A DNA stretch of 54,135 bases, from the NCBI GenBank assembly GCA_024434165.1, contig QMIW01000018.1:1-54135 (forward strand), read 5' to 3'. Source of the DNA: Chloroflexota bacterium (lineage in GTDB: Bacteria > Chloroflexota > Anaerolineae > Anaerolineales > Villigracilaceae). Position numbers and translations under genes: made by a program. The notes below the pieces were generated by a model that did no database searches, was not told the origin of the DNA, and saw nothing but the letters and a program-made list of their open reading frames with translations. This document shows positions 1 through 54,135 of the stretch, piece by piece (position 1 is the first letter of the stretch; each line of letters opens with the position of its first letter).

Positions 1-845
1 TAGAGTTCCCCCGCCTCTTCTGCGGACGTTGGAGCGGATTCTGTGACGACAGGGTTGGACGCCGCCCGGGTCGGAGTGACCGCCAGCGGCAGGCTGGCTG
101 GCGGCGCAAAGACGCTGTCATCGAAGGCTGGGTCGAAGGCGATGCTTTCGACGACGCGTTCGGCTTGCACGAACCCGCCGCCTTCTTTGCCAAACTCCTG
201 CATTTTCAAGATGACGGCGGTCTGCGTATCGAGCCACAACTTCCATGACGGCTGCGAGTTTTCGATATACGTCCACGAAACGACGAGCGCGCTGCGCCCG
301 GCAACGGTCTCGACGGCGAGCGGGAGGAACGTCCCCTCGTTTTGCGCGAAGTTGGCGGGGAACGCCATTTCAGAAAGCGGCGTGCCGATCTGCCCCCACA
401 TGGGATTTGGGTATGCAGCTCCCTCCTGCACAGGCGGGATGTATTGTCCCACGCGGGCAAAATCGGGATATGGGATTTGCTCGGCGGTGTTCGCCGCGTA
501 ATTGACATTGGTGATGGTCACGCCGTCGCTGAGTTTCAAGGCGTTGTGGGCGTTGTTCGTGACGTCCGTCAACTCGGCGCGATAGCGGCTGTTGAGAGGG
601 TCCAGCCAGACTTTCTCGGTGAATACCTGCGCGGGGCTGTCGGATACGTGAAACGTGATCGTGCCGCTCATTTGCAGGGTCGTCCAGTGGGCGGCGCTTT
701 CGATCATGGCGTTTTGAATCTCCTCGGGCGTGGACTCAAGGCTCAGGTCGAAGGGGGCAGGCGTCCGGTCGAAGAAAGAGGCGGGACCTTGAGGCGAGGA
801 ACAGGCTGTCATCAAGAGCAATGTCAGGATGAGAAGTCGTTTCAT
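1..845 (-). CDS. Putative lipoprotein (LolA/MucB-like), 3' end beyond window
   Basis: The reading frame starts at ATG 845 behind an AAAGGAG ribosome site and stays open to the left edge, so the C-terminus is missing. The N-terminus is a lipoprotein signal: a basic start, a leucine-rich core and a lipobox ending in Cys15 (LLMTAC). The mature part begins with Ser/Pro, then a fold that resembles proteins estimating lipid or peptide load (thresholded hydrophobic beta strands, a motif like 'WLDPLNSRYRAEL', 'VETVAGRSALVVSW', 'WKLWLDTQTAVILKMQEF'). These are reminiscent of the LolA/LppX/MucB superfamily and DUF4367-type proteins. The tail turns into a Thr/Ala/Pro-rich stretch. It would be anchored on the outer face of the cytoplasmic membrane. 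Family assignment is from pattern similarity only; the lipoprotein call is firmer. Confidence 0.7.
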   Translation of the reverse strand, partial: MKRLLILTLLLMTACSSPQGPASFFDRTPAPFDLSLESTPEEIQNAMIESAAHWTTLQMSGTITFHVSDSPAQVFTEKVWLDPLNSRYRAELTDVTNNAHNALKLSDGVTITNVNYAANTAEQIPYPDFARVGQYIPPVQEGAAYPNPMWGQIGTPLSEMAFPANFAQNEGTFLPLAVETVAGRSALVVSWTYIENSQPSWKLWLDTQTAVILKMQEFGKEGGGFVQAERVVESIAFDPAFDDSVFAPPASLPLAVTPTRAASNPVVTESAPTSAEEAGEL

Positions 846-880
846 AAATCTCCTTTTCCTGGGAAACGGATGGGCAAACC

Positions 881-918
881 AAAAAGTTCCCGCTGCCTTT
901 CGACAACGGGAACTTTTT
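881..918. terminator. Bidirectional rho-independent terminator
   Basis: Perfect 12-bp arms AAAAAGTTCCCG (881-892) and CGGGAACTTTTT (907-918) form a hairpin with a T-run on either strand. It lies 10 bp past the stop of the NBR1-Ig protein gene and upstream of the lipoprotein gene, both on the minus strand, so it separates the two transcripts. Confidence 0.85.
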
Positions 919-927
919 CAAATCGGG

Positions 928-3051
928 TTACGGGGTGTTGGTGACGGTGGGGGTTGCCGTAGGCGTTGGCGTGCCGGTCGCAGTGGGGGTTGCGCTGGGA
1001 GCCGCCACTGTGTTCGTTACGGTGGGCGTGGCGCTTGGGGCGGCAGTGGTGTTGGTCGGCGTGGCGCTCGGCGGAACGGAAGAGGACGAGTTGTAGATCA
1101 TCGGCGCGGTCCAGAGCGCGCGGTCGCCTGCGGGCGAGCCGGTGGACAGCACAGTGAGGATGAACTTCACGTTCTGCCCCACGAGCGCGGAGAGGTCAAT
1201 ATCGGCGTTGTAGACCTGTCCTTCATATTTCTCCACGAACGCCCAGAAGGTCTGGATGGAAGAACTGCCGGAGATGGAGTAATCGAGCCGGAAGACCACA
1301 TAGCAGGAGGTGGCGCCGTTTTCACAGCCGATGGTGGCGCGGAACTTGTCGCCTGCCTTCACCTGGTAGGAAGGATAGATGCCCTGAATGTAGCCGTTGT
1401 TGATGTTCTGCGGGAAGGTGATCAGACCGGTGCGGGGATCGCTGGTGCCGTTCTCCAGTTTGGAGGGGTTGGCAATCAGTATGAAGCCCTTCGCATCGCC
1501 GTCCGTGCCGGGGCAGGGCAGTTGACCCGCGCCGCTGTACCATGTCGCCGCGCAGACGTTGGCGGCAAAGTCGTAGACCGTGCCGGGGATCGAAGTGGCG
1601 GGCGTGACCGGCGTGCCGGGTGTGGTGGTCTTGGTAGCAGTGCCGGGGTTGATGCCCGTGCCGGTGACTTTGATCTCGACCCAGAAGGATTTCGTGCCTG
1701 CCGAGCCGATGCCGAACGGGATACCGGTGTTGTTCTTCAGTTTCCAGTAACCGCGATAGGTTCCCGCCGTGGTGGGCGAAGTCAATTGCAGGGTGATGTC
1801 CACGGTCTGACCCGGCGCAACAGTGGTCGGGATGAGCGCGGAATCGGGTCCGCCCATCTTTTCGCCGGTATCGAACATGATGCTGTAGTTCGTCCACGTA
1901 CAGGTACCGACATTCTTCAAACGCCAGGTCTTGCTGAAGCCGATGCCCGGCGCAAAGGCGGTGCCGTCGGGCACGGTCACATCCGAGATGAACTGGGCGC
2001 GGTCGCAGGCGTTGGGCTGGACGGTCCCGGTTCGGGTCGGCGTGGGGGTGGGCGGAGTACCGGTCACGGTTGGCGTGGCAGTGGGCGGAGTGCCCGCGCC
2101 AGCGCGTGAGATGATCGGGTTGACCCACAGCGCGCGGTCGCCTGTCGGCGAACCATAGGCAGACGTGACGAGGATGAATTTGACATCCTGACCGGCGAGG
2201 GCGTTCAGGTTGAGGTTGACGTTGTACGTCCAGCCTTCGTATTTTTCGCGGAAGGTCCAGAAGGTCTTGACCGGTCCGCTCCCGATCTGGTAATTGAGGC
2301 TGTACGCCGCGTAACAGGTTGTCGCGCCGTATTCACAGCCGATGGTCGCCTGGAAGCGGTCGCCGGTCTGCACGCGGAAGGCGGGATAGGAAGCCTGGAT
2401 GTAACCGTTGGTCACGTTATTCGGCACGAACAACAAACCAGCCTTGGCGGAAGTCACGCCGCTTTCGAGTTTGGGCTGGTCCAGTTTCAAGCCGAAGCCG
2501 TTGGCGCTGCCGTCGGTGCCGGGGAAGGTCAACGCGCCTGCGCCGCTCGACCACGCCGCCGATCCTGCATTGGCGGTGAAGTCGTAGGCGACGCCGGAAC
2601 TCGAGGAGACGTAGATCTCAACCCAGAAGGATTTATTGGCAGTCGAGCCGATGCCAAACACCCCGCCGGAATTGCTCTTGAACTTCCAATACCCGAAGTA
2701 ATGACCGGCGGTGGCGGGCGAGGTCATATCCACGGTGATGTCCACGGTCTGACCGGGACCGACGTTGGTGGGCAGGGCAAGCGAGGCAGGCGCGCCCATG
2801 CGCTCGCCGCTGTCGAAGATCAGCGAAACATCGTTGCTGTTCCAGGTGCAGGAGCCGATGTTCTTGATGCGCCAGGTCTTCTTGAATGCCGTGTTGGCGG
2901 CAAAATTCGTACCATCGGGAATGGTAACGTCCGCGATGAACTGCGCCCAGTAACAGGTCGCTGCATGCGCGGTGGATGTTGTCCCTGGCGCGGGGCTTAA
3001 CAAAACCGCCAGCAGGAGCAGCATCGAAACTAATCGTGATACAGATCTCAT
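928..3051 (-). CDS. Secreted protein with two NBR1-type Ig-like domains and Thr/Pro linkers
   Basis: About 707 residues. The start chosen is the ATG at 3051 (MRSVSRL), which has GGAGG 5 nt upstream; an in-frame ATG at 3066 has no such site. A Sec signal peptide (hydrophobic stretch ending near AHA) is followed by two tandem units. Each unit has an NBR1-like Ig domain ('FIADVTIPDGTNFA..KTWRIKNIGSCTW', 'GPGQTVDITVDMTSP..GHYFGYWKF', 'FWVEIYV'; second copy 'FISDVTVPDGTAFAPG'), then a beta-rich domain of about 150 residues ('DFTANAGSAAWSSGAG' / 'DFAANVCAATWYSGAG', ending 'GDRALWVNPII' / 'GDRALWTAPMI'). The units are joined and ended by T-P-T repeats. Such domains are common in extracellular Anaerolineae proteins and probably mediate adhesion. 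The C-terminus is only Thr/Pro linker, with no domain after it. Confidence 0.85.
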   Translation of the reverse strand: MRSVSRLVSMLLLLAVLLSPAPGTTSTAHAATCYWAQFIADVTIPDGTNFAANTAFKKTWRIKNIGSCTWNSNDVSLIFDSGERMGAPASLALPTNVGPGQTVDITVDMTSPATAGHYFGYWKFKSNSGGVFGIGSTANKSFWVEIYVSSSSGVAYDFTANAGSAAWSSGAGALTFPGTDGSANGFGLKLDQPKLESGVTSAKAGLLFVPNNVTNGYIQASYPAFRVQTGDRFQATIGCEYGATTCYAAYSLNYQIGSGPVKTFWTFREKYEGWTYNVNLNLNALAGQDVKFILVTSAYGSPTGDRALWVNPIISRAGAGTPPTATPTVTGTPPTPTPTRTGTVQPNACDRAQFISDVTVPDGTAFAPGIGFSKTWRLKNVGTCTWTNYSIMFDTGEKMGGPDSALIPTTVAPGQTVDITLQLTSPTTAGTYRGYWKLKNNTGIPFGIGSAGTKSFWVEIKVTGTGINPGTATKTTTPGTPVTPATSIPGTVYDFAANVCAATWYSGAGQLPCPGTDGDAKGFILIANPSKLENGTSDPRTGLITFPQNINNGYIQGIYPSYQVKAGDKFRATIGCENGATSCYVVFRLDYSISGSSSIQTFWAFVEKYEGQVYNADIDLSALVGQNVKFILTVLSTGSPAGDRALWTAPMIYNSSSSVPPSATPTNTTAAPSATPTVTNTVAAPSATPTATGTPTPTATPTVTNTP

Positions 3052-3109
3052 TTCTTCCTCCATCAAGTCAACACAGAATAAGACGTCAAAAAATTCAGTT
3101 TGGTTCCGT

Positions 3110-3136
3110 TTGACTATACGCTCTCCCTAGTATAAC
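3110..3136 (+). promoter_or_regulatory. Possible upstream dinB promoter
   Basis: TTGACT (3110-3115) lies 15 bp before TATAAC (3131-3136), pointing toward dinB. The spacing is short, and a closer TATAAT (3225-3230) exists, so this is a weak candidate. Confidence 0.3.
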
Positions 3137-3224
3137 TTTTCTTTAACAAATGTTCAATAATCTAACAAATCAATTTCATGGTCATTTTTTCCTATTTTCC
3201 CCCGAATTGCCGGCTGGTCTGCCC

Positions 3225-3230
3225 TATAAT
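3225..3230 (+). promoter_or_regulatory. -10 box of a likely leaderless dinB transcript
   Basis: A consensus TATAAT ends 6 nt before the dinB ATG (3237). No Shine-Dalgarno sequence precedes that ATG. Transcription from this box would begin at or next to the start codon. The -35 region is poor. Confidence 0.5.
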
Positions 3231-3236
3231 ATCGGT

Positions 3237-4403
3237 ATGCCGCGCACCATCCTGCATCTCGACCTCGATGCCTTCTACTGTTCGGTGGAGGAAATCCACC
3301 GCCCCGAACTGCGCGGCAAGCCGTTCGCCGTCGGCGGCAAGCCCGATGAACGCGGCGTGGTCGCTTCCTGTTCGTATGCGGCGCGCGCGCTTGGCATCCG
3401 CAGCGCCATGCCCATGTCCCGCGCGGTGCGCCTGTGCCGCAACCTGATCATCGTCCCCGGCAGGCACAGGCTGTACAGCGAATACTCCGAAAAGGTGATG
3501 GAGAAACTGCGGAACCTGACCCCGCTGGTGGAACAAATTTCCATTGACGAAGCCTTCCTCGACATCACAGATATTCAAGCGGATAAAACCCGCCTCGCCC
3601 TGGACCTTCAGCAGTCCATCCGAACCGAGCTGAGTCTACCCTCCAGCCTCGGCATGGCATCCAATAAACTCGTGGCGAAAATTGCCACGGAAGTCGGCAA
3701 GAAATCGAGCAAAAGAAAGAACGAACCGCCATTCGGTTTTACGGTGGTGCCAGCCGGAGAAGAAGCGCAATTCCTTGCGCCCCTCCCCGCGGATATGCTC
3801 TGGGGCGTGGGACCGAAAACGAACGCGCGGCTCGCCGAACTCGGCATCCACACCATCGGCGACATAGCCCGCTGGCCCGAAAAGGAACTCATCGCCCTCT
3901 TCGGCGAAAACGGACGCGACCTGTGGCGTCACGCCAATGGCGTTGACAACCGCCCCATCGTCACGGAATACGAGACGAAATCGGTCAGCCAGGAAACCAC
4001 CTTCAGCGTGGACATCCGCGACGGGAAGGTGCTCGAAAAAACCCTGCGCGAACAGGCGCGCGATGTGGCGCGTCAACTGCGGAAGAATGGCCTTGCCGGA
4101 AAAACGGTGAAGATCAAAATCCGCTGGCCCGATTTCACCACGCTGACGAGACAAGTCACATTGCCGACTTCGACAGACAATGAAGATGAGATCTACCGCG
4201 CCGCAGTCAAACTGATGAACGCCGTCCGCAAGCCGAATCAAGCCGTCCGGCTGATCGGGGTCGGCGTCAGCGGAATCGGAGCCCCGGTGCGGCAGCTCAG
4301 CCTGTGGGACGTCGGAAGCGAAAAGTCCCGTAAATTGCAGGAGGTGGTGGATGAGTTGCAGGAGAAGTATGGGAGGGATGTGATTCGGCGGGGAGATACG
4401 TAG
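3237..4403 (+). CDS. dinB: DNA polymerase IV (Y-family translesion polymerase)
   Basis: 388 residues, the usual DinB length. The ATG at 3237 begins the canonical 'HLDLDAFYCSVEE' motif 6 residues in; an earlier in-frame ATG at 3150 would add 29 unconserved residues. The catalytic metal ligands are visible: Asp9 in the first motif and Asp104-Glu105 in 'ISIDEAFLDI'. The helix-hairpin-helix thumb ('LWGVGPKTNARLAELGIHTIGDIA') and the little-finger region ('SVSQETTFSVDI') follow. No C-terminal beta-clamp motif of the QLxLF kind is obvious, although 'QLSLWD' near residue 367 is a good candidate. It copies damaged templates in the cytoplasm with low fidelity. It is a single gene with its own promoter and no LexA-like box that I can recognise. 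Confidence 0.96.
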   Translation: MPRTILHLDLDAFYCSVEEIHRPELRGKPFAVGGKPDERGVVASCSYAARALGIRSAMPMSRAVRLCRNLIIVPGRHRLYSEYSEKVMEKLRNLTPLVEQISIDEAFLDITDIQADKTRLALDLQQSIRTELSLPSSLGMASNKLVAKIATEVGKKSSKRKNEPPFGFTVVPAGEEAQFLAPLPADMLWGVGPKTNARLAELGIHTIGDIARWPEKELIALFGENGRDLWRHANGVDNRPIVTEYETKSVSQETTFSVDIRDGKVLEKTLREQARDVARQLRKNGLAGKTVKIKIRWPDFTTLTRQVTLPTSTDNEDEIYRAAVKLMNAVRKPNQAVRLIGVGVSGIGAPVRQLSLWDVGSEKSRKLQEVVDELQEKYGRDVIRRGDT

Positions 4404-4443
4404 GCAAGTAGACAGGTAGGCAGGTAGACAGGTAGACAGGTCA
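4400..4443 (+). repeat. Short tandem repeat of about 8 bp (AGGTAGAC-type)
   Basis: Directly after the dinB stop the sequence is about five imperfect copies of (A/C)AGGTAG(A/G)C. It may be a slippage-prone microsatellite; no function is visible. Confidence 0.6.
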
Positions 4444-4516
4444 ATTTTTGATGTGTCTGCCTGTTTTCTTTTCTACGTGTGTCCTCATGTAATTCCCTAA
4501 ACAAATATGCCATAAT

Positions 4517-4545
4517 TTGACATATATGCAGTTTACATTTGTAAA
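4517..4545 (+). promoter_or_regulatory. Promoter with palindromic operator before the WYL regulator
   Basis: A -35 TTGACA (4517-4522) and a -10-like TTGTAA (4539-4544) are 16 bp apart. The inverted repeat TTTACA-TT-TGTAAA (4532-4545) overlaps the -10, the position expected for a repressor site. The same 12-bp core, in reverse complement, sits in the promoter at 19985-19998. Confidence 0.5.
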
Positions 4546-4556
4546 GGATGTGACAC

Positions 4557-5510
4557 ATGCCCAACACTGCCACCCGCCTCATCACGCTCATCTTCCTCCT
4601 GCAAAACCAGCCGAACCAGAAAGCCTCCGAGTTGGCGGAGAAACTGGGCGTTTCCCTGCGCACCGTCCACCGTTATTTCGAGATGCTGGATGAAATGGGA
4701 ATCCCCGTCTATTCGGAGCGCGGACCGTACGGCGGGTTCTCGCTCGTGCGCGGATACAAAATGCCGCCGCTGGTCTTTACGCTCGAAGAAGCGGTGGCGG
4801 TGGTCCTGGGAACGGGCCTGGTGCAGGAATTGTGGGGCGACCTGTACCGCGAAGCCGCGCGCGGCGCGCTTGCAAAACTGGAAAACCTCCTGCCCGAAGA
4901 ACAGGTGCGGGAAGTGACATGGGCGCGCGGATCGCTGGCTGCCACCGGCATGCACCGCGCGGATTTGAAGGCGCAAACGCCCATCCTCGAAAAACTGCGC
5001 CGCGCCATCCGCGAACGCCGCAGCGTGGACATGAAGTACCAAAGCAGTCAGGTGCCGCATCCCTCCAAGCGCGGGCTTGACCCGTACGCACTCGTCCACC
5101 GCTGGGGCTGGTGGTATGCGATCGGGTTCTGCCACGTGCATCGGGAAGTCCGTACCTTTCGCGTGGACCGCATCTCCGAAATCTCCCTGCTTGAAACGAC
5201 GTTCAGCATCCCGCCCGAATTCGACCTGCACGAGCATTTGAAAAACGAATTGCAGGCTCAGCCGCAGGTCAACGCCCGCCTGCGCTTTGAAGCGGAATTC
5301 GCCCATCTGACGGCGGGCAACCAATCCTACTGGCGCACTGTCGAGCCGCAGGCAGACGGCTCGGTGGAGGTCACATTCCACGCCCCCACGCTCGAATGGG
5401 CGGCAAGCACCGCGCTGGCATACGGACCGGCAGTCGAAGTATTGGAGCCGCCCGAACTGCGCCGCATGGCTGCGGATTGGCTCGCAGCGGCGGGAAGGAA
5501 ATATTCATGA
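4557..5510 (+). CDS. WYL-domain HTH transcriptional regulator (YafY-like)
   Basis: 317 residues. Residues 1-60 form a winged helix-turn-helix of the HTH_11/DeoR type ('QKASELAEKLGVSLRTVHRYFEMLDEMGIPVYSERGPYGGFSLVRGY'). A middle helical part precedes the WYL domain near residues 155-220 ('DPYALVHRWGWWYAIGFCHVHREVRTFRVDRISEI') and a C-terminal extension of the WCX type. WYL domains bind ligands, often nucleotides or single-stranded nucleic acid. It heads a run of plus-strand genes with little spacing (4557-9684), and its stop overlaps the next start (ATGA). A palindrome in its own promoter suggests autoregulation. Target genes are unknown. Confidence 0.92.
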   Translation: MPNTATRLITLIFLLQNQPNQKASELAEKLGVSLRTVHRYFEMLDEMGIPVYSERGPYGGFSLVRGYKMPPLVFTLEEAVAVVLGTGLVQELWGDLYREAARGALAKLENLLPEEQVREVTWARGSLAATGMHRADLKAQTPILEKLRRAIRERRSVDMKYQSSQVPHPSKRGLDPYALVHRWGWWYAIGFCHVHREVRTFRVDRISEISLLETTFSIPPEFDLHEHLKNELQAQPQVNARLRFEAEFAHLTAGNQSYWRTVEPQADGSVEVTFHAPTLEWAASTALAYGPAVEVLEPPELRRMAADWLAAAGRKYS

Positions 5511-6484
5511 ACGACAAAACCATCGAATGGTTGCTGCGAAGCGAGGCGTGGATCGAATACCGTACGCGCCTCGACCTGCTCGAACAACCGCCAGACGACC
5601 CGCAAGTGGTCGCGGCGCGCAAGAACATGCTGGCGGACCCGAAGATCAAATCCCTGCTGGCAGAGTTGACCAACTGGCCCGGCGAGGTGCTGAACAGTCA
5701 CCGCTCCGCCAGCCAGCCTTTTCATAAATTGAGTTTCATCGCAGACCTGGGATTGAACGCCGGCGACCCGCCCGTGAAACGAATCGTGGACAAAGTGATG
5801 AAGCACCAATCCAAACAGGGACCATTCCAACTGCCGACGAACGTCCCGGCGCATTTTGGCGGTAGCGGCAGGGACGAATGGGCTTGGGCGTTGTGCGACG
5901 CGCCCGTGATCGTCTCATCGCTGATTCAGATGGGCAAACGCGACGACCCGCGCGTGCAAACCGCCGTCGAGCACCTGAATGGACTCGTCCGCGATAACGG
6001 CTGGCCCTGCGCGGTCTCGCCGGAGTTGGGAAAGTTCCGCGGACCCGGTCGAAAAGACGACCCCTGCCCGTACGCAACGCTCGTGATGTTGAAGGTGCTG
6101 GCGCACACGCCCGAATTGCGCGAAGGCAAATCCGCGAAAACAGGTGTGGAGACTCTGCTCTCGCTTTGGGAGAAAAGCAGGGAACAACATCCGTACATGT
6201 TTTTCATGGGTACGGACTTCCGCAAGTTGAAAGCGCCGTTGTTCTGGTACGACATCCTGCATGTGCTCGATGTGCTGAGTTACTTCAAATGGGCGTGGAA
6301 GGACAAACGCTTCAAAGAGATGCTGAACCTGGTCACAGCCAGAGCGGACGATGATGGGCGCTTCACGCCCGAATCGGTGTGGACAGCATGGAAGGATTGG
6401 GATTTCAGCCAGAAGAAAATCCCGTCACCAGGATTGACGCTGTTTGTGCTGCGAATTTTGAAGAGAGGCAGACAGCCTCTTTGA
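5507..6484 (+). CDS. Alpha/alpha-toroid (prenyltransferase/terpene-cyclase-like fold) protein of unknown function
   Basis: 325 residues from the ATG at 5507, which overlaps the preceding stop as ATGA and has GGAAGGAA upstream. The sequence is all alpha with repeated helical hairpins and the 'DDPRVQTAVEHLNGLVRDNGWPC' type of repeat, seen in squalene-cyclase-like toroid folds. The catalytic DxDD of cyclases is not present, so an enzymatic role is not supported. Tight coupling to the WYL regulator suggests co-expression. I recognise the fold only; the function is unknown. Confidence 0.75.
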   Translation: MNDKTIEWLLRSEAWIEYRTRLDLLEQPPDDPQVVAARKNMLADPKIKSLLAELTNWPGEVLNSHRSASQPFHKLSFIADLGLNAGDPPVKRIVDKVMKHQSKQGPFQLPTNVPAHFGGSGRDEWAWALCDAPVIVSSLIQMGKRDDPRVQTAVEHLNGLVRDNGWPCAVSPELGKFRGPGRKDDPCPYATLVMLKVLAHTPELREGKSAKTGVETLLSLWEKSREQHPYMFFMGTDFRKLKAPLFWYDILHVLDVLSYFKWAWKDKRFKEMLNLVTARADDDGRFTPESVWTAWKDWDFSQKKIPSPGLTLFVLRILKRGRQPL

Positions 6485-6493
6485 AAGGAAAAA

Positions 6494-7567
6494 ATGAAAC
6501 GCAAAACGATGTTCATCCTATTGGCAGTGATTCTGCTGGTCATTGCGCTGGCTGCAGGCGGATTTTGGTACGTGTCCACCCAGCCGCTGTATAAGCCGGG
6601 CATGGTCCGTGCGGAGCAGGGGCTCGGCGCGCCGCTCGCTCCGCCTGTTCAGCCCGCCAACTCCGCAAAGTGGGTGGTTGAAACAGGGATCGAGATCAAC
6701 CATTTTGCCGTTGGGGACGGGAGAAATATCCTCGTGGTTCACGGCGGACCGGGGCTGCCGTTCCTCCAGCCGATGAGCGGGTTGGACGCGCTGACGGGAA
6801 ACTTCCGCTTCCACTACTACGACCAGCGCGGATGCGGCGAATCCACGCGCCCAATTGACCGGTTCGATTCACCGAACGTCTACGAAAACATGCAAACGCT
6901 CGATAGGTCGCTTGGCTTGGGCGCACAGATCGCGGATATCGAACGCATCCGCCGGATTTTGGGCGATGACAAACTGATTCTCATCGGTCACTCGTGGGGC
7001 GGATTCCTCGCCTCGCTCTACGCGGCGGAGTTCCCCGAACATGTCGAAGCGCTGGTTTTGATTTCGCCTGCGAACACGCTGGTCATGCCGCAGCCAGATG
7101 AAGGCAGCGACTTGTTCGCCGCCGTCCGTGAAGGGCTGCCCCCCGACCAGCAGGCTGAGTTTGACGAATTCATGGCTGAGTACATGGACTTCAATGCCCT
7201 CTTTCAAAAATCGGAAGCCGATCTCGCCGCAATGAACGAGCAATTCGGAAAGTATTATGTACAGGTAGCGGACATCCCCGCCCGGATGCCGCCGCAGGGA
7301 AAATCCGGCGGATGGATGGTGTGGGCGCAATATCTCAGCATGGGGCAGCGGCATGACTACCGCCCCGCACTGAAGAACGTCAATGTCCCGGTGCTGGTCA
7401 TTCACGGGGCAAACGACCTGCAAAGCGAGTCCGCCAGCCGCATGTATGGGGAGGCTTTTCCAAACGCACAGTTCATTGTGATCGAAAACGCCGGTCATTT
7501 CCCGTTCGAGGAACAGCCGGATGCGTTCGCGGAAATCGTTGGAGCCTTTCTCACCGCGTTGAAATAA
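6494..7567 (+). CDS. Membrane-anchored alpha/beta hydrolase (proline iminopeptidase-like, S33)
   Basis: 357 residues. An N-terminal hydrophobic segment (residues 5-26) anchors or exports the protein. The alpha/beta hydrolase core shows the S33 hallmarks: HGGPG oxyanion motif at 83-87, 'YYDQRGCGES' at 108-117, nucleophile elbow GHSWGG with Ser167, and probable Asp308 ('HGANDLQSES') and His335 ('NAGHFPFEE'), giving a complete triad. Proline iminopeptidases release N-terminal proline from peptides, but many relatives act on other amides or esters, so the substrate is uncertain. A GAAAGGAAAAA ribosome site precedes the ATG, 9 nt after the previous gene. Confidence 0.88.
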   Translation: MKRKTMFILLAVILLVIALAAGGFWYVSTQPLYKPGMVRAEQGLGAPLAPPVQPANSAKWVVETGIEINHFAVGDGRNILVVHGGPGLPFLQPMSGLDALTGNFRFHYYDQRGCGESTRPIDRFDSPNVYENMQTLDRSLGLGAQIADIERIRRILGDDKLILIGHSWGGFLASLYAAEFPEHVEALVLISPANTLVMPQPDEGSDLFAAVREGLPPDQQAEFDEFMAEYMDFNALFQKSEADLAAMNEQFGKYYVQVADIPARMPPQGKSGGWMVWAQYLSMGQRHDYRPALKNVNVPVLVIHGANDLQSESASRMYGEAFPNAQFIVIENAGHFPFEEQPDAFAEIVGAFLTALK

Positions 7568-7578
7568 GAGAGGTCAAC

Positions 7579-8358
7579 ATGAAAGAGAAATTTGAAATCA
7601 AAACCATCCACGCCGGCAACGTGGACGAGGCAGGCTTCTTCTGTTACATGAGCAAACGCAGGGAGCCGGGCTACAAGCAAAAACGCGGCTGGCTCGATGC
7701 GCGCTTCGCCGAAGGCATGAAGATCAAGATCATTCACGAAACCGGCGGACGCGACACCGCCTTCATCGAATACATCCCCGGCGAGTGTGCGTGGCGCGCG
7801 GTCCGCGCGAAGGGATATATGTTCATCCATTGTCTCTGGGTGGTGGGAAAAGGCAAAGGCAAGGGATACGGCAAAGCCCTGATCGAAGAATGTATCAAAG
7901 ACGCCCACGCCCAAAAGATGAAGGGCGTCGCCATGCTGACCAGCGACCACACCTGGCTCGCCGGCAGGGAAATATTCGCACGCAACGGGTTTGATGAAGT
8001 GGATTCGGCGCCGCCGTCGTTCCAATTGATGGTCAAACGCTTCGGGTCCAGCCCGGAGCCGACCCTGCCCAGCGACTGGGATGCGCGCGCCCAAGCCTTC
8101 GGTCGCGGGCTGACAGTCATTCGCACGCCGCAGTGTCCCTACATCGAAAACGGGACCAACGACATCCTGTCCTTTGCCAAAGCGCGCGGGATCAAAGCGC
8201 AAGTTGTCGAACTGAAGTCGGCAAAGGAAGTGCAGGAGCGTTCCCCGTTCGCGTACGGCGTCTTCGGCACGGTCCTGGACGGCAAACCGCTCGCCTACCA
8301 ATATCTGCTTGAAAAGGATTTCGACCAACTGCTTCACGAAAGAAGCCAAGGAGCATGA
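7579..8358 (+). CDS. YoaP-like GNAT N-acetyltransferase
   Basis: 259 residues. Residues 1-150 are a GNAT domain, with the acetyl-CoA pyrophosphate loop in 'LWVVGKGKGKGYGKALIEECI' and the late-strand 'GREIFARNGFDEVD'. The remaining C-terminal part ('TVIRTPQCPYIENGTNDILSFAKARGIKAQVVELKSAKEVQERSPFAYGVFGTVLDGK') matches the small YoaP-type thioredoxin-like domain seen in this subfamily, including a single Cys. The acceptor substrate is unknown. It sits 11 nt after the hydrolase gene and is directly followed by the GyrI-like gene, so all are probably in one transcript. Confidence 0.87.
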   Translation: MKEKFEIKTIHAGNVDEAGFFCYMSKRREPGYKQKRGWLDARFAEGMKIKIIHETGGRDTAFIEYIPGECAWRAVRAKGYMFIHCLWVVGKGKGKGYGKALIEECIKDAHAQKMKGVAMLTSDHTWLAGREIFARNGFDEVDSAPPSFQLMVKRFGSSPEPTLPSDWDARAQAFGRGLTVIRTPQCPYIENGTNDILSFAKARGIKAQVVELKSAKEVQERSPFAYGVFGTVLDGKPLAYQYLLEKDFDQLLHERSQGA

Positions 8359-8359
8359 C

Positions 8360-9007
8360 ATGAAAACCCTGGATTTGAAAAAACAATTCAAGCATCTCTA
8401 CCAGCCTTCGGCAAAAAAGATCGAGGTCGTGCAAGTGCCGCCCCTGCAATTCGTGATGGTGGACGGCGCCATCGAAAAAGGCTCCGAGCCGGGCAAATCG
8501 CCGCAGTTTGCCGAAGCGACCATGGCGGTGTACGGATTGTCCTACACACTCAAGTTTATGTTCAAAAAACGCAGGACGAATGCAGTGGATTATCCGGTCA
8601 TGGCGCTGGAGGGATTGTGGTGGGTGGAGGACGGTTTCTTCGACATCACCGTCAAGGACAACTGGTTTTACACCTTAATGATCATGCACCCCGATGTCGT
8701 CACGCCGGATGCTTTCGAGGAAGCGCGCGAGCAGGTGCGCAAAAAGCGCGGGGATTCGCCTGCGCTCGCCAAAGCCCGGCTGGCATACTTTGAAGAAGGC
8801 TTATGCGTGCAGACCATGCACATCGGACCGTACGCGGCAGAACCCGCCACCATCGAGCGGATGAAGGAATTCATGGCAGGGAACGGATTGAAAGACAGCG
8901 TCGGACCGATGGGCGGAAAACACCACGAAATCTACATGAGCGATCCGCGCCGCGTTGCACCTGATAAAATGAAAACGGTTTTAAGGCATCCAGTTATCAA
9001 AGTTTAA
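8360..9007 (+). CDS. GyrI-like small-molecule-binding protein
   Basis: 215 residues from the ATG at 8360, preceded by AAGGAG and 1 nt past the upstream stop. It contains the GyrI/SHS2-type ligand-binding fold ('VQVPPLQFVMVDGAIEKGSEPGKSPQFAEATMAVYGLSYTLKF', 'YPVMALEGLWW', 'EGLCVQTMHIGPYAAEPATIERM'). No DNA-binding domain is attached. Stand-alone GyrI proteins can bind or hydrolyse cyclic and electrophilic toxins; an older name is DUF relating to YhhN/TipAS-like folds. Co-location with a WYL regulator and an acetyltransferase hints at a stress or detoxification cluster, which is inference. Confidence 0.88.
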   Translation: MKTLDLKKQFKHLYQPSAKKIEVVQVPPLQFVMVDGAIEKGSEPGKSPQFAEATMAVYGLSYTLKFMFKKRRTNAVDYPVMALEGLWWVEDGFFDITVKDNWFYTLMIMHPDVVTPDAFEEAREQVRKKRGDSPALAKARLAYFEEGLCVQTMHIGPYAAEPATIERMKEFMAGNGLKDSVGPMGGKHHEIYMSDPRRVAPDKMKTVLRHPVIKV

Positions 9008-9048
9008 GGTTTGAATGTTTGAATGTTTAAATGTTTGAACGTTCAAAC
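9008..9048. repeat. Direct GTTTGAAT repeats ending in a 16-bp palindrome
   Basis: Four near-copies of GTTTGAAT are followed by the perfect palindrome GTTTGAACGTTCAAAC (9033-9048), in the gap before the B-box gene. It could be an operator or a replication-slippage product. There is no T-run, so it is not a terminator. Confidence 0.6.
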
Positions 9049-9073
9049 CACCGAACGATCAAACGAGGAATCC

Positions 9074-9433
9074 ATGAACTGCTTTTACCACCCCACCCAG
9101 CCCGCAGTTGGGCTCTGCAAATATTGTCAGCGCGGGCTTTGCTCCGAATGCGCCGCCGTCGTGGACGATGTGCTGGCTTGCAAAGGGCGGCACGGGGACG
9201 AAGTCCGCCAACTGGAGCAGCTCACCGCGCGCAATTTGTTTCAGTCCAAACGGGTCGGCTCGGTATACATGCGCAACGCCACGTTCTACGGTCTCGTCGG
9301 CGCGGCGTTTGCGGGGTTCGGCTTGTGGCAGTTGAAGTGGCTCGGCTTGCAGGCAGCGCTGTTCATTGCCCTTGGTATCTTTTTGCTGTATGCCGCAGCT
9401 GCCAATTACCTGGAGGGAAGGAAATACAAATAG
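9074..9433 (+). CDS. B-box zinc-finger membrane protein
   Basis: 119 residues from the ATG at 9074 behind a GAGGAATCC ribosome site. The N-terminal 40 residues carry a B-box-type zinc-binding pattern (Cys3, His6, Cys15, Cys18, Cys23, Cys26, Cys36, His40; 'CFYHPTQPAVGLCKYCQRGLCSEC'). Two hydrophobic helices follow at about 70-88 and 90-108, ending in a basic tail. Such small B-box membrane proteins are widespread in Anaerolineae; their function is unknown. It is followed 59 nt later by the PspC gene. Confidence 0.82.
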   Translation: MNCFYHPTQPAVGLCKYCQRGLCSECAAVVDDVLACKGRHGDEVRQLEQLTARNLFQSKRVGSVYMRNATFYGLVGAAFAGFGLWQLKWLGLQAALFIALGIFLLYAAAANYLEGRKYK

Positions 9434-9492
9434 CCCGCAACTCTTTTCGTTTGCCTGCGTAAAGCAAGTAGACATCAACGAAAGGAGCAAAA

Positions 9493-9684
9493 ATGGCAGA
9501 TTACAAAACACTCACGCGGAGCAAATCCAACCGCATGATCGCAGGCGTCTGCGCCGGTTTGGGCGACTATCTCAACATTGACCCCACCGTCATCCGCTTG
9601 TTGTTCGTGCTGGGTTTCTTCACCTTCAACGGCGCCATGCTGATCGTATACCTCATCATGGCAATCGTCACCCCCGAGCAATAA
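9493..9684 (+). CDS. PspC-domain membrane protein
   Basis: 63 residues behind an AAAGGAG site. It is one complete PspC domain: 'LTRSKSNRMIAGVCAGLGDYLNIDPTVIRLLFVL', then a second membrane helix ('AMLIVYLIMAIVTPE'). In the phage-shock response PspC senses membrane stress, but this short stand-alone form is common outside that regulon and its role is not established. It is the last gene of the plus-strand run. Confidence 0.92.
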   Translation: MADYKTLTRSKSNRMIAGVCAGLGDYLNIDPTVIRLLFVLGFFTFNGAMLIVYLIMAIVTPEQ

Positions 9685-9690
9685 CCACCA

Positions 9691-9787
9691 TGTCATTGCG
9701 GGGAGCGCTCTTGCCTTTCGCGACGAAGCAATCTCAGATGTTGTAAAAGATTGCTTCGGGCGAAAAATCATCGCCCCCGCAATGACA
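9691..9787. repeat. Dispersed palindromic repeat (TGTCATTGCG family), copy 1
   Basis: About 97 bp with outer arms TGTCATTGCGGGG and CCCCCGCAATGACA and inner arms GAAGCAATCT (9725-9734) and AGATTGCTTC (9748-9757). It lies between the convergent PspC and ABC ATPase genes. A second member is at 41481-41573. It could double as a terminator. Confidence 0.85.
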
Positions 9788-9789
9788 TA

Positions 9790-10695
9790 TCACCGTGCCA
9801 ACGCCAAAAAGACATCCTCCAAAGTTGGCTCTCCCCTCTCGATCTTCTCGACCCGGATATGGTTTCTGCTTAAGAGGTCTTGCATCGCCTCTTTTTTGAC
9901 CCGTTGGCTGATGACCCGTAAATGGTCCCCCGCCAACCCGACGCGTTCCACGCCCTCCAATTCATGCAGGTGTTCCAAGCCCTGCTCGAGCGGATGCGCA
10001 AACACCTCCCACACATCGCCCTTGATAATGGATTTCTTCAAATTGGTTGGCGTATCCATCGCCAGCAGTTTGCCGTCGCGCATCACACCGACACGCTCGC
10101 AGTACTCGGCTTCGTCCATGTAGTGTGTGGTGACGAAGATGGTCACGCCGTTTTCGGCGAGTTGATAGATCAAATCCCAGAAGGCGCGGCGGGCGGTGGG
10201 ATCAACGCCTGACGTGGGCTCGTCGAGAAAGAGCAGTTTGGGTTGATGGACGAGCGCAATGGCAAGCGCCAGCCGCTGACGCCAGCCGGTGGACAGATCC
10301 CTTGTCAGCGTTTGCTCATGCCCGGTGAGACCGACCAGCTCCAACGTCTGCGTGATGCGCTCTTTATCCGTAATGCCATAGACGCCGCCGTAGAAAGTCA
10401 AATTTTCCAGCGTGGTCAGGTCGTCATAAATCGCAAACTTCTGCGACATGTATCCCACCCGCGCGCGGACTTCCTCGCTCTGGCGGACGACATCATAGCC
10501 AAGCACCGTCGCTTCGCCTTCGCTGGGCGCGAGCAGCCCCAGCAGCATGCGGATGGTGGTGGTCTTGCCCGAACCGTTCGGACCGAGATACCCGACCACC
10601 TCGCCTTCGTTGACTTCGAAGTTGATGTGATCCACCGCGGTGAAATCGCCGAAGCGCCGCGTGAGATTTTCGACGTAGATGACAGGCAGACTCAT
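9790..10695 (-). CDS. ABC-2-type transporter ATP-binding protein
   Basis: 301 residues of the DrrA/CcmA (YbhF-like) class. Walker A GPNGSGKT is at 38-45, Walker B LLFLDEP at 154-160, and the H-loop His191 in 'FVTTHYMDEAE'. The ABC signature is atypical: LSTGWRQR (134-141) instead of LSGGQ; the conserved Ser and the second Gly remain. The C-terminal regulatory tail ends 'EPTLEDVFLALAR'. The start at 10695 has AAAGGAAATTTT upstream. It is the last gene of the efflux operon, with no permease directly attached. It probably pairs with the other ATPase and the permease at 13750-14877 as in YbhFSR systems, where the two ATPase halves are fused. Confidence 0.93.
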   Translation of the reverse strand: MSLPVIYVENLTRRFGDFTAVDHINFEVNEGEVVGYLGPNGSGKTTTIRMLLGLLAPSEGEATVLGYDVVRQSEEVRARVGYMSQKFAIYDDLTTLENLTFYGGVYGITDKERITQTLELVGLTGHEQTLTRDLSTGWRQRLALAIALVHQPKLLFLDEPTSGVDPTARRAFWDLIYQLAENGVTIFVTTHYMDEAEYCERVGVMRDGKLLAMDTPTNLKKSIIKGDVWEVFAHPLEQGLEHLHELEGVERVGLAGDHLRVISQRVKKEAMQDLLSRNHIRVEKIERGEPTLEDVFLALAR

Positions 10696-10707
10696 AAAAT
10701 TTCCTTT

Positions 10708-10744
10708 AGGTGACAGTCACTTGACAAGTGGCTGTCACCTTTTG
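10708..10744. repeat. Hairpin between SRPBCC and ATPase genes
   Basis: Arms AGGTGACAGTCACTT (10708-10722) and AAGTGGCTGTCACCT (10726-10740) pair with one G-T wobble, followed on the plus strand by TTTT. On the coding (minus) strand it lies between two operon genes, so it may be an mRNA-stabilising or attenuating stem. Confidence 0.6.
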
Positions 10745-10746
10745 AA

Positions 10747-11181
10747 CTACCCTTTTTCCAAAACAGTTTTCAGGCGGGCAAGGTTTTCTTCCATCATGGA
10801 TTTGACCCGCCCCGCCAGCACGCCTTCGGCAAGTTTGAACAAACCGCCGGGGTTGCCCTGTGCGTTGAGATTGATCTTCGTGCCCGTGCCGACGGTTTTG
10901 AAGGAAAGCGTGATATTGACCTGCATAGGTCCGGCATTGATCTGAAAACCGCATTTGGCATCCGGCTCATAAGCGGTGATCTGCATTTCGCCTTCGATGC
11001 GGCGTCCCATCATTTCGCCGATGCTTTTGAATTTCGTCCCTGTGCCCACCGCGCCCGGCGTGATTTGTTCCAAACCCACGACAGCCGAATTCCACTTCGA
11101 CATGTTGTTGGGGTTGGCAACGAAAGCAAAAACATCCTTCTGGGGACGGTCAATCAATGCGCTGAAATCCAGGTTGATCAT
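10747..11181 (-). CDS. SRPBCC-family protein (CoxG/polyketide-cyclase-like)
   Basis: 144 residues with a START/SRPBCC ligand-binding fold: the first strand 'MINLDFSALIDRPQKDVFAFVANPNNMSKWNSAV', the middle strands 'GTKFKSIGEMMGRRIEGEMQITAYEPDAKCGFQI' and a long C-terminal helix. Such domains bind hydrophobic small molecules. Here it is embedded between two ATPase genes of an efflux operon, so it may sense or bind the exported compound (inference). The ribosome site GAAAGGAAAAAATC precedes the ATG. Confidence 0.88.
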   Translation of the reverse strand: MINLDFSALIDRPQKDVFAFVANPNNMSKWNSAVVGLEQITPGAVGTGTKFKSIGEMMGRRIEGEMQITAYEPDAKCGFQINAGPMQVNITLSFKTVGTGTKINLNAQGNPGGLFKLAEGVLAGRVKSMMEENLARLKTVLEKG

Positions 11182-11214
11182 GATTTTTTCCTTTCAAGCG
11201 TGGAGCGCCGCATA

Positions 11215-12177
11215 TTATTGGTCGGATAACGCGATAAATACATCTTCGAGCACGGGCGGCACCGAGCGGAGTTCGTCCACATGACCGCCCGCCTGTTGAA
11301 TCTCGGTCTTCAAGCGTTTCAACACCGTCTTTGACTTCCCTTCGCCCACGCGAATATGCAACCGGTCGCCGAAGGCTTGCACGTCTTCCACATCCACGTC
11401 CGAATGAGCGACATGACGAAGCGTATCGAGCGGGGAGCCGCGCAGTTCGAGCACGCGCCCGTTGAGACGCGCGCGCAAATTGGACGGGGTATCCTCGGCG
11501 ATGATTCTGCCGTTTTTCATGAAGCCCACGCGGTGACAGCGGGAGGCTTCGTCCATGTAGGGGGTGGAGATGATGACGGAGACGCCCTCACCCCCTGCCC
11601 CTCTCCCAGAGGGAGAGGGAGACACAGCCACGAGTTTAATAACCAATTGCCAAAAGTCCTGTCGGGTGACGGGGTCAACTCCTGTTGTTGGTTCGTCGAG
11701 CAAAAGCAGGCGCGGGCGGGTGACGAGCGCAGAGGCAAGCCCAAGTTTCTGCTTCATGCCGCCAGAAAGCTGCCCGGCACGGCGGTCTTTGAATTTATCC
11801 AAGCCGACAAACTCAAGAATTTCCATGGAACGCGGCAGCCATTCGGAGGAGGAAAGCCCGCGCACCTCGGCGAAGAAGCGGATGTTCTCCAGCACGGTCA
11901 GGTCTTCGTACATGGAAAACCGCTGGGAGAGATAACCGATTGCCGAGCGGGCTTGTTCGGTCTGCTTCAACACGTCATAGCCGCAGACTTCGATGGAGCC
12001 GTGATTCGGTTTCAACGCGCCGACCAGCAGACGCATGGTGGTTGTCTTCCCCGCCCCATCCGAGCCGACGAGTCCGTAGATTTCGCCGGGCGCGATACGG
12101 AGTGAGACACCGTTCACCGCATGGGTGCCGCCGAAATGTTTGTGTAAATCTTCTGCGTGGATGAGGTATTCGTTCAT
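11215..12177 (-). CDS. ABC-2-type transporter ATP-binding protein with an in-frame repeat insert
   Basis: 320 residues from the ATG at 12177 (MNEYLI). An in-frame ATG at 12195 is possible; neither has a good ribosome site. Walker A GSDGAGKT is at 38-45, signature LSGGMKQK at 137-144 and Walker B LLLLDEP at 157-163. Residues 186-200 (SPSPSGRGAGGEGVS) are an insert, absent from the usual DrrA/YbhF spacing, between the D-loop (GVDP) and the H-loop. It is encoded by a dispersed C-rich palindrome (11585-11620). The H-loop histidine is replaced by Pro206 ('ISTPYMDEA'), a variant I believe occurs in YbhF-type domains. It probably couples ATP hydrolysis to the permease at 13750-14877. Confidence 0.92.
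   Translation of the reverse strand: MNEYLIHAEDLHKHFGGTHAVNGVSLRIAPGEIYGLVGSDGAGKTTTMRLLVGALKPNHGSIEVCGYDVLKQTEQARSAIGYLSQRFSMYEDLTVLENIRFFAEVRGLSSSEWLPRSMEILEFVGLDKFKDRRAGQLSGGMKQKLGLASALVTRPRLLLLDEPTTGVDPVTRQDFWQLVIKLVAVSPSPSGRGAGGEGVSVIISTPYMDEASRCHRVGFMKNGRIIAEDTPSNLRARLNGRVLELRGSPLDTLRHVAHSDVDVEDVQAFGDRLHIRVGEGKSKTVLKRLKTEIQQAGGHVDELRSVPPVLEDVFIALSDQ
11585..11620. repeat. C-rich dispersed palindrome inside the ABC ATPase gene (copy 1)
   Basis: CCCTCACCCCCTGCCCCTCTC... with a GAGAGGG return arm, belonging to the same family as 13710-13749 and 24536-24574. The reading frame of the host gene is kept open across it. Confidence 0.85.
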
Positions 12178-12234
12178 GATATTGTCACAGGTCACAAGTC
12201 AAAAGTCGTTTAGGCGTCATATTCGGCTGCTTCA

Positions 12235-12312
12235 TCACTCGTAAATCAAGTTGGTCAATTGGCGCGCAGTCTTCCAAGCCTCTATTTCTTCAAAGCGGGT
12301 AATTCCAGCCAT
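12235..12312 (-). pseudogene. Remnant of a four-helix-bundle (23S rRNA intervening-sequence-type) protein
   Basis: An ATG at 12312 with AGGAGAACAAT upstream opens a 25-codon frame, MAGITRFEEIEAWKTARQLT + NLIYE, ending in TGA. This is the typical first helix of four-helix-bundle proteins of the S23/IVP family, which normally run to about 115-130 residues. The rest is missing, so it looks like a truncated relic in the 216-bp gap between the MFP and ATPase genes. It could also be a short expressed peptide, but that is less likely. Confidence 0.6.
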
Positions 12313-12393
12313 ATTGTTCTCCTGTGTGCCAAATGCAAATCTAAAGTTTGACAGACCTTCGACCTTCAACCTTTGACCTTCAACCTTCGACTA

Positions 12394-13695
12394 TTACTTG
12401 AAAACCACATCCGCAGGCATCCCGATCTTCAACTTGCCTTCCGGGTCTTGCACACTCAACTTGATAGCAAAGACCGTGCTCGAGCGCCCCTCCACGGTTT
12501 GGACGTTGCGCGGGGTGAACTCGGCTTTATCGGCGATCTGAATGACCGTGGCAGTAAAGGTGACATCGGGGAAGGAATCCACCATCACAGCGGCAGACTG
12601 CCCAAGCGAGATTTCACCGTAGCGGTCTTCGGGAACGTAAACTGTGATGGTCAGTTCATTGATGTTGCCAAGAGTCAGTGTCGTTGCGCCGGGCTGGACA
12701 AACTCACCGGGTTCGACGTTGCGCGTGAGGACGACTCCGCTCATGGGCGCGTTGACCGTCAACTTGGCGATCTGCGCATCCACCAAGGCGAGGCTTGCTT
12801 CTGCCTGCGCGAGCGCGGACTTCGCCTTATCCAATTCCTTCGCGGCGGCAATCACGGCGGGAGAGTCCGCGCCGGTTTGCAGGGTCAGCAGGCGGGCATA
12901 GGCGGCGTCATAGCGCTGCTGGGCAACGAGGACTTGTCCGCGCGCATATTCCACGTCTTCGGCTTCGTCGCTGTTCATCAGGTCGTTGTAGGCTTCTTCG
13001 GCATCTTCCAGGTTGGTAAGTGCATCGTCATAATAATCCTGCGCGGCTTCGTTCAACCCGCCGCTGTCTGAGGCGTCGGCAGCCTGGTCTTTGACCTGTT
13101 CCGCGATCACAAAGGCAGCCCGCGCTTCGGCAAGGTCTTGCTCGGCTTGGAGATAATCGGAATTCTTCAAATCGGTGATGACCTTTTCGAGATTTGCGTT
13201 TGCATCGTCAATGGCGGCTTGTGCGGCGGCGAGTTCGGCTTGGGCAGCGGCAATCTGCTGTTCCTGTTCGATATACCAGTTGGGCTGGTCGAATTCGCTG
13301 GGAGCGGATGTCCGCCAATCTTTGGAGCGTTGCGCGGCTTGAGCGGCTAAGGCGGCTTCGAGCGTCTGGTCATATTTGGTTTGAGCGGCGGCGAGGGCGG
13401 CAGTGGCAGAGTCCACTGCGGCGGAGGCAACGGCTCGTTGGGCAGCGAGCAGGCTCGCGTCCAGGCGAAGAAGCGGGGTATTTATCGAAACAGATTGACC
13501 TTCCTCGACGAGGACTTCGGTTACTTTTCCAGCGATTTCCGGCGCGACGTTAACTTGAACGGCTTCGATGGCGCCGGAGGCTGTCAGAGCGGTTTCATCC
13601 GCGCCTGCCGTTTGCGTGACGATAAAGTAGATGCTCAACGCAACTAGTAATAGAACAATGATGATCGCAGGAATGGGTGGACGTTTGTGATTCAT
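12394..13695 (-). CDS. HlyD-family membrane fusion protein (YbhG-like)
   Basis: 433 residues. An N-terminal signal anchor (residues 8-28) is followed by a half biotinyl-lipoyl domain ('VNVAPEIAGKVTEVLVEEGQSVSINTPLLRLD'). A long Ala/Gln-rich alpha-helical hairpin spans roughly residues 85-315, with predicted coiled coil. The second lipoyl half follows ('LTVNAPMSGVVLTRNVEPGEFVQPG'), then the beta-barrel ('YVPEDRYGEISLGQSAAVMVDSFP'). It links inner-membrane ABC transporters to the cell surface. The organism lineage is thought to be monoderm, where such proteins still occur. It follows the permease gene in the operon, with an AAAGGAGACTCCC ribosome site. Confidence 0.93.
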   Translation of the reverse strand: MNHKRPPIPAIIIVLLLVALSIYFIVTQTAGADETALTASGAIEAVQVNVAPEIAGKVTEVLVEEGQSVSINTPLLRLDASLLAAQRAVASAAVDSATAALAAAQTKYDQTLEAALAAQAAQRSKDWRTSAPSEFDQPNWYIEQEQQIAAAQAELAAAQAAIDDANANLEKVITDLKNSDYLQAEQDLAEARAAFVIAEQVKDQAADASDSGGLNEAAQDYYDDALTNLEDAEEAYNDLMNSDEAEDVEYARGQVLVAQQRYDAAYARLLTLQTGADSPAVIAAAKELDKAKSALAQAEASLALVDAQIAKLTVNAPMSGVVLTRNVEPGEFVQPGATTLTLGNINELTITVYVPEDRYGEISLGQSAAVMVDSFPDVTFTATVIQIADKAEFTPRNVQTVEGRSSTVFAIKLSVQDPEGKLKIGMPADVVFK

Positions 13696-13709
13696 GGGAG
13701 TCTCCTTTA

Positions 13710-13749
13710 ACTCCCCTCTCCTCTTAGGAGAGGGGTTGGGGGTGAGGTG
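13710..13749. repeat. C-rich dispersed palindrome (copy 2), between permease and MFP genes
   Basis: CTCCCCTCTCC TCTTA GGAGAGGGG followed by TTGGGGGTGAGG. It is the intergenic member of the family seen inside genes at 11585-11620 and 24536-24574. It abuts the permease stop codon. Confidence 0.8.
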
Positions 13750-14877
13750 TTAATCGAGTCGTTTTCTAAATCTCAGCGCGGCGGCGGTCATAATGCCGAC
13801 GGCGAAGAGCGTCATGGCGATGACGTCGAACTGGATCATTTCGAGACCGACCCCCTTGAGCAGCAGTGCGCGGATGATGACGAGGTAATACCGCAGCGGC
13901 ATCAGGTACGAGATCCATTGCAGGATTTTCGGCATGGCTTCGAGCGGGAAGAAAAAGCCGGAGAGGAAGATGCTGGGCAGGAGGGTCATCCACACCGTGA
14001 GCATGGCTTCCTGTTGGGTGTTGGCGATGGTGGAGGCAAATAGCCCGATGCCCAAGCCGGTGACAAGGAAAACACTCGAAAGCAGAAGAATCAATCCGAG
14101 GTCGCCGCGAATGGGCATGCCAAACCACCAGTGCCCCACTGCGAGCACTTCGATGGTGTTGAAAAAGCCGAGAATCACATACGGCATGAGCTTGCCGACG
14201 ATCAACTCCCACGAGCGGATGGGCGTAACGATTAATTGTTCGATGGTTCCGCGCTCGCGCTCGCGCACGACCGATGTGGCGGTCAGGATGGCGGCGATGG
14301 CGTAGAGAATCATGCCGATCACGCCGGGAATCATGAAGTGGGCGCTGATCATGTCCGGGTTGTACCAGACGGTCGTGCGCACTTCCACGGGCGGCTGGAC
14401 GCGCATGTTCGAGCCTGTGCGTGAAAATTTTTCGGTGAGGAGTTCAGTGGAATGAGCCTGACTGATGAGCAAAGCCGCTGAAAGTGCGGTGGATGCGCTG
14501 GTCGGGTCGGAGCCGTCGAGGATGAAGGCCACCTGGGCGTTCCCGTCGCTGAGACGCTGGGCATAATCCGGCGGGATAATGACCGCTGCGCGCGCCTCAC
14601 CGCGTGAGATGAGTTCTTCGATTTCCGATTCCGATTCCACGCTGAAAGCGATGCGGAAATAATCCGCGGCGCGGTAGGAATCAAGCAGGGCGCGGGATTC
14701 GGGGCTGCGGCTGCGATCCAACACGGCGAGCGGAATGTTGCGGACGTCGTTTGTCGCCGAATAACCAAGCAGGAACAACTGCATGATGGGGATGACGAGA
14801 ATCATTACGAGCGTACGCACATCCCGAAAGATTTGGATAAATTCCTTGCGGATGATGGACATTAAACGTGAGTTCAT
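13750..14877 (-). CDS. ABC-2-type permease (YbhR/YhhJ-like)
   Basis: 375 residues. One membrane helix lies near residues 22-42, then a large extracytoplasmic domain to about 175 ('NIPLAVLDRSRSPESRALLDSY..YFRIAF', typical of ABC-2 membrane_3). About five helices follow ('MIPGVIGMILYAIAAILTATSVVRERERGTIEQLIVTPI', 'ILLLSSVFLVTGLGIGLFAS', 'LSGFFFPLEAMP', 'FDVIAMTLFAVGIMTAAALRF'). The motif 'RERERGTIEQLxxTPI' is characteristic of the family. The start overlaps the tetR stop (ATGA), so translation is coupled. E. coli YbhFSR uses two different permeases; only one is present here, so it may act as a homodimer. Confidence 0.94.
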   Translation of the reverse strand: MNSRLMSIIRKEFIQIFRDVRTLVMILVIPIMQLFLLGYSATNDVRNIPLAVLDRSRSPESRALLDSYRAADYFRIAFSVESESEIEELISRGEARAAVIIPPDYAQRLSDGNAQVAFILDGSDPTSASTALSAALLISQAHSTELLTEKFSRTGSNMRVQPPVEVRTTVWYNPDMISAHFMIPGVIGMILYAIAAILTATSVVRERERGTIEQLIVTPIRSWELIVGKLMPYVILGFFNTIEVLAVGHWWFGMPIRGDLGLILLLSSVFLVTGLGIGLFASTIANTQQEAMLTVWMTLLPSIFLSGFFFPLEAMPKILQWISYLMPLRYYLVIIRALLLKGVGLEMIQFDVIAMTLFAVGIMTAAALRFRKRLD

Positions 14878-15506
14878 ACCGGCTCCTTGAGAACGCCGTG
14901 AAGGTAAATATCGGTGTAGGCGGCGGCGGTGTCTTTGGGCATTAGTTTTCCTATCGCCGATTTGGAGATGAGCATTTCCGTAATAAAGTAGGAAATGATC
15001 AACCCAAAGAACGAACGCATCAGCAGGGCGGGGTTGGTCACGCGCAGTTCCTTCCTGCCTTTGATCATTTGCTCGAACACCGGCAAGACCTTGGGTGCGA
15101 TCTCTGAAAGAATCGAAGCGCCGTGCTTGCCGTTGAATTCCACAAACTCGATGAACATCAATTTCATATACATCGGTTCCGAGCCAAGTTCCCCGAGCGT
15201 AACTTTGACCGCGTTCTGCAAAAAGGCTTCCATATCCTCCCCTTGCGCTTCAAGCACCAGCGGCAGGATCTTCCTGTACGGGTGCTTGTCCAGAACGATG
15301 GCTTCGAAAATCTCTTCCTTGCTGGCGAAGTGGTTGTAGATTCCGCCCAGCGCCAGCCCGGCGCGCTCGGCGATCTGGCGCATGGACGTGGCGTGATAGC
15401 CCTGTTCCATGAACAGTTCGACCGCCGCATCTTCAATGGCAAGCCTGGTGATTTCGCCCTTCGAGGGCGCGTGTTTGGTTTTTGTCGGCATGGGTTTCCG
15501 TTTCAT
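14874..15506 (-). CDS. TetR/AcrR-family regulator
   Basis: 210 residues with an N-terminal HTH at about 20-65 ('ITRLAIEDAAVELFMEQGYHATSMRQIAERAGLALGGIYNHFASKEEIFEAI') and a C-terminal ligand domain. The start could be ATG 15506 (MKRKPM) or ATG 15491 (MPTKTK); neither has a strong ribosome site. The palindrome AACGAACGTTCGTT lies 8 bp upstream of the first ATG and is the expected autoregulatory site. It is the first gene of the efflux operon and overlaps the permease gene, so it most likely represses the whole set until a substrate binds. The inducer is unknown. Confidence 0.93.
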   Translation of the reverse strand: MKRKPMPTKTKHAPSKGEITRLAIEDAAVELFMEQGYHATSMRQIAERAGLALGGIYNHFASKEEIFEAIVLDKHPYRKILPLVLEAQGEDMEAFLQNAVKVTLGELGSEPMYMKLMFIEFVEFNGKHGASILSEIAPKVLPVFEQMIKGRKELRVTNPALLMRSFFGLIISYFITEMLISKSAIGKLMPKDTAAAYTDIYLHGVLKEPV

Positions 15507-15513
15507 AAAAATG

Positions 15514-15527
15514 AACGAACGTTCGTT
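15514..15527. promoter_or_regulatory. Palindromic TetR-type operator
   Basis: The perfect 14-bp palindrome AACGAACGTTCGTT is placed directly before tetR, with an A/T-rich -10-like TAAAAT further upstream on the minus strand. The size and symmetry are typical for TetR dimers; related AcrR/FadR-like sites often contain GAACGTTC. Confidence 0.75.
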
Positions 15528-15600
15528 TTTATTTTAGACCAAAAAGGGAGAGATTGTCAAGGGCATCCAAATCAATGTTTTCTTGGTTGAATGAGGTTCG

Positions 15601-18600
15601 TTAGTCCCCCGTCGGGACCGTTTCCAGCGCGTGATCCACAAAGAAGTGCATCCGGTTAAAGAAGTTGACCTCGCTGATCCCCGCATCCGCATCCAGCAGG
15701 AGAAGGTTCAGTTGCGGATACATTTCCTTCATTTTCTTCTCCGCCCCCTTGGCGATGATATGGTTGGCAATACAGCCAAACGGTTGAAGACACAGAACGT
15801 TCGTGATACCGTTCCTGACGAACGAAACCACCTCCCCCGCGATCAGCCAGCCCTCGCCGTATTGGTGATCCAGGCTAAGGATTTCCCGCGCGTTGCGGGC
15901 GATGTCGTCTATGGTGGTGTGACGATGATAGCGGCGGTAACGCTTCATCACGTCGTGCACATCGCCCAGGTAGTTATCGAGAACCTTCTTCGCCAGCAGG
16001 TTAATCAGCCAGGTTGTATCGCGCCGCGCCAGCCCGGCTTTGACAACCTGGTCATTGTGGATGAGCGCACCCGCAAAGAATTCCAAAAACGAAGGCATGA
16101 CCGCTTCCACGCCCTGTTCCATCAGCCATTGCGCGGAATGGTTGTTGGAAAAGGCGTTGAACTTGACGTAGATTTCGCCGACGATACCCGCCTTCGGATA
16201 ATTCCTATCGTTCACTTCAACGGCGTTGAAATCCTCCACCGCGTTTGCGAGCGCGCGCAGGAGCGCCTTCCGCTCGGCGGAAACCCTGCCTTCCATGAAA
16301 TCATTGAGATATTTGTCTGCGATTCGCTGTGCGCCGCCCTTGTGCACCTCGCGGACGACCGTCGAATAATACATGTCCGAGATTGCATCCGTGTACGCCA
16401 TGCTGATGACGGCTTTGTAGATGTACTCGCGCATATTGAATTGGAAACCGGGTTGTTCGTTCAAGACCCGCAAATTCGTCGAAAGCGTGACGACCGGCAC
16501 ATCCTCGAATCCCGCCGCGATGATCGCCTTCTTTACCAGCGAGGCATAACTCGAGGCACGGCACTGTCCGCCCGTTTGCGAAAACCCAATCGCGGTCTTT
16601 GAGAGATCGTACCTGCCCGACTGCAATGCCTTGACCAGATCGCCGATGGTGATGGTGCCGGGATAACAAATCTCGTTGTTTGCGTATTTGAGCCCGATAT
16701 CCACCGATTGACGATCTGCGGGCGGGAGCCAGACGATATCATAGCCGGCGTCCATGAGCGGGCGCACGATGGGCGGCGAACAGAACGGCGAAAAGTCGGG
16801 GACGATGAGCGTGCGGCTTCGATCTTCCGGCTGGAAAATGCGCGTCCGCTTGCGCGCCTTGAACACGCGCTCCTTATTCTTCGATTGTTTGATCGCTTCG
16901 AAGGTCGAACGCAGCCGCAGTTTCGTCGAGCCGGGGCTTTCGATCTCGTCAATGCGCAGCACGGTCGGGCTTTTGCCGTATTCGGCGAGGATCGCCGCGA
17001 TCTCATCGAGGATGAACGGATCGGGTCCGCAGCCGAACGAATTCAACTGCACCACTTCCACGCGCGGCTCTTCCTGCTGCGCCGCCCAGCGCGCCGCATG
17101 ATAGTAACGGTTCAGATATTCCCACTGCGTCATCACGTGACGGTTATCGAGCGCCTGCCCTTCCTCCCACGGTACCGAATCCTCGGTGATGACGTCCAGC
17201 CCAAAGTCGGCAATGATGTCGGGAATCTTGTGGTTGATGAGCGGGTCAACGTGATACGGTCTTCCGATGAGCAGGATGACGGGACGGCGGTCTTCCTTCG
17301 CGTTCTCCAGAATCTCCGCCGCCACGCTTCGCAGTTGACCTTTGAATTGTCTCTGCGCTTCTTCGGCTTTTTCATACGCCCGAGCCGCGGCCCCGCGCGG
17401 GACGCCGAGGCTCATCAGATAGTCTACACAGGACTTCTTGAGCAGTTTCTTATCCCGAAAATTGATCGAGGGCATGTCGAATGGAATGTCATACCGCCCC
17501 GCCGGGTCAATCACGTTGCGGATCACATCCGCGTAACCCGAAACAACGGGACAGTTGAAACTATTCGCCGCGTCGCTGAAATGCGACTCTTCATAGAAGA
17601 CCATCGGGTAGAAGATACGGTCCACGCCTGCTTCGAGCAGGTCCATCACGTGCCCGCTGACCAGCTTGGCGGGGAAGCACAGGTTATCGGACATGATGTG
17701 CGCCGCCCCTTTTTGGAAGAGCGCACTGCTCGAAGCCGCGGAAAGTTGAACTTTGATGCCGCTTTCTACAAAGAGCGCGTTCCAAAACGGGAAATTCTCG
17801 AACTGATTCAACACCCTGGGAATACCAACGACCAATCTCGGGGTCGAGTCGGGAGCCGTTTTCCGGTCGAAGAGCAAATCCAATTTGACGGCGGGCAGGC
17901 TCGCGCCGCGCCGATCCGCTTTGCCTCCATTGGAGTAGATCTTTTCACAGCGGTTGCCCGTGTAGAAAATATTCCCGTTGGGGAAAAGCATCTTCGTGAC
18001 CGCGCACTTGTTCTCACAGCCGTGACAGCGGATGCCCTTCTTTGCGTAATTGCCCGCCACTTTCGTAGTAACGACTTCAGTCGTTACCAAAGTTGTTTTA
18101 TCGTCGTGACGACTGAAGTCATCGCTGCGGTATTGATCGCGCGCCGTCAACGCCGCGCCGTACGCACCCATCAACTCCGCCATATCCGGGCGGATCACCT
18201 CGCGCCCCAGCAGGTTTTCCAGCGCCCTATGCACAGCCGGGTTACGGAAGGTTCCGCCTTGCACGACGATATGCCCGCCCAGCAGGTCAATGTTGGTGAT
18301 CTTCAAGACCTTGTGCAGGGCATTCTTGACGACCGAATACGCCAGCCCCGCAGAAATATCGTTTATGGCTGCGCCTTCCCTCAACGACTGCTTGACCTTG
18401 GAATTCATGAACACCGTACAGCGCGTGCCAAGATCGCAAGGCGCTTCTCCCCGTGTCGCCTGTTTCCCAAACTCCGCGGCGGTGTAACCCATGTTGCGCG
18501 CAAACGACTCGATGAACGAGCCGCATCCCGACGAGCAGGCTTCGTTGATCTTGATATCCTGGATGAAGCCGTCCTTGACAAAGATGGCTTTCATGTCCTG

Positions 18601-19887
18601 CCCGCCGATATCCATGATGAAGGATACATCCTTGTCGAACGCTTTCGCCGCGCGGAAATGCGCCAGCGTCTCCACCATGCCGTCGTCCAGTCCGAACGCC
18701 GCGCGGATCAACTCCTCGCCGTAGCCGGTCGCCATGCTTCGCGCGATACGCAGATCCTTTCCATGTTGGGCAAAGCGTTCCGCCGCCGCGTTGAATCCGT
18801 TCTCCACCGCGCTGATCGTATCGCCTTTGTTATTGACGTAATATTCGAACGCCACCCTGCCCTCGCGGTCTGTCAGCACGATCTTTGTCGTAGTCGAACC
18901 GGAATCGACACCCAAAAACAAGGGATTGCCGTCGAGGTCGGCGATGTCCACCCGTTCGATGTTGTGACGCGCATTCTTCGCCTCCCAGCGCAGATAATCC
19001 GCTTCATCCTCGAACAAGGGCGGCAGGCGGTTCTCGGATGCGGAATGATGCTTATGATCTGCGCCGAGCCGTTCATTCAATTCCGACAAACGAAAAGTTT
19101 GTCGCACATTGGATTTCGCCACCGCCGCGCCGACAGCGGGGAACAACTGCCCGTTCTCGACATTCAACACATCTTCATCGTTGAAGCGCAGATATTTCAT
19201 GAAGGAACGCCGCAAGGTTGGCAGGAAGGTCAACGGACCGCCGCAAAAGAGAATGGAGGGTTTCGGCGTATATCCGCGCGCAAGCGATGCCATCGTCTGC
19301 AAAACGACTGCGTGGAAGATCGAAGCGGCGATGTCGGCGCGCGGGATGTCGCGGCTCAACAGGTTTTGCACATCCGTCTTGGCGAACACGCCGCACCGCG
19401 AAGCCATCGGATGGATCGTCGAATGTCTGCCCGCGAGCGCATCCAGTTCGGCGATCGGCACGTTCAACAGGTTGGACATTTCGTCTATGAATGCTCCCGT
19501 CCCTCCGGCGCATGAACCGTTCATGCGGATGTCGGGCATGCCTTCGTCCTTGAAGAAGATCATCTTGGCATCTTCGCCCCCAATGTCAATCAGAGTTTTC
19601 ACCTGCGGGTACAGTTGGCGCACCGCCTCAGCGGACGCGATCACCTCCTGGATGAACGGAAGCCCGAAGCGTTCACACACCCCCATTCCCGCCGAACCCG
19701 TGATGAGGATGCCCGCTTCCACGTCGCCGAGGGCTTCCATCGCTTCGGCAAGCATGGCTTGCAGCACGCTGACCGACTCGGCATTGTGTCTCCGATAGGC
19801 AGTAAAGCGCGGGTCGTTGTTCTCGTCCAGCAACGCAACTTTTGCGGTCGTGGAGCCGATGTCAATCCCCAGCCGGAGATTTGACAT
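15601..19887 (-). CDS. Acyl-CoA dehydratase activase-related giant protein (BadF/HgdC plus HgdB-like domains)
   Basis: 1428 residues from the ATG at 19887, with AGGAGG upstream (an ATG 60 nt earlier lacks one). There are two BadF/BadG/HgdC ATPase domains: residues 1-270 ('GIDIGSTTAKVALLDE') and about 320-580 ('GVDSGSTTTKIVLTD'). The second keeps the [4Fe-4S]-ligating cysteines in 'ACSSGCGSF' (about 450) and 'CTVFMNS' (about 488). A cysteine cluster 'CHGCENKCAV' near 615 opens a DUF2229 region, followed by an HgdB-like dehydratase domain to the C-terminus. Activases use ATP to inject electrons into 2-hydroxyacyl-CoA dehydratases or benzoyl-CoA reductases. In this fused form the substrate is unknown. 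Residues about 588-608 are encoded by a dispersed palindrome. Confidence 0.9.
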   Translation of the reverse strand: MSNLRLGIDIGSTTAKVALLDENNDPRFTAYRRHNAESVSVLQAMLAEAMEALGDVEAGILITGSAGMGVCERFGLPFIQEVIASAEAVRQLYPQVKTLIDIGGEDAKMIFFKDEGMPDIRMNGSCAGGTGAFIDEMSNLLNVPIAELDALAGRHSTIHPMASRCGVFAKTDVQNLLSRDIPRADIAASIFHAVVLQTMASLARGYTPKPSILFCGGPLTFLPTLRRSFMKYLRFNDEDVLNVENGQLFPAVGAAVAKSNVRQTFRLSELNERLGADHKHHSASENRLPPLFEDEADYLRWEAKNARHNIERVDIADLDGNPLFLGVDSGSTTTKIVLTDREGRVAFEYYVNNKGDTISAVENGFNAAAERFAQHGKDLRIARSMATGYGEELIRAAFGLDDGMVETLAHFRAAKAFDKDVSFIMDIGGQDMKAIFVKDGFIQDIKINEACSSGCGSFIESFARNMGYTAAEFGKQATRGEAPCDLGTRCTVFMNSKVKQSLREGAAINDISAGLAYSVVKNALHKVLKITNIDLLGGHIVVQGGTFRNPAVHRALENLLGREVIRPDMAELMGAYGAALTARDQYRSDDFSRHDDKTTLVTTEVVTTKVAGNYAKKGIRCHGCENKCAVTKMLFPNGNIFYTGNRCEKIYSNGGKADRRGASLPAVKLDLLFDRKTAPDSTPRLVVGIPRVLNQFENFPFWNALFVESGIKVQLSAASSSALFQKGAAHIMSDNLCFPAKLVSGHVMDLLEAGVDRIFYPMVFYEESHFSDAANSFNCPVVSGYADVIRNVIDPAGRYDIPFDMPSINFRDKKLLKKSCVDYLMSLGVPRGAAARAYEKAEEAQRQFKGQLRSVAAEILENAKEDRRPVILLIGRPYHVDPLINHKIPDIIADFGLDVITEDSVPWEEGQALDNRHVMTQWEYLNRYYHAARWAAQQEEPRVEVVQLNSFGCGPDPFILDEIAAILAEYGKSPTVLRIDEIESPGSTKLRLRSTFEAIKQSKNKERVFKARKRTRIFQPEDRSRTLIVPDFSPFCSPPIVRPLMDAGYDIVWLPPADRQSVDIGLKYANNEICYPGTITIGDLVKALQSGRYDLSKTAIGFSQTGGQCRASSYASLVKKAIIAAGFEDVPVVTLSTNLRVLNEQPGFQFNMREYIYKAVISMAYTDAISDMYYSTVVREVHKGGAQRIADKYLNDFMEGRVSAERKALLRALANAVEDFNAVEVNDRNYPKAGIVGEIYVKFNAFSNNHSAQWLMEQGVEAVMPSFLEFFAGALIHNDQVVKAGLARRDTTWLINLLAKKVLDNYLGDVHDVMKRYRRYHRHTTIDDIARNAREILSLDHQYGEGWLIAGEVVSFVRNGITNVLCLQPFGCIANHIIAKGAEKKMKEMYPQLNLLLLDADAGISEVNFFNRMHFFVDHALETVPTGD
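18064..18124. repeat. Dispersed palindrome (ACGACTTCAGTCGT family) inside the activase gene
   Basis: GTAACGACT-TC-AGTCGTTAC (18068-18087) is itself a hairpin and is followed by GACGACTGAAGTC (18108-18120), the complement of its left part. It is read in frame as roughly 20 residues rich in D, S, T and V, between the second activase domain and the cysteine cluster. Confidence 0.8.
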
Positions 19888-19949
19888 AATACCTCCTCGT
19901 GATTGTATACGGCTATTCGTTGATAAAGTAAAGTTTACGCATTCCATAC

Positions 19950-20007
19950 ATTGAAGGTCAACTTTACAAGATAATTTATTGACCGTTACAAATGTAACGT
20001 TTTATAG
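19950..20007. promoter_or_regulatory. Divergent promoter region with palindromic operator
   Basis: Toward the MFS gene, TTGACC (19979-19984), a 17-bp spacer and TTATAG (20002-20007) form a promoter. The spacer holds the palindrome GTTACAAATGTAAC (19985-19998), so a bound repressor would block it. Toward the activase gene a TTGACC and a TAAACT 18 bp apart (roughly 19934-19963) are visible on the minus strand. Confidence 0.55.
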
Positions 20008-20021
20008 GTAGAATTCCCCCC

Positions 20022-21278
20022 ATGCTCTCCCCACTCGAACAGAATATTCGCAAAAATCTCAGGCACAACGTCGCCGCCAACCTGTGGGATGGCGGTCTGT
20101 TCGGCGCGGCGCTGGGCTTTGCCTCGTTCAGCACCATCCTGCCGCTCTTCGTCGCTTCCATGACCGACTCCGCAACGCTCATCGGGCTGGTTCCCGCCAT
20201 CCATTCGGCGGGCTGGCTGTTCCCGCAGTTGTTCACGGCCAGTTACGTCTCCCGTTTGCGGCAGTACAAACGCACGGTGTTGATGATGACCATTCACGAG
20301 CGCGTCCCCTTTTTGGGATTCGCCGTCGTCGCGCTGGCGCTCCCATCCATCGGTTTGAACGCCGGGCTCGTCCTCACCATGCTCCTGCTCACCTGGCAGG
20401 GACTGGGAGGCGGATTCACCGCCAATGCGTGGACTTCGATGATCTCCAAGATCATCCCGCCCGAATCGCGCGGCACGTTTTTTGGAGCGCAGGCAGGGCT
20501 GGCAAATCTCTTCATCAGCCTCTCCGCCGTCGGGGCGGGATACCTGCTCGATTATTTCGACGCTCCCTGGGACTTCGCCGCCTGCTTCTTCCTCGCCAGT
20601 TTTTTCTTCACCCTCTCCTGGTTCGCCCTTGCCGCCACGCGCGAACCGGAAGACACCGAAAAAATCGTCCCCGAAGAAAAGACCCATTTCTGGGAAGACG
20701 CCAAAAAGGTCCTGCGGCGCGATGCGAACTTCAACTGGTTCCTCAGCGCGCGCATCCTCTCGCAGTTCGCCACCATGGGCTTTTCGTTTTACATCATCTA
20801 CGCCCTGCGCGAATTCAACATGACCGAAGTCATTGCGGGTTATCTCACGGCTACCCTCACCGTTTCGCAGACCATCGCCAACATTGGCATGGGCTGGATC
20901 GGCGACCGCATCGGGCATCGCGCCATGCTCATCCTCGGCGCATCCGCCGCATTCCTCAGCGCACTGCTGGCATGGAACGCTTCGTCCATCGCGTGGTTCT
21001 ATCCCATCTACATCCTGACCGGCATGGCAAACGTCTCCATCTGGACGATTGGCATGACGATGACAGTGGATTTCGGCGCGGAAACCGAGCGTCCCATTTA
21101 CATCGGGCTCTCGCAAACGCTTACCGCGCCCGCCACCATCGCCGCACCCATCATCGGCGGCTGGATCGCAGACTCGGCTGGCTTCATCCCCACCTTCGCA
21201 ATCTCAACCATCCTTTCGCTGGCGATGGTTGGTATTTTGGTATTTCTGGTCAAAGACCCGCGAAAAACCCGGCCATAG
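20022..21278 (+). CDS. MFS transporter
   Basis: 418 residues with about 12 hydrophobic helices in two halves separated by a charged cytoplasmic loop near 190-235 ('REPEDTEKIVPEEKTHFWEDAKKVLRRD'). The cytoplasmic loop between helices 2 and 3 is the poorly conserved 'SRLRQYKR'. The second-half counterpart is 'GWIGDRIGHR', the usual GxxxDRxGRR-type motif. The substrate is unknown; this branch resembles uncharacterised Anaerolineae MFS permeases. It is transcribed divergently from the activase gene across a shared operator-bearing spacer, which suggests joint regulation, for example of uptake or export of a fermentation substrate. Confidence 0.9.
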   Translation: MLSPLEQNIRKNLRHNVAANLWDGGLFGAALGFASFSTILPLFVASMTDSATLIGLVPAIHSAGWLFPQLFTASYVSRLRQYKRTVLMMTIHERVPFLGFAVVALALPSIGLNAGLVLTMLLLTWQGLGGGFTANAWTSMISKIIPPESRGTFFGAQAGLANLFISLSAVGAGYLLDYFDAPWDFAACFFLASFFFTLSWFALAATREPEDTEKIVPEEKTHFWEDAKKVLRRDANFNWFLSARILSQFATMGFSFYIIYALREFNMTEVIAGYLTATLTVSQTIANIGMGWIGDRIGHRAMLILGASAAFLSALLAWNASSIAWFYPIYILTGMANVSIWTIGMTMTVDFGAETERPIYIGLSQTLTAPATIAAPIIGGWIADSAGFIPTFAISTILSLAMVGILVFLVKDPRKTRP

Positions 21279-21312
21279 ATGATGGACGACGTAAAATCCG
21301 CGGTCCATCATC
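21278..21312. repeat. GATGATGGAC hairpin (GACGATGG repeat family)
   Basis: Arms GATGATGGAC (21278-21287) and GTCCATCATC (21303-21312) pair directly after the MFS stop codon, followed by further TCCATCGTCC copies. Related stems are at 22539-22585 and 24309-24346. Confidence 0.65.
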
Positions 21313-21341
21313 CATCGTCCATCGTCCAAAAAGGAGAACCC

Positions 21342-22532
21342 ATGTCCCTCATTCAAGAGAAAGTCAACCAAGCCATTCAAATCCTCAAAGAGCAGAACAT
21401 TGACCTCTGGCTTACGTTCGTCCGCGAGACAAGCGGCGTGCGCGACCCCGTCCTCGATTTCCTCATCGGCGAGAACGACCTGACCTGGCCCTCGGCGCTC
21501 ATCCTCACCAAACACGGCGACAAGATCGCCATTGTCGGCAGCCTCGAAAAAGAAGCCCTGACGCGGATGGACATCTTCTCCGAGATTATCGGATACGACG
21601 CCGCGGTGAGCGGAATCCTGCGCGAGACGATCACCCGCCTCAACCCGGACTGGATAGCGGTCAACACATCCAAAAACAACGTCCACGCCGACGGTTTGAC
21701 TCACGCCATGTACGAGTTCCTGATCGAGTATCTGGCTGGCACGCCTTTCGCGGACCGGCTCATCAGCGCCGAGCCGCTCATCAACGCCATGCGCGGACGA
21801 AAGACGAAAGCCGAACTGGCGCGCATCCAAAAAGCGGTCGAAATCACGGAGGAGATCTACCAAAAGACCTTCGCTTTCATCAAAGCCGGCATGACCGAGG
21901 TTGAAGTGGCGGATTACATGCACAGCCTGATGAAGGAATACGGCGTGGGTTTTGCCTGGCCCCGCGAGAACAACCCCGCCGTCAATTCGGGACCGAACAA
22001 GGTGGTGGGACATAACGGACCCAGCAGCATCCGAATCGAGCGCGGACATGTCATCCATTTTGATTTCGGAGTGAAATACGAAGGGTACTGCTCCGATATT
22101 CAGCGCGTGGCATACGTTTTACGCGAAGGCGAGACGGAAGCCCCCGTCGAAGTCCAGCGCGGATTCATCACCATCCGCACTGCCATCGAGAAAGCGCGCG
22201 AGGCGATGAAGGCGGGCGCAACCGGCAACTCCATTGACACCATCGCGCGTGAGATCGTCACCGACTCCGGCTACCCGGAATACAAATATGCGCTCGGTCA
22301 CCAACTGGGACGTGTCGCTCACGACGGCGGCGCGTTACTGGGTCCGCTGTGGGAGAAATACGGCGATTCCCCCAACCAGAAGTTGGAAATCGGTCAAGTC
22401 TTCACCATCGAACCCGGTTTGGCTGTCTCCAACTATGGGTATATCGGCTTGGAGGAGGATGTCGTCCTCACCGAAGAAGGCGCAATGTACATCGGCGAGC
22501 CGCAGAGGGAAATTGTCCTGTTGAAAGGATAG
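21342..22532 (+). CDS. M24-family Xaa-Pro peptidase
   Basis: 396 residues from the ATG at 21342, preceded by AAGGAGAACCC; an in-frame ATG at 21279 lies in the repeat and is not used. An N-terminal creatinase-like domain (1-140) is followed by the pita-bread catalytic domain. The five metal ligands are all visible in order: Asp in 'HFDFGV', Asp in 'GYCSDIQR', His in 'LGHQLGR', Glu in 'FTIEPGL' and Glu in 'GLEEDVVL'. A dinuclear Mn/Co/Zn hydrolase removing residues next to proline is expected, acting in the cytoplasm. Some relatives act on non-peptide substrates. Confidence 0.93.
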   Translation: MSLIQEKVNQAIQILKEQNIDLWLTFVRETSGVRDPVLDFLIGENDLTWPSALILTKHGDKIAIVGSLEKEALTRMDIFSEIIGYDAAVSGILRETITRLNPDWIAVNTSKNNVHADGLTHAMYEFLIEYLAGTPFADRLISAEPLINAMRGRKTKAELARIQKAVEITEEIYQKTFAFIKAGMTEVEVADYMHSLMKEYGVGFAWPRENNPAVNSGPNKVVGHNGPSSIRIERGHVIHFDFGVKYEGYCSDIQRVAYVLREGETEAPVEVQRGFITIRTAIEKAREAMKAGATGNSIDTIAREIVTDSGYPEYKYALGHQLGRVAHDGGALLGPLWEKYGDSPNQKLEIGQVFTIEPGLAVSNYGYIGLEEDVVLTEEGAMYIGEPQREIVLLKG

Positions 22533-22538
22533 ACGACG

Positions 22539-22585
22539 GACGGTTGACGATGGATTTGATGGGCAGCGATCCATCGTCAACCGTC
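22539..22585 (+). terminator. Hairpin after the M24 peptidase gene
   Basis: Perfect 17-bp arms GACGGTTGACGATGGAT (22539-22555) and its complement (22569-22585), with TTT following. It is located just after the peptidase stop and belongs to the GACGATGG repeat family, so it may act as terminator or simply be a repeat. Confidence 0.55.
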
Positions 22586-22734
22586 TTTGGAAGATCAACT
22601 CAAAGGAAGCCAAAACCCATAAACCGGAACCAGCCCCGCGTCCAAAGAAGAGGCGGATTATCCTATTTCGCGCATGACCTCCATCACTGGCTTGTCTGAC
22701 ATCGCCTCGCTATACTTTCACAGCGAGGTAATCC

Positions 22735-24288
22735 ATGACAAATGAAGATCCCAGAATTTTGGAATTGCGACAGGTCCGCGCCAAGGCATTGGAAGGCGGC
22801 GGCGCGGAACGGATTTCAAAACAAAAAGCCAAAGGCAAAATGACGGTGCGCGAACGGGTGGAGGCGCTGCTCGACCCCGGCACGTTCAACGAGATCGAAC
22901 CATTCATCACGCACCAGGGCGATGAACTGGGACTGCTGAAGGAAAAATTTTACGGCGACGGAGTCATCACAGGCTACGGGCAGATCAACGGGCGGACGGT
23001 GTATTTATATTCACAAGATTTCACAATTTACGGCGGCACGCTGAGCGAAATGCAATCGCACAAGATTTGCCGCGTGATGGATTTGGCGGTGCGCAACGGT
23101 GTACCGTTCATTTCGCTGATTGATTCGGGCGGGGCGCGCATTCAGGAGGGCGTGCGCTCGATGGGCGGCTATGCGGAAATCTTCCGACGCAACGCGCAAT
23201 ATTCGGGTGTGGTGCCGCAGATCAGCATCATGCTCGGACCGTGCGCGGGCGGCGCGGCATACTCCCCCGCCCTGACCGACCTGGTCATCATGGTCGAGAA
23301 GCAATCGTTCATGTTCCTGACGGGACCCGAAGTGATCAAAGCCGTGACCGGCGAAGTGATTGATGCGGAATCTTTGGGCGGCGCGAACGTGCACATGTCC
23401 ATCAGCGGCGTGGCGCATTTGAGCGTGAAGAGCGAAAAAGACGCGCTCGAAACAGCGCGGCGTTTCCTTTCGTATTTGCCGTCGAATAATGTCGAGAACC
23501 CGCCGTACACCCAGCCCACCGACGATCTCTCGCGCATGGATGAATCGCTCAACCGCATCATTCCGCTGGACGCTTCCGAGCCGTACCTCATGCACCAGGT
23601 CATCGAGAAAATCGTTGACAAAAACACCTTCCTCGAAATCCAACCCGATTGGGCGCGCAACGCCATCGTCGGGTTGGCGCGCATCGGCGGGCACAGCGTG
23701 GGCATCGTGGCGCAGGAGCCTGCCATCATGGCGGGCGTGATTGATATTGACGCCGCCGACAAAATGACGCGCTTCGTGCGCATGTGCGATTGTTTCAACA
23801 TCCCGCTCGTCACTTTCGTGGATTCGCCCGGCTTCCTGCCCGGCATCGCGCAGGAACACGGCGGCATCATCCGCCACGGCGCGAAACTGCTTTACGCCTA
23901 TTCCGAAGCCACTGTGCCGAAGATCTGCATCATCACGCGCAAGGCATACGGCGGCGCGTATGTGGTCATGTCCAGCAAGTATCTCGGCACGGATGTCACC
24001 TATGCCTGGCCCAGCGCAGAAATCGCCGTGCTGGGCGCGGAGGGAGCGGCGAACATCCTTTACAAGAAGCAGATCGAAACCGCGCCCGACCCCGCCGCCG
24101 AACGCAAACGCCTTGCAAACGAATACCGCGAAAAGTTCAACAATCCTTATTACGCCGCCTCCACCGGCTACGTGGATGATATCATCGAGCCGCGCGAGTC
24201 GCGCCCGAAGATCATCGCTGCGCTTTCGGCATTGCGCGATAAATACGCCCCCGCGCCGCCGCGCAAGCATGGGAATATGCCGGTGTAG
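22735..24288 (+). CDS. mmdA: Acyl-CoA carboxyltransferase subunit (methylmalonyl-CoA decarboxylase alpha / PccB-like)
   Basis: 517 residues, the normal length for MmdA/PccB. It has two crotonase-like carboxyltransferase halves: the acyl-CoA side with 'PFISLIDSGGARIQEGVRSMGGYAEIF' and 'GPCAGGAAYSPALTDL', and the biotin side with 'PLVTFVDSPGFLPGIAQEHGGIIRHGAKLLYAYSEATVPKICIITRKAYGGAYVVM'. It transfers carboxyl between biotin and an acyl-CoA. Followed by gamma-type, biotin-carrier and OadB-type beta genes, it is best read as the decarboxylase subunit of a Na+ pump acting on methylmalonyl-CoA (or a similar beta-carboxy acyl-CoA). A GAGGTAATCC ribosome site precedes the ATG. Confidence 0.92.
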   Translation: MTNEDPRILELRQVRAKALEGGGAERISKQKAKGKMTVRERVEALLDPGTFNEIEPFITHQGDELGLLKEKFYGDGVITGYGQINGRTVYLYSQDFTIYGGTLSEMQSHKICRVMDLAVRNGVPFISLIDSGGARIQEGVRSMGGYAEIFRRNAQYSGVVPQISIMLGPCAGGAAYSPALTDLVIMVEKQSFMFLTGPEVIKAVTGEVIDAESLGGANVHMSISGVAHLSVKSEKDALETARRFLSYLPSNNVENPPYTQPTDDLSRMDESLNRIIPLDASEPYLMHQVIEKIVDKNTFLEIQPDWARNAIVGLARIGGHSVGIVAQEPAIMAGVIDIDAADKMTRFVRMCDCFNIPLVTFVDSPGFLPGIAQEHGGIIRHGAKLLYAYSEATVPKICIITRKAYGGAYVVMSSKYLGTDVTYAWPSAEIAVLGAEGAANILYKKQIETAPDPAAERKRLANEYREKFNNPYYAASTGYVDDIIEPRESRPKIIAALSALRDKYAPAPPRKHGNMPV

Positions 24289-24360
24289 ACGACAGACGAT
24301 AGACGATGGACGATAGACGATGGTCAATGGATGATGGTCTATCGTCAATCGTCAATGGTC
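24289..24360. repeat. GACGATAGACGATGG direct and inverted repeats
   Basis: Several tandem copies of GACGATAGACGATGG are followed by the inverse GTCTATCGTC (24337-24346, pairing with 24309-24318). The stretch fills the gap between the carboxyltransferase gene and the gamma-subunit gene. Confidence 0.7.
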
Positions 24361-24366
24361 AAACCT

Positions 24367-24735
24367 ATGAATGACTTCACCCTCTCCCTCCAAATCACCG
24401 CGCTGGGCATGAGCCTTGTCTTTGGCGCGATCCTTTTGCTTTGGCTGATGATGGCGATTCTGACAGCGGTCACAGCGGAGAAGGACGCGCCCGCTTCGGA
24501 CTCCCCCGAAGTTGTTCCGCCCACCCCAAGCCTTTCCCTCACCCCCAGCCCTTCTCCCAGTGGGAGAAGGGAAGCGGAATCCGTTGCCCTGCTTGCCGTG
24601 GCAATAGCGCTGGCGGAGCAGAAAGGCACGTCCGCGCGCCCATTGCCCGAGCCGCCGACCACCATCGTCTCTGCCTGGCAGCTGGGGATGCGGACGCGGC
24701 AGATGGCGGAAAAAGGGAAGATAAAACGGCGTTAG
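24367..24735 (+). CDS. OadG-like gamma/delta subunit of Na+-translocating decarboxylase
   Basis: 122 residues from the ATG at 24367. A single N-terminal membrane helix (8-34: 'LQITALGMSLVFGAILLLWLMMAIL') is followed by a Pro/Ser-rich linker and a short helical C-terminus ('VALLAVAIALAEQKG'), the layout of OadG/MmdD subunits. These hold the carboxyltransferase to the membrane beta subunit. The linker near residues 57-70 is encoded by a dispersed C-rich palindrome. The family is very divergent in sequence, and the assignment rests on topology and operon position. The ribosome site is weak. Confidence 0.8.
   Translation: MNDFTLSLQITALGMSLVFGAILLLWLMMAILTAVTAEKDAPASDSPEVVPPTPSLSLTPSPSPSGRREAESVALLAVAIALAEQKGTSARPLPEPPTTIVSAWQLGMRTRQMAEKGKIKRR
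24536..24574. repeat. C-rich dispersed palindrome inside the OadG-like gene (copy 3)
   Basis: CCCTCACCCCCAGCCCTTCTC... returning as GAGAAGGGAAG, the same family as 11585-11620. It is read in frame as a flexible Ser/Pro linker. Confidence 0.85.
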
Positions 24736-24785
24736 TCATTGTGGAGCGCAGCGGCTGCCCCTGCACTCCAAAAAGAGATGAAAGC

Positions 24786-25247
24786 ATGAAACAAAAACTC
24801 ACGGTCAACAACCAAACCTACGAAGTGGAAATCGAAGATATCCATGCCAGACCCATCGTCGCGCATGTGGACGGGCAGCGGTTTGAGATCATGCCGGGGG
24901 AACAGGAACAGGCTGAAACAAGAAAAGAAGCGGAGGGAAAAACGGAGAGCCAGTCCTTCAAGCCGAATCCTGCGCCCGTCGCTGCGCCATCTCCCAATCT
25001 CGCCCTGAGCGGCAATACACTGACCGCGCCGCTGCCGGGGACGGTCGTCAATATTTTCGTCAAGCCTGGCGATAAGGTGGAAGCGGGGCAGGTGGTGCTG
25101 GTGATCGAAGCGATGAAAATGAAGAACAGCATCCGCTCGATGTGGAGCGGAACGATCCGCGATGTGCTGGTGAGCGAAGGACAAAGCGTGGCGCACAAGC
25201 AGGCGCTCATCAAGTTTGCCGATTTGGGCGAGGCGTCGTGGATGTAA
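24786..25247 (+). CDS. Biotin carboxyl carrier subunit of the decarboxylase
   Basis: 153 residues. A short N-terminal domain ('MKQKLTVNNQTYEVEIEDI') is followed by an Ala/Pro-rich linker (about 45-80) and a C-terminal biotinyl domain with the EAMKM motif; Lys111 is the expected biotinylation site. It shuttles carboxyl groups from the carboxyltransferase to the membrane beta subunit. No biotin ligase gene is in the window. The stop codon lies within the left arm of a palindrome (25246-25287). Confidence 0.94.
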   Translation: MKQKLTVNNQTYEVEIEDIHARPIVAHVDGQRFEIMPGEQEQAETRKEAEGKTESQSFKPNPAPVAAPSPNLALSGNTLTAPLPGTVVNIFVKPGDKVEAGQVVLVIEAMKMKNSIRSMWSGTIRDVLVSEGQSVAHKQALIKFADLGEASWM

Positions 25248-25287
25248 TTACTCAATTACCCAATTACCAGCCAGTAATTGAGTAATT
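25246..25287. repeat. 14-bp perfect hairpin between the biotin-carrier and beta-subunit genes
   Basis: AATTACTCAATTAC (25246-25259) pairs with GTAATTGAGTAATT (25274-25287), AT-rich and without a T-run. Inside an operon it may act as an mRNA processing or stability element ahead of the beta-subunit gene. Confidence 0.6.
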
Positions 25288-25299
25288 CATGAGGAATAA

Positions 25300-26433
25300 A
25301 TGGATTTTTCTTCTTTACTCCCCGAGTTATTGAAAGGACTCTCGAATTTCACACTCGGCAACGGTGTGATGATCCTCGCCGCGTTGGTCTTGATCTGGCT
25401 CGCGGTGTTCAAGGAGATCGAGCCAGTATTATTGCTGCCAATTGGTTTCGGCTGTTTATTGGCGAACATCCCGCTGGCGGGCATGACCGCCGCCCAAGGC
25501 ATGATGGGCGTGCTTTACAACGCAGGCATCAAGACGGAGTTGTTTCCATTGTTGATTTTCATCGGCGTCGGCGCGATGATTGACTTCTCGCCATTGCTCG
25601 CCCAGCCGCGCATGGTTCTGCTCGGCGCGGCGGGACAATTTGGCATCTTCGGCACGCTTATGCTGGCGATTGCGCTTGGCTTCCCGTTGAACGAAGCCGC
25701 TTCGATTGGCGTCATCGGCGCGATAGACGGACCGACTTCGATTTTCGTGGCGACCAAACTCGCACCCGAATTGCTCGCGCCCATCGCGGTGGCGGCGTAT
25801 TCGTACATGAGCTTGATTCCCATCATCCAGCCGCCGTTGATGAAATTATTGACCACGAAAAAAGAACGCCTGATCAAAATGGAATATGCGCCCAAGCCGA
25901 TCTCGAAAAGAACCCTGATCTTCTTCCCGGTGGTGTTGACCCTCGTCGTCGGCTTGCTCGTCCCCGAAGCCACGCCGCTGATTTCCATGCTCATGCTTGG
26001 GAATTTACTCAAGGTCTCCGGCGTCGTAGACCGCCTGAGCAATGCCGCGCAAAACGAGATCATCAACATCGCCACGCTGTTCCTCGGTCTTGCCATCGGA
26101 GCGACCATGAGCGCGGAAGCCTTTTTGAATTTCGATACAGCCAAGATCATGGCACTGGGTCTGGTCGCCTTTGCGCTGGATACGGTGGCGGGATTGCTCT
26201 TCGGGAAACTGATGTCCGCGCTAAGCGGCGGCAGAATCAATCCGCTCATCGGCGCGGCGGGCATTTCGGCGTTTCCCATGGCAGGACGCCTCGCCGCCAA
26301 AACCGCCAACGACGAAGACCCCGACAACTTCATCCTCATGCACGCCATGGGTGCGAATACGGCGGGTCAACTGGGAAGCGTGATCGCCGGTGGGATTTTG
26401 CTTTCGGTGGTGAGCAAGATGCTGGGGATGTAA
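25300..26433 (+). CDS. oadB: Na+-translocating decarboxylase beta subunit (OadB/GcdB/MmdB)
   Basis: 377 residues, the usual length. It is a polytopic membrane protein with about 9-11 helices and the family blocks 'VLLLPIGFGCLLANIPLAGM', 'LLIFIGVGAMIDFSPLLAQPR', 'IGVIGAIDGPTSIFVATKLAP' (containing the conserved Asp involved in Na+ binding), 'AAYSYMSLIPIIQPP' and 'NPLIGAAGISAFPMAGR'. It decarboxylates carboxybiotin and couples this to Na+ export, building a sodium-motive force. With the three upstream genes it completes the pump. The start has GAGGAATAA upstream. Confidence 0.95.
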   Translation: MDFSSLLPELLKGLSNFTLGNGVMILAALVLIWLAVFKEIEPVLLLPIGFGCLLANIPLAGMTAAQGMMGVLYNAGIKTELFPLLIFIGVGAMIDFSPLLAQPRMVLLGAAGQFGIFGTLMLAIALGFPLNEAASIGVIGAIDGPTSIFVATKLAPELLAPIAVAAYSYMSLIPIIQPPLMKLLTTKKERLIKMEYAPKPISKRTLIFFPVVLTLVVGLLVPEATPLISMLMLGNLLKVSGVVDRLSNAAQNEIINIATLFLGLAIGATMSAEAFLNFDTAKIMALGLVAFALDTVAGLLFGKLMSALSGGRINPLIGAAGISAFPMAGRLAAKTANDEDPDNFILMHAMGANTAGQLGSVIAGGILLSVVSKMLGM

Positions 26434-26437
26434 CGAA

Positions 26438-26875
26438 TCAATTCATTGCAGGCTTTTTTGATCTAAATTTTTCCAACAACCTCGTCACCAGCATCCCGCC
26501 GGGGACGGCAAAGATAAATGAGAGCAGCGCCGTAAGTACCAAGCCCATCAAAGCCGCGAATCCCACCCATCCGAAGGCATACATCACCGGGTCTTCTTTG
26601 ACCACCGCCCCGGCTGCATCCACACAATGCAACTCATACGCCGTGGCAGGGCGCGAAATGCCATATTCATCGGTCATTGTCGTTTCGTAGGAATACACCT
26701 TGGGGGTCGAATCTGCCGGGCAGATAAATCCCCCCATCGTTTTGATCGCAAACTCACTGGAGGAAAAAACGCCGCCCACCACAAATGCAATCGGCATCAC
26801 ACAACTGCCGATAAATGTGACCAGCAGGAACCAGATCAAACAGCCGGAGAATGCGGTTGTCTTCGCCTTGTTCAT
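26438..26875 (-). CDS. Small two-helix membrane protein of unknown function
   Basis: 145 residues with a GGAGCATCCC ribosome site. Hydrophobic helices lie at about 10-38 and 100-130, separated by an extracytoplasmic loop containing two cysteines ('GGFICPADSTPKVYSYETTMTDEYG' and 'ELHCVDAAG') that could form a disulfide. A basic tail ('RLLEKFRSKKPAMN') follows. I do not recognise the family. It converges on oadB with only 4 bp between stops. Confidence 0.7.
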   Translation of the reverse strand: MNKAKTTAFSGCLIWFLLVTFIGSCVMPIAFVVGGVFSSSEFAIKTMGGFICPADSTPKVYSYETTMTDEYGISRPATAYELHCVDAAGAVVKEDPVMYAFGWVGFAALMGLVLTALLSFIFAVPGGMLVTRLLEKFRSKKPAMN

Positions 26876-26953
26876 GGGATGCTCCTTTCAAGCGATTGTA
26901 GCCGGCATCCCAAAATCCATAACCACTCTTTTGTACCAAACCCGCCAGGGCGG

Positions 26954-27514
26954 TCATTTTCTCCCAGCCAGCCAATCTTCCCTCATGACGCGATACACAT
27001 AAAAATGGACGGGAGTGGTGTAACCCTGCATGGACTCGGGAAACCGATGCGTCCGTTCTTCCATGCGAATCCCCCCCACCGCCTCCTGCATCCTGATGGA
27101 AGCGGTGTTGTCCACATTCGGGGTGGCTTCCACGGCACGGCAATCGGTGTGTTCAAAGAGATAACCCAGTAATCCACGTTTGATTTCCACGCCATATTTG
27201 TTGCCCCAATACTTCGGCAGGAGTTTGACATCCGTGGAGGCAATCCCGTTTTCATCCGGCGGGCGCATTGCACACTCGCCAATGGATTCGCCGTTGTCTT
27301 TTCTTATGACCACCAGCAATTGTTCGAACTCCGACTCGCCGCGCGCACAAATCGTCCTTTCGATCTCATCGCGGGTGATGGGTAATCCTTTCGGAAAACC
27401 GACATTGGTCATCACCTGCGGATCTGTCCATAGCCGAAGGAACAGTTCCACATCGTCAAGCGCTGCCGTGCAGACCGTCAGCCGCGGCGTTTCGAATACT
27501 GGTTTCGAGTTCAC
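26954..27514 (-). CDS. GNAT acetyltransferase (RimJ/RimL-like)
   Basis: 186 residues from a GTG at 27514, preceded by GAGGAAAAC. Typical RimJ/RimL layout: 'ETPRLTVCTAALDDVELFLRLWTDPQVM', the central 'GESIGECAMRPPDENGIASTDVKLLPKYWGNKYGVEIKRGLLGYLFEH' with the acetyl-CoA loop, and 'VEATPNVDNTASIRMQEAVGGIR'. The loop 'YWGNKYGVE' is a slightly altered RxxGxG/A motif. It probably acetylates an amino group of a protein or small molecule; the target is unknown. Confidence 0.87.
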   Translation of the reverse strand: MNSKPVFETPRLTVCTAALDDVELFLRLWTDPQVMTNVGFPKGLPITRDEIERTICARGESEFEQLLVVIRKDNGESIGECAMRPPDENGIASTDVKLLPKYWGNKYGVEIKRGLLGYLFEHTDCRAVEATPNVDNTASIRMQEAVGGIRMEERTHRFPESMQGYTTPVHFYVYRVMREDWLAGRK

Positions 27515-27575
27515 GTTTTCCTCGCAAATGAATATACAACCGGTGAATTATAAACAAAATCACCGCTCCAAAGTA

Positions 27576-27604
27576 TTGTGATTACATCGGCTTGGGACTA
27601 TAAT
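27576..27604 (+). promoter_or_regulatory. Sigma70-type promoter of the PLP-enzyme gene
   Basis: TTGTGA (27576-27581), a 17-bp spacer and a consensus TATAAT (27599-27604). The expected leader is about 26 nt and holds the AAGGAG ribosome site of the gene starting at 27637. Confidence 0.7.
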
Positions 27605-27636
27605 CAAAGTTGTCTGACAAATTCAAGGAGTTCCCC

Positions 27637-29103
27637 ATGACCACCATTGACCTGACCATCCACAAAGACCGCCGCGCCCGCGCCATCCAGCGGGCAAAGG
27701 AACGGAACATCGTCATCCCCACCTACGCCCAAATGAAAGACCCGTCGAAGATTCCCGCCAAAATCAAGGAGGAATTGAGGGGCATTGGATTGTGGGATAT
27801 TCACCCGAGGAATCTTTTCCGCATCAACTGGCATAACCAGCCCACCGCTTCCGGCGGGACTTTTGGCGGGGTCAATTTTCTCGAGCTTCCGTCCACGCTG
27901 ACGGGAGTCAAAGCCCGCATCATTGCCCTCGTTGGCAAGTGGTTTCCGACCGGGGCGCACAAAGTCGGGGCGGCTTTTTCCTGTCTCGTCCCGAGGCTGG
28001 TCACCGGTCAGTTCGACCCGACGACGCAGAAAGCGGTCTGGCCCTCCACCGGCAATTACTGCCGAGGCGGCGCGTATGACTCCGCTTTGCTGGCGTGCGA
28101 ATCCATTGCCATCCTGCCCGAAGGCATGTCGAAGGAACGATTTGAGTGGCTTGCCAAAGTTGCGGGTGAGACGATCAAAACCCCCGGCTCTGAATCGAAC
28201 GTGAAAGAGATTTTCGACAAATGCAAGGAACTCCGCGCCTCCGGGCAGGACTTGATGATCTTCAACCAGTTCGAAGAATTCGGCAACTACCTCTGGCATT
28301 ACGAAGTGACCGGTCATGCCATGGAAGAGGTCTTCAAACAGGCGGCGGGGAAAAATGGAAAATATCGCGGCATGGCGTCCGCCACCGGTTCGGCGGGCAC
28401 CATTGCCAGCGGTGATTACATGAAACAACTCTTCCCCGACAGCAAGATTGTCGCCAGCGAAGCGCTGCAATGCCCGACCCTGCTCGAAAACGGATTCGGC
28501 TCGCACCGCATCGAAGGCATCGGCGACAAGCACGTGCCCTGGGTTCACAACGTCAAGAACACCGATGTGGTCGTCGCCATTGACGATAACGCCGTGGTCA
28601 ACCTTGCCCGCTTGTTCAACGAAGAAAATGGGCGCGCCTATCTCGTTCAAAAAGGCGTCCCCGAATCTCTCGTCTCCAGTCTTGATCTTCTTGGCTTTTC
28701 AGGCATCTCCAACGTCCTCTCCTGCATCAAAGCCGCCAAATACTACGAAATGGGCGAGGACGACATCATGCTCACCGTGCTGACCGATTCGATGGAACTC
28801 TACCGCTCGCGCCTGCACGAGATGCACCAGGAATTCGGCAAATACACCGAACGCGCCGCCGCCGCCGATTTTGCCCGCTACCTGCACGGTCAATCCACTG
28901 ACAACATGCTCGAACTCCGCTACACCGACCGCCGGCGCGTGCATAACCTGAAATACTACACCTGGGTCGAGCAGCAGGGCAAAACCTACGAAGAAATCCA
29001 GGCGCAGTGGTACGAACCCAATTACTGGACGGATGTGCAAAAACAGGCAGATGAAATTGACGAGTTGATCGTCGAGTTCAACAAGGAAGTTGGCTTGGTG
29101 TAG
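27637..29103 (+). CDS. PLP-dependent enzyme of the cysteine synthase/threonine synthase fold (beta-family)
   Basis: 488 residues from the ATG at 27637 behind AAGGAG (an ATG 27 nt upstream has none). The fold-type II PLP lysine is most likely Lys109 in 'WFPTGAHKVGAAFSC'. A glycine-rich phosphate loop lies in 'ATGSAGTIASGDYMK'. An N-terminal 60 residues ('IPAKIKEELRGIGLWDIHPRNLFRINWHNQP') and a long C-terminal extension set it apart from cysteine synthase. This longer class is usually annotated only as PLP-dependent protein subunit beta. A lyase or racemase acting on an amino acid is likely; the substrate is unknown. Confidence 0.88.
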   Translation: MTTIDLTIHKDRRARAIQRAKERNIVIPTYAQMKDPSKIPAKIKEELRGIGLWDIHPRNLFRINWHNQPTASGGTFGGVNFLELPSTLTGVKARIIALVGKWFPTGAHKVGAAFSCLVPRLVTGQFDPTTQKAVWPSTGNYCRGGAYDSALLACESIAILPEGMSKERFEWLAKVAGETIKTPGSESNVKEIFDKCKELRASGQDLMIFNQFEEFGNYLWHYEVTGHAMEEVFKQAAGKNGKYRGMASATGSAGTIASGDYMKQLFPDSKIVASEALQCPTLLENGFGSHRIEGIGDKHVPWVHNVKNTDVVVAIDDNAVVNLARLFNEENGRAYLVQKGVPESLVSSLDLLGFSGISNVLSCIKAAKYYEMGEDDIMLTVLTDSMELYRSRLHEMHQEFGKYTERAAAADFARYLHGQSTDNMLELRYTDRRRVHNLKYYTWVEQQGKTYEEIQAQWYEPNYWTDVQKQADEIDELIVEFNKEVGLV

Positions 29104-29125
29104 AAGACCCCGAAACTGTTTGTCG

Positions 29126-29170
29126 AAAGTGGAAAGCAGCGAGTAAAATCAACTCAACGCTTTCCACTTT
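29126..29170. repeat. Hairpin after the PLP-enzyme gene
   Basis: AAAGTGGAAAGC (29126-29137) and GCTTTCCACTTT (29159-29170) form 12-bp arms with a 21-nt loop. No T-run follows. The next 40 bp are pyrimidine-rich CTCCAATTCTC-like repeats. Confidence 0.5.
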
Positions 29171-29215
29171 CCATTTCCACACTCAATTCTCCAATTCTCT
29201 AATCTCCACTCTCCA

Positions 29216-29779
29216 ATGCTCTCCCCCACTTCCCTCGTCCTCGTCTGCCTCCTGCCCACGCCGCGGGATTTGGAGATCGCCCGGCTGTTGGGCTGGTATC
29301 GCATCCCGCTGCGCACCGCGCCGAAAGTGGTCGCTGTGGACTTTCTGGCTTTTTACCAGCCCTCGGCATTCGGCGAACGCGGCGGACAGATCGAGTACAT
29401 CGCCGAAGTGCGCGGGCACGAACTGACCACCCGCGCGGAGTTGTTGAAAGACGAGCCGGAGCATCCGCGCGCCCGCGAAGAGTATTACAAGATTCAACTC
29501 GGCGGGCTGGAGAAACTGCGCGAACCCATCAAAACCGACAAATGGAAGCGCCTGACGTTTTTGTACTCCACCGGCGAGTACCTGATGAACGCAAAATCGC
29601 TCAACGACCTGGTAATCGAAGGCGAGGAACGCCAGCTGCTCTGGAAAAGCCTGCGCGAACGCGCCGAAAACGAGCAGTTGTACAAAACCGACCTGCCCGA
29701 AGCGGATATCCCGCCGGATGTGTTGATGGCATTGCTGGGAATCAAGGAACTCCAGGGGGACTACGCCAAATCCGAATAG
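29216..29779 (+). CDS. Conserved hypothetical protein
   Basis: 187 residues, mostly soluble. It opens with a hydrophobic strand ('SLVLVCLLPTPRDLEIARLLGWYRIPLR') and contains 'VAVDFLAFYQPSAFGERGGQIEYIAEVRGHELTTRAELL' and 'EYYKIQLGGLEKLREPI'. The pattern suggests an alpha/beta domain, possibly PD-(D/E)XK- or EVE-like, but no motif is decisive. I do not recognise a named family. The start has no ribosome site. Confidence 0.65.
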   Translation: MLSPTSLVLVCLLPTPRDLEIARLLGWYRIPLRTAPKVVAVDFLAFYQPSAFGERGGQIEYIAEVRGHELTTRAELLKDEPEHPRAREEYYKIQLGGLEKLREPIKTDKWKRLTFLYSTGEYLMNAKSLNDLVIEGEERQLLWKSLRERAENEQLYKTDLPEADIPPDVLMALLGIKELQGDYAKSE

Positions 29780-29793
29780 TTCTCATGGTCTCC

Positions 29794-29822
29794 TTGCCCG
29801 CCTCCCCCAGAAGTGATACACT
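29794..29822 (+). promoter_or_regulatory. Promoter of a likely leaderless gene
   Basis: TTGCCC (29794-29799), a 17-bp spacer and TACACT (29817-29822) end 7 nt before the ATG at 29830. No ribosome site is present, so the mRNA probably starts at the start codon. Confidence 0.5.
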
Positions 29823-29829
29823 TTAAGAA

Positions 29830-31437
29830 ATGCCCGCGGACCTGTTGTTCGTGACCCCTTCGTCCAGCCTCGGCGACACCGTAAAGCGTTCGCTGGAGGG
29901 AACGAATTTCTACCGAGTCCATGTTGTCAACAACAAGGCTTCTGCCGTTGTGCGCGCAGATGAAATCGGGGTCCCGCTGGCAATGTTGGATTATGCGCTT
30001 GACGAAGATTGGGTGCAGGAGATCGGCATCGCCCTTCGCACGGTCAGCCCGACGATCAATCTCATCATCCTCTGTGATGACCAGGATGCGCCGCCTGCGT
30101 TCGATGCACTGCGCCCCTGGATCCTTGTCCGCAAGCCGTTCAGATTGGCAGATTTTATGACCGCGATCAGTCAACCCCAGCCCCAGCCGAAGCCTGTCTC
30201 CCCATCCACCACCCTGTTGACGATGCCGTGGCTCAACGATGCCAACAAAGCCGCCCAGCACCTCACCCGGCTCACATTGGAATCCTCGGCGCAAGCCGCG
30301 TTGATCACCCGCAAAAACGACCTGTGGGCGTACGCGGGCGGTCTCTCGCAGAATGCCGCAAAGGAAGTGGCGCAGACCGTCACCCGCAACTGGGATGGAC
30401 AGAAAGGCTCGGACCTGCTGCGCTTCATCCGGCTGGAAAGCACCAAAGCCGAGCACATGCTGTACGCCACCCGCCTCACATCGGATACGGTGCTTGCGCT
30501 TGTCTTCGACGCCGAAACTCCCTTCAGCACCATCCGCGCACAGGCGAGTCAACTGGTGAGCGATTTCGGCGCGGAACGGACGGAATCCGCCTCCCAGCCT
30601 TCCCCAACCGAAACGGACGACGAACCGCTGAACATCCCGCCCATCTCGGATATTCTCTCCGACATCCCCGCCCCGAACCCCGAACCGCTCACTTCGCATG
30701 AATTCAGGCTCCCGCAAAAAGAGGAGCCGTTCGACCCCAACCAGACGCGCCTCTCGGAGCCGCTCTCGAACGCCTCCGTGTTCAGCCGCGAGCCTTCGCC
30801 CGCCGTTCGCCGGGGTCAACCCCCAGCGGTGAATCAGGTTCCGGGCGTGGTCGAGACCAAAAGTCAGGAAAGAGGCGGGGCGCAAACCGCTTTCGATGAC
30901 GTGGAAGTGACCGCGCCGTCGCGTCCCAAACCCAGACCGGAAACTCCCATCGCCCGCCCCCAACCCGGCGAAACGGATGTGACGCGCGAAAGTCCATCCA
31001 CCGAGGCGGCGAAGAAACTCGTCGTGGAGCCGGTCTCCGCCGGGCTGTATCACCTGACGTACGCCTGCCTGCTCGTGCCGCGTTTTTCGTCGCATTACAT
31101 CACCGGCGATCTTTCGGACCGCTTGAGTGAATGGCTGCCGGGCATTTGCATCGCCTTCGGCTGGCGGCTGGAGTTTTTGGCGGTGCGCCCCGAATACCTG
31201 CAATGGGTGGTGAACGTGCAGCCCAGCACCTCTCCCGGTTACCTGATGCGCATCATGCGCCAGCAGACCTCGGAAAAAATCTTCCTCGAATTCCCGCGCT
31301 TGAAGAAGGAAAATCCATCCGGCGATTTCTGGGCGCCCGGGTACCTCATCATGGGCGGTTCGCAGCCCCACCCGCCGCAACTGGTGCGCGATTACATCCG
31401 CCAGACACGCACGCGGCAGGGACAGGATAATTCGTAA
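29830..31437 (+). CDS. Receiver-like / Roadblock-like / degenerate IS200-IS605 (Y1) transposase-like fusion protein
   Basis: 535 residues in three parts. (1) Residues 1-115 resemble a response-regulator receiver: Asp54 after strand 3 and Lys102-Pro103 ('LVRKPF') are in place, but the acidic pair of strand 1 is missing ('DLLFVTPSSSLG'). (2) Residues about 130-246 resemble a Roadblock/LC7 domain ('AALITRKNDLWAYAGGLSQNAAKEVA', 'RLTSDTVLALVF', 'STIRAQASQLV'). (3) After a Pro/Ser-rich linker (247-400), residues 404-529 align along their length with Y1 transposases such as IS200 TnpA ('YHL', 'SPGYLMRIMRQQTSEKIFLEFPRLKK', 'DFWAPGYLI', 'VRDYIRQ'). The HUH metal motif is replaced by Tyr456-Leu457-Gln458; the catalytic-position Tyr522 is kept. 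It is probably a domesticated, non-transposing DNA- or RNA-binding protein. Confidence 0.7.
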   Translation: MPADLLFVTPSSSLGDTVKRSLEGTNFYRVHVVNNKASAVVRADEIGVPLAMLDYALDEDWVQEIGIALRTVSPTINLIILCDDQDAPPAFDALRPWILVRKPFRLADFMTAISQPQPQPKPVSPSTTLLTMPWLNDANKAAQHLTRLTLESSAQAALITRKNDLWAYAGGLSQNAAKEVAQTVTRNWDGQKGSDLLRFIRLESTKAEHMLYATRLTSDTVLALVFDAETPFSTIRAQASQLVSDFGAERTESASQPSPTETDDEPLNIPPISDILSDIPAPNPEPLTSHEFRLPQKEEPFDPNQTRLSEPLSNASVFSREPSPAVRRGQPPAVNQVPGVVETKSQERGGAQTAFDDVEVTAPSRPKPRPETPIARPQPGETDVTRESPSTEAAKKLVVEPVSAGLYHLTYACLLVPRFSSHYITGDLSDRLSEWLPGICIAFGWRLEFLAVRPEYLQWVVNVQPSTSPGYLMRIMRQQTSEKIFLEFPRLKKENPSGDFWAPGYLIMGGSQPHPPQLVRDYIRQTRTRQGQDNS

Positions 31438-31469
31438 CGCAAAATTCTTTTTGCGCGCGGCGATAAAAG

Positions 31470-31507
31470 AACGCAGAGTATAATGACCTCTGCGTTTTTA
31501 TTTTTTG
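31470..31507 (+). terminator. Rho-independent terminator after the fusion-protein gene
   Basis: Arms AACGCAGAG (31470-31478) and CTCTGCGTT (31488-31496) are followed by a long T-tract. The loop contains TATAAT (31479-31484), which could also serve as a -10 for polA, though no good -35 is seen. Confidence 0.85.
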
Positions 31508-31534
31508 CAGCGCAAGATAATATCTTGCGGCTGC
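31507..31534. promoter_or_regulatory. Palindrome just upstream of polA
   Basis: CGCAAGATA-A-TATCTTGCG (31511-31529), extended by GCAG/CTGC. It ends 13 nt before the polA ATG. It may be an operator or a dispersed repeat; no regulator is assigned. Confidence 0.45.
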
Positions 31535-31547
31535 CGGATGCAAACCC

Positions 31548-34382
31548 ATGCCCCCAACCCTTTACCTCATTGACGGACACGCCCTCGCCTACCGCATGTA
31601 CTTCGCCCTGACCGCCGGCGGGAACAGCCAACGCTGGCAGACCTCGAAAGGCGAGCCGACCGCAGGCACGTACGGTTTCGCGCGCGAACTCATCCGCGTG
31701 CTGGAGCAGGAAAAGCCCGAATATCTCGCCGTGGCATTCGACGTGGGCAAGACCTTCCGCGACGACATCTTCCCCGAATACAAAGCCACGCGCGAGAAAA
31801 TGCCGGACGACCTGCGCGCGCAGATTCAACGCATCCGCGAGATGGTGGATTTGTTCAACATCCCGCGCCTCGAAATGGACGGTTACGAAGCGGACGACGT
31901 GCTCGGCTCGGTGGCGCGCATCGCCGCGGAGCAGGGACTCGGCGTGAAAATCATCACCGGCGACCGCGACCTCCTGCAGCTCGTCAACGAACGCACGGCG
32001 GTCTATCTGGCGGGCGACGACCAAACGTACATCACCGAGGCGGACGTGGTCAAAAAACTCGGCGTGCGCCCAAATCAGGTGGTGGATTACAAAGCCATCG
32101 TCGGAGATACGTCCGATAACATCCCCGGCGTGAAAGGCGTGGGCGAAAAGACCGCGGTTGCCCTGCTCGAAAAATTCGGCACGCTGGACGACATCTACGC
32201 CAACCTCGACCAGGTGGAGAACCGCTGGCGCGGGAAATTCGAGGCAAGCAGGGAAACGGCTTACATGAGCCGCGATCTGGCGCGCATCAAAACCGACCTG
32301 AAAATCAAATTCGACTTCGAACATGCCAGGGTCGCGCCGTTCGACGGCTCGAAACTCGAAGCCTTTTTCAGGGAGTTGGAATTCCGAACGCTGTTGAGCA
32401 AAATTCCCGTCATCAGCGGCGCGGTTGCGGAAACTGCGCCCGAAACCCCGCGCCGGGGCGGCGAACCGGGCGCGTCGAAGGGACGGCGCGGCAAGCCTGC
32501 CGGGCAAATCCCGATGTTTGCCGAGGAACCCCAGCCCATCGTCGTGGAGATCAAAACGCCGGAGATCGAGGTGGTCGTCGTGGATTCGGATGCGAAACTG
32601 AAAGACCTGGCTGGAGAACTTGGCAGGGCGAAGGTCATTTCGTTCGATACCGAAACCACCGACACCGAAGAAATGAAGGCGGAACTCGTTGGCATTTCGC
32701 TGGCGGTGAAGGAAGGGCAGGGTTATTACATCCCCATCGGTCACATGACGGGGAACAACCTGCCGCTGGCGAAAGTCATCGAAGCGCTCAAGCCGTCCAT
32801 GACCAACCCGAAGATCGGCAAGATGGCGCACAACGCCAAATACGATTACATCGTGCTCACGCGGCACGGGCTGGTCGTCTCGCCGCTCACGTTCGATACG
32901 ATGCTGGCGGAGTTCATTGTGGACCCATCTTCGCGCAACATGGGCTTGAAGAACCTCGCCGCGGCGCGCCTGGGCGAAGAGATGACTCACATCGAGGAAC
33001 TGATCGGCAAGGGCAGAAAGCAAATCAGCATGGCGGATGTGGCCATCGAGAGCGTTGCCAATTACGCCGCCGCCGACGCCGAAATCACCCTGCGCCTCTT
33101 GCCCATCATGGAGAAGGAACTCAGGCGCGTGAACGGATTGAAAATCCTCGAAGACATTGACATGCCGCTGACGCCCGTCCTCGCGGAGATGGAAATGACC
33201 GGCGCATTGATTGACACGGAATTCTTCGGGGAGATGTCCAAAGACCTTGCGAAGCGCCTGGCGGAGATCGAAAAGGAAATTTACGCACATACCGGCAGGA
33301 CGTTCAACATCAATTCGCCCCAGCAGCTCTCGGATGTGTTGTTCAACCACCTGCGCCTCGAACCACCCGATAAGGGACGCAAGACGGCCACGGGCTTTTA
33401 CTCCACCTCGGCGGACGTGCTGGAAGCCCTGCGCGGCAGGCATCCCGCCCTGGATTTCATCCTCGAGCACCGCGAACTCTCCAAGTTGAAATCCACCTAC
33501 GTGGATGCGCTTCCGGCAGCGGTGGATGCGAAGACCGGTCGCGTGCACACCTCTTACAGTCAGATCGGAGCCGTGACGGGACGCCTCTCCTCGAACAACC
33601 CGAACCTGCAAAACATCCCCATCCGCACCGAAACGGGACGGCGGGTCCGCAATGGGTTTATCGCCGGTAAAGGCAGTCTTCTGCTCTCGGTGGATTACTC
33701 GCAGATCGAACTGCGTATCGTGGCGCACATGGCGCAGGATGAAGCCATGCTCGCCGCCTTCCGCGTGGGAGAAGACATCCACGCCACGACCGCCGCCGCC
33801 ATTTACGATCTTCCGCTCGAAAGCGTCACCAAAGACATGCGCCGTCATGCCAAAGCCATCAACTTCGGGTTGATCTACGGCATGTCGGCGTTCGGGCTGA
33901 CGCGCTCCACCGAACTGACGCTCGCCGAGGCGGAGGACTTTGTGAAGGCGTATTTCAGGAAGTTCCCCGGCATCAAGAAGTACCTGGACGGCATCCGCCG
34001 CCAAGCCGCGGAGGTGGGCTACGTGGAAACCCTGCTCGGACGCAGGCGCTACTTCCCGGCATTGCAGGGCAAGGTCAACGTGCAGATGAAGAACCGCGAG
34101 GAACGCGAAGCCATCAACGCGCCCATTCAAGGCACGGCAGCAGACATCATGAAGATTGCGATGCTCAAAATCCCGCCTGCTTTGAAAGCCGCTGGGCTGA
34201 ACGCCAAAATGCTCCTGCAAGTGCACGACGAACTGGTGCTGGAAGTCCCCAAAAAGGAAATCGAAGCAGCCGCCAATGTGGTGCGCGAGACGATGGCGAA
34301 CGCCTACGCCATGAGCATTCCGCTCGAAACGGAAGCGCGAGCAGGCGTCAATTGGGGCGAGATGACAGTGCTGAGTAGGTAG
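31548..34382 (+). CDS. polA: DNA polymerase I
   Basis: 944 residues with all three domains. The 5'-nuclease domain is at 1-290 ('YLIDGHALAYRMYFAL', 'VAFDVGKTFRDD', 'EADDVLGSVARI', 'ITGDRDLLQLV', 'GDTSDNIPGVKGVGEKTA'). The 3'-5' exonuclease is at about 345-540, with an intact catalytic set: 'SFDTETTD' near 367-369, 'HNAKYDY' and 'YAAADAEI'. The polymerase domain has motif A 'LSVDYSQIELRI' (about 715), motif B 'RHAKAINFGLIYG' (about 770) and motif C 'VHDEL' (about 892). Unlike Thermus-type enzymes, proofreading residues are conserved. It fills gaps and removes RNA primers. No clear ribosome site precedes the ATG. Confidence 0.98.
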   Translation: MPPTLYLIDGHALAYRMYFALTAGGNSQRWQTSKGEPTAGTYGFARELIRVLEQEKPEYLAVAFDVGKTFRDDIFPEYKATREKMPDDLRAQIQRIREMVDLFNIPRLEMDGYEADDVLGSVARIAAEQGLGVKIITGDRDLLQLVNERTAVYLAGDDQTYITEADVVKKLGVRPNQVVDYKAIVGDTSDNIPGVKGVGEKTAVALLEKFGTLDDIYANLDQVENRWRGKFEASRETAYMSRDLARIKTDLKIKFDFEHARVAPFDGSKLEAFFRELEFRTLLSKIPVISGAVAETAPETPRRGGEPGASKGRRGKPAGQIPMFAEEPQPIVVEIKTPEIEVVVVDSDAKLKDLAGELGRAKVISFDTETTDTEEMKAELVGISLAVKEGQGYYIPIGHMTGNNLPLAKVIEALKPSMTNPKIGKMAHNAKYDYIVLTRHGLVVSPLTFDTMLAEFIVDPSSRNMGLKNLAAARLGEEMTHIEELIGKGRKQISMADVAIESVANYAAADAEITLRLLPIMEKELRRVNGLKILEDIDMPLTPVLAEMEMTGALIDTEFFGEMSKDLAKRLAEIEKEIYAHTGRTFNINSPQQLSDVLFNHLRLEPPDKGRKTATGFYSTSADVLEALRGRHPALDFILEHRELSKLKSTYVDALPAAVDAKTGRVHTSYSQIGAVTGRLSSNNPNLQNIPIRTETGRRVRNGFIAGKGSLLLSVDYSQIELRIVAHMAQDEAMLAAFRVGEDIHATTAAAIYDLPLESVTKDMRRHAKAINFGLIYGMSAFGLTRSTELTLAEAEDFVKAYFRKFPGIKKYLDGIRRQAAEVGYVETLLGRRRYFPALQGKVNVQMKNREEREAINAPIQGTAADIMKIAMLKIPPALKAAGLNAKMLLQVHDELVLEVPKKEIEAAANVVRETMANAYAMSIPLETEARAGVNWGEMTVLSR

Positions 34383-34652
34383 TGTCGAAAGCTGGGTTTG
34401 AAGGGGGTTGGATTGATTTGGAGGGCGGTAGGGCGTATAATTTTTGAAATTATTGGGATGTGGTACAGCCTGCGGGCTGTTCAGGACATCACATGGGGCA
34501 CTATTCCCGCTTCAGCCTTTTTTCCTGGACTGTCCATCCAGGACAGGCTGGCCGCACGCAGGCTTGCTGCCTATGAAGATCACACGAGACGAGCCGCAAA
34601 CCGTTAGCCTGCCAATAAGGTTGTCATTCAAAGAAAGTAAAGAGGCACACTT
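34383..34652. other. Non-coding spacer with attC-like half site
   Basis: 270 bp between polA and the AT-rich islet. It holds the stem CTGTCCATCCAGGACAG (around 34537-34553), whose right part CCAGGACAGGCTGG recurs near 38292-38306. It ends with GCCGCAAACC-GTTAGCC (34593-34609), like the L'/R' end of an integron attC. No gene is visible. Confidence 0.4.
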
Positions 34653-35159
34653 ATGGACGCCGAAGGTCAAGAAACCACAAAAGATGCAGGAACTCCTCAA
34701 AAACTAAACCTGAAGGAAATAATCGAGCGTAACCTTGTAGTATTTTTCTTGACGGCTTTGTTTACCGGCTTTGCGGCAGGGTACAACGCTTACGTCAAAG
34801 TTGTGGAAACATCGGGTCAAGTGCTTGTAGGAAAAGACGAATATGTCCTAAAAAAAGACCTTGTTGGCACAATCCTGAAAACTGAGGCGGTTAGAGAAAT
34901 TGATCATTTAATCGAAATCGGACAAGACGTAAAGGATAACGACGCGGAAACCAGGATTTGGCTAATGCGGGTACTGGCGTTTATTCACGGATTAAACCTT
35001 GAAAAAGACTCTGAATGGGATGAACGTCCAACATCAGCAATAGAATCGGATATTCGATATGTGCTTCTTGATCCGTCACTAGAAATCCAGAGACAGAAAA
35101 CGCTGGGAATATTGCAAGGATTCAAGGCGGCATTTCAAACCCAAGTGTATAGTCCGTGA
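34653..35159 (+). CDS. Single-pass membrane protein of unknown function (AT-rich islet)
   Basis: 168 residues. The charged N-terminus is followed by one membrane helix at about 28-48 ('LVVFFLTALFTGFAAGYNAYV') and a soluble alpha-helical C-terminal domain rich in Asp, Glu and Lys ('LIEIGQDVKDNDAETRIWLMRVLAFIHGL'). I do not recognise the family. Codon use is clearly more AT-rich than polA and serC on either side, suggesting acquisition by transfer. AAAGAGG precedes the ATG. Its stop is next to the start region of the glycosyltransferase gene, so the two are probably co-transcribed. Confidence 0.7.
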   Translation: MDAEGQETTKDAGTPQKLNLKEIIERNLVVFFLTALFTGFAAGYNAYVKVVETSGQVLVGKDEYVLKKDLVGTILKTEAVREIDHLIEIGQDVKDNDAETRIWLMRVLAFIHGLNLEKDSEWDERPTSAIESDIRYVLLDPSLEIQRQKTLGILQGFKAAFQTQVYSP

Positions 35160-35188
35160 ACTTATTGCCTTCTACGAGGACATTGCAA

Positions 35189-36817
35189 ATGAATTCAAAA
35201 AAGACCTATTTATTCAGCAGCAAAAATGTTCAACCTGCTATGTTATTGACAATGGCGGGCGTCTGGGTTTTGTTAAATTCCGTTTTTGTCAACAAGTATT
35301 ACATATTTGTGACCTCACAAATTACCTGGTCCACCAAAATCTTTGCTCTACTTGTGATTGGATGGCTGGGTCTGACTTCATTTTACGCAATCTTTCATGT
35401 AGTTTCCTTCTTCGTCTCTGTAATGATAAGAAGAATTTACAGGAACACACCACGGGATTATACAAATACCCCCCCTGTTGCAATCTTATATACCTGCATG
35501 AATGACATTAAAGAGAAGGCAATAAACGCCTGTTTGGATCAAAATTACCCCAACTTCACTGTATACGTTCTCGACGATTCGTCTTCCGATAAAGAACAGC
35601 AGCTTGTAGACGATCTGCAAAAAAAATTCGAGAATAGATTTTTTGTGATTCGACGGGCACATCACTCGGGCTATAAGGCTGGAAATCTCAATAATGCATT
35701 GAGACGTATTGGCAAAGCATATACCTATATTTGCGTCGTTGATTCAGACGAGATTATCCCTACAACATTTCTTCGGGATTTAGTGGCAATTTTAGAGAAA
35801 AACGCAAGCCTGGGATTTGTTCAAGCATCACATCGCCAATATAGTGAAACGGACTACGGAAAACTTATCGGCGGCAACATTGATCTCCATTGGAAATACT
35901 TTTTTCCCGCAAGGAACATGTTCGGATTTGTTTATTCTTATGGGCATGGAGTGTTGTTAAGAACCGAAATATTGCTAAAAATCGGAGGTTTTCCCGAAAT
36001 AGTTTCCGAAGATATTGCACTATCCACAAAAATCAGGGAAAACGGTTACAGAGGTTACTATGCTTACGATATTGAATCTCTCGAAGAAGCACCGCCATCT
36101 TACCAGGCATTTCGCAGAAAGAATGAAAAAATTGTCGGAGGAACTTTGGAATTTCTCTATAAGTATTCCCGGCAATTTTTCCAGGCAAAAGATATATCTT
36201 TAACAGAGAAGATGGATTTAATTTTGACCTTGCTGGTTATTTATTTGCCAGTTTTATTTCTGTTTTATGTTCTCGCAACCTATGCCATAATTCTGAGCGG
36301 GAACAGCCTGAAGATGACAACCATTTTCAATGACACGCCTTTTCTCTGGTATTTTTTCTTTACCATATTTGCCCCTCTTGTCTATTTGATACCCAATCTC
36401 ATGAAATCTCCTTTAAAAGTACTAATGCACATCCTAAGAATGGGAACTGTTCATCTTTCAACTTGTGTGCAGACGACTGGAACGACAATTAAATGGCTGA
36501 CAGACAAGAAAACGAGATTTGTACCCACTGGCGACCGTGCGTACATTAATTCGAGTAACGGTCCAATAATGGAGTCCCTAATTGGGTTGGGATTTATTGC
36601 GGTTGGAACATCAACGACATCTCTTTACCTGATTGCCATAGGATTGTCGTTACTTTTTGTAATTTTTCTGGTGAAAAGTAAGAAACAACGAAGATTTGGC
36701 ATCCTTCTACTTCCGATACCTGTTTTGATAACGTTCGTCGCTTTGTTTGGTGCGCCAATCTCGTTGGTTCTTGCATCAGGCGCAATATTTACCGGCGTAG
36801 TCTGGGCATTTTTCTAA
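35189..36817 (+). CDS. Membrane-bound family 2 glycosyltransferase (cellulose-synthase-like)
   Basis: 542 residues from the ATG at 35189, with GAGG 9 nt upstream; a GTG at 35156 overlapping the previous stop is an alternative. Two N-terminal helices (about 16-38 and 48-78) precede a GT-A domain at 90-320: 'VLDDSSSD' (Asp129-Asp130), 'VVDSDE' (DxD at 185-187), 'SEDIAL' with Asp275 as catalytic base, and 'QAFRRK' near 306-311 as the degenerate QxxRW. At least five C-terminal helices follow. It probably polymerises or exports a polysaccharide. It is AT-rich compared with the flanking genome. Confidence 0.88.
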   Translation: MNSKKTYLFSSKNVQPAMLLTMAGVWVLLNSVFVNKYYIFVTSQITWSTKIFALLVIGWLGLTSFYAIFHVVSFFVSVMIRRIYRNTPRDYTNTPPVAILYTCMNDIKEKAINACLDQNYPNFTVYVLDDSSSDKEQQLVDDLQKKFENRFFVIRRAHHSGYKAGNLNNALRRIGKAYTYICVVDSDEIIPTTFLRDLVAILEKNASLGFVQASHRQYSETDYGKLIGGNIDLHWKYFFPARNMFGFVYSYGHGVLLRTEILLKIGGFPEIVSEDIALSTKIRENGYRGYYAYDIESLEEAPPSYQAFRRKNEKIVGGTLEFLYKYSRQFFQAKDISLTEKMDLILTLLVIYLPVLFLFYVLATYAIILSGNSLKMTTIFNDTPFLWYFFFTIFAPLVYLIPNLMKSPLKVLMHILRMGTVHLSTCVQTTGTTIKWLTDKKTRFVPTGDRAYINSSNGPIMESLIGLGFIAVGTSTTSLYLIAIGLSLLFVIFLVKSKKQRRFGILLLPIPVLITFVALFGAPISLVLASGAIFTGVVWAFF

Positions 36818-36831
36818 TCACCCCATTCCCA

Positions 36832-36880
36832 AACGGGACAACAAGGCGTGCCTCTCGCCTCTCCGCAGGCGGCGCAAACC
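36832..36880. other. attC-like recombination site candidate 1
   Basis: Between the two glycosyltransferase genes: ACAAC-aagg-CGTGCC, a short loop, then GGCGGCGC-aaacc-GTTCGC. The spacing (about 50-60 bp) and the paired L and R boxes resemble integron attC sites, though the R boxes are not consensus. Confidence 0.35.
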
Positions 36881-36936
36881 GTTCGCAACCTAAAAAATTC
36901 GCTCCTCATAAAAAGCAAAAGGACAACTCAGAAATT

Positions 36937-38199
36937 ATGCGTATCGTGATTGTCGCCCCAGGAAGCCGCGGGGATGTTCAGCCTTACATTGCATTAGGAA
37001 AGGGTTTACAGAATGCGGGGCATTTCATTCGTCTTGTAAGTCACAGCAACTTCGAGTCATTGGTTGCCTCACATGGTCTTGAGTTCTGGTCGTTTGGAAA
37101 TGATGTAAAAAATGCCGTTGAAAACGGCGAAATACGGGAGTTGACCGAAAAGGGAAATTTTCTTTTATTAATGGCGAAAATGGCAAAAGAGGCCGAACGC
37201 GAAGCGCTTCGGTTTGCCGAAGGCGGTCTAAGGGCGGCGCAGGGAATGGATCTGGTATTGTCGGGGATAGGCGGATTATTCATCGGCACTGCAATTGCGG
37301 AAAAATTAGACATTCCATTTATTCAAGCCTATGTATTTCCTTTCACGCCTACAAAGGAATTTTCCAGTGTTCTTACCCCAAAAATTCCGCCCCTCTTTAA
37401 CCGTTTTTCGCATCATCTTGCCCGTCAATTGATGTGGCAGGGGTTTCGGTCAGCAGACACAATGGCTAGAAAAAAAGCGCTGAACATACCGACATCTTCC
37501 CTTTTGGGACCCTACCATTCCAGGTCCACGCATAATATGCCCATTCTCTACGGTTTTAGCCCTTCGGTGATTCCCGCGCCATCAGACTGGACCGGCGATA
37601 TTCACATTACCGGGTATTGGTTTACAGATGAAGGAGAAAATTGGCGCCCCCCCGCAGCGCTTCTCGATTTCCTGCAATCTGGTTCCGCCCCTTTGTATAT
37701 CGGGTTTGGCAGCATGAGCAATCGGAATCCCGAACAGACAGCGGATTTGGTCATTCAAGCATTAGCACAAACGAATCAGCGCGCCATCCTGCTCTCAGGC
37801 TGGGGCGGGTTACAAAAAGCGAATATCCCCGACTCAATTTTTATGATTGACTCTATTCCGCACTCATGGTTATTTCCGCGTGTATCTGCGGTTATTCATC
37901 ACGGCGGAGCGAGCACAACCGCCGCTGGGCTTAAGGCAGGTGTGCCATCCATAGTCATTCCATTTTTTGGCGACCAGCCTTTTTGGGGTCAGCGAATTGC
38001 TGATTTAGGGGTGGGACCAAAACCAATCCCGCGAAAAAAACTTACCGCCGAAAGGCTCGCAAATGCCATAAACGAAGCGCTTACCAATGAAGGTATACGC
38101 CAACGCGCCTCAAAATTAGGCAGGCAAATTCAAACCGAAAATGGAATAGAATCTGCTGTGGAAATTATCAATAAACTTGAGAAGCGCAAGGCTGCCTAA
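36937..38199 (+). CDS. UGT-type glycosyltransferase (family 1, sterol/macrolide-like)
   Basis: 420 residues of GT-B fold. The N-terminal Rossmann half begins 'MRIVIVAPGSRGDVQPYIALGKGLQNAGH', the signature of sterol/flavonoid UGTs. The C-terminal donor half has 'PLYIGFGSMSNRNPEQT' and the PSPG-like block 'VIHHGGASTTAAGLKAGVPSIVIPFFGDQPFWGQRIADLGVGP' near 318-355. It transfers a sugar from a nucleotide donor to a hydrophobic acceptor such as a lipid or hopanoid. It is AT-rich, flanked by attC-like spacers, and the stop codon lies inside the R-box GCCTAAC (38194-38200), as is usual for cassette genes. Confidence 0.92.
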   Translation: MRIVIVAPGSRGDVQPYIALGKGLQNAGHFIRLVSHSNFESLVASHGLEFWSFGNDVKNAVENGEIRELTEKGNFLLLMAKMAKEAEREALRFAEGGLRAAQGMDLVLSGIGGLFIGTAIAEKLDIPFIQAYVFPFTPTKEFSSVLTPKIPPLFNRFSHHLARQLMWQGFRSADTMARKKALNIPTSSLLGPYHSRSTHNMPILYGFSPSVIPAPSDWTGDIHITGYWFTDEGENWRPPAALLDFLQSGSAPLYIGFGSMSNRNPEQTADLVIQALAQTNQRAILLSGWGGLQKANIPDSIFMIDSIPHSWLFPRVSAVIHHGGASTTAAGLKAGVPSIVIPFFGDQPFWGQRIADLGVGPKPIPRKKLTAERLANAINEALTNEGIRQRASKLGRQIQTENGIESAVEIINKLEKRKAA

Positions 38200-38351
38200 C
38201 AAAACGCGCATTCCGTCTTCGCGGGGCGGGCGGTCTTGACCCTCGGACGAACGCCGGGGACAGGCTGCCGCCCTTCATGGCGGCTTCGCCAGCCAGGACA
38301 GGCTGGTGACCCACTCACTCCGCTCCGGGGCGGTGGCACAAACCGTTCAGC
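38194..38351. other. attC-like recombination site candidate 2
   Basis: It starts with a consensus R'' box GCCTAAC (38194-38200), then AAAAC-GCGCA. It ends in GGCAC-AAACC-GTTCAGC (R' at 38345-38351). In between are stems such as GCCAGCCAGGACAGGCTGG. The 158-bp length is slightly long for attC and R' matches R'' at 5 of 7 positions. Confidence 0.4.
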
Positions 38352-38357
38352 GGCTCA

Positions 38358-38873
38358 GTGCAAGGATCAGCAAAATTGACTTATAAAAAATATACCAAAG
38401 AAGATCAACGATCAATGGCTGCCTGGGCAGCAGATTGTGCTGAGCGGGTACTTCCCCTTTTCAAGAAAGCCTACCCTAAAGATGATCGGCCCCGTCATGC
38501 CATTGAAACGTGCCAAACATGGGTTCGTACAGGTATATTCAGGATGACCGATATACGTCGCGCTTCTCTTGCAGCGCATGCGGCTGCCCGCGATGCGAAG
38601 GAAAATGACGCGGCGTGCTTTGCCGCGCGTGCCGCAGGTCAAGCGGTGGCAACTGCACATGTTCCCCAACACGCCTACGGTGGGGCTTATTATGCTCTGA
38701 AGGCGCTTGCGGCAAGCGATCCTGCAAATGCCGAGGCGCGAATCGCCGAGGAACGCAGTTGGCAGGCACAGCATCTTCCCGAACATCTCAGGGAAGAGAT
38801 TATGAAACGAATAATAATTCAAAAGAAGGGCGAACGAATTGTCGTCAAAATACAAAAAGGCGGGGGGTTTTAA
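38358..38873 (+). CDS. Putative immunity-type protein (Imm-5-like)
   Basis: 171 residues from a GTG at 38358. It is all-helical with repeated Ala-rich helices: 'DQRSMAAWAADCAERVLPLFKKAYPKDDRPRHAIETCQTWV', 'AARDAKENDAACFAARAAGQAVATAHVPQHAYGGAYYALKAL' and 'WQAQHLPEHLREEIMKRI'. This matches the small proteins annotated as putative immunity protein, found near polymorphic toxins and in integron cassettes. No toxin is in the window, so it is an orphan here. It is the last gene of the islet. Confidence 0.75.
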   Translation: MQGSAKLTYKKYTKEDQRSMAAWAADCAERVLPLFKKAYPKDDRPRHAIETCQTWVRTGIFRMTDIRRASLAAHAAARDAKENDAACFAARAAGQAVATAHVPQHAYGGAYYALKALAASDPANAEARIAEERSWQAQHLPEHLREEIMKRIIIQKKGERIVVKIQKGGGF

Positions 38874-38900
38874 TCTTGATGAATCCAGCGTTGAGAAAGC

Positions 38901-38968
38901 CGCCCATCAAAACGCGCACCCGTCTTCGCTGCGCGGCGTGCATATATCCCGGCGTCTCAATGTTCGTC
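38901..38968. other. attC-like recombination site candidate 3 (degenerate)
   Basis: GCCCATC-AAAAC-GCGCACCCGTCTTCGC repeats the left half of the site at 38194 (GCCTAAC-AAAAC-GCGCATTCCGTCTTCGC). The right half, GGCGTC-TCAAT-GTTCGTC, is poor. Confidence 0.3.
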
Positions 38969-39020
38969 GAGCAAATCCCCGAAGGCAAGTTTTCTGCATG
39001 ACAAGGCAATCCATGAAACA

Positions 39021-39050
39021 AAGACCTCCGAACTTAAACTCGGAGGTCTT
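39021..39050. terminator. Bidirectional terminator between islet and serC
   Basis: Perfect 11-bp arms AAGACCTCCGA (39021-39031) and TCGGAGGTCTT (39040-39050), between converging transcripts. The T-run is short. Confidence 0.75.
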
Positions 39051-39107
39051 CCACTTTTCGCTTCCCCTCCCCCAACCGCTCAACTACTCGACTTTCCGAC
39101 CACCACC

Positions 39108-40199
39108 CTACCCATTCTTCTTCTGGAATTCCTTCATGAACTTCACCAGTTCCTGCGCGCCTTCGAGGGTCATGGCGTTGTAAATGGAAGCGCGCATTCC
39201 ACCCACTGAACGATGTCCCTTCAAACCGATCAACCCGGCGCTCTTCGCCTCTTTGGCAAAGGTCTCTTCGAGCTGCTCGCTCGGCAGGCGGAACGGGATG
39301 TTCATGATCGAGCGGGCTTCGGGCTTGGCGTGTCCGCGGTAGAAGCCGCCGCTTTCGTCAATCGCCTTGTAGATGACGTCCGCCTTCGAGCGGTTGAGTT
39401 TTTCGATTGCGGCGAGACCGCCCATTTTCTTCACCCACTTGAAGACCAGCCCCACGATATAAATCGCAAACGACGGCGGCGTGTTGTGCAGCGACCCGCT
39501 CTCGGCGAGCGTCTTGTAATCGAGCATCACGGGCAGGTTTTCGGGCGCGCGCGCGATCATGTCGTCGCGGGCGATCACCATCGTCACACCCGAAGGACCC
39601 GCGTTCTTCTGCGCCCCGGCGTAGATCAACGCATATTTTGAAACGTCAATCGGGCGGCTGATGAAATCGGACGAAGCATCGCAGACCAGCGGCACGCCGT
39701 CGGGCGGGGTCGGCTCGTTGAAGAACTCCACACCGTGAATCGTCTCATTGGACGTGAAATGCAAATACGCCGCTTTCGGGTCGAGGTCGAGTCGTCCGGG
39801 CAGGCAGTTGAACCCGTCCGCTTCGGTGGAGGCGGCAATATGCACCGCGCCGAGTTTTTTGGCTTCCTTCACCGCGGTCTTGCTCCAAGAACCCGTCACA
39901 ATGTAATCGGCGGAGGCGCCCGCCGCGCGCAGGTTCATCGGCACCATCGCAAATTGAAGCGTCGCGCCGCCCTGCAGGAACATCACCTTGTAATTCGACG
40001 GGATGCCAAGCAGGTCGCGCAGGTCCGCTTCGGCAGTCTGGATGATGCCCTCGAACTCCTTCGAGCGATGACTGATCTCCATCACCGACATACCCGTGCC
40101 CTTGTAATCGAGCAGTTCCGCCTGCGCCGCCTGCAGCACCTCCAGCGGCAGGACAGCCGGACCCGGGTTGAAGTTATAGACGCGTTTTAATTCAGACAT
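39108..40199 (-). CDS. serC: Phosphoserine aminotransferase
   Basis: 363 residues from the ATG at 40199 (MSELKRVYNFNPGPAVLP) with AGGAG upstream; a longer in-frame start at 40307 adds an unconserved leader. SerC signatures are 'NFNPGPA', 'HRSKEF', 'FLQGGATLQF', 'CDASSDF' and the PLP lysine Lys198 in 'AGAQKNAGPSG', ending 'RASIYNAMTLEGAQELVKFMKEF'. It converts 3-phosphohydroxypyruvate and glutamate to phosphoserine. It is divergent from serA across a 378-bp spacer. No serB gene is in the window. Confidence 0.97.
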   Translation of the reverse strand: MSELKRVYNFNPGPAVLPLEVLQAAQAELLDYKGTGMSVMEISHRSKEFEGIIQTAEADLRDLLGIPSNYKVMFLQGGATLQFAMVPMNLRAAGASADYIVTGSWSKTAVKEAKKLGAVHIAASTEADGFNCLPGRLDLDPKAAYLHFTSNETIHGVEFFNEPTPPDGVPLVCDASSDFISRPIDVSKYALIYAGAQKNAGPSGVTMVIARDDMIARAPENLPVMLDYKTLAESGSLHNTPPSFAIYIVGLVFKWVKKMGGLAAIEKLNRSKADVIYKAIDESGGFYRGHAKPEARSIMNIPFRLPSEQLEETFAKEAKSAGLIGLKGHRSVGGMRASIYNAMTLEGAQELVKFMKEFQKKNG

Positions 40200-40370
40200 G
40201 AATGAGACTCCTGTTTTGGATATGATTTCGCCTCTTGCCGGACGTTGAACTTGATTCAGTTTCAGATGGCGATCCCTGCGCTCAGGGCGCAAACCCATCC
40301 GCCCCATTATATACTTTTGTCAGACAATTCCACAAGAACAAATGGCACGAATTCAGGCTGATGGTTGTCG

Positions 40371-40399
40371 TTGACAAAGAAAAACCTCGTTGTTAGAAT
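40371..40399 (+). promoter_or_regulatory. Sigma70-type promoter of the serA operon
   Basis: Consensus TTGACA (40371-40376), exactly 17 bp, then TAGAAT (40394-40399). Transcription from about 40406 would give a leader of about 170 nt before serA. Confidence 0.75.
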
Positions 40400-40426
40400 G
40401 ACCGCTGTGTTGCGCATGACTTCACA

Positions 40427-40465
40427 AACAGGAGCCAAGCCGGGTTTGCCGGTTGGGTTCCTGTT
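40427..40465 (+). promoter_or_regulatory. Strong hairpin in the serA leader
   Basis: A 17-bp stem (40427-40443 with 40449-40465, one mismatch and two G-U pairs) around a 5-nt loop, GTTTG. It lies about 110 nt before serA and is followed by ATTAATTTCCC, not a T-run. It may be a regulatory leader structure. Confidence 0.5.
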
Positions 40466-40577
40466 ATTAATTTCCCAACGATACCGTGAAATTCCAGCCC
40501 CGAATGTGTCGAAGAGCGTCCCGCGCGGATGAACGGGCGGCGCGAATTCGCAGTACACCTTGCACAGGAGAACAAGC

Positions 40578-41477
40578 ATGAAAATCATCGTTTGCGACAA
40601 AACAGAGAAAGAATACATCGAACAGATGCGCGCCGCCGGGCTCACCGTGGACGTCCGCGACGACATCACCCCCGAAGACTTGATGAAGGAACTGCCGAAT
40701 TACGACGGCATGGTCGTGCGTTCCCGCACCAAAGTGCGCAAAGACCTGATAGACGCCTGCCCCAACCTCAAGGTCATCGTGCGCGGCGGCGTGGGTCTCG
40801 ATACCATTGACCACGAATACGCCAAATCCAAAGGGATCGCGGTCATGAACACGCCCATGGCTAGCAGCGCTTCTGTGGCGGAACTCGCCATCGGGTACAT
40901 GTTCATGCTGGCGCGCTCGCTCTACAAGGCAGCCGCCTCCATGAAAGCCGAAAAATGGGACAAGAAAGCCTTCGAAGGCGACGAGATCGGCGGCAAGACG
41001 CTTGGCCTGATCGGCATTGGCAACATCGGCAGGGAAACCGCCAAACGCGCCCTCGCCCTCGGCATGACCGTCATCGCCTACGACCCCTACGTGAAGGAAG
41101 CGGACGGCATCCAGCTGGTCTCGCTCGATGACCTGCTCGCCCGGTCCGATTACATCAGCCTGCACCTGCCCAAGACCAGGGAATCCGCGAACATGATCGG
41201 CGCCGAACAGTTCGCCAAAATGAAGAACGGCGTCCGCATCGTCAACTGCGCGCGCGGCGGCATCATTGACGAGAACGCCCTCTACGATGCGCTGACCAGC
41301 GGCAAGGTCGCGGGCGCGGCGCTGGATGTCTTCGCGGAAGAACCGCCCACCGACTGGAAATTGATGAAACTGGATAACGTCATCGCTTCGCCGCACATCG
41401 GCGCATCCACAAAGGAAGCGCAGGCGCGCGTCGGCGCGGAGGTTGCGGAGAAGTTGATCGCATTTGCAAAGAAATAA
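40578..41477 (+). CDS. serA: D-3-phosphoglycerate dehydrogenase (short form)
   Basis: 299 residues from the ATG at 40578 with AGGAGAACAAGC upstream. The D-isomer 2-hydroxyacid dehydrogenase has the NAD-binding motif GIGNIGRETAKRA (about 145-157) and the catalytic Arg in 'NCARGG' (about 224), Glu in 'AEEPPT' (about 254) and His in 'SPHIGAS' (about 273). The ACT and intervening regulatory domains of long SerA are absent, so serine feedback through ACT is not expected. With serC opposite and DUF1015 downstream, phosphoglycerate dehydrogenase is more likely than another hydroxyacid specificity. Confidence 0.92.
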   Translation: MKIIVCDKTEKEYIEQMRAAGLTVDVRDDITPEDLMKELPNYDGMVVRSRTKVRKDLIDACPNLKVIVRGGVGLDTIDHEYAKSKGIAVMNTPMASSASVAELAIGYMFMLARSLYKAAASMKAEKWDKKAFEGDEIGGKTLGLIGIGNIGRETAKRALALGMTVIAYDPYVKEADGIQLVSLDDLLARSDYISLHLPKTRESANMIGAEQFAKMKNGVRIVNCARGGIIDENALYDALTSGKVAGAALDVFAEEPPTDWKLMKLDNVIASPHIGASTKEAQARVGAEVAEKLIAFAKK

Positions 41478-41480
41478 TCA

Positions 41481-41573
41481 TGTCATTGCGAGTGGCGCAG
41501 GGCGCCACGAAGCAATCTCCCTTCGCCATGGGGGTTGCTTCGGCGCTCATTTCATTCGCTCCTCGCAATGACA
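41481..41573. repeat. Dispersed palindromic repeat (TGTCATTGCG family), copy 2
   Basis: TGTCATTGCGAG...GAAGCAATCTC...GGTTGCTTC...CTCGCAATGACA, matching the design of 9691-9787. It sits between serA and the DUF1015 gene, filling their whole spacer; the DUF1015 frame is open through it but probably starts after it. Confidence 0.85.
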
Positions 41574-41587
41574 TCAAGAGGAAATTT

Positions 41588-42907
41588 ATGAAAATCATCA
41601 GCGACATCGGCATTCAAATCCCGCAAATCCATCTTCCCAAGCCCGGCGTGGACCTGACCAAATGGGCGGTCATCGCGTGCGACCAGTTCACCTCCGAGCC
41701 GGAGTACTGGCACGAGGTGGAGAGAATCGTCGGCGATGCGCCTTCCACGCTCAAGTTGACCTTCCCGGAAGTCTACCTGGAAAAGCCGGGCGAAGAGGAA
41801 CGCATCCGAAACATTCAAGCCGAAATGAAGCGATACATGGATGAGGGCATCCTCCAGCCGCACGAAGGGTTTGTGTATGTCGAGCGCACCGCCAACGGCA
41901 GGACGCGCAAAGGCGTGATGCTCTGCCTCGACCTCGAATGTTACGATTTCAACAAAGGCTCCTCCAGCCTCATCCGCGCCACCGAAGGGACGATCATCGA
42001 ACGCCTGCCGCCCCGCATGAAAATCCGCGAGGGCGCGCTGCTCGAATTCCCGCACATCCTCGTGCTGATTGACGACCCCGGGAAGACCGTCATCGAGCCG
42101 TTGAGCGCGGCAAAGTCCCAATTCGAGAAACTGTACGATTTCGACCTGATGCTGGAAAGCGGTCATCTCGCGGGATATGCGGTCAATGCTGATTTTGAGA
42201 ATCGAGTCGTCGAAGCCCTGCGCGAACTCGCCAAGCCGGAAACCTTCGCTTCAAAATATGACCTTGCGCCGAATCTGCCCATTTTGCTTTTTGCCATGGG
42301 CGACGGCAACCACTCGCTTGCCACGGCAAAAGCCATCTGGGAAAAGGTCAAGGCGCAGGTCGGCATGGATCATCCCGCCCGTTATGCGCTGGTGGAAATC
42401 GAAAACGTCCACGATGAAGCGTTGGAGTTCGAGCCGATCCACCGCGTGTTGTTCGGGTTGAAGAAGGACATTTTCGCTGAAATGCAGGCGTTCTTCGGCG
42501 CGAATTACGAGTACTCGCCTGCCGCCGGCGGCGCGGAGATGATTCAACGGGTGGATCATGCCGATGGTCGGAATCAACTCATCGGTGTGGTCGGAGGCGG
42601 TCAGCGGTTCGGCGTGATCGAGATCGCCAATCCATCCACCAACCTGGCGGTCGGGACCCTCCAATCCTTCCTCGATTCGTTCCTGAAGAACGGCGGCGCG
42701 GAAAAGATTGATTACGTGCACGGCGAGGATGTGGTGGAGCGGCTGGCGCTGCAAAACGGCAACGTCGGTTTTTATCTCGCGGGCATGCACAAGAACGAGT
42801 TGTTCAAAACCGTGATATTGGACGGCGCCCTGCCGCGCAAGACGTTTTCGATGGGCGAGGCGCGCGAGAAGCGTTTTTACATGGAGGGAAGAAAGATCAC
42901 GAAGTAG
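41588..42907 (+). CDS. DUF1015-family protein
   Basis: 439 residues from the ATG at 41588 with AGAGGAAATTT upstream; earlier starts lie in the repeat. Family hallmarks are 'WAVIACDQFTSEPEYW', 'RKGVMLCLDLECYDF', 'ATEGTIIERLPPR', 'VLIDDP' and 'LLFAMGDGNHSLATAKAIWE'. DUF1015 is often next to serC and serA in Firmicutes, Bacteroidetes and Chloroflexi. This has led to the proposal that it takes part in serine metabolism, including an unusual serine kinase role in archaeal relatives (SbnI/SerK group share the GDGNH motif). The function here is therefore plausible but unproven. Confidence 0.9.
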   Translation: MKIISDIGIQIPQIHLPKPGVDLTKWAVIACDQFTSEPEYWHEVERIVGDAPSTLKLTFPEVYLEKPGEEERIRNIQAEMKRYMDEGILQPHEGFVYVERTANGRTRKGVMLCLDLECYDFNKGSSSLIRATEGTIIERLPPRMKIREGALLEFPHILVLIDDPGKTVIEPLSAAKSQFEKLYDFDLMLESGHLAGYAVNADFENRVVEALRELAKPETFASKYDLAPNLPILLFAMGDGNHSLATAKAIWEKVKAQVGMDHPARYALVEIENVHDEALEFEPIHRVLFGLKKDIFAEMQAFFGANYEYSPAAGGAEMIQRVDHADGRNQLIGVVGGGQRFGVIEIANPSTNLAVGTLQSFLDSFLKNGGAEKIDYVHGEDVVERLALQNGNVGFYLAGMHKNELFKTVILDGALPRKTFSMGEAREKRFYMEGRKITK

Positions 42908-42933
42908 GCGAATCAGGCGGAGACTTTCGATAA

Positions 42934-42972
42934 AAAAGAGACGGCGTCCATGTGCTGGGCGCCGTCTCTTTT
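42934..42972 (+). terminator. Rho-independent terminator of the serA-DUF1015 transcript
   Basis: AAAAGAGACGGCG (42934-42946) and CGCCGTCTCTTTT (42960-42972) form a 13-bp stem with T-run. It also faces the convergent gene ending at 42999. Confidence 0.9.
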
Positions 42973-42998
42973 GGATTCCAAAAGGAGTGAATGCCTGC

Positions 42999-43466
42999 CT
43001 ATTTGTGTTTGAAGGGAATCATGAGGATAAAGCCCAGCGCGATGATGCCCTGACCGATCAACACACCCGTCGCCTGCCAGGGACCAAAGTATGGGATTTT
43101 CGGGAAGGAATGCGAGCCCATGCCGAAAATATCGGCAAGCCCGGAGAAGACGGAAAAGACGTAGCCGGTGGCGACCAGCCGCGAGCCGATGTCGGAGGTG
43201 ATGGTGCGTTCCAAGCCCCACCACAAAGCATGCAAGCCGAGGTAACCGCCAAGGCAGATGAGGGCAAGCCCGATCAGAAAAACGATGATCTGCACGAAGC
43301 CGACCACGGGGCTGCGATCCCAGCCGAAGAGATCGGGCTTGGCGCCGACGGCAAAAATGAACAACCCGGTCAGCGCCATAAGGATGCTCAACCGCGCGCG
43401 AGGGGTGATGGCGTCATCGTGGCGCGGGCTGGTCTGGACGGGAGTGGAAGCGGGAAGGTTGGACAT
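42999..43466 (-). CDS. Four-helix membrane protein of unknown function
   Basis: 155 residues. Four hydrophobic helices are seen at about 27-45, 55-80, 96-112 and 128-150, with a cytoplasmic N-terminal tail ('SNLPASTPVQTSPRHDDAITPRARL'). The third loop holds 'LADIFGMGSHSFPKIPYFGPWQ'. I do not recognise the family. It is convergent with the DUF1015 gene and alone on the minus strand before a 189-bp non-coding spacer (43467-43655). That spacer shows only a short CCAGAAG/CTTCTGG stem. Confidence 0.7.
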   Translation of the reverse strand: MSNLPASTPVQTSPRHDDAITPRARLSILMALTGLFIFAVGAKPDLFGWDRSPVVGFVQIIVFLIGLALICLGGYLGLHALWWGLERTITSDIGSRLVATGYVFSVFSGLADIFGMGSHSFPKIPYFGPWQATGVLIGQGIIALGFILMIPFKHK

Positions 43467-43655
43467 AAATAATTTTCATCAGAGATAAACGGAGATAACT
43501 CTTGTTGAAACTTTTTAGACTGCTATGAAAACAGGCGGGCAAGTTTTACTTGCGGAAATCCAGAAGCAGAACTTCTGGACTCCATTTTCATCCTTCGGAC
43601 GTGCCCATTTGCGAAGAAAATATCCTTGTTCGTCTCCGTTCATCTCCGGTTTGTT

Positions 43656-44786
43656 TTACGGCAGGTCTCTTTTCAAACGCGCGAGCCAGTTGCGGCCGAG
43701 GATGTTGGCAGTGTCGGTTTCGGAATAGCCGCGCGCCTGCAGCAAGGATACCAGATTTTGCAGGTCGGCGATTGTGTCAATCTCGTGCGGGACGGATTGC
43801 AGCCCGAAGCCGCCGTCGAAGTCGGAGCCGATGCCCGCGTGGAGCGAGTCGCCAGCAATCTGGCAGACGTGGTCAATGTGGTTCGCCACGGCTTGAAGGG
43901 AGACTTCCTCACGGGAGTTTTTTCCAAGCGCCCAGCCAACTTTCAAATAGGCGTTGAACGGCACAATGCCCACCACCCCATCGCGTTCGACGATGCCTGC
44001 GATGATGCGGTCTGACAGGTGACGATTGGTGTTCGAGTTCGGCATGAGCGCGGCGCAGTTGGCATGGGTGGCGGCGATGGGACCTTCGTAAATATCCAGG
44101 GCTTCGACGGCGGCGCGTTCGTCCATGTGGCTGAGGTCGAGGGTGAAGTGAAAGTCGGACATGGCGGCGAGAAGTTTGCGCCCGTCATCGGTCAGTGGAC
44201 CGGGCTCCTTCCAGCCGCCGCAGTAGCGCGTGCCGACCCAAGCGGGACCGATGAGCCGCACGCCGCGCGCGTGCCACATCTCCAGTTCGGAGAGGTCGCG
44301 GACCGCTTCGGCGCCTTCCATGAGGATGACCATTCCGACGGGTTTACTGCTCAAGCCGCCGTTCTCGGCGGCATTTCCATCGCCGGGGACGGCGCCGGGG
44401 GCAGCCGAAGCCCACTGGGCAAGATGCAGTTCCAGGTCCCGTTTCGAGGCGATGAGGCGGAATTTATCCGGGACGGAATCGTTCATCCGGTGGTAGACAT
44501 CCAACTGGTCGCTGTAGAGTTTGTGCGCTTCGTCGAAGGTTTTATAGACTTGTTTTTCGTTCTCGTGGGTGCGGAAGCGGACGGGCGTGGCGAAAAGGGT
44601 GGCAAAAATGAGAGCGACCTGCCCGCGCTGGTAATCCGTCCAGCCGAGCAGGGTATCGCCGTTTTCCCGCACGGCGGCGCTCCCGGCTTCGAGCCGGCGG
44701 GTTTCGGCGGCGGGGCGGGTGTAATCGCGCCCGTACTTGAGCATGTTATAGGCAATGTCTGCGTGCGCGTCAACAATGAGCGGCAT
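43656..44786 (-). CDS. M19-family (renal-type) dipeptidase
   Basis: 376 residues. Zinc ligands of membrane dipeptidase are conserved: His8 and Asp10 ('VDAHADIAY'), bridging Glu157 ('LMEGAEAV'), His220 ('DLSHMDERA') and His241 ('ATHANCAAL'). Asp322 is seen in 'GIGSDFDGG'. No signal peptide, so it is probably cytoplasmic. It hydrolyses dipeptides, including ones with D-residues. The start is only 6 nt from the upstream terminator and lacks a ribosome site, so the true start or promoter may differ. Confidence 0.92.
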   Translation of the reverse strand: MPLIVDAHADIAYNMLKYGRDYTRPAAETRRLEAGSAAVRENGDTLLGWTDYQRGQVALIFATLFATPVRFRTHENEKQVYKTFDEAHKLYSDQLDVYHRMNDSVPDKFRLIASKRDLELHLAQWASAAPGAVPGDGNAAENGGLSSKPVGMVILMEGAEAVRDLSELEMWHARGVRLIGPAWVGTRYCGGWKEPGPLTDDGRKLLAAMSDFHFTLDLSHMDERAAVEALDIYEGPIAATHANCAALMPNSNTNRHLSDRIIAGIVERDGVVGIVPFNAYLKVGWALGKNSREEVSLQAVANHIDHVCQIAGDSLHAGIGSDFDGGFGLQSVPHEIDTIADLQNLVSLLQARGYSETDTANILGRNWLARLKRDLP

Positions 44787-44792
44787 GGTTTG

Positions 44793-44816
44793 AAAAAGCG
44801 CACCTTGCGGTGCGCT
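44793..44816 (-). terminator. Rho-independent terminator of the S1-domain gene
   Basis: On the minus strand GCGCACC-GCAA-GGTGCGC is followed by TTTTT. The next gene on the same strand starts only about 6 nt beyond it. Confidence 0.85.
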
Positions 44817-44821
44817 CTGTC

Positions 44822-46072
44822 TTATTGCGTGGTTTCTTCGCCGGAGGTTTCGCCGCCCGGCGCGTCGTCGTCCTGGTCTTTGAAGCCCTGGGTGAGCATT
44901 TTGAAGTCTTTGTCGGCGAAGGCGGCGGAGTCCACTTTGCGGAGGCTCAAGCCGATGCGGTGCTGGTCGGCGTCAATGCGGATGATGCGCAGGGTTTTGA
45001 CATCACCTTCCTTGAGCACTTCCTTGGGATGTTCGACGCGGTTCTCGCTCAACTCGGAGATGTGGATGAGTCCTTCGATATCGCCTTCGAGACGGGCGAA
45101 CGCGCCGAATTTGGTCAGGCGGGTGATGACGCCCTCCACCAGTTGGCCAACGCTGAACTTCGCCATGCGGTTCTTCCAGGGGTCTTCCTGCAAAGCGCGG
45201 ATGGACAGACCGATGCGCTTCTTCTCGCGGTCAATGTTGATGACCTTGACCTTGACCTCCTGCCCGACTTCGAGGATTTCCTTCGGGTGGGCAATGTGAT
45301 CCCAAGAGAGTTCGGAGAGATGCACGAGACCGTCTGCGCCGTTGATGTTGACGAAGGCGCCAAAATCGGCAAGGCTGGTGACGCGCCCCGTGTAGGTCTG
45401 CCCTTCTTCCAGTTCGCTGATGACGCGGTCTTTCATCGAGGCGCGGGTCTCGGCGCTGGCGGCACGCTCGGAGAGAATGAGGCGGCGGCGCTCGCGGTCC
45501 ACTTCGATGATGCGGACGGAGATGGGCTGTCCGACCATCTTCTGCCAGCGCTGCTCGGGCTTATCGCCCACCGACTGCGCGCGGCGCGCGGCGCTGATCT
45601 GGGAGGAGGGAATGAAACCGCGCAGGTTGCCCACCGCCGCGATCAGACCGCCCTTGTTGAAACCGATGATCTTGGTGTCTATCACGACTTCATCGGCGAT
45701 CATCTTTTCCACATTGTCCCAGGTTAACTGCTCGAGGGCGCGTTTGAGGGAAAGCACGACATTCCCGTTTGCATCTTCGGGGCTGACCACATACACGTCA
45801 ATTTCCTGCCCGACCTTCAGAGAATCGCGTTCCTCCTGCGAAAGCAGTTCCAATTCGCGGCCTGCCACAACCCCTTCCGATTTCGCGCCGATGCTGATCA
45901 GGATCTGATTCGGGGCAATGCTGGCGATCACCCCTTTGCGAATCTCGCCTGCCTGGGGAAGATCAATGCTCAACGATTCGGTTGCCAACAACGATTCCAT
46001 GGACTGGTTGTTGCTATTTGCCTGATCTCCCTGCGCATTTGTTGCCCCGCTCAGGGCCTCATTTTGTTCCAT
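44822..46072 (-). CDS. rpsA: S1-domain RNA-binding protein (ribosomal protein S1-like)
   Basis: 416 residues from the ATG at 46072; GGAG lies about 12 nt upstream, and the longer frame to 46159 lies in the promoter region. It has four S1 domains, at about 42-112 ('GVIASIAPNQILISIGAKSEGVV'), 130-190, 215-285 ('GRVTSLADFGAFVNINGADGLVHLSELSWDHIAHPKEIL') and 300-370 ('GVITRLTKFGAFARLEGDIEGLIHISEL'). A Gln/Asn-rich N-terminus and an acidic tail flank them. Four S1 repeats are typical of S1 in Gram-positive-like phyla, where it binds mRNA and may be dispensable for ribosomes. Confidence 0.92.
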   Translation of the reverse strand: MEQNEALSGATNAQGDQANSNNQSMESLLATESLSIDLPQAGEIRKGVIASIAPNQILISIGAKSEGVVAGRELELLSQEERDSLKVGQEIDVYVVSPEDANGNVVLSLKRALEQLTWDNVEKMIADEVVIDTKIIGFNKGGLIAAVGNLRGFIPSSQISAARRAQSVGDKPEQRWQKMVGQPISVRIIEVDRERRRLILSERAASAETRASMKDRVISELEEGQTYTGRVTSLADFGAFVNINGADGLVHLSELSWDHIAHPKEILEVGQEVKVKVINIDREKKRIGLSIRALQEDPWKNRMAKFSVGQLVEGVITRLTKFGAFARLEGDIEGLIHISELSENRVEHPKEVLKEGDVKTLRIIRIDADQHRIGLSLRKVDSAAFADKDFKMLTQGFKDQDDDAPGGETSGEETTQ

Positions 46073-46190
46073 CACTCGTGAACTCCAATTAAATGAAATA
46101 TGGGCTGGATTATACAAGTGAATGGGCAAGTTTGCAACCCTGATAAGTGTCACGAACACAAAATGCGTTTCTGGTTTCCATAACAGGCGG

Positions 46191-46196
46191 TATAAT
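46191..46196 (+). promoter_or_regulatory. -10 box for the chelatase gene
   Basis: TATAAT lies 20 nt before the ATG at 46216, with a weak TTTCTG 17 bp upstream as -35. The GGAGTATAAAG ribosome site lies in the short leader. Confidence 0.5.
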
Positions 46197-46215
46197 CACG
46201 GGCTGGAGTATAAAG

Positions 46216-47316
46216 ATGCCTGCGATTTTCCCCTTTACTGCCATCGTCGGACAGGAACGCATGAAGCGCGCCCTCATCCTCAACGCCGTGGATACCCGCA
46301 TCGGCGGCGTGTTGATCCGCGGCGAGCGCGGCACAGCCAAGTCCACGGCGGCGCGTTCGCTCGCCGCCCTGCTTCCGCACGTCAGGATCGTCCAGGATTG
46401 CCGCTTCGGCTGCGACCCCGACAAGCCGGCTACCTGGTGTACCGAATGCAAGGAACGCGCCGCCGCCAACAAGAAATTACCGATGGGCGAACGCGCCACA
46501 CCGTTCGTCAACCTGCCCGTTTCCGCCACCGAAGACCGCGTGGTCGGAACGCTCGACATCGAGAAAGCCATCCAAAAAGGCGAGCGCCACTTTGAACCCG
46601 GCGTGCTCGCCGCCGCCAACCGCGGTCTGCTCTACATTGACGAAGTGAACCTGCTCGACGACCATGTGGTGGATATCCTTCTGGACTCCGCCGCCATGGG
46701 CGTGAACACGGTGGAACGCGAGGGCATTTCCTTTGCCCATCCCGCCCGCTTCATTCTCGTCGGGACGATGAATCCTGAAGAAGGAGATCTTCGCCCCCAG
46801 CTGCTGGACCGCTTCGCGCTCTCGGTGGATATCGTCGGCATCCGCGATGCGCGCGAACGCATGTCCATCATGGAACGCAACATCGCCTACGAAAGGGACC
46901 CCGAAGCCTTCCGCAAGCAATGGCTTCCGAAGGAAGAGGAACTCTCCAACCAGATCGCAAAAGCCCGTGAACTTGTGGACCAGGTGAAATACACCACCCG
47001 CGACCTGCTCTCCATCGCCGCGCTGACCGCCTCGCTCAATGTGGACGGTCACCGCGCAGACATGGTCATCCTCAAAGCCGCGCGCGCCGAAGCCGCCTTT
47101 GAAGGCAGGACGAAGATCAACGACCACGATATCGCCCTCGCCGCGGAACTGGCTCTGCCGCACCGCATCAAGCGCACGCCCTTCCAGCAAGCCGAAATGA
47201 CCACCGAACAGCTGCAGGAACGCATCGAGCAGCTGGCGGGTCAGTCCATGCCCGGCGAAGAGGATGAAGAATCCGAAAGCCAGCGCGAAGGCGAAAAAGA
47301 GGAAAAAAAAACTTAA
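46216..47316 (+). CDS. Mg/Co-chelatase AAA+ subunit (ChlI-like), or N-terminal part of ChlD by frameshift
   Basis: 366 residues from the ATG at 46216 behind GGAGTATAAAG. AAA+ motifs: Walker A GERGTAKST (36-44), Walker B 'GLLYIDEVN' with Asp142-Glu143, and the ChlI-specific inserts 'NLPVSATEDRVVGTLDIEKAI' and 'VERE GISFAHPARF'. Cys62, Cys66, Cys75 and Cys78 form a possible zinc site. An acidic Glu/Gln linker (340-366) ends at a TAA directly after nine A residues. The product is an ATPase ring subunit that drives metal insertion into a tetrapyrrole. No ChlH or CobN large subunit is in the window. See 47303-47311 for the frameshift. Confidence 0.92.
   Translation: MPAIFPFTAIVGQERMKRALILNAVDTRIGGVLIRGERGTAKSTAARSLAALLPHVRIVQDCRFGCDPDKPATWCTECKERAAANKKLPMGERATPFVNLPVSATEDRVVGTLDIEKAIQKGERHFEPGVLAAANRGLLYIDEVNLLDDHVVDILLDSAAMGVNTVEREGISFAHPARFILVGTMNPEEGDLRPQLLDRFALSVDIVGIRDARERMSIMERNIAYERDPEAFRKQWLPKEEELSNQIAKARELVDQVKYTTRDLLSIAALTASLNVDGHRADMVILKAARAEAAFEGRTKINDHDIALAAELALPHRIKRTPFQQAEMTTEQLQERIEQLAGQSMPGEEDEESESQREGEKEEKKT
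47303..47311 (+). other. chlD: A9 slippery sequence: candidate programmed -1 frameshift joining ChlI and VWA parts
   Basis: The 0 frame reads GAG GAA AAA AAA ACT TAA. A -1 slip on A-AAA-AAA enters the frame of the VWA protein, which is open through the run (GKKNLKLEDE...). That yields one protein from 46216 to 48281 of about 688 residues with the full ChlD order AAA+, acidic linker, VWA. AAAGAGG just before the run could act as an internal Shine-Dalgarno stimulator. The stem CGGAC/GTCCG (47331-47348) lies downstream. Confidence 0.6.
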
Positions 47317-47369
47317 AACTCGAGGATGAACGGACGGAAGAAGGTCCGCAGGAGGGCAAGCCCGAACCC

Positions 47370-48281
47370 ATGCAGCAGCAGGAGGTGTTTGCAAGCACAA
47401 GCGCCAACTGGTGGGAAGGCGGGCAAAAGGTGAAAACCGGCGACACCTTCCAGCCGCGCAAACTCAACACCCCGCTCGATAAACTCACCCGCAAGCAGGC
47501 GGGCAGGCGTTCGCTCACCAAGACCGAGCGCAAGCACGGACGCTACATCAAAGCCCGCCCTGCCGGGGATAAACTGAACGACATCGCCTTCGATGCCACC
47601 ATCCGAGCGGCGGCTCCCTTCCAAAAACAGCGCACCGAAGAACGCAAGAAACTCGCTTTCTCCATCAAGAAGAGCGATCTCCAGCGCAAGGTCCGCGTGA
47701 AGCGGGTTGCGAACCTCGTGCTCTTCCTTGTGGATGCCTCCTGGTCCATGGCGGTTGCCGAGCGGATGAACGCCACCAAAGGCGCGATCCTCTCGCTGCT
47801 GACGGATGCGTATCAGCGCCGGGACCGTGTGGGTTTGATCGTCTTCCAGAAAGACCGCGCCACACTCGTGCTCTCGCCCACCAACTCGGTGCAGCTTGCT
47901 CAACGCGCGCTGGTGGACATTCCCGTTGGCGGGAAGACGCCGCTCTCGGCGGGCCTGCTCATGGCGCATGATGTGCTGACCCATGAGAAACACATCCACC
48001 CGGACGTGGAACCGCTTCTCATCGTCCTGACCGATGGGGCGGGGAACGTCTCGGTCGGCACCTTGCCGCCGCAGGAGGAGTCTTTCAAATTCGCAGAACT
48101 CATCGCCAGCGAAAAGACCCGCTCCGTGGTCATCAACATGGAGCACGCCGCCTTCGACCAGGGGCTTGCCAAGCAGTTGGCGGATCATCTCGAAGCGCCC
48201 TGTTACACGCTCAACGAGTTGAAAGCCGAAAGCCTGTACCACACCGTTGTGGATGAAATGTCCAAACCGGCGAAGAAGTAA
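47370..48281 (+). CDS. VWA-domain chelatase subunit (C-terminal half of ChlD)
   Basis: 303 residues if started at ATG 47370, where a GGAGG lies 14 nt away, too far to be strong. A basic linker ('TRKQAGRRSLTKTERKHGRYIKARP') precedes the von Willebrand A domain. The MIDAS is present: 'LFLVDASWSMA' (DxSxS), Thr in 'GGKTPLSAG' and Asp in 'VLTDGAGN'. ChlD/BchD/CobT-type VWA domains hold the AAA+ ring to the catalytic subunit. The frame extends upstream without stop through the poly-A run, supporting production mainly as a frameshift fusion with the upstream AAA+ frame. Confidence 0.88.
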   Translation: MQQQEVFASTSANWWEGGQKVKTGDTFQPRKLNTPLDKLTRKQAGRRSLTKTERKHGRYIKARPAGDKLNDIAFDATIRAAAPFQKQRTEERKKLAFSIKKSDLQRKVRVKRVANLVLFLVDASWSMAVAERMNATKGAILSLLTDAYQRRDRVGLIVFQKDRATLVLSPTNSVQLAQRALVDIPVGGKTPLSAGLLMAHDVLTHEKHIHPDVEPLLIVLTDGAGNVSVGTLPPQEESFKFAELIASEKTRSVVINMEHAAFDQGLAKQLADHLEAPCYTLNELKAESLYHTVVDEMSKPAKK

Positions 48282-48320
48282 GGACAAGCACATCGCAGAG
48301 GCGTTCAAGGTCTTGGGATT

Positions 48321-48455
48321 TTAAGTAGTCGGTCGAAATAAATTTTACCAAAACATGCTCCCGGCGGCGTCCTCGCCGCCGGGGAAGGCGCCCAGAATGG
48401 GTGCGGCGGCTTGAGCGGGAATTTGTTTTCTAATGACTTACGACCGACCACTTAG
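48321..48455. mobile_element. MITE-like element with terminal inverted repeats, copy 1
   Basis: Ends AAGTAGTCGGTCG (48323-48335) and CGACCGACCACTT (48441-48453) are inverted repeats with one mismatch. The interior contains GCTCCCGGCGGCGTCC...CGCCGCCGG and GGAATTTGTTTTCTAA. No coding capacity. The same sequence recurs at 54040-54135. Confidence 0.75.
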
Positions 48456-48617
48456 AAAGTGTTTTGAAATTCGTTTATAACCACAGATGAACACAGATAA
48501 ATTGGATTAAAGCACGTAAATTGGCGTTTCCATCAAAAATCAACGTTCATCCGCGTTTACACTTGCACCGAACGCAAGTGCGGTGTCTGTGGTGAATTTT
48601 GACTTATAAAACACTCT
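48456..48617. repeat. Second inverted-repeat element (ACCACAGATGAACACAGA type)
   Basis: Outer AGTGTTTT (48458-48465) and AAAACACT (48608-48615), inner ACCACAGA (48480-48487) and TCTGTGGT (48586-48593), and a central CACTTGC/GCAAGTG stem (48560-48580). Nested symmetry of about 160 bp, non-coding. Together with the element at 48321 it fills the 343-bp gap before the next gene. Confidence 0.65.
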
Positions 48618-48624
48618 CTTAATC

Positions 48625-49617
48625 CTAAGGCGCTGCATCCATGGCGCATCGAATTCCCACAGTTGCAAATCCATGTTGCGGCTTGTAATATTTCCCGTAG
48701 TATTCATATCGCGGTAAAGCCCAACTACGCAAGTCGGAGCGAACGAGGTCATTGACTGGAATTACGCCAAATCGGAACACGGAACGCACACTGCCGGCTT
48801 CAAAGAACCAGGAACCACCGCGCAAAACCCGCGCAGATTCCATATCGGCTTCAGCAGAGTCTGGTCCTTTTGGGTTTGAGTAGGGCGAGGATTTGTAATA
48901 ATCATATCCGTAAAAATCGCTCACCCATTCCCAAACATTTCCTGCCATGTCATAAACACCGTAGGGGCTTTTTCCCGGCTCATAGCGGCCCACCTGTGTC
49001 GTGTCGCCAATATTCGAGTTGTAATTCAATAAATCCTTATTGGGGGGTTCGTTTCCCCAGGGGTAAATTCTCTCATCTGTGCCGCGCGCGGCTTTCTCCC
49101 ACTCCGCCTCAGTCGGAAGGCGGCGGCCAGCCCACTCGCAATAAGCTTTTGCTTTATACCAATCGCTATGGATCACCGGGTAATCATCGAACTCCGTGCT
49201 GCCATAATATTCGGGGCGGGTGACAGATTTTTTATCAGAGGGTAATTCGCATTTCCCGTCAGAAACACATAAAGCATATTGTCTGTTTGTTACTTCAAAT
49301 TTATCAATCCAGAAAGCATCGAGAAACACAGAATGCCGGGGACGGTTATCATCATAAGTACGGTTGTCGTCAGAGCCCATCTGAAACTCGCCCTCGGGAA
49401 TATAAACAAGCGGCGCGCCATCCTTCTCACTGATCACGGCTGCGCGGGATTCAGGAGTTGGGGTTGGATGTATTAAATTTGCCGGCGTTAGCGCAGGAGC
49501 GATTGTAATTTCAACAGGCGGAGGTGTGTCGGAAGGCGGCAAAGATTGCGCCGTCGGCGCAGCTTTCGTGCACCCTGTCAGGATAAAAACCAGAAACAGA
49601 AGATGGAAGTTCTTCAT
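48625..49617 (-). CDS. Lipoprotein with formylglycine-generating-enzyme (SUMF1/PvdO-like) domain
   Basis: 330 residues with AGGAGGCGAG upstream. It has a lipoprotein signal ending in Cys16 ('FVFILTGC') and a Thr/Pro-rich spacer to about residue 65. The FGE-sulfatase domain follows: 'VYIPEGEFQMGSDD', 'RPRHSVFLDAFWIDKFEVTNRQYALCV', 'WYKAKAYCEWAGRRLPTEAEWEKAARG', 'YPWGNEPP', 'YDMAGNVWEWVSDFYG', 'RVLRGGSWF' and 'VGIRCAMD'. True FGE uses a Cys pair near the C-terminus. Only the Cys in 'GIRCA' is seen at that place, so this is more likely a structural or binding variant than a sulfatase activator. Confidence 0.9.
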   Translation of the reverse strand: MKNFHLLFLVFILTGCTKAAPTAQSLPPSDTPPPVEITIAPALTPANLIHPTPTPESRAAVISEKDGAPLVYIPEGEFQMGSDDNRTYDDNRPRHSVFLDAFWIDKFEVTNRQYALCVSDGKCELPSDKKSVTRPEYYGSTEFDDYPVIHSDWYKAKAYCEWAGRRLPTEAEWEKAARGTDERIYPWGNEPPNKDLLNYNSNIGDTTQVGRYEPGKSPYGVYDMAGNVWEWVSDFYGYDYYKSSPYSNPKGPDSAEADMESARVLRGGSWFFEAGSVRSVFRFGVIPVNDLVRSDLRSWALPRYEYYGKYYKPQHGFATVGIRCAMDAAP

Positions 49618-49826
49618 CTCGCCTCCTATGCAAATATCAAAGAGATTGAAAGATAAACTGTTGTGAAGGTTTTCTTGAGGAAATATCGGTCATTTACGCC
49701 GGCCTTCGGGATGGTTTCAACTCAAGTAACCATTGAAAAGAGATGGCGAGGGACAACTGCGAATGGAGTTATTCTACTCTGTGAATCTAAAAATGATTGT
49801 GAAAACGCGGTGTATTCTCAAGATGA
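49618..49826. other. Non-coding spacer
   Basis: AT-rich, 209 bp, with no repeat, gene or hairpin that I can identify before the -10 box at 49827. Confidence 0.5.
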
Positions 49827-49832
49827 TATAAT
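49827..49832 (+). promoter_or_regulatory. -10 box of a likely leaderless transcript
   Basis: TATAAT ends 6 nt before ATG 49839. No ribosome site is present, so translation probably begins at the 5' end of the mRNA. Confidence 0.5.
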
Positions 49833-49838
49833 CATTCC

Positions 49839-49979
49839 ATGACGATCCCCATCCCTCCTGCCATTGCCAAAATTGCGCCAGACGGCAAACTGACTCCGCG
49901 CCAGGTGCGGCGGCTGATGATTGACATGGCCATGCGCAAGGAAGCGCTCACGAATTTATTCGAAGGAGGACGGCTGTGA
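49839..49979 (+). CDS. Small 46-residue protein upstream of a nucleotidyltransferase
   Basis: 46 residues: an N-terminal Pro-rich part ('MTIPIPPAIAKIAPDGKLTPRQVRRL') and a short amphipathic helix ('MIDMAMRKEALTNLFEGGRL'). Codon use is normal. The stop overlaps the start of the next gene (GTGA), a sign of coupled translation. It contains GAAGGAGG, the ribosome site of the next gene. Paired small and nucleotidyltransferase genes suggest a toxin-antitoxin-like module; the role of the small protein is unknown. Confidence 0.65.
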   Translation: MTIPIPPAIAKIAPDGKLTPRQVRRLMIDMAMRKEALTNLFEGGRL

Positions 49980-50500
49980 TTCCCTGGCCCGATCTGCGCC
50001 CCATCTTAGAAGGGATTGACTGGGGAATTGTTGGCGACGTAGCCACGCGCGCCTATATGCCCGAACGCATGACCAAAGATATGGATATTTTAGCCCGCGA
50101 ACGAGATGGCGAAGAGGTTGTGCAACGATTGAAGGATGCCGCGCATCGAATCAAATCGAAGCTCGCTGTACCCGGCTATTTAATGGTCGCCCCGGATGGC
50201 GCCGAACTGGATGTCATTTTTGGCGCTTACGAATGGTTCGATGAAGCGTTAGCCAAAACCGGGCAGGATGCCGCGGGGTATCCCGTTATAAGACTCCCCT
50301 ATCTGACCGTGATGAAATTGCAAGCAGAGCGCTCTCAGGATTGGACAGATGTATCACGAATGCTGGGCTGGGCAGAGGATAAGGACCTGGATGAGGTCCG
50401 CGCCGTGGTCGCAAAATACGCGCCGGAAGATTTGGAAGATATGGAAGCATTGATCTTCATCGGCAGGCGGGAACGCGAACTTCCGCCGGATGCTTCGTAA
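49976..50500 (+). CDS. Nucleotidyltransferase-fold protein (AbiEii/DUF6036-like)
   Basis: 174 residues from a GTG at 49976 with GGAGG upstream. The NTase-fold elements are 'DWGIVGDVATRAYMPERMTKDMDILA', with the paired Asp35 and Asp37 in place of the usual Gly-Ser...Asp-x-Asp, and a third acidic position in 'AELDVIFG' (about 73). 'PYLTVMKLQAERSQDWTDVSRML' is the helix typical of AbiEii/DUF6036-like proteins. Such proteins adenylylate or otherwise modify RNA or a toxin partner. It is coupled to the small gene before it. Confidence 0.8.
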   Translation: MIPWPDLRPILEGIDWGIVGDVATRAYMPERMTKDMDILARERDGEEVVQRLKDAAHRIKSKLAVPGYLMVAPDGAELDVIFGAYEWFDEALAKTGQDAAGYPVIRLPYLTVMKLQAERSQDWTDVSRMLGWAEDKDLDEVRAVVAKYAPEDLEDMEALIFIGRRERELPPDAS

Positions 50501-50539
50501 AAAGACTTCCGAAGTCTTTGAGACTTCGGAAGTCTTTTT
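50499..50539. terminator. Bidirectional terminator
   Basis: Perfect 18-bp arms AAAAAGACTTCCGAAGTC (50499-50516) and GACTTCGGAAGTCTTTTT (50522-50539) lie between convergent genes, with T-runs on both strands. Confidence 0.92.
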
Positions 50540-50541
50540 GT

Positions 50542-51957
50542 TCATGAATCAAACCCCAACCCCAACATATCCAGCGTCCTCAGCCAAAGATTCCTTCTTC
50601 CCTGATTGCGGTCTGCCTGGTCAAGCGACCACCTCGTGAAGTTGATGATCGGCGAGCGGAATGGCTCAGGCGGGAATGGGAACGGCTTCGACTTTACCAT
50701 TTGCAGCCCGGTGCGTTCGGTTTTTTCGCCGTTCAACAAATCCAGCATCACCTGTGCGCCGAAGCGCGATGCGCCGACCCCCAGTCCGGTGTAGCCCATG
50801 GCATACGCGAGCCTGCCGCCATACGCCCTGCCCCAGAACGCAGTGTACCGCGAACAGGTATCAATCACACCGCCCCAGGCATGCGTGAAGCGGAGTCCCG
50901 TCAGCGCGGGGAAGGTCTGGAAGAAGTGCTCAGCCAAAAGTCCGAAAGAGGCGGGGCGGTTTTCGAGATGAGGGGCAACTGCGTTATTGCGATAATACAC
51001 GGCGTCGTATCCGCCAAAGAGAATCCGCCCATCCTCTGTCGTGCGATAGTAGTGGAATTGATTCCCGTCATCCGCCAAGCCTTCGCGCCCATGCCAGCCG
51101 ATAGAGTCGCGCTGGGGTTTTGAAAGCGGCTCGGTCACCAGCACATAATCATAGACAGGAACAACGTACCAGGAAAGGTATTTGAGCAATGGAGGAAAGG
51201 CATTGGTGGCAAGCGCAACCTTTCGCGCTTCGACTTGACCATGGGGTGTTGTCAGAATGAGCGACCCGCGCCTCTCTTCCAGACCCGTGACCTGCGTGCC
51301 CTCAAAAAAGCGGACTCCCAGCTGGAGGCATGCCTTCTTCAAACCCCACGCGAGACGCGCGGGGTTGAGCATGGCACACGATGGTTCATGGACACCGGCA
51401 AGATACGACGGCGAGTTGACCCGCGCGCGCACTTCATCCCGCGTGAGGAACTTCGCCTTCATGCCGTATCGCGCGGCTTCGTTGACCTCTTCATAGAGCG
51501 CTTCGACCTGGTATTCTTCGACGGCAACGTGAATCTCGCCTGAGCGGATGAAGTCGCAATCAATGTTGAATTCCCTGATCGCGGCTTCGATGCCATCGAG
51601 GTTTTGCTCGCCGAGTTGAATCAGTTTGGCGAGTTCTTTTTCCCAGCGGTTCCTGCCGTTGGAAAAGCCGTGCGTAAGCGAAGCGGCGCAGAAACCGCCG
51701 TTGCGTCCGCTGGCGCCGATGGCAACCTCCCCCGCTTCGAGCAGGACAACATCCCGGCTTGGGTTGGCTTGCTTGGCTTGCAGCGCCGTCCATAGACCGG
51801 TGTAGCCTCCGCCAATGATGGTGAGGTCAGTTTTGATTTGGGTTGTAAGAGGTGGGGCTGGTTCTGGTTTGACGGAGTCATCCAACCAAAAGGGTTTCAA
51901 CTTCACATCCGATATCGCCCGCAAACTCTCGGGGCGCGGAGTGGTTGAGAAAAACAT
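50542..51957 (-). CDS. FAD-dependent amine oxidase-like oxidoreductase (PuuB/DAO family)
   Basis: 471 residues from the ATG at 51957, preceded by GGGAGACCCC; an in-frame ATG at 51990 is less likely. The DAO-type FAD fold begins with 'TDLTIIGGGYTGLWTALQAKQ' (GGGYTG at 49-54). It is followed by 'VLLEAGEVAIGASGRNGGFCAASLTHG', the flavin-binding loop of gamma-glutamylputrescine and related oxidases, and 'RLAYAMGYTGLGVGASRFGAQVM' near the end. It oxidises an amine or amino acid to an imine, producing H2O2 if O2 is the acceptor, or it may use another acceptor in an anaerobe. The substrate is unknown. Confidence 0.9.
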   Translation of the reverse strand: MFFSTTPRPESLRAISDVKLKPFWLDDSVKPEPAPPLTTQIKTDLTIIGGGYTGLWTALQAKQANPSRDVVLLEAGEVAIGASGRNGGFCAASLTHGFSNGRNRWEKELAKLIQLGEQNLDGIEAAIREFNIDCDFIRSGEIHVAVEEYQVEALYEEVNEAARYGMKAKFLTRDEVRARVNSPSYLAGVHEPSCAMLNPARLAWGLKKACLQLGVRFFEGTQVTGLEERRGSLILTTPHGQVEARKVALATNAFPPLLKYLSWYVVPVYDYVLVTEPLSKPQRDSIGWHGREGLADDGNQFHYYRTTEDGRILFGGYDAVYYRNNAVAPHLENRPASFGLLAEHFFQTFPALTGLRFTHAWGGVIDTCSRYTAFWGRAYGGRLAYAMGYTGLGVGASRFGAQVMLDLLNGEKTERTGLQMVKSKPFPFPPEPFRSPIINFTRWSLDQADRNQGRRNLWLRTLDMLGLGFDS

Positions 51958-52054
51958 GGGGTCTCCCAGTTCGCGGACCGCCCATTTCAAAAGGCAGCCT
52001 CAAAGATTTGTGTAAGTGTACCGGCAGTACGTGAATTGAGTCAAATAAGAAAAT

Positions 52055-52075
52055 GTTATGGTTCCCCACCATAAC
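52055..52075. other. Small stem-loop in the spacer before the lipoprotein
   Basis: GTTATGGT-TCCCC-ACCATAAC is a perfect 8-bp stem with a 5-nt loop in the non-coding spacer 51958-52146. No T-run; role unknown. Confidence 0.45.
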
Positions 52076-52146
52076 TAGAACCATTCAACAACCAGTGCAA
52101 AATTATCTTCCCTCATTTTCTCCTTAAAGCAAAAAACTAAAGTTGT

Positions 52147-53178
52147 CTACTTGGTGTAATTGTCAGAAAATTGGTTCGTCAACATAACCGGATATCCCCT
52201 TAATTCTTTTAAGGCTGCCACATCGCCATTCTGGACTCTCTGAAAGATTTCTGCCATTTTTTCTGCGCCTAATTTCTCCCAAGTCATTCTGGCTAGTGGA
52301 ATCTCCACATTCGTCAATGGATAACGAAAGTCTGTTGAGATTGGTGGAACTTTTACTTCTGTTGCCCAATAATTAGAAAACCTATCAAATGCACCTCTTG
52401 GATAGGTTTTACCAATAACACCATTCTTAATCTCGTTTGCAAGTTGAAAACCTAAAACCTTAATATTTTCACTAGGGTATGCTGGATTACTCGGATCTGG
52501 CAACTCAAAAGGTACCAACTTGTACTCAACTCCGTCCATTTCAAATACAGCATAAGTAACATTAAGATGAGCTGTTACAGTGCCCGGCTCTCGTTCAATC
52601 CATGCATCAGGGTAAAGCAACCCAAAACCATCCTTATACCATGGTCGTTTATCCAGTTACCCTTCTGCAAACGGCTGAGACAGAGTCGCAAACCAGCTCA
52701 TATAGCTCCCATCAAACAACTCGTCAACATTTTCAATCACACAATTCCGGTACTCTACTGAAGAACAGATCGGATACTCTTTTATCTCAAACCTAACCCA
52801 CTCACCCTCTTCATTTTGTTCATAACCAACAATACTGATCCCTTTTTCATCATCGAAACTGATATTTGAAGAATCAAGTTCGATTTCCTCGCCACCTACA
52901 ATTAACATCATCGTACCATTTGGAGTGATGGTCAAACCAGGGATAATTTCCGAGCCATCTTTCACTGTTCCATCTTGGTTAAGGGTAAAACGCTGACCGG
53001 ATGCAGATATTTTTTCTTGCACTTCAATAAATTGTGGATGCAAGGTCGGGGTGGGAATGGACGTTTTGGTAGGCATTGGCGTCAAGGTGACTGTCTCTTC
53101 GGAGGTCACTGTCACCTGCGGGGCGCACGCAGAAAGAATTGAAGCAAGGATGAAGAGGAAAATAATGGATTTTTTCAT
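52147..53178 (-). pseudogene. Lipoprotein gene interrupted by one in-frame TAA
   Basis: The frame from the ATG at 53178 (MKKSIIFLF, with GGGAG upstream) reads a lipoprotein signal ending 'LSAC' and a Thr/Pro spacer. A beta-rich domain follows ('QRFTLNQDGTVKDGSEIIPGLTITPNGTMMLIVGGEEIELD') up to TAA at 52657-52659. The same frame then continues for about 170 codons without a stop ('LDKRPWYKDGFGLLYPDAWIEREPG' region to 'QFSDNYTK') and ends at 52147. No frameshift is needed. So one gene of about 343 codons carries a nonsense codon near residue 174: a recent pseudogene, a base-call error or readthrough. The family is not recognised. Confidence 0.8.
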
Positions 53179-53322
53179 GTGAAATACTCCCATTAGAACA
53201 AAGCAAACAATGGCAATTATAGCAGGCAGGGAATAATATGCTGGTACGGTAAAACTGTAGTTTAAAACTCAATCTCGTGCCATTTTTTACAACTGTACGT
53301 TCGATGACCATCGGAAAGATAG

Positions 53323-53328
53323 TAAAAT
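53323..53328 (+). promoter_or_regulatory. -10 box of a likely leaderless MNT-HEPN transcript
   Basis: TAAAAT ends 6 nt before ATG 53335, with TTCGAT 17 bp upstream as a weak -35. Confidence 0.4.
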
Positions 53329-53334
53329 AAAAGC

Positions 53335-53658
53335 ATGGAACAGAAACGGTTACGCCGAATCTTGCGCATTTTGCAAAAAGAATTGAAGGACACGCTCGGT
53401 GAACGTGTGGAGAAGATCATTCTCTATGGTTCCCAGGCGCGCGGCGATGCGCGAGACGACTCGGACATTGACGTGTTGGTTGTTCTGAAAGGCGATTTCA
53501 AATATGGAACGATGTTGAAGAAAACATCGAAAGCCGTGGCAAAATTATCATTGGAAAATGATGTGGTTATTTCAAGGGCTTTCGCTACTCGTCAGCAATA
53601 CGAGCACAGCAAAATGCCTTTTTTGATGAACGTCCGCCGCGAGGGAATAGCGATATGA
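53335..53658 (+). CDS. MNT-type minimal nucleotidyltransferase (antitoxin of HEPN/MNT system)
   Basis: 107 residues with the MNT signature GSQARGDARDDSDIDVLVV: Gly32-Ser33, Arg36, and catalytic Asp44 and Asp46. In MntA-HepT systems the MNT protein adds AMP groups to the HEPN RNase and silences it. The partner HEPN gene starts in an ATGA overlap at 53655 but carries a stop codon. All MNT active-site residues are intact, so this protein may still act on other HEPN partners or serve another role. Confidence 0.92.
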   Translation: MEQKRLRRILRILQKELKDTLGERVEKIILYGSQARGDARDDSDIDVLVVLKGDFKYGTMLKKTSKAVAKLSLENDVVISRAFATRQQYEHSKMPFLMNVRREGIAI

Positions 53659-54038
53659 CGCCCGAAATCAAAGAATTATTGTAACGTGCGAAACTGAGTC
53701 AAAAAGCCGCCGCAAATTTGTTGCGTGACGACTTTGCTAATTTTGCCGCTTCACGGGCATACTACTCCATGTTCTACATTGCCCAGGCGTTGCTGCTTTC
53801 CAAAGGGCTGAGTTTCTCCAGCCATTCGGCTGTTATTGCTGCTTATGGCAAAGAGTTTGCCAAGACCAAACTTCTCGACCCGGAGTTCCATCGCTTGTTG
53901 ATGGAAGCGCAAGACACCAGAAATATCGGGGATTATGGAATGATCGGCGAAGTAGAAGCAGGTGAAGCCCGGGAAATCATCAACTGGTCGAAGAAGTTCT
54001 TGAAAGCCGCCGAGAAATATCTCTCGCAAGCGTTTTAA
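53655..54038 (+). pseudogene. HEPN-domain toxin gene with in-frame TAA at codon 10
   Basis: ATG 53655 overlaps the MNT stop. The frame reads MTPEIKELL, then TAA (53682-53684), then RAKLSQKAAANLLRDDF and a normal HEPN domain to 54038 ('FAASRAYYSMFYIAQALLLSKGLSFSSHSAVIAAYGKEFAKT', 'TRNIGDYGMIGEVEAGEAREIINWSKKFL'). The stop replaces the residue that is usually Glu in 'ELLERAK', compatible with GAA to TAA. A TTG restart at 53718 could give a shortened protein. HEPN proteins of this COG1895 type are RNases or structural partners. Loss of the toxin while the antitoxin stays intact is the expected order of decay. Confidence 0.8.
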
Positions 54039-54039
54039 T

Positions 54040-54135
54040 TTAAGTAGTCGGTCGAAATAAATTTTACAAAAATACGCTCCCGGCGGCGTCCCCGCCGCCG
54101 AGGACGGCGGCATGAGCAGGAATTTGTTTTCTAAA
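54040..54135. mobile_element. MITE-like element, copy 2 (cut by window end)
   Basis: TTAAGTAGTCGGTCGAAATA and GCTCCCGGCGGCGTCC, ending GGAATTTGTTTTCTAA, match 48321-48433 closely, with small indels in the GC-rich centre. The right terminal repeat would be beyond the window. Confidence 0.75.

Follow-up and report, generated by a model that had tools for sequence, protein, structure and literature searches.

The window analysed here is the whole stretch of 54,135 nt of contig QMIW01000018.1 (assembly GCA_024434165.1) from a Chloroflexota bacterium of the family Villigracilaceae (Anaerolineales, Anaerolineae), called the host family below. The open reading frame at 29830–31437 on the forward strand encodes a protein of 535 amino acids, in which the reading frame, Pfam and an AlphaFold2 model delineate a receiver-like domain, a Roadblock/LC7 domain, a linker and a Y1 (TnpA-like) domain. 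It is followed on the same strand by a hairpin (31470–31496) with a T-rich tract and by polA, the gene of DNA polymerase I (31548–34382, assigned by Pfam and synteny). The upstream gene (29216–29779) encodes 187 amino acids without a Pfam or NCBIfam match, and related genes occur at 33 of the 80 named loci. The named loci come from species genomes with Chloroflexota titles, nearly all of them MAGs, and lean toward close relatives because the best 80 of 174 were kept.

The AlphaFold2 model of the full protein was built from an alignment of 50 sequences. Its pLDDT exceeds 90 across most of the receiver and Y1 parts and is mixed in the Roadblock part, and the linker is disordered. The three domains claimed by a first-pass annotation of the DNA (receiver-like, Roadblock-like and Y1) were all confirmed by profile and/or fold matches. 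The receiver occupies residues 1–115 (29830–30174; pLDDT about 90–96 as far as residue 110). Taken alone it matches Pfam weakly (E 0.088), and a receiver match at E ≤0.1 is found in 26 of the 50 members of alignment A2 (best 6.1e-8). Residues 1–118 superpose on YycF (3f6p) with Z 16.3 and rmsd 2.2 over 116 residues (VIA-align). Residue conservation was counted in an alignment of 73 rows, namely 72 full-length relatives from named assemblies and the window protein. Asp54 (29989–29991) is kept in all 73, and Lys102 and Pro103 in 72 each. The acidic Mg-binding pair is gone: position 9 is Thr in 66 rows, Ser in six and Ala in one, position 10 is Pro in 56 of 73, and neither holds Asp or Glu. The absence of the acidic pair thus stands as first described, but with Asp54 and Lys102 retained the domain is less degenerate than was implied.

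The Roadblock/LC7 domain comprises residues 130–248 (30217–30573). The Pfam family PF03259 is not detected in the window protein at E values up to 1; in one relative (L173) it is found at E 0.035, under the cut-off, and a PDB profile search leads to MglB at E 0.056. The fold is clear. Modelled alone, this part reaches a pLDDT of 83 and superposes on 3leq with Z 13.8 and rmsd 2.4 over 100 residues, with further matches to p14 and MglB; Foldseek gives E 2.2e-06 to 3cpt_B. Judged by their titles and our own reading, the 50 fold-match rows shown all represent chains of roadblock, longin or Rag type. In a domain-by-domain comparison with Pfam the Y1 part is therefore significant, the receiver weak and the Roadblock/LC7 part unmatched in the window protein, so that the assignment of the latter two relies on folds and relatives. 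The domain is under purifying selection (dN/dS 0.000–0.073 in 11 pairs).

The linker (residues 249–406, 30574–31047) has pLDDT below 50 across most of its length and is acidic, with a mean net charge of −8.9 for residues 252–395 over the 73 rows. It harbors a short conserved motif at residues 269–284 (30634–30681), roughly I-P-x-I-x-x-I-L-x-D/N-I/V-P-x-P-x-P, in which Ile272, Ile275 and Pro282 are found in 73/73 and a short helix is predicted at residues 272–276. This motif is a likely candidate for a docking site.

The C-terminal domain (residues 407–530, 31048–31419) belongs to the Y1 transposases. Pfam PF01797 (Y1_Tnp) matches residues 407–525 at E 3.8e-12 with 46.8 bits (cut-off 23). NCBIfam NF033573 gives E 6.7e-14 and 52.2 bits with the full protein, just missing its cut-off of 55, and 56.2 bits with the domain alone. 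The TnpA chains 2ec2, 2fyx and 2xma were matched in the PDB at E 1.3e-09 to 1.5e-08. Residues 400–511 of the model superpose on 2ec2 with Z 16.3 and rmsd 2.0 over 111 residues (VIA-align), and the Y1 model superposes on 2fyx with Z 16.2 and rmsd 3.0 over 129 residues. Both the significant profile match and the superposition of the model on the TnpA fold thus agree with the proposed identity.

As was noticed at first reading, the HUH metal site is replaced by Tyr456-Leu457-Gln458 (31195–31203), while Tyr522 (31393–31395) occupies the catalytic position. Tyr456, Gln458 and Tyr522 are each invariant in the 73 aligned sequences, and HUH is absent from all of them. In a wider family set the position of Tyr522 is taken by Phe in 7 of 49 sequences. 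Position 412 is Ala in 73/73, as against His in 19 of 20 ordinary TnpAs. None of 31 domain rows from several families has both histidines of HUH (three keep one), in contrast to 18 of 20 IS-type TnpAs of the same phylum; the catalytic position in these 31 rows is Tyr in 20, Phe in ten and Leu in one. In a tree of 51 rows the 31 HUH-less domains, including the window protein and six stand-alone genes described below, are separated from the 20 IS-type TnpAs with a branch support of 100/99, where the IS rows were chosen among Y1-profile hits and so represent near relatives and not a random sample, and several rows are long-branched. A TnpA-like protein from outside the class (L282) has PDRVYL at the place of HUH and Phe at the Tyr position and is possibly another dead Y1.

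The surface of the domain was considered with respect to the nucleic-acid-binding output proposed for it. Of the 12 columns that are Lys or Arg in at least 60% of the 20 ordinary TnpAs, six are kept basic in the host family, and six new conserved basic columns were gained; on the other side, the remaining six columns and three histidines (position 412 and both of HUH) were lost. The mean net charge of residues 400–535 is +1.7 over the 73 host-family rows (+4.8 over 16 rows when counted from residue 406), as compared with +6.8 in the 20 ordinary TnpAs and −3.7 in nine deeper relatives. Since the domain is strongly acidic in four of these nine (net −10 to −6), it is unlikely that DNA binding of the ancestral style is a function shared by all relatives. 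A family-specific nucleic-acid-binding surface is possible, so the proposed output role has partial support.

The protein is widespread in the host family, with matches in 144 of 150 genomes and in 26 of 26 genera; nine genomes of one genus match solely from residue 98–133 onward. Across the class the profile matched in 278 of 396 genomes, and among the class matches listed outside the order most represent the receiver and/or LC7 part alone. A profile of the Y1 domain matched in 90 of 350 genomes of the phylum. Among the matches listed outside the class the strongest has E 3.7e-25 and most frames are short and TnpA-like, so the specific HUH-less lineage was detected only inside the class. The Y1 domain shows dN/dS of 0.000–0.040 in 11 pairs and the linker 0.058–0.302, values to be read with dS often near 1 and with the receiver value absent for one pair. 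In its own genome (4.4 Mb) the protein has a single match, and the TnpB-type domain PF07282 is unmatched throughout that genome, which extends the earlier claim that no TnpB partner lies nearby. Two side observations concern this material. In a 95%-identical relative (L015/L061) the gene shifts frame near residue 430, which may be a sequencing error in the MAG. A short, intact-looking TnpA with an HMH motif lies elsewhere (L001:1444-1911, G000:C167), between genes that we read as pyruvate dehydrogenase-type E1 subunits.

The Y1 transposase domain of this protein was domesticated in the distant past. It no longer has the metal-binding motif for cleavage, and it is joined to a pseudo-receiver and to a Roadblock/LC7 domain. 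The single copy of the gene, its presence in 144/150 genomes, purifying selection, synteny with polA and the 100/99 split of the tree all argue for domestication and against a mobile element, in accord with the first-pass annotation. The significant Y1_Tnp match and the Tyr at the catalytic position in 73/73 could also be expected of an ordinary or recently inserted IS200/IS605 transposase misread as a fusion through an accident of annotation or assembly, but HUH is absent in 73/73, the genome holds one match to the protein and no TnpB-type domain, the site before polA is fixed in most named loci, and 72 full-length relatives exist in named assemblies. An active IS or a recent insertion is rejected on these grounds, and the probability of an accident is negligible.

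The place of the gene before polA, which had been described as stable, was borne out: polA lies 3' of the gene on the same strand in 73 of the 77 named loci having more than 1500 b of room, and likewise in 18 of 20 loci of a second set from host-family genomes, several of which are the same contigs. In two host-family loci (L042, L052) polA was not seen in the stretch fetched. Counted by gene order, polA occupies position +1 in 65 of 74 loci. Conservation is fairly high upstream as well, where two other families take up 28 of 75 places each just before the gene. At +2 a gene for a TPR protein of about 780 amino acids is found in 45 of 68 named loci, giving the order protein-polA-TPR in most relatives; it is also present in 16 of 20 loci of another set and, near the cassette, at two loci of f2 and one of f23. 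In the genome of the window the TPR gene is not beside polA and lies on another contig (G000:C88:18454-20784, L294). The TPR protein resembles SgmX no better than other TPR families, under every cut-off. Neither this gene of the relatives nor the conserved hairpin before polA had been listed at first reading, and both bear on function. The eight scanned neighbours include no small GTPase and no histidine kinase; a small GTPase gene exists elsewhere in the genome, on another contig.

Related genes stand directly before polA in nine further families (f2, f3, f12, f13, f23, f31, f38, f51 and f56), with differing sets of domains. In f2, f23 and f51 the receiver, LC7 and HUH-less Y1 domains are all present (the f23 frames have 954–1204 amino acids), and in f4 a gene with these three domains lies 2.9 kb from polA. 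The genes of f3, f12, f13, f31 and f56 have receiver and LC7 and no Y1, with LC7 weak in f12 and f31, and f38 has LC7 alone. Y1-less relatives include L172, L173, L180, L238, L239 and L254. No polA was found in the fetched stretch of three f13 loci (L174, L175, L176), of L170 (f37) and of L178 (f58). A survey anchored on polA covered 40 families with one genome each; 35 had more than 1 kb upstream of polA, and such a gene was present in six of them and absent in 29. The survey profiles were rebuilt over three rounds and took in survey sequences, so their E-values are inflated. Profiles made of host-family sequences only recover LC7 in L239, L248, L260 and L270 (E 2.4e-17 to 5.2e-7) and Y1 in L270 (1.4e-7); LC7 in L238 is weak (0.021), and LC7 in L254 and Y1 in L248 fall short of E 0.05, the Pfam Y1 match of L248 being E 9.7e-4, under the cut-off. 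As to a common architecture and polA neighbourhood in Anaerolineae, both hold in the host family (73/77 loci) and in f2, f23 and f51, but not in the 29 of 35 other families in which no such gene was found before polA.

The same HUH-less Y1 domain is also encoded alone, in six short open frames of 182–231 amino acids (stop to stop). Three of them (L162:6826-7371, L163:6618-7199 and L164:3327-3884) belong to a shared cluster with a Mrr-type restriction protein and a TPR gene, with a histidine kinase also present in L162 and L164. This cluster looks defence-like, and the Mrr-type protein of L163 matches the PADLOC candidate PDC-S02; the window protein itself is unmatched in PADLOC. The fourth frame (L165:137-769) adjoins an MCP gene, the fifth (L166:6222-6914) is near MCP, CheW, MotA and MotB genes, and the sixth (L167:6483-7061) lies next to genes for an OmpR-type response regulator and for a hybrid kinase. 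Thus three of the six loci hold Mrr-type and TPR genes and five hold histidine-kinase, response-regulator or chemotaxis genes. The pairing of Y1 with TPR recurs in two settings, since TPR genes occur both at these loci and at the polA loci.

Between the gene and polA a hairpin of the form GCGCAGAG-TATAAT-nn-CTCTGCGC is conserved in 51 of 81 loci, a total that includes two loci with insufficient sequence beyond the stop codon. In the window (31470–31496) it reads AACGCAGAG-TATAATGAC-CTCTGCGTT, has an RNA fold z of −6.8, and a T tract follows the stem with the TATAAT loop. In 25 aligned loci of the 51, six inner pairs are invariant and in two outer pairs both bases are exchanged, with eight cells of two-sided change observed against 2.1 in shuffles. 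The exact form has one copy in the 4.4-Mb genome. Only the TATAAT form is specific, because a looser pattern without TATAAT gives two sites in the genome and its reversed control one. A number of additional loci show, by eye, the GCAGAG arm with other loops. Pairwise identity of the arm end averages 0.43, compared with 0.37, 0.38 and 0.27 for hairpins after three other genes, and is no higher because the arm shifts register where the loop ends in A. With the four register variants summed (31+15+2+2) the arm accounts for 50 of the 60 hairpins after this gene, while the commonest single arm of the controls accounts for 7/32, 5/16 and 2/17.

This hairpin may be a terminator of the gene, a promoter-operator of polA or a site bound by the protein itself. 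With a hairpin and T tract between them the gene and polA need not share a transcript, and the case for a common operon is weakened by terminator-like hairpins, which occur in 51 of the 73 stretches between the two genes. Upstream of the TATAAT loop, inspection by eye revealed no conserved −35 box. Three f23 loci (L177, L179 and L248) have no hairpin, yet show TATAATC in the gap before polA (by eye), which favours a −10 box reading of TATAAT. The hairpin was absent from the f2, f3, f13, f23 and f56 loci inspected. It is also absent in L118, L125 and L128, which have the three most basic Y1 domains of 16 family rows (net +10, +8 and +7), so that, inside the host family, the presence of the hairpin does not follow how basic the Y1 domain is. 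A second palindrome with a perfect stem, CGCAAGAT-AAT-ATCTTGCG, is located just before polA (window 31511–31529), and a similar one is found in L061.

Our tentative preference, held with somewhat less than even confidence, is that the protein is a non-enzymatic dimeric scaffold or regulator of a unit formed with polA and the TPR gene. The folds, the dead enzyme site, the split of the tree, purifying selection, synteny with polA and TPR and the contexts of the stand-alone genes lead to this reading. LC7 and Y1 are dimer-forming folds in known relatives, and together they would make the protein a homodimer. The receiver, with Asp54 and Lys102 and no acidic pair, may serve as an interaction surface or a conditional input surface. 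Partners would dock on the conserved linker motif and on the surface of Y1, whose old active site now carries the invariant Tyr-x-Gln; the best candidates are the TPR protein and DNA polymerase I. In this way the protein might govern how much DNA polymerase I is available for gap filling and repair, where it is located or how active it is. Against this stand the 29 of 35 families with no such gene found before polA, the loci without polA, the distance of 2.9 kb to polA in f4, the Y1-less relatives, the genomes of one genus that match only from residue 98–133 onward, the TPR gene located away from polA in the genome of the window, and the hairpin and T tract between the genes.

It is possible, though rather unlikely, that the protein acts instead through the hairpin, the Y1 domain having kept the ancestral hairpin recognition and repressing or tuning its own gene and/or polA. 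The TATAAT-loop hairpin in 51/81 loci with invariant inner and co-changing outer pairs, its one exact copy in 4.4 Mb, the lesser likeness in arm sequence of the hairpins after three other genes, and a mildly basic host-family Y1 with 6/12 basic columns kept all agree with such a role; so does the recognition of secondary structures at IS ends by TnpA-IS200 (PMC6006769). Yet the T tract permits an ordinary terminator, the most basic rows (L118, L125, L128) and the loci of f2, f3, f13, f23 and f56 are without the element, and six basic columns and three histidines of TnpA are lost. An unlikely alternative makes polA a mere neighbour and places the protein in a GTPase/polarity-type module of receiver, roadblock and TPR proteins, like RomR, MglB and SgmX in Myxococcus. 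The LC7 fold is indeed near MglB and p14-type proteins, the TPR gene is conserved, a small GTPase gene is present in the genome, and stand-alone Y1 genes lie near MCP, CheW, MotA/MotB, kinase and response-regulator genes. However, polA is the most conserved neighbour (65/74 at +1 against 45/68 for TPR at +2), Y1-less relatives still adjoin it, the GTPase is on another contig, and the TPR protein is no closer to SgmX than to other TPR families. A broader scheme appears quite improbable: catalysis would be lost but the hairpin kept as a single-copy operator or RNA element, a protein controlled by its receiver and roadblock would sense the hairpin or ssDNA and adjust how much DNA polymerase I is supplied or how active it is, and the HUH-less Y1 would then have been put to a second use, as an adaptor encoded on its own next to TPR, Mrr, kinase and chemotaxis genes.

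The family represents an old lineage in which a Y1 fold stayed under strong selection after loss of the enzyme site, joined to signalling domains and tied to polA. It offers a testable case in which the DNA-handling fold of a selfish element has taken on a regulatory role, and it suggests that a core repair polymerase of Anaerolineae has an unexpected partner or regulator. To our knowledge, the domesticated Y1 transposases described so far (RAYTs) kept the enzyme site.

The literature search, with PMC9481161 among its hits, turned up no description of a receiver-Roadblock-Y1 architecture, consistent with the initial statement that no described system with this order of domains was known. The parts are each familiar. 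With response regulators and pseudo-receivers the protein shares the CheY-like fold, Asp54 and Lys102-Pro103; in contrast to them it has no acidic pair, no usual output domain and no histidine kinase among its eight neighbours. With MglB and CvnB it shares the fold of the Roadblock domain (M. xanthus MglB is matched with Z about 12), whereas here the domain is set between receiver and Y1, has no Pfam match and is encoded with no small GTPase gene within the eight neighbours scanned; small-GTPase systems do include Roadblock proteins and response regulators (PMC4316618). The Y1 fold, the Tyr at the catalytic position and the conserved region of Trp501 are common to it and to the TnpAs of IS200/IS605 (IS608, ISDra2). 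Unlike those, it has Y-[L/I/V]-Q in place of HUH, has lost half of the basic columns, and forms the C-terminal part of a multi-domain protein of 535 amino acids with no sign of mobility and no TnpB-type domain. TnpA-REP (RAYT) has been called the first prokaryotic domesticated transposase (PMC8266576). The present protein resembles it in having a domesticated Y1 domain at low copy. The RAYTs have a HUH enzyme site and are associated with REP palindromes present in many copies, whereas the protein described here has lost HUH, and the palindrome next to its gene occurs once in exact form in the genome.
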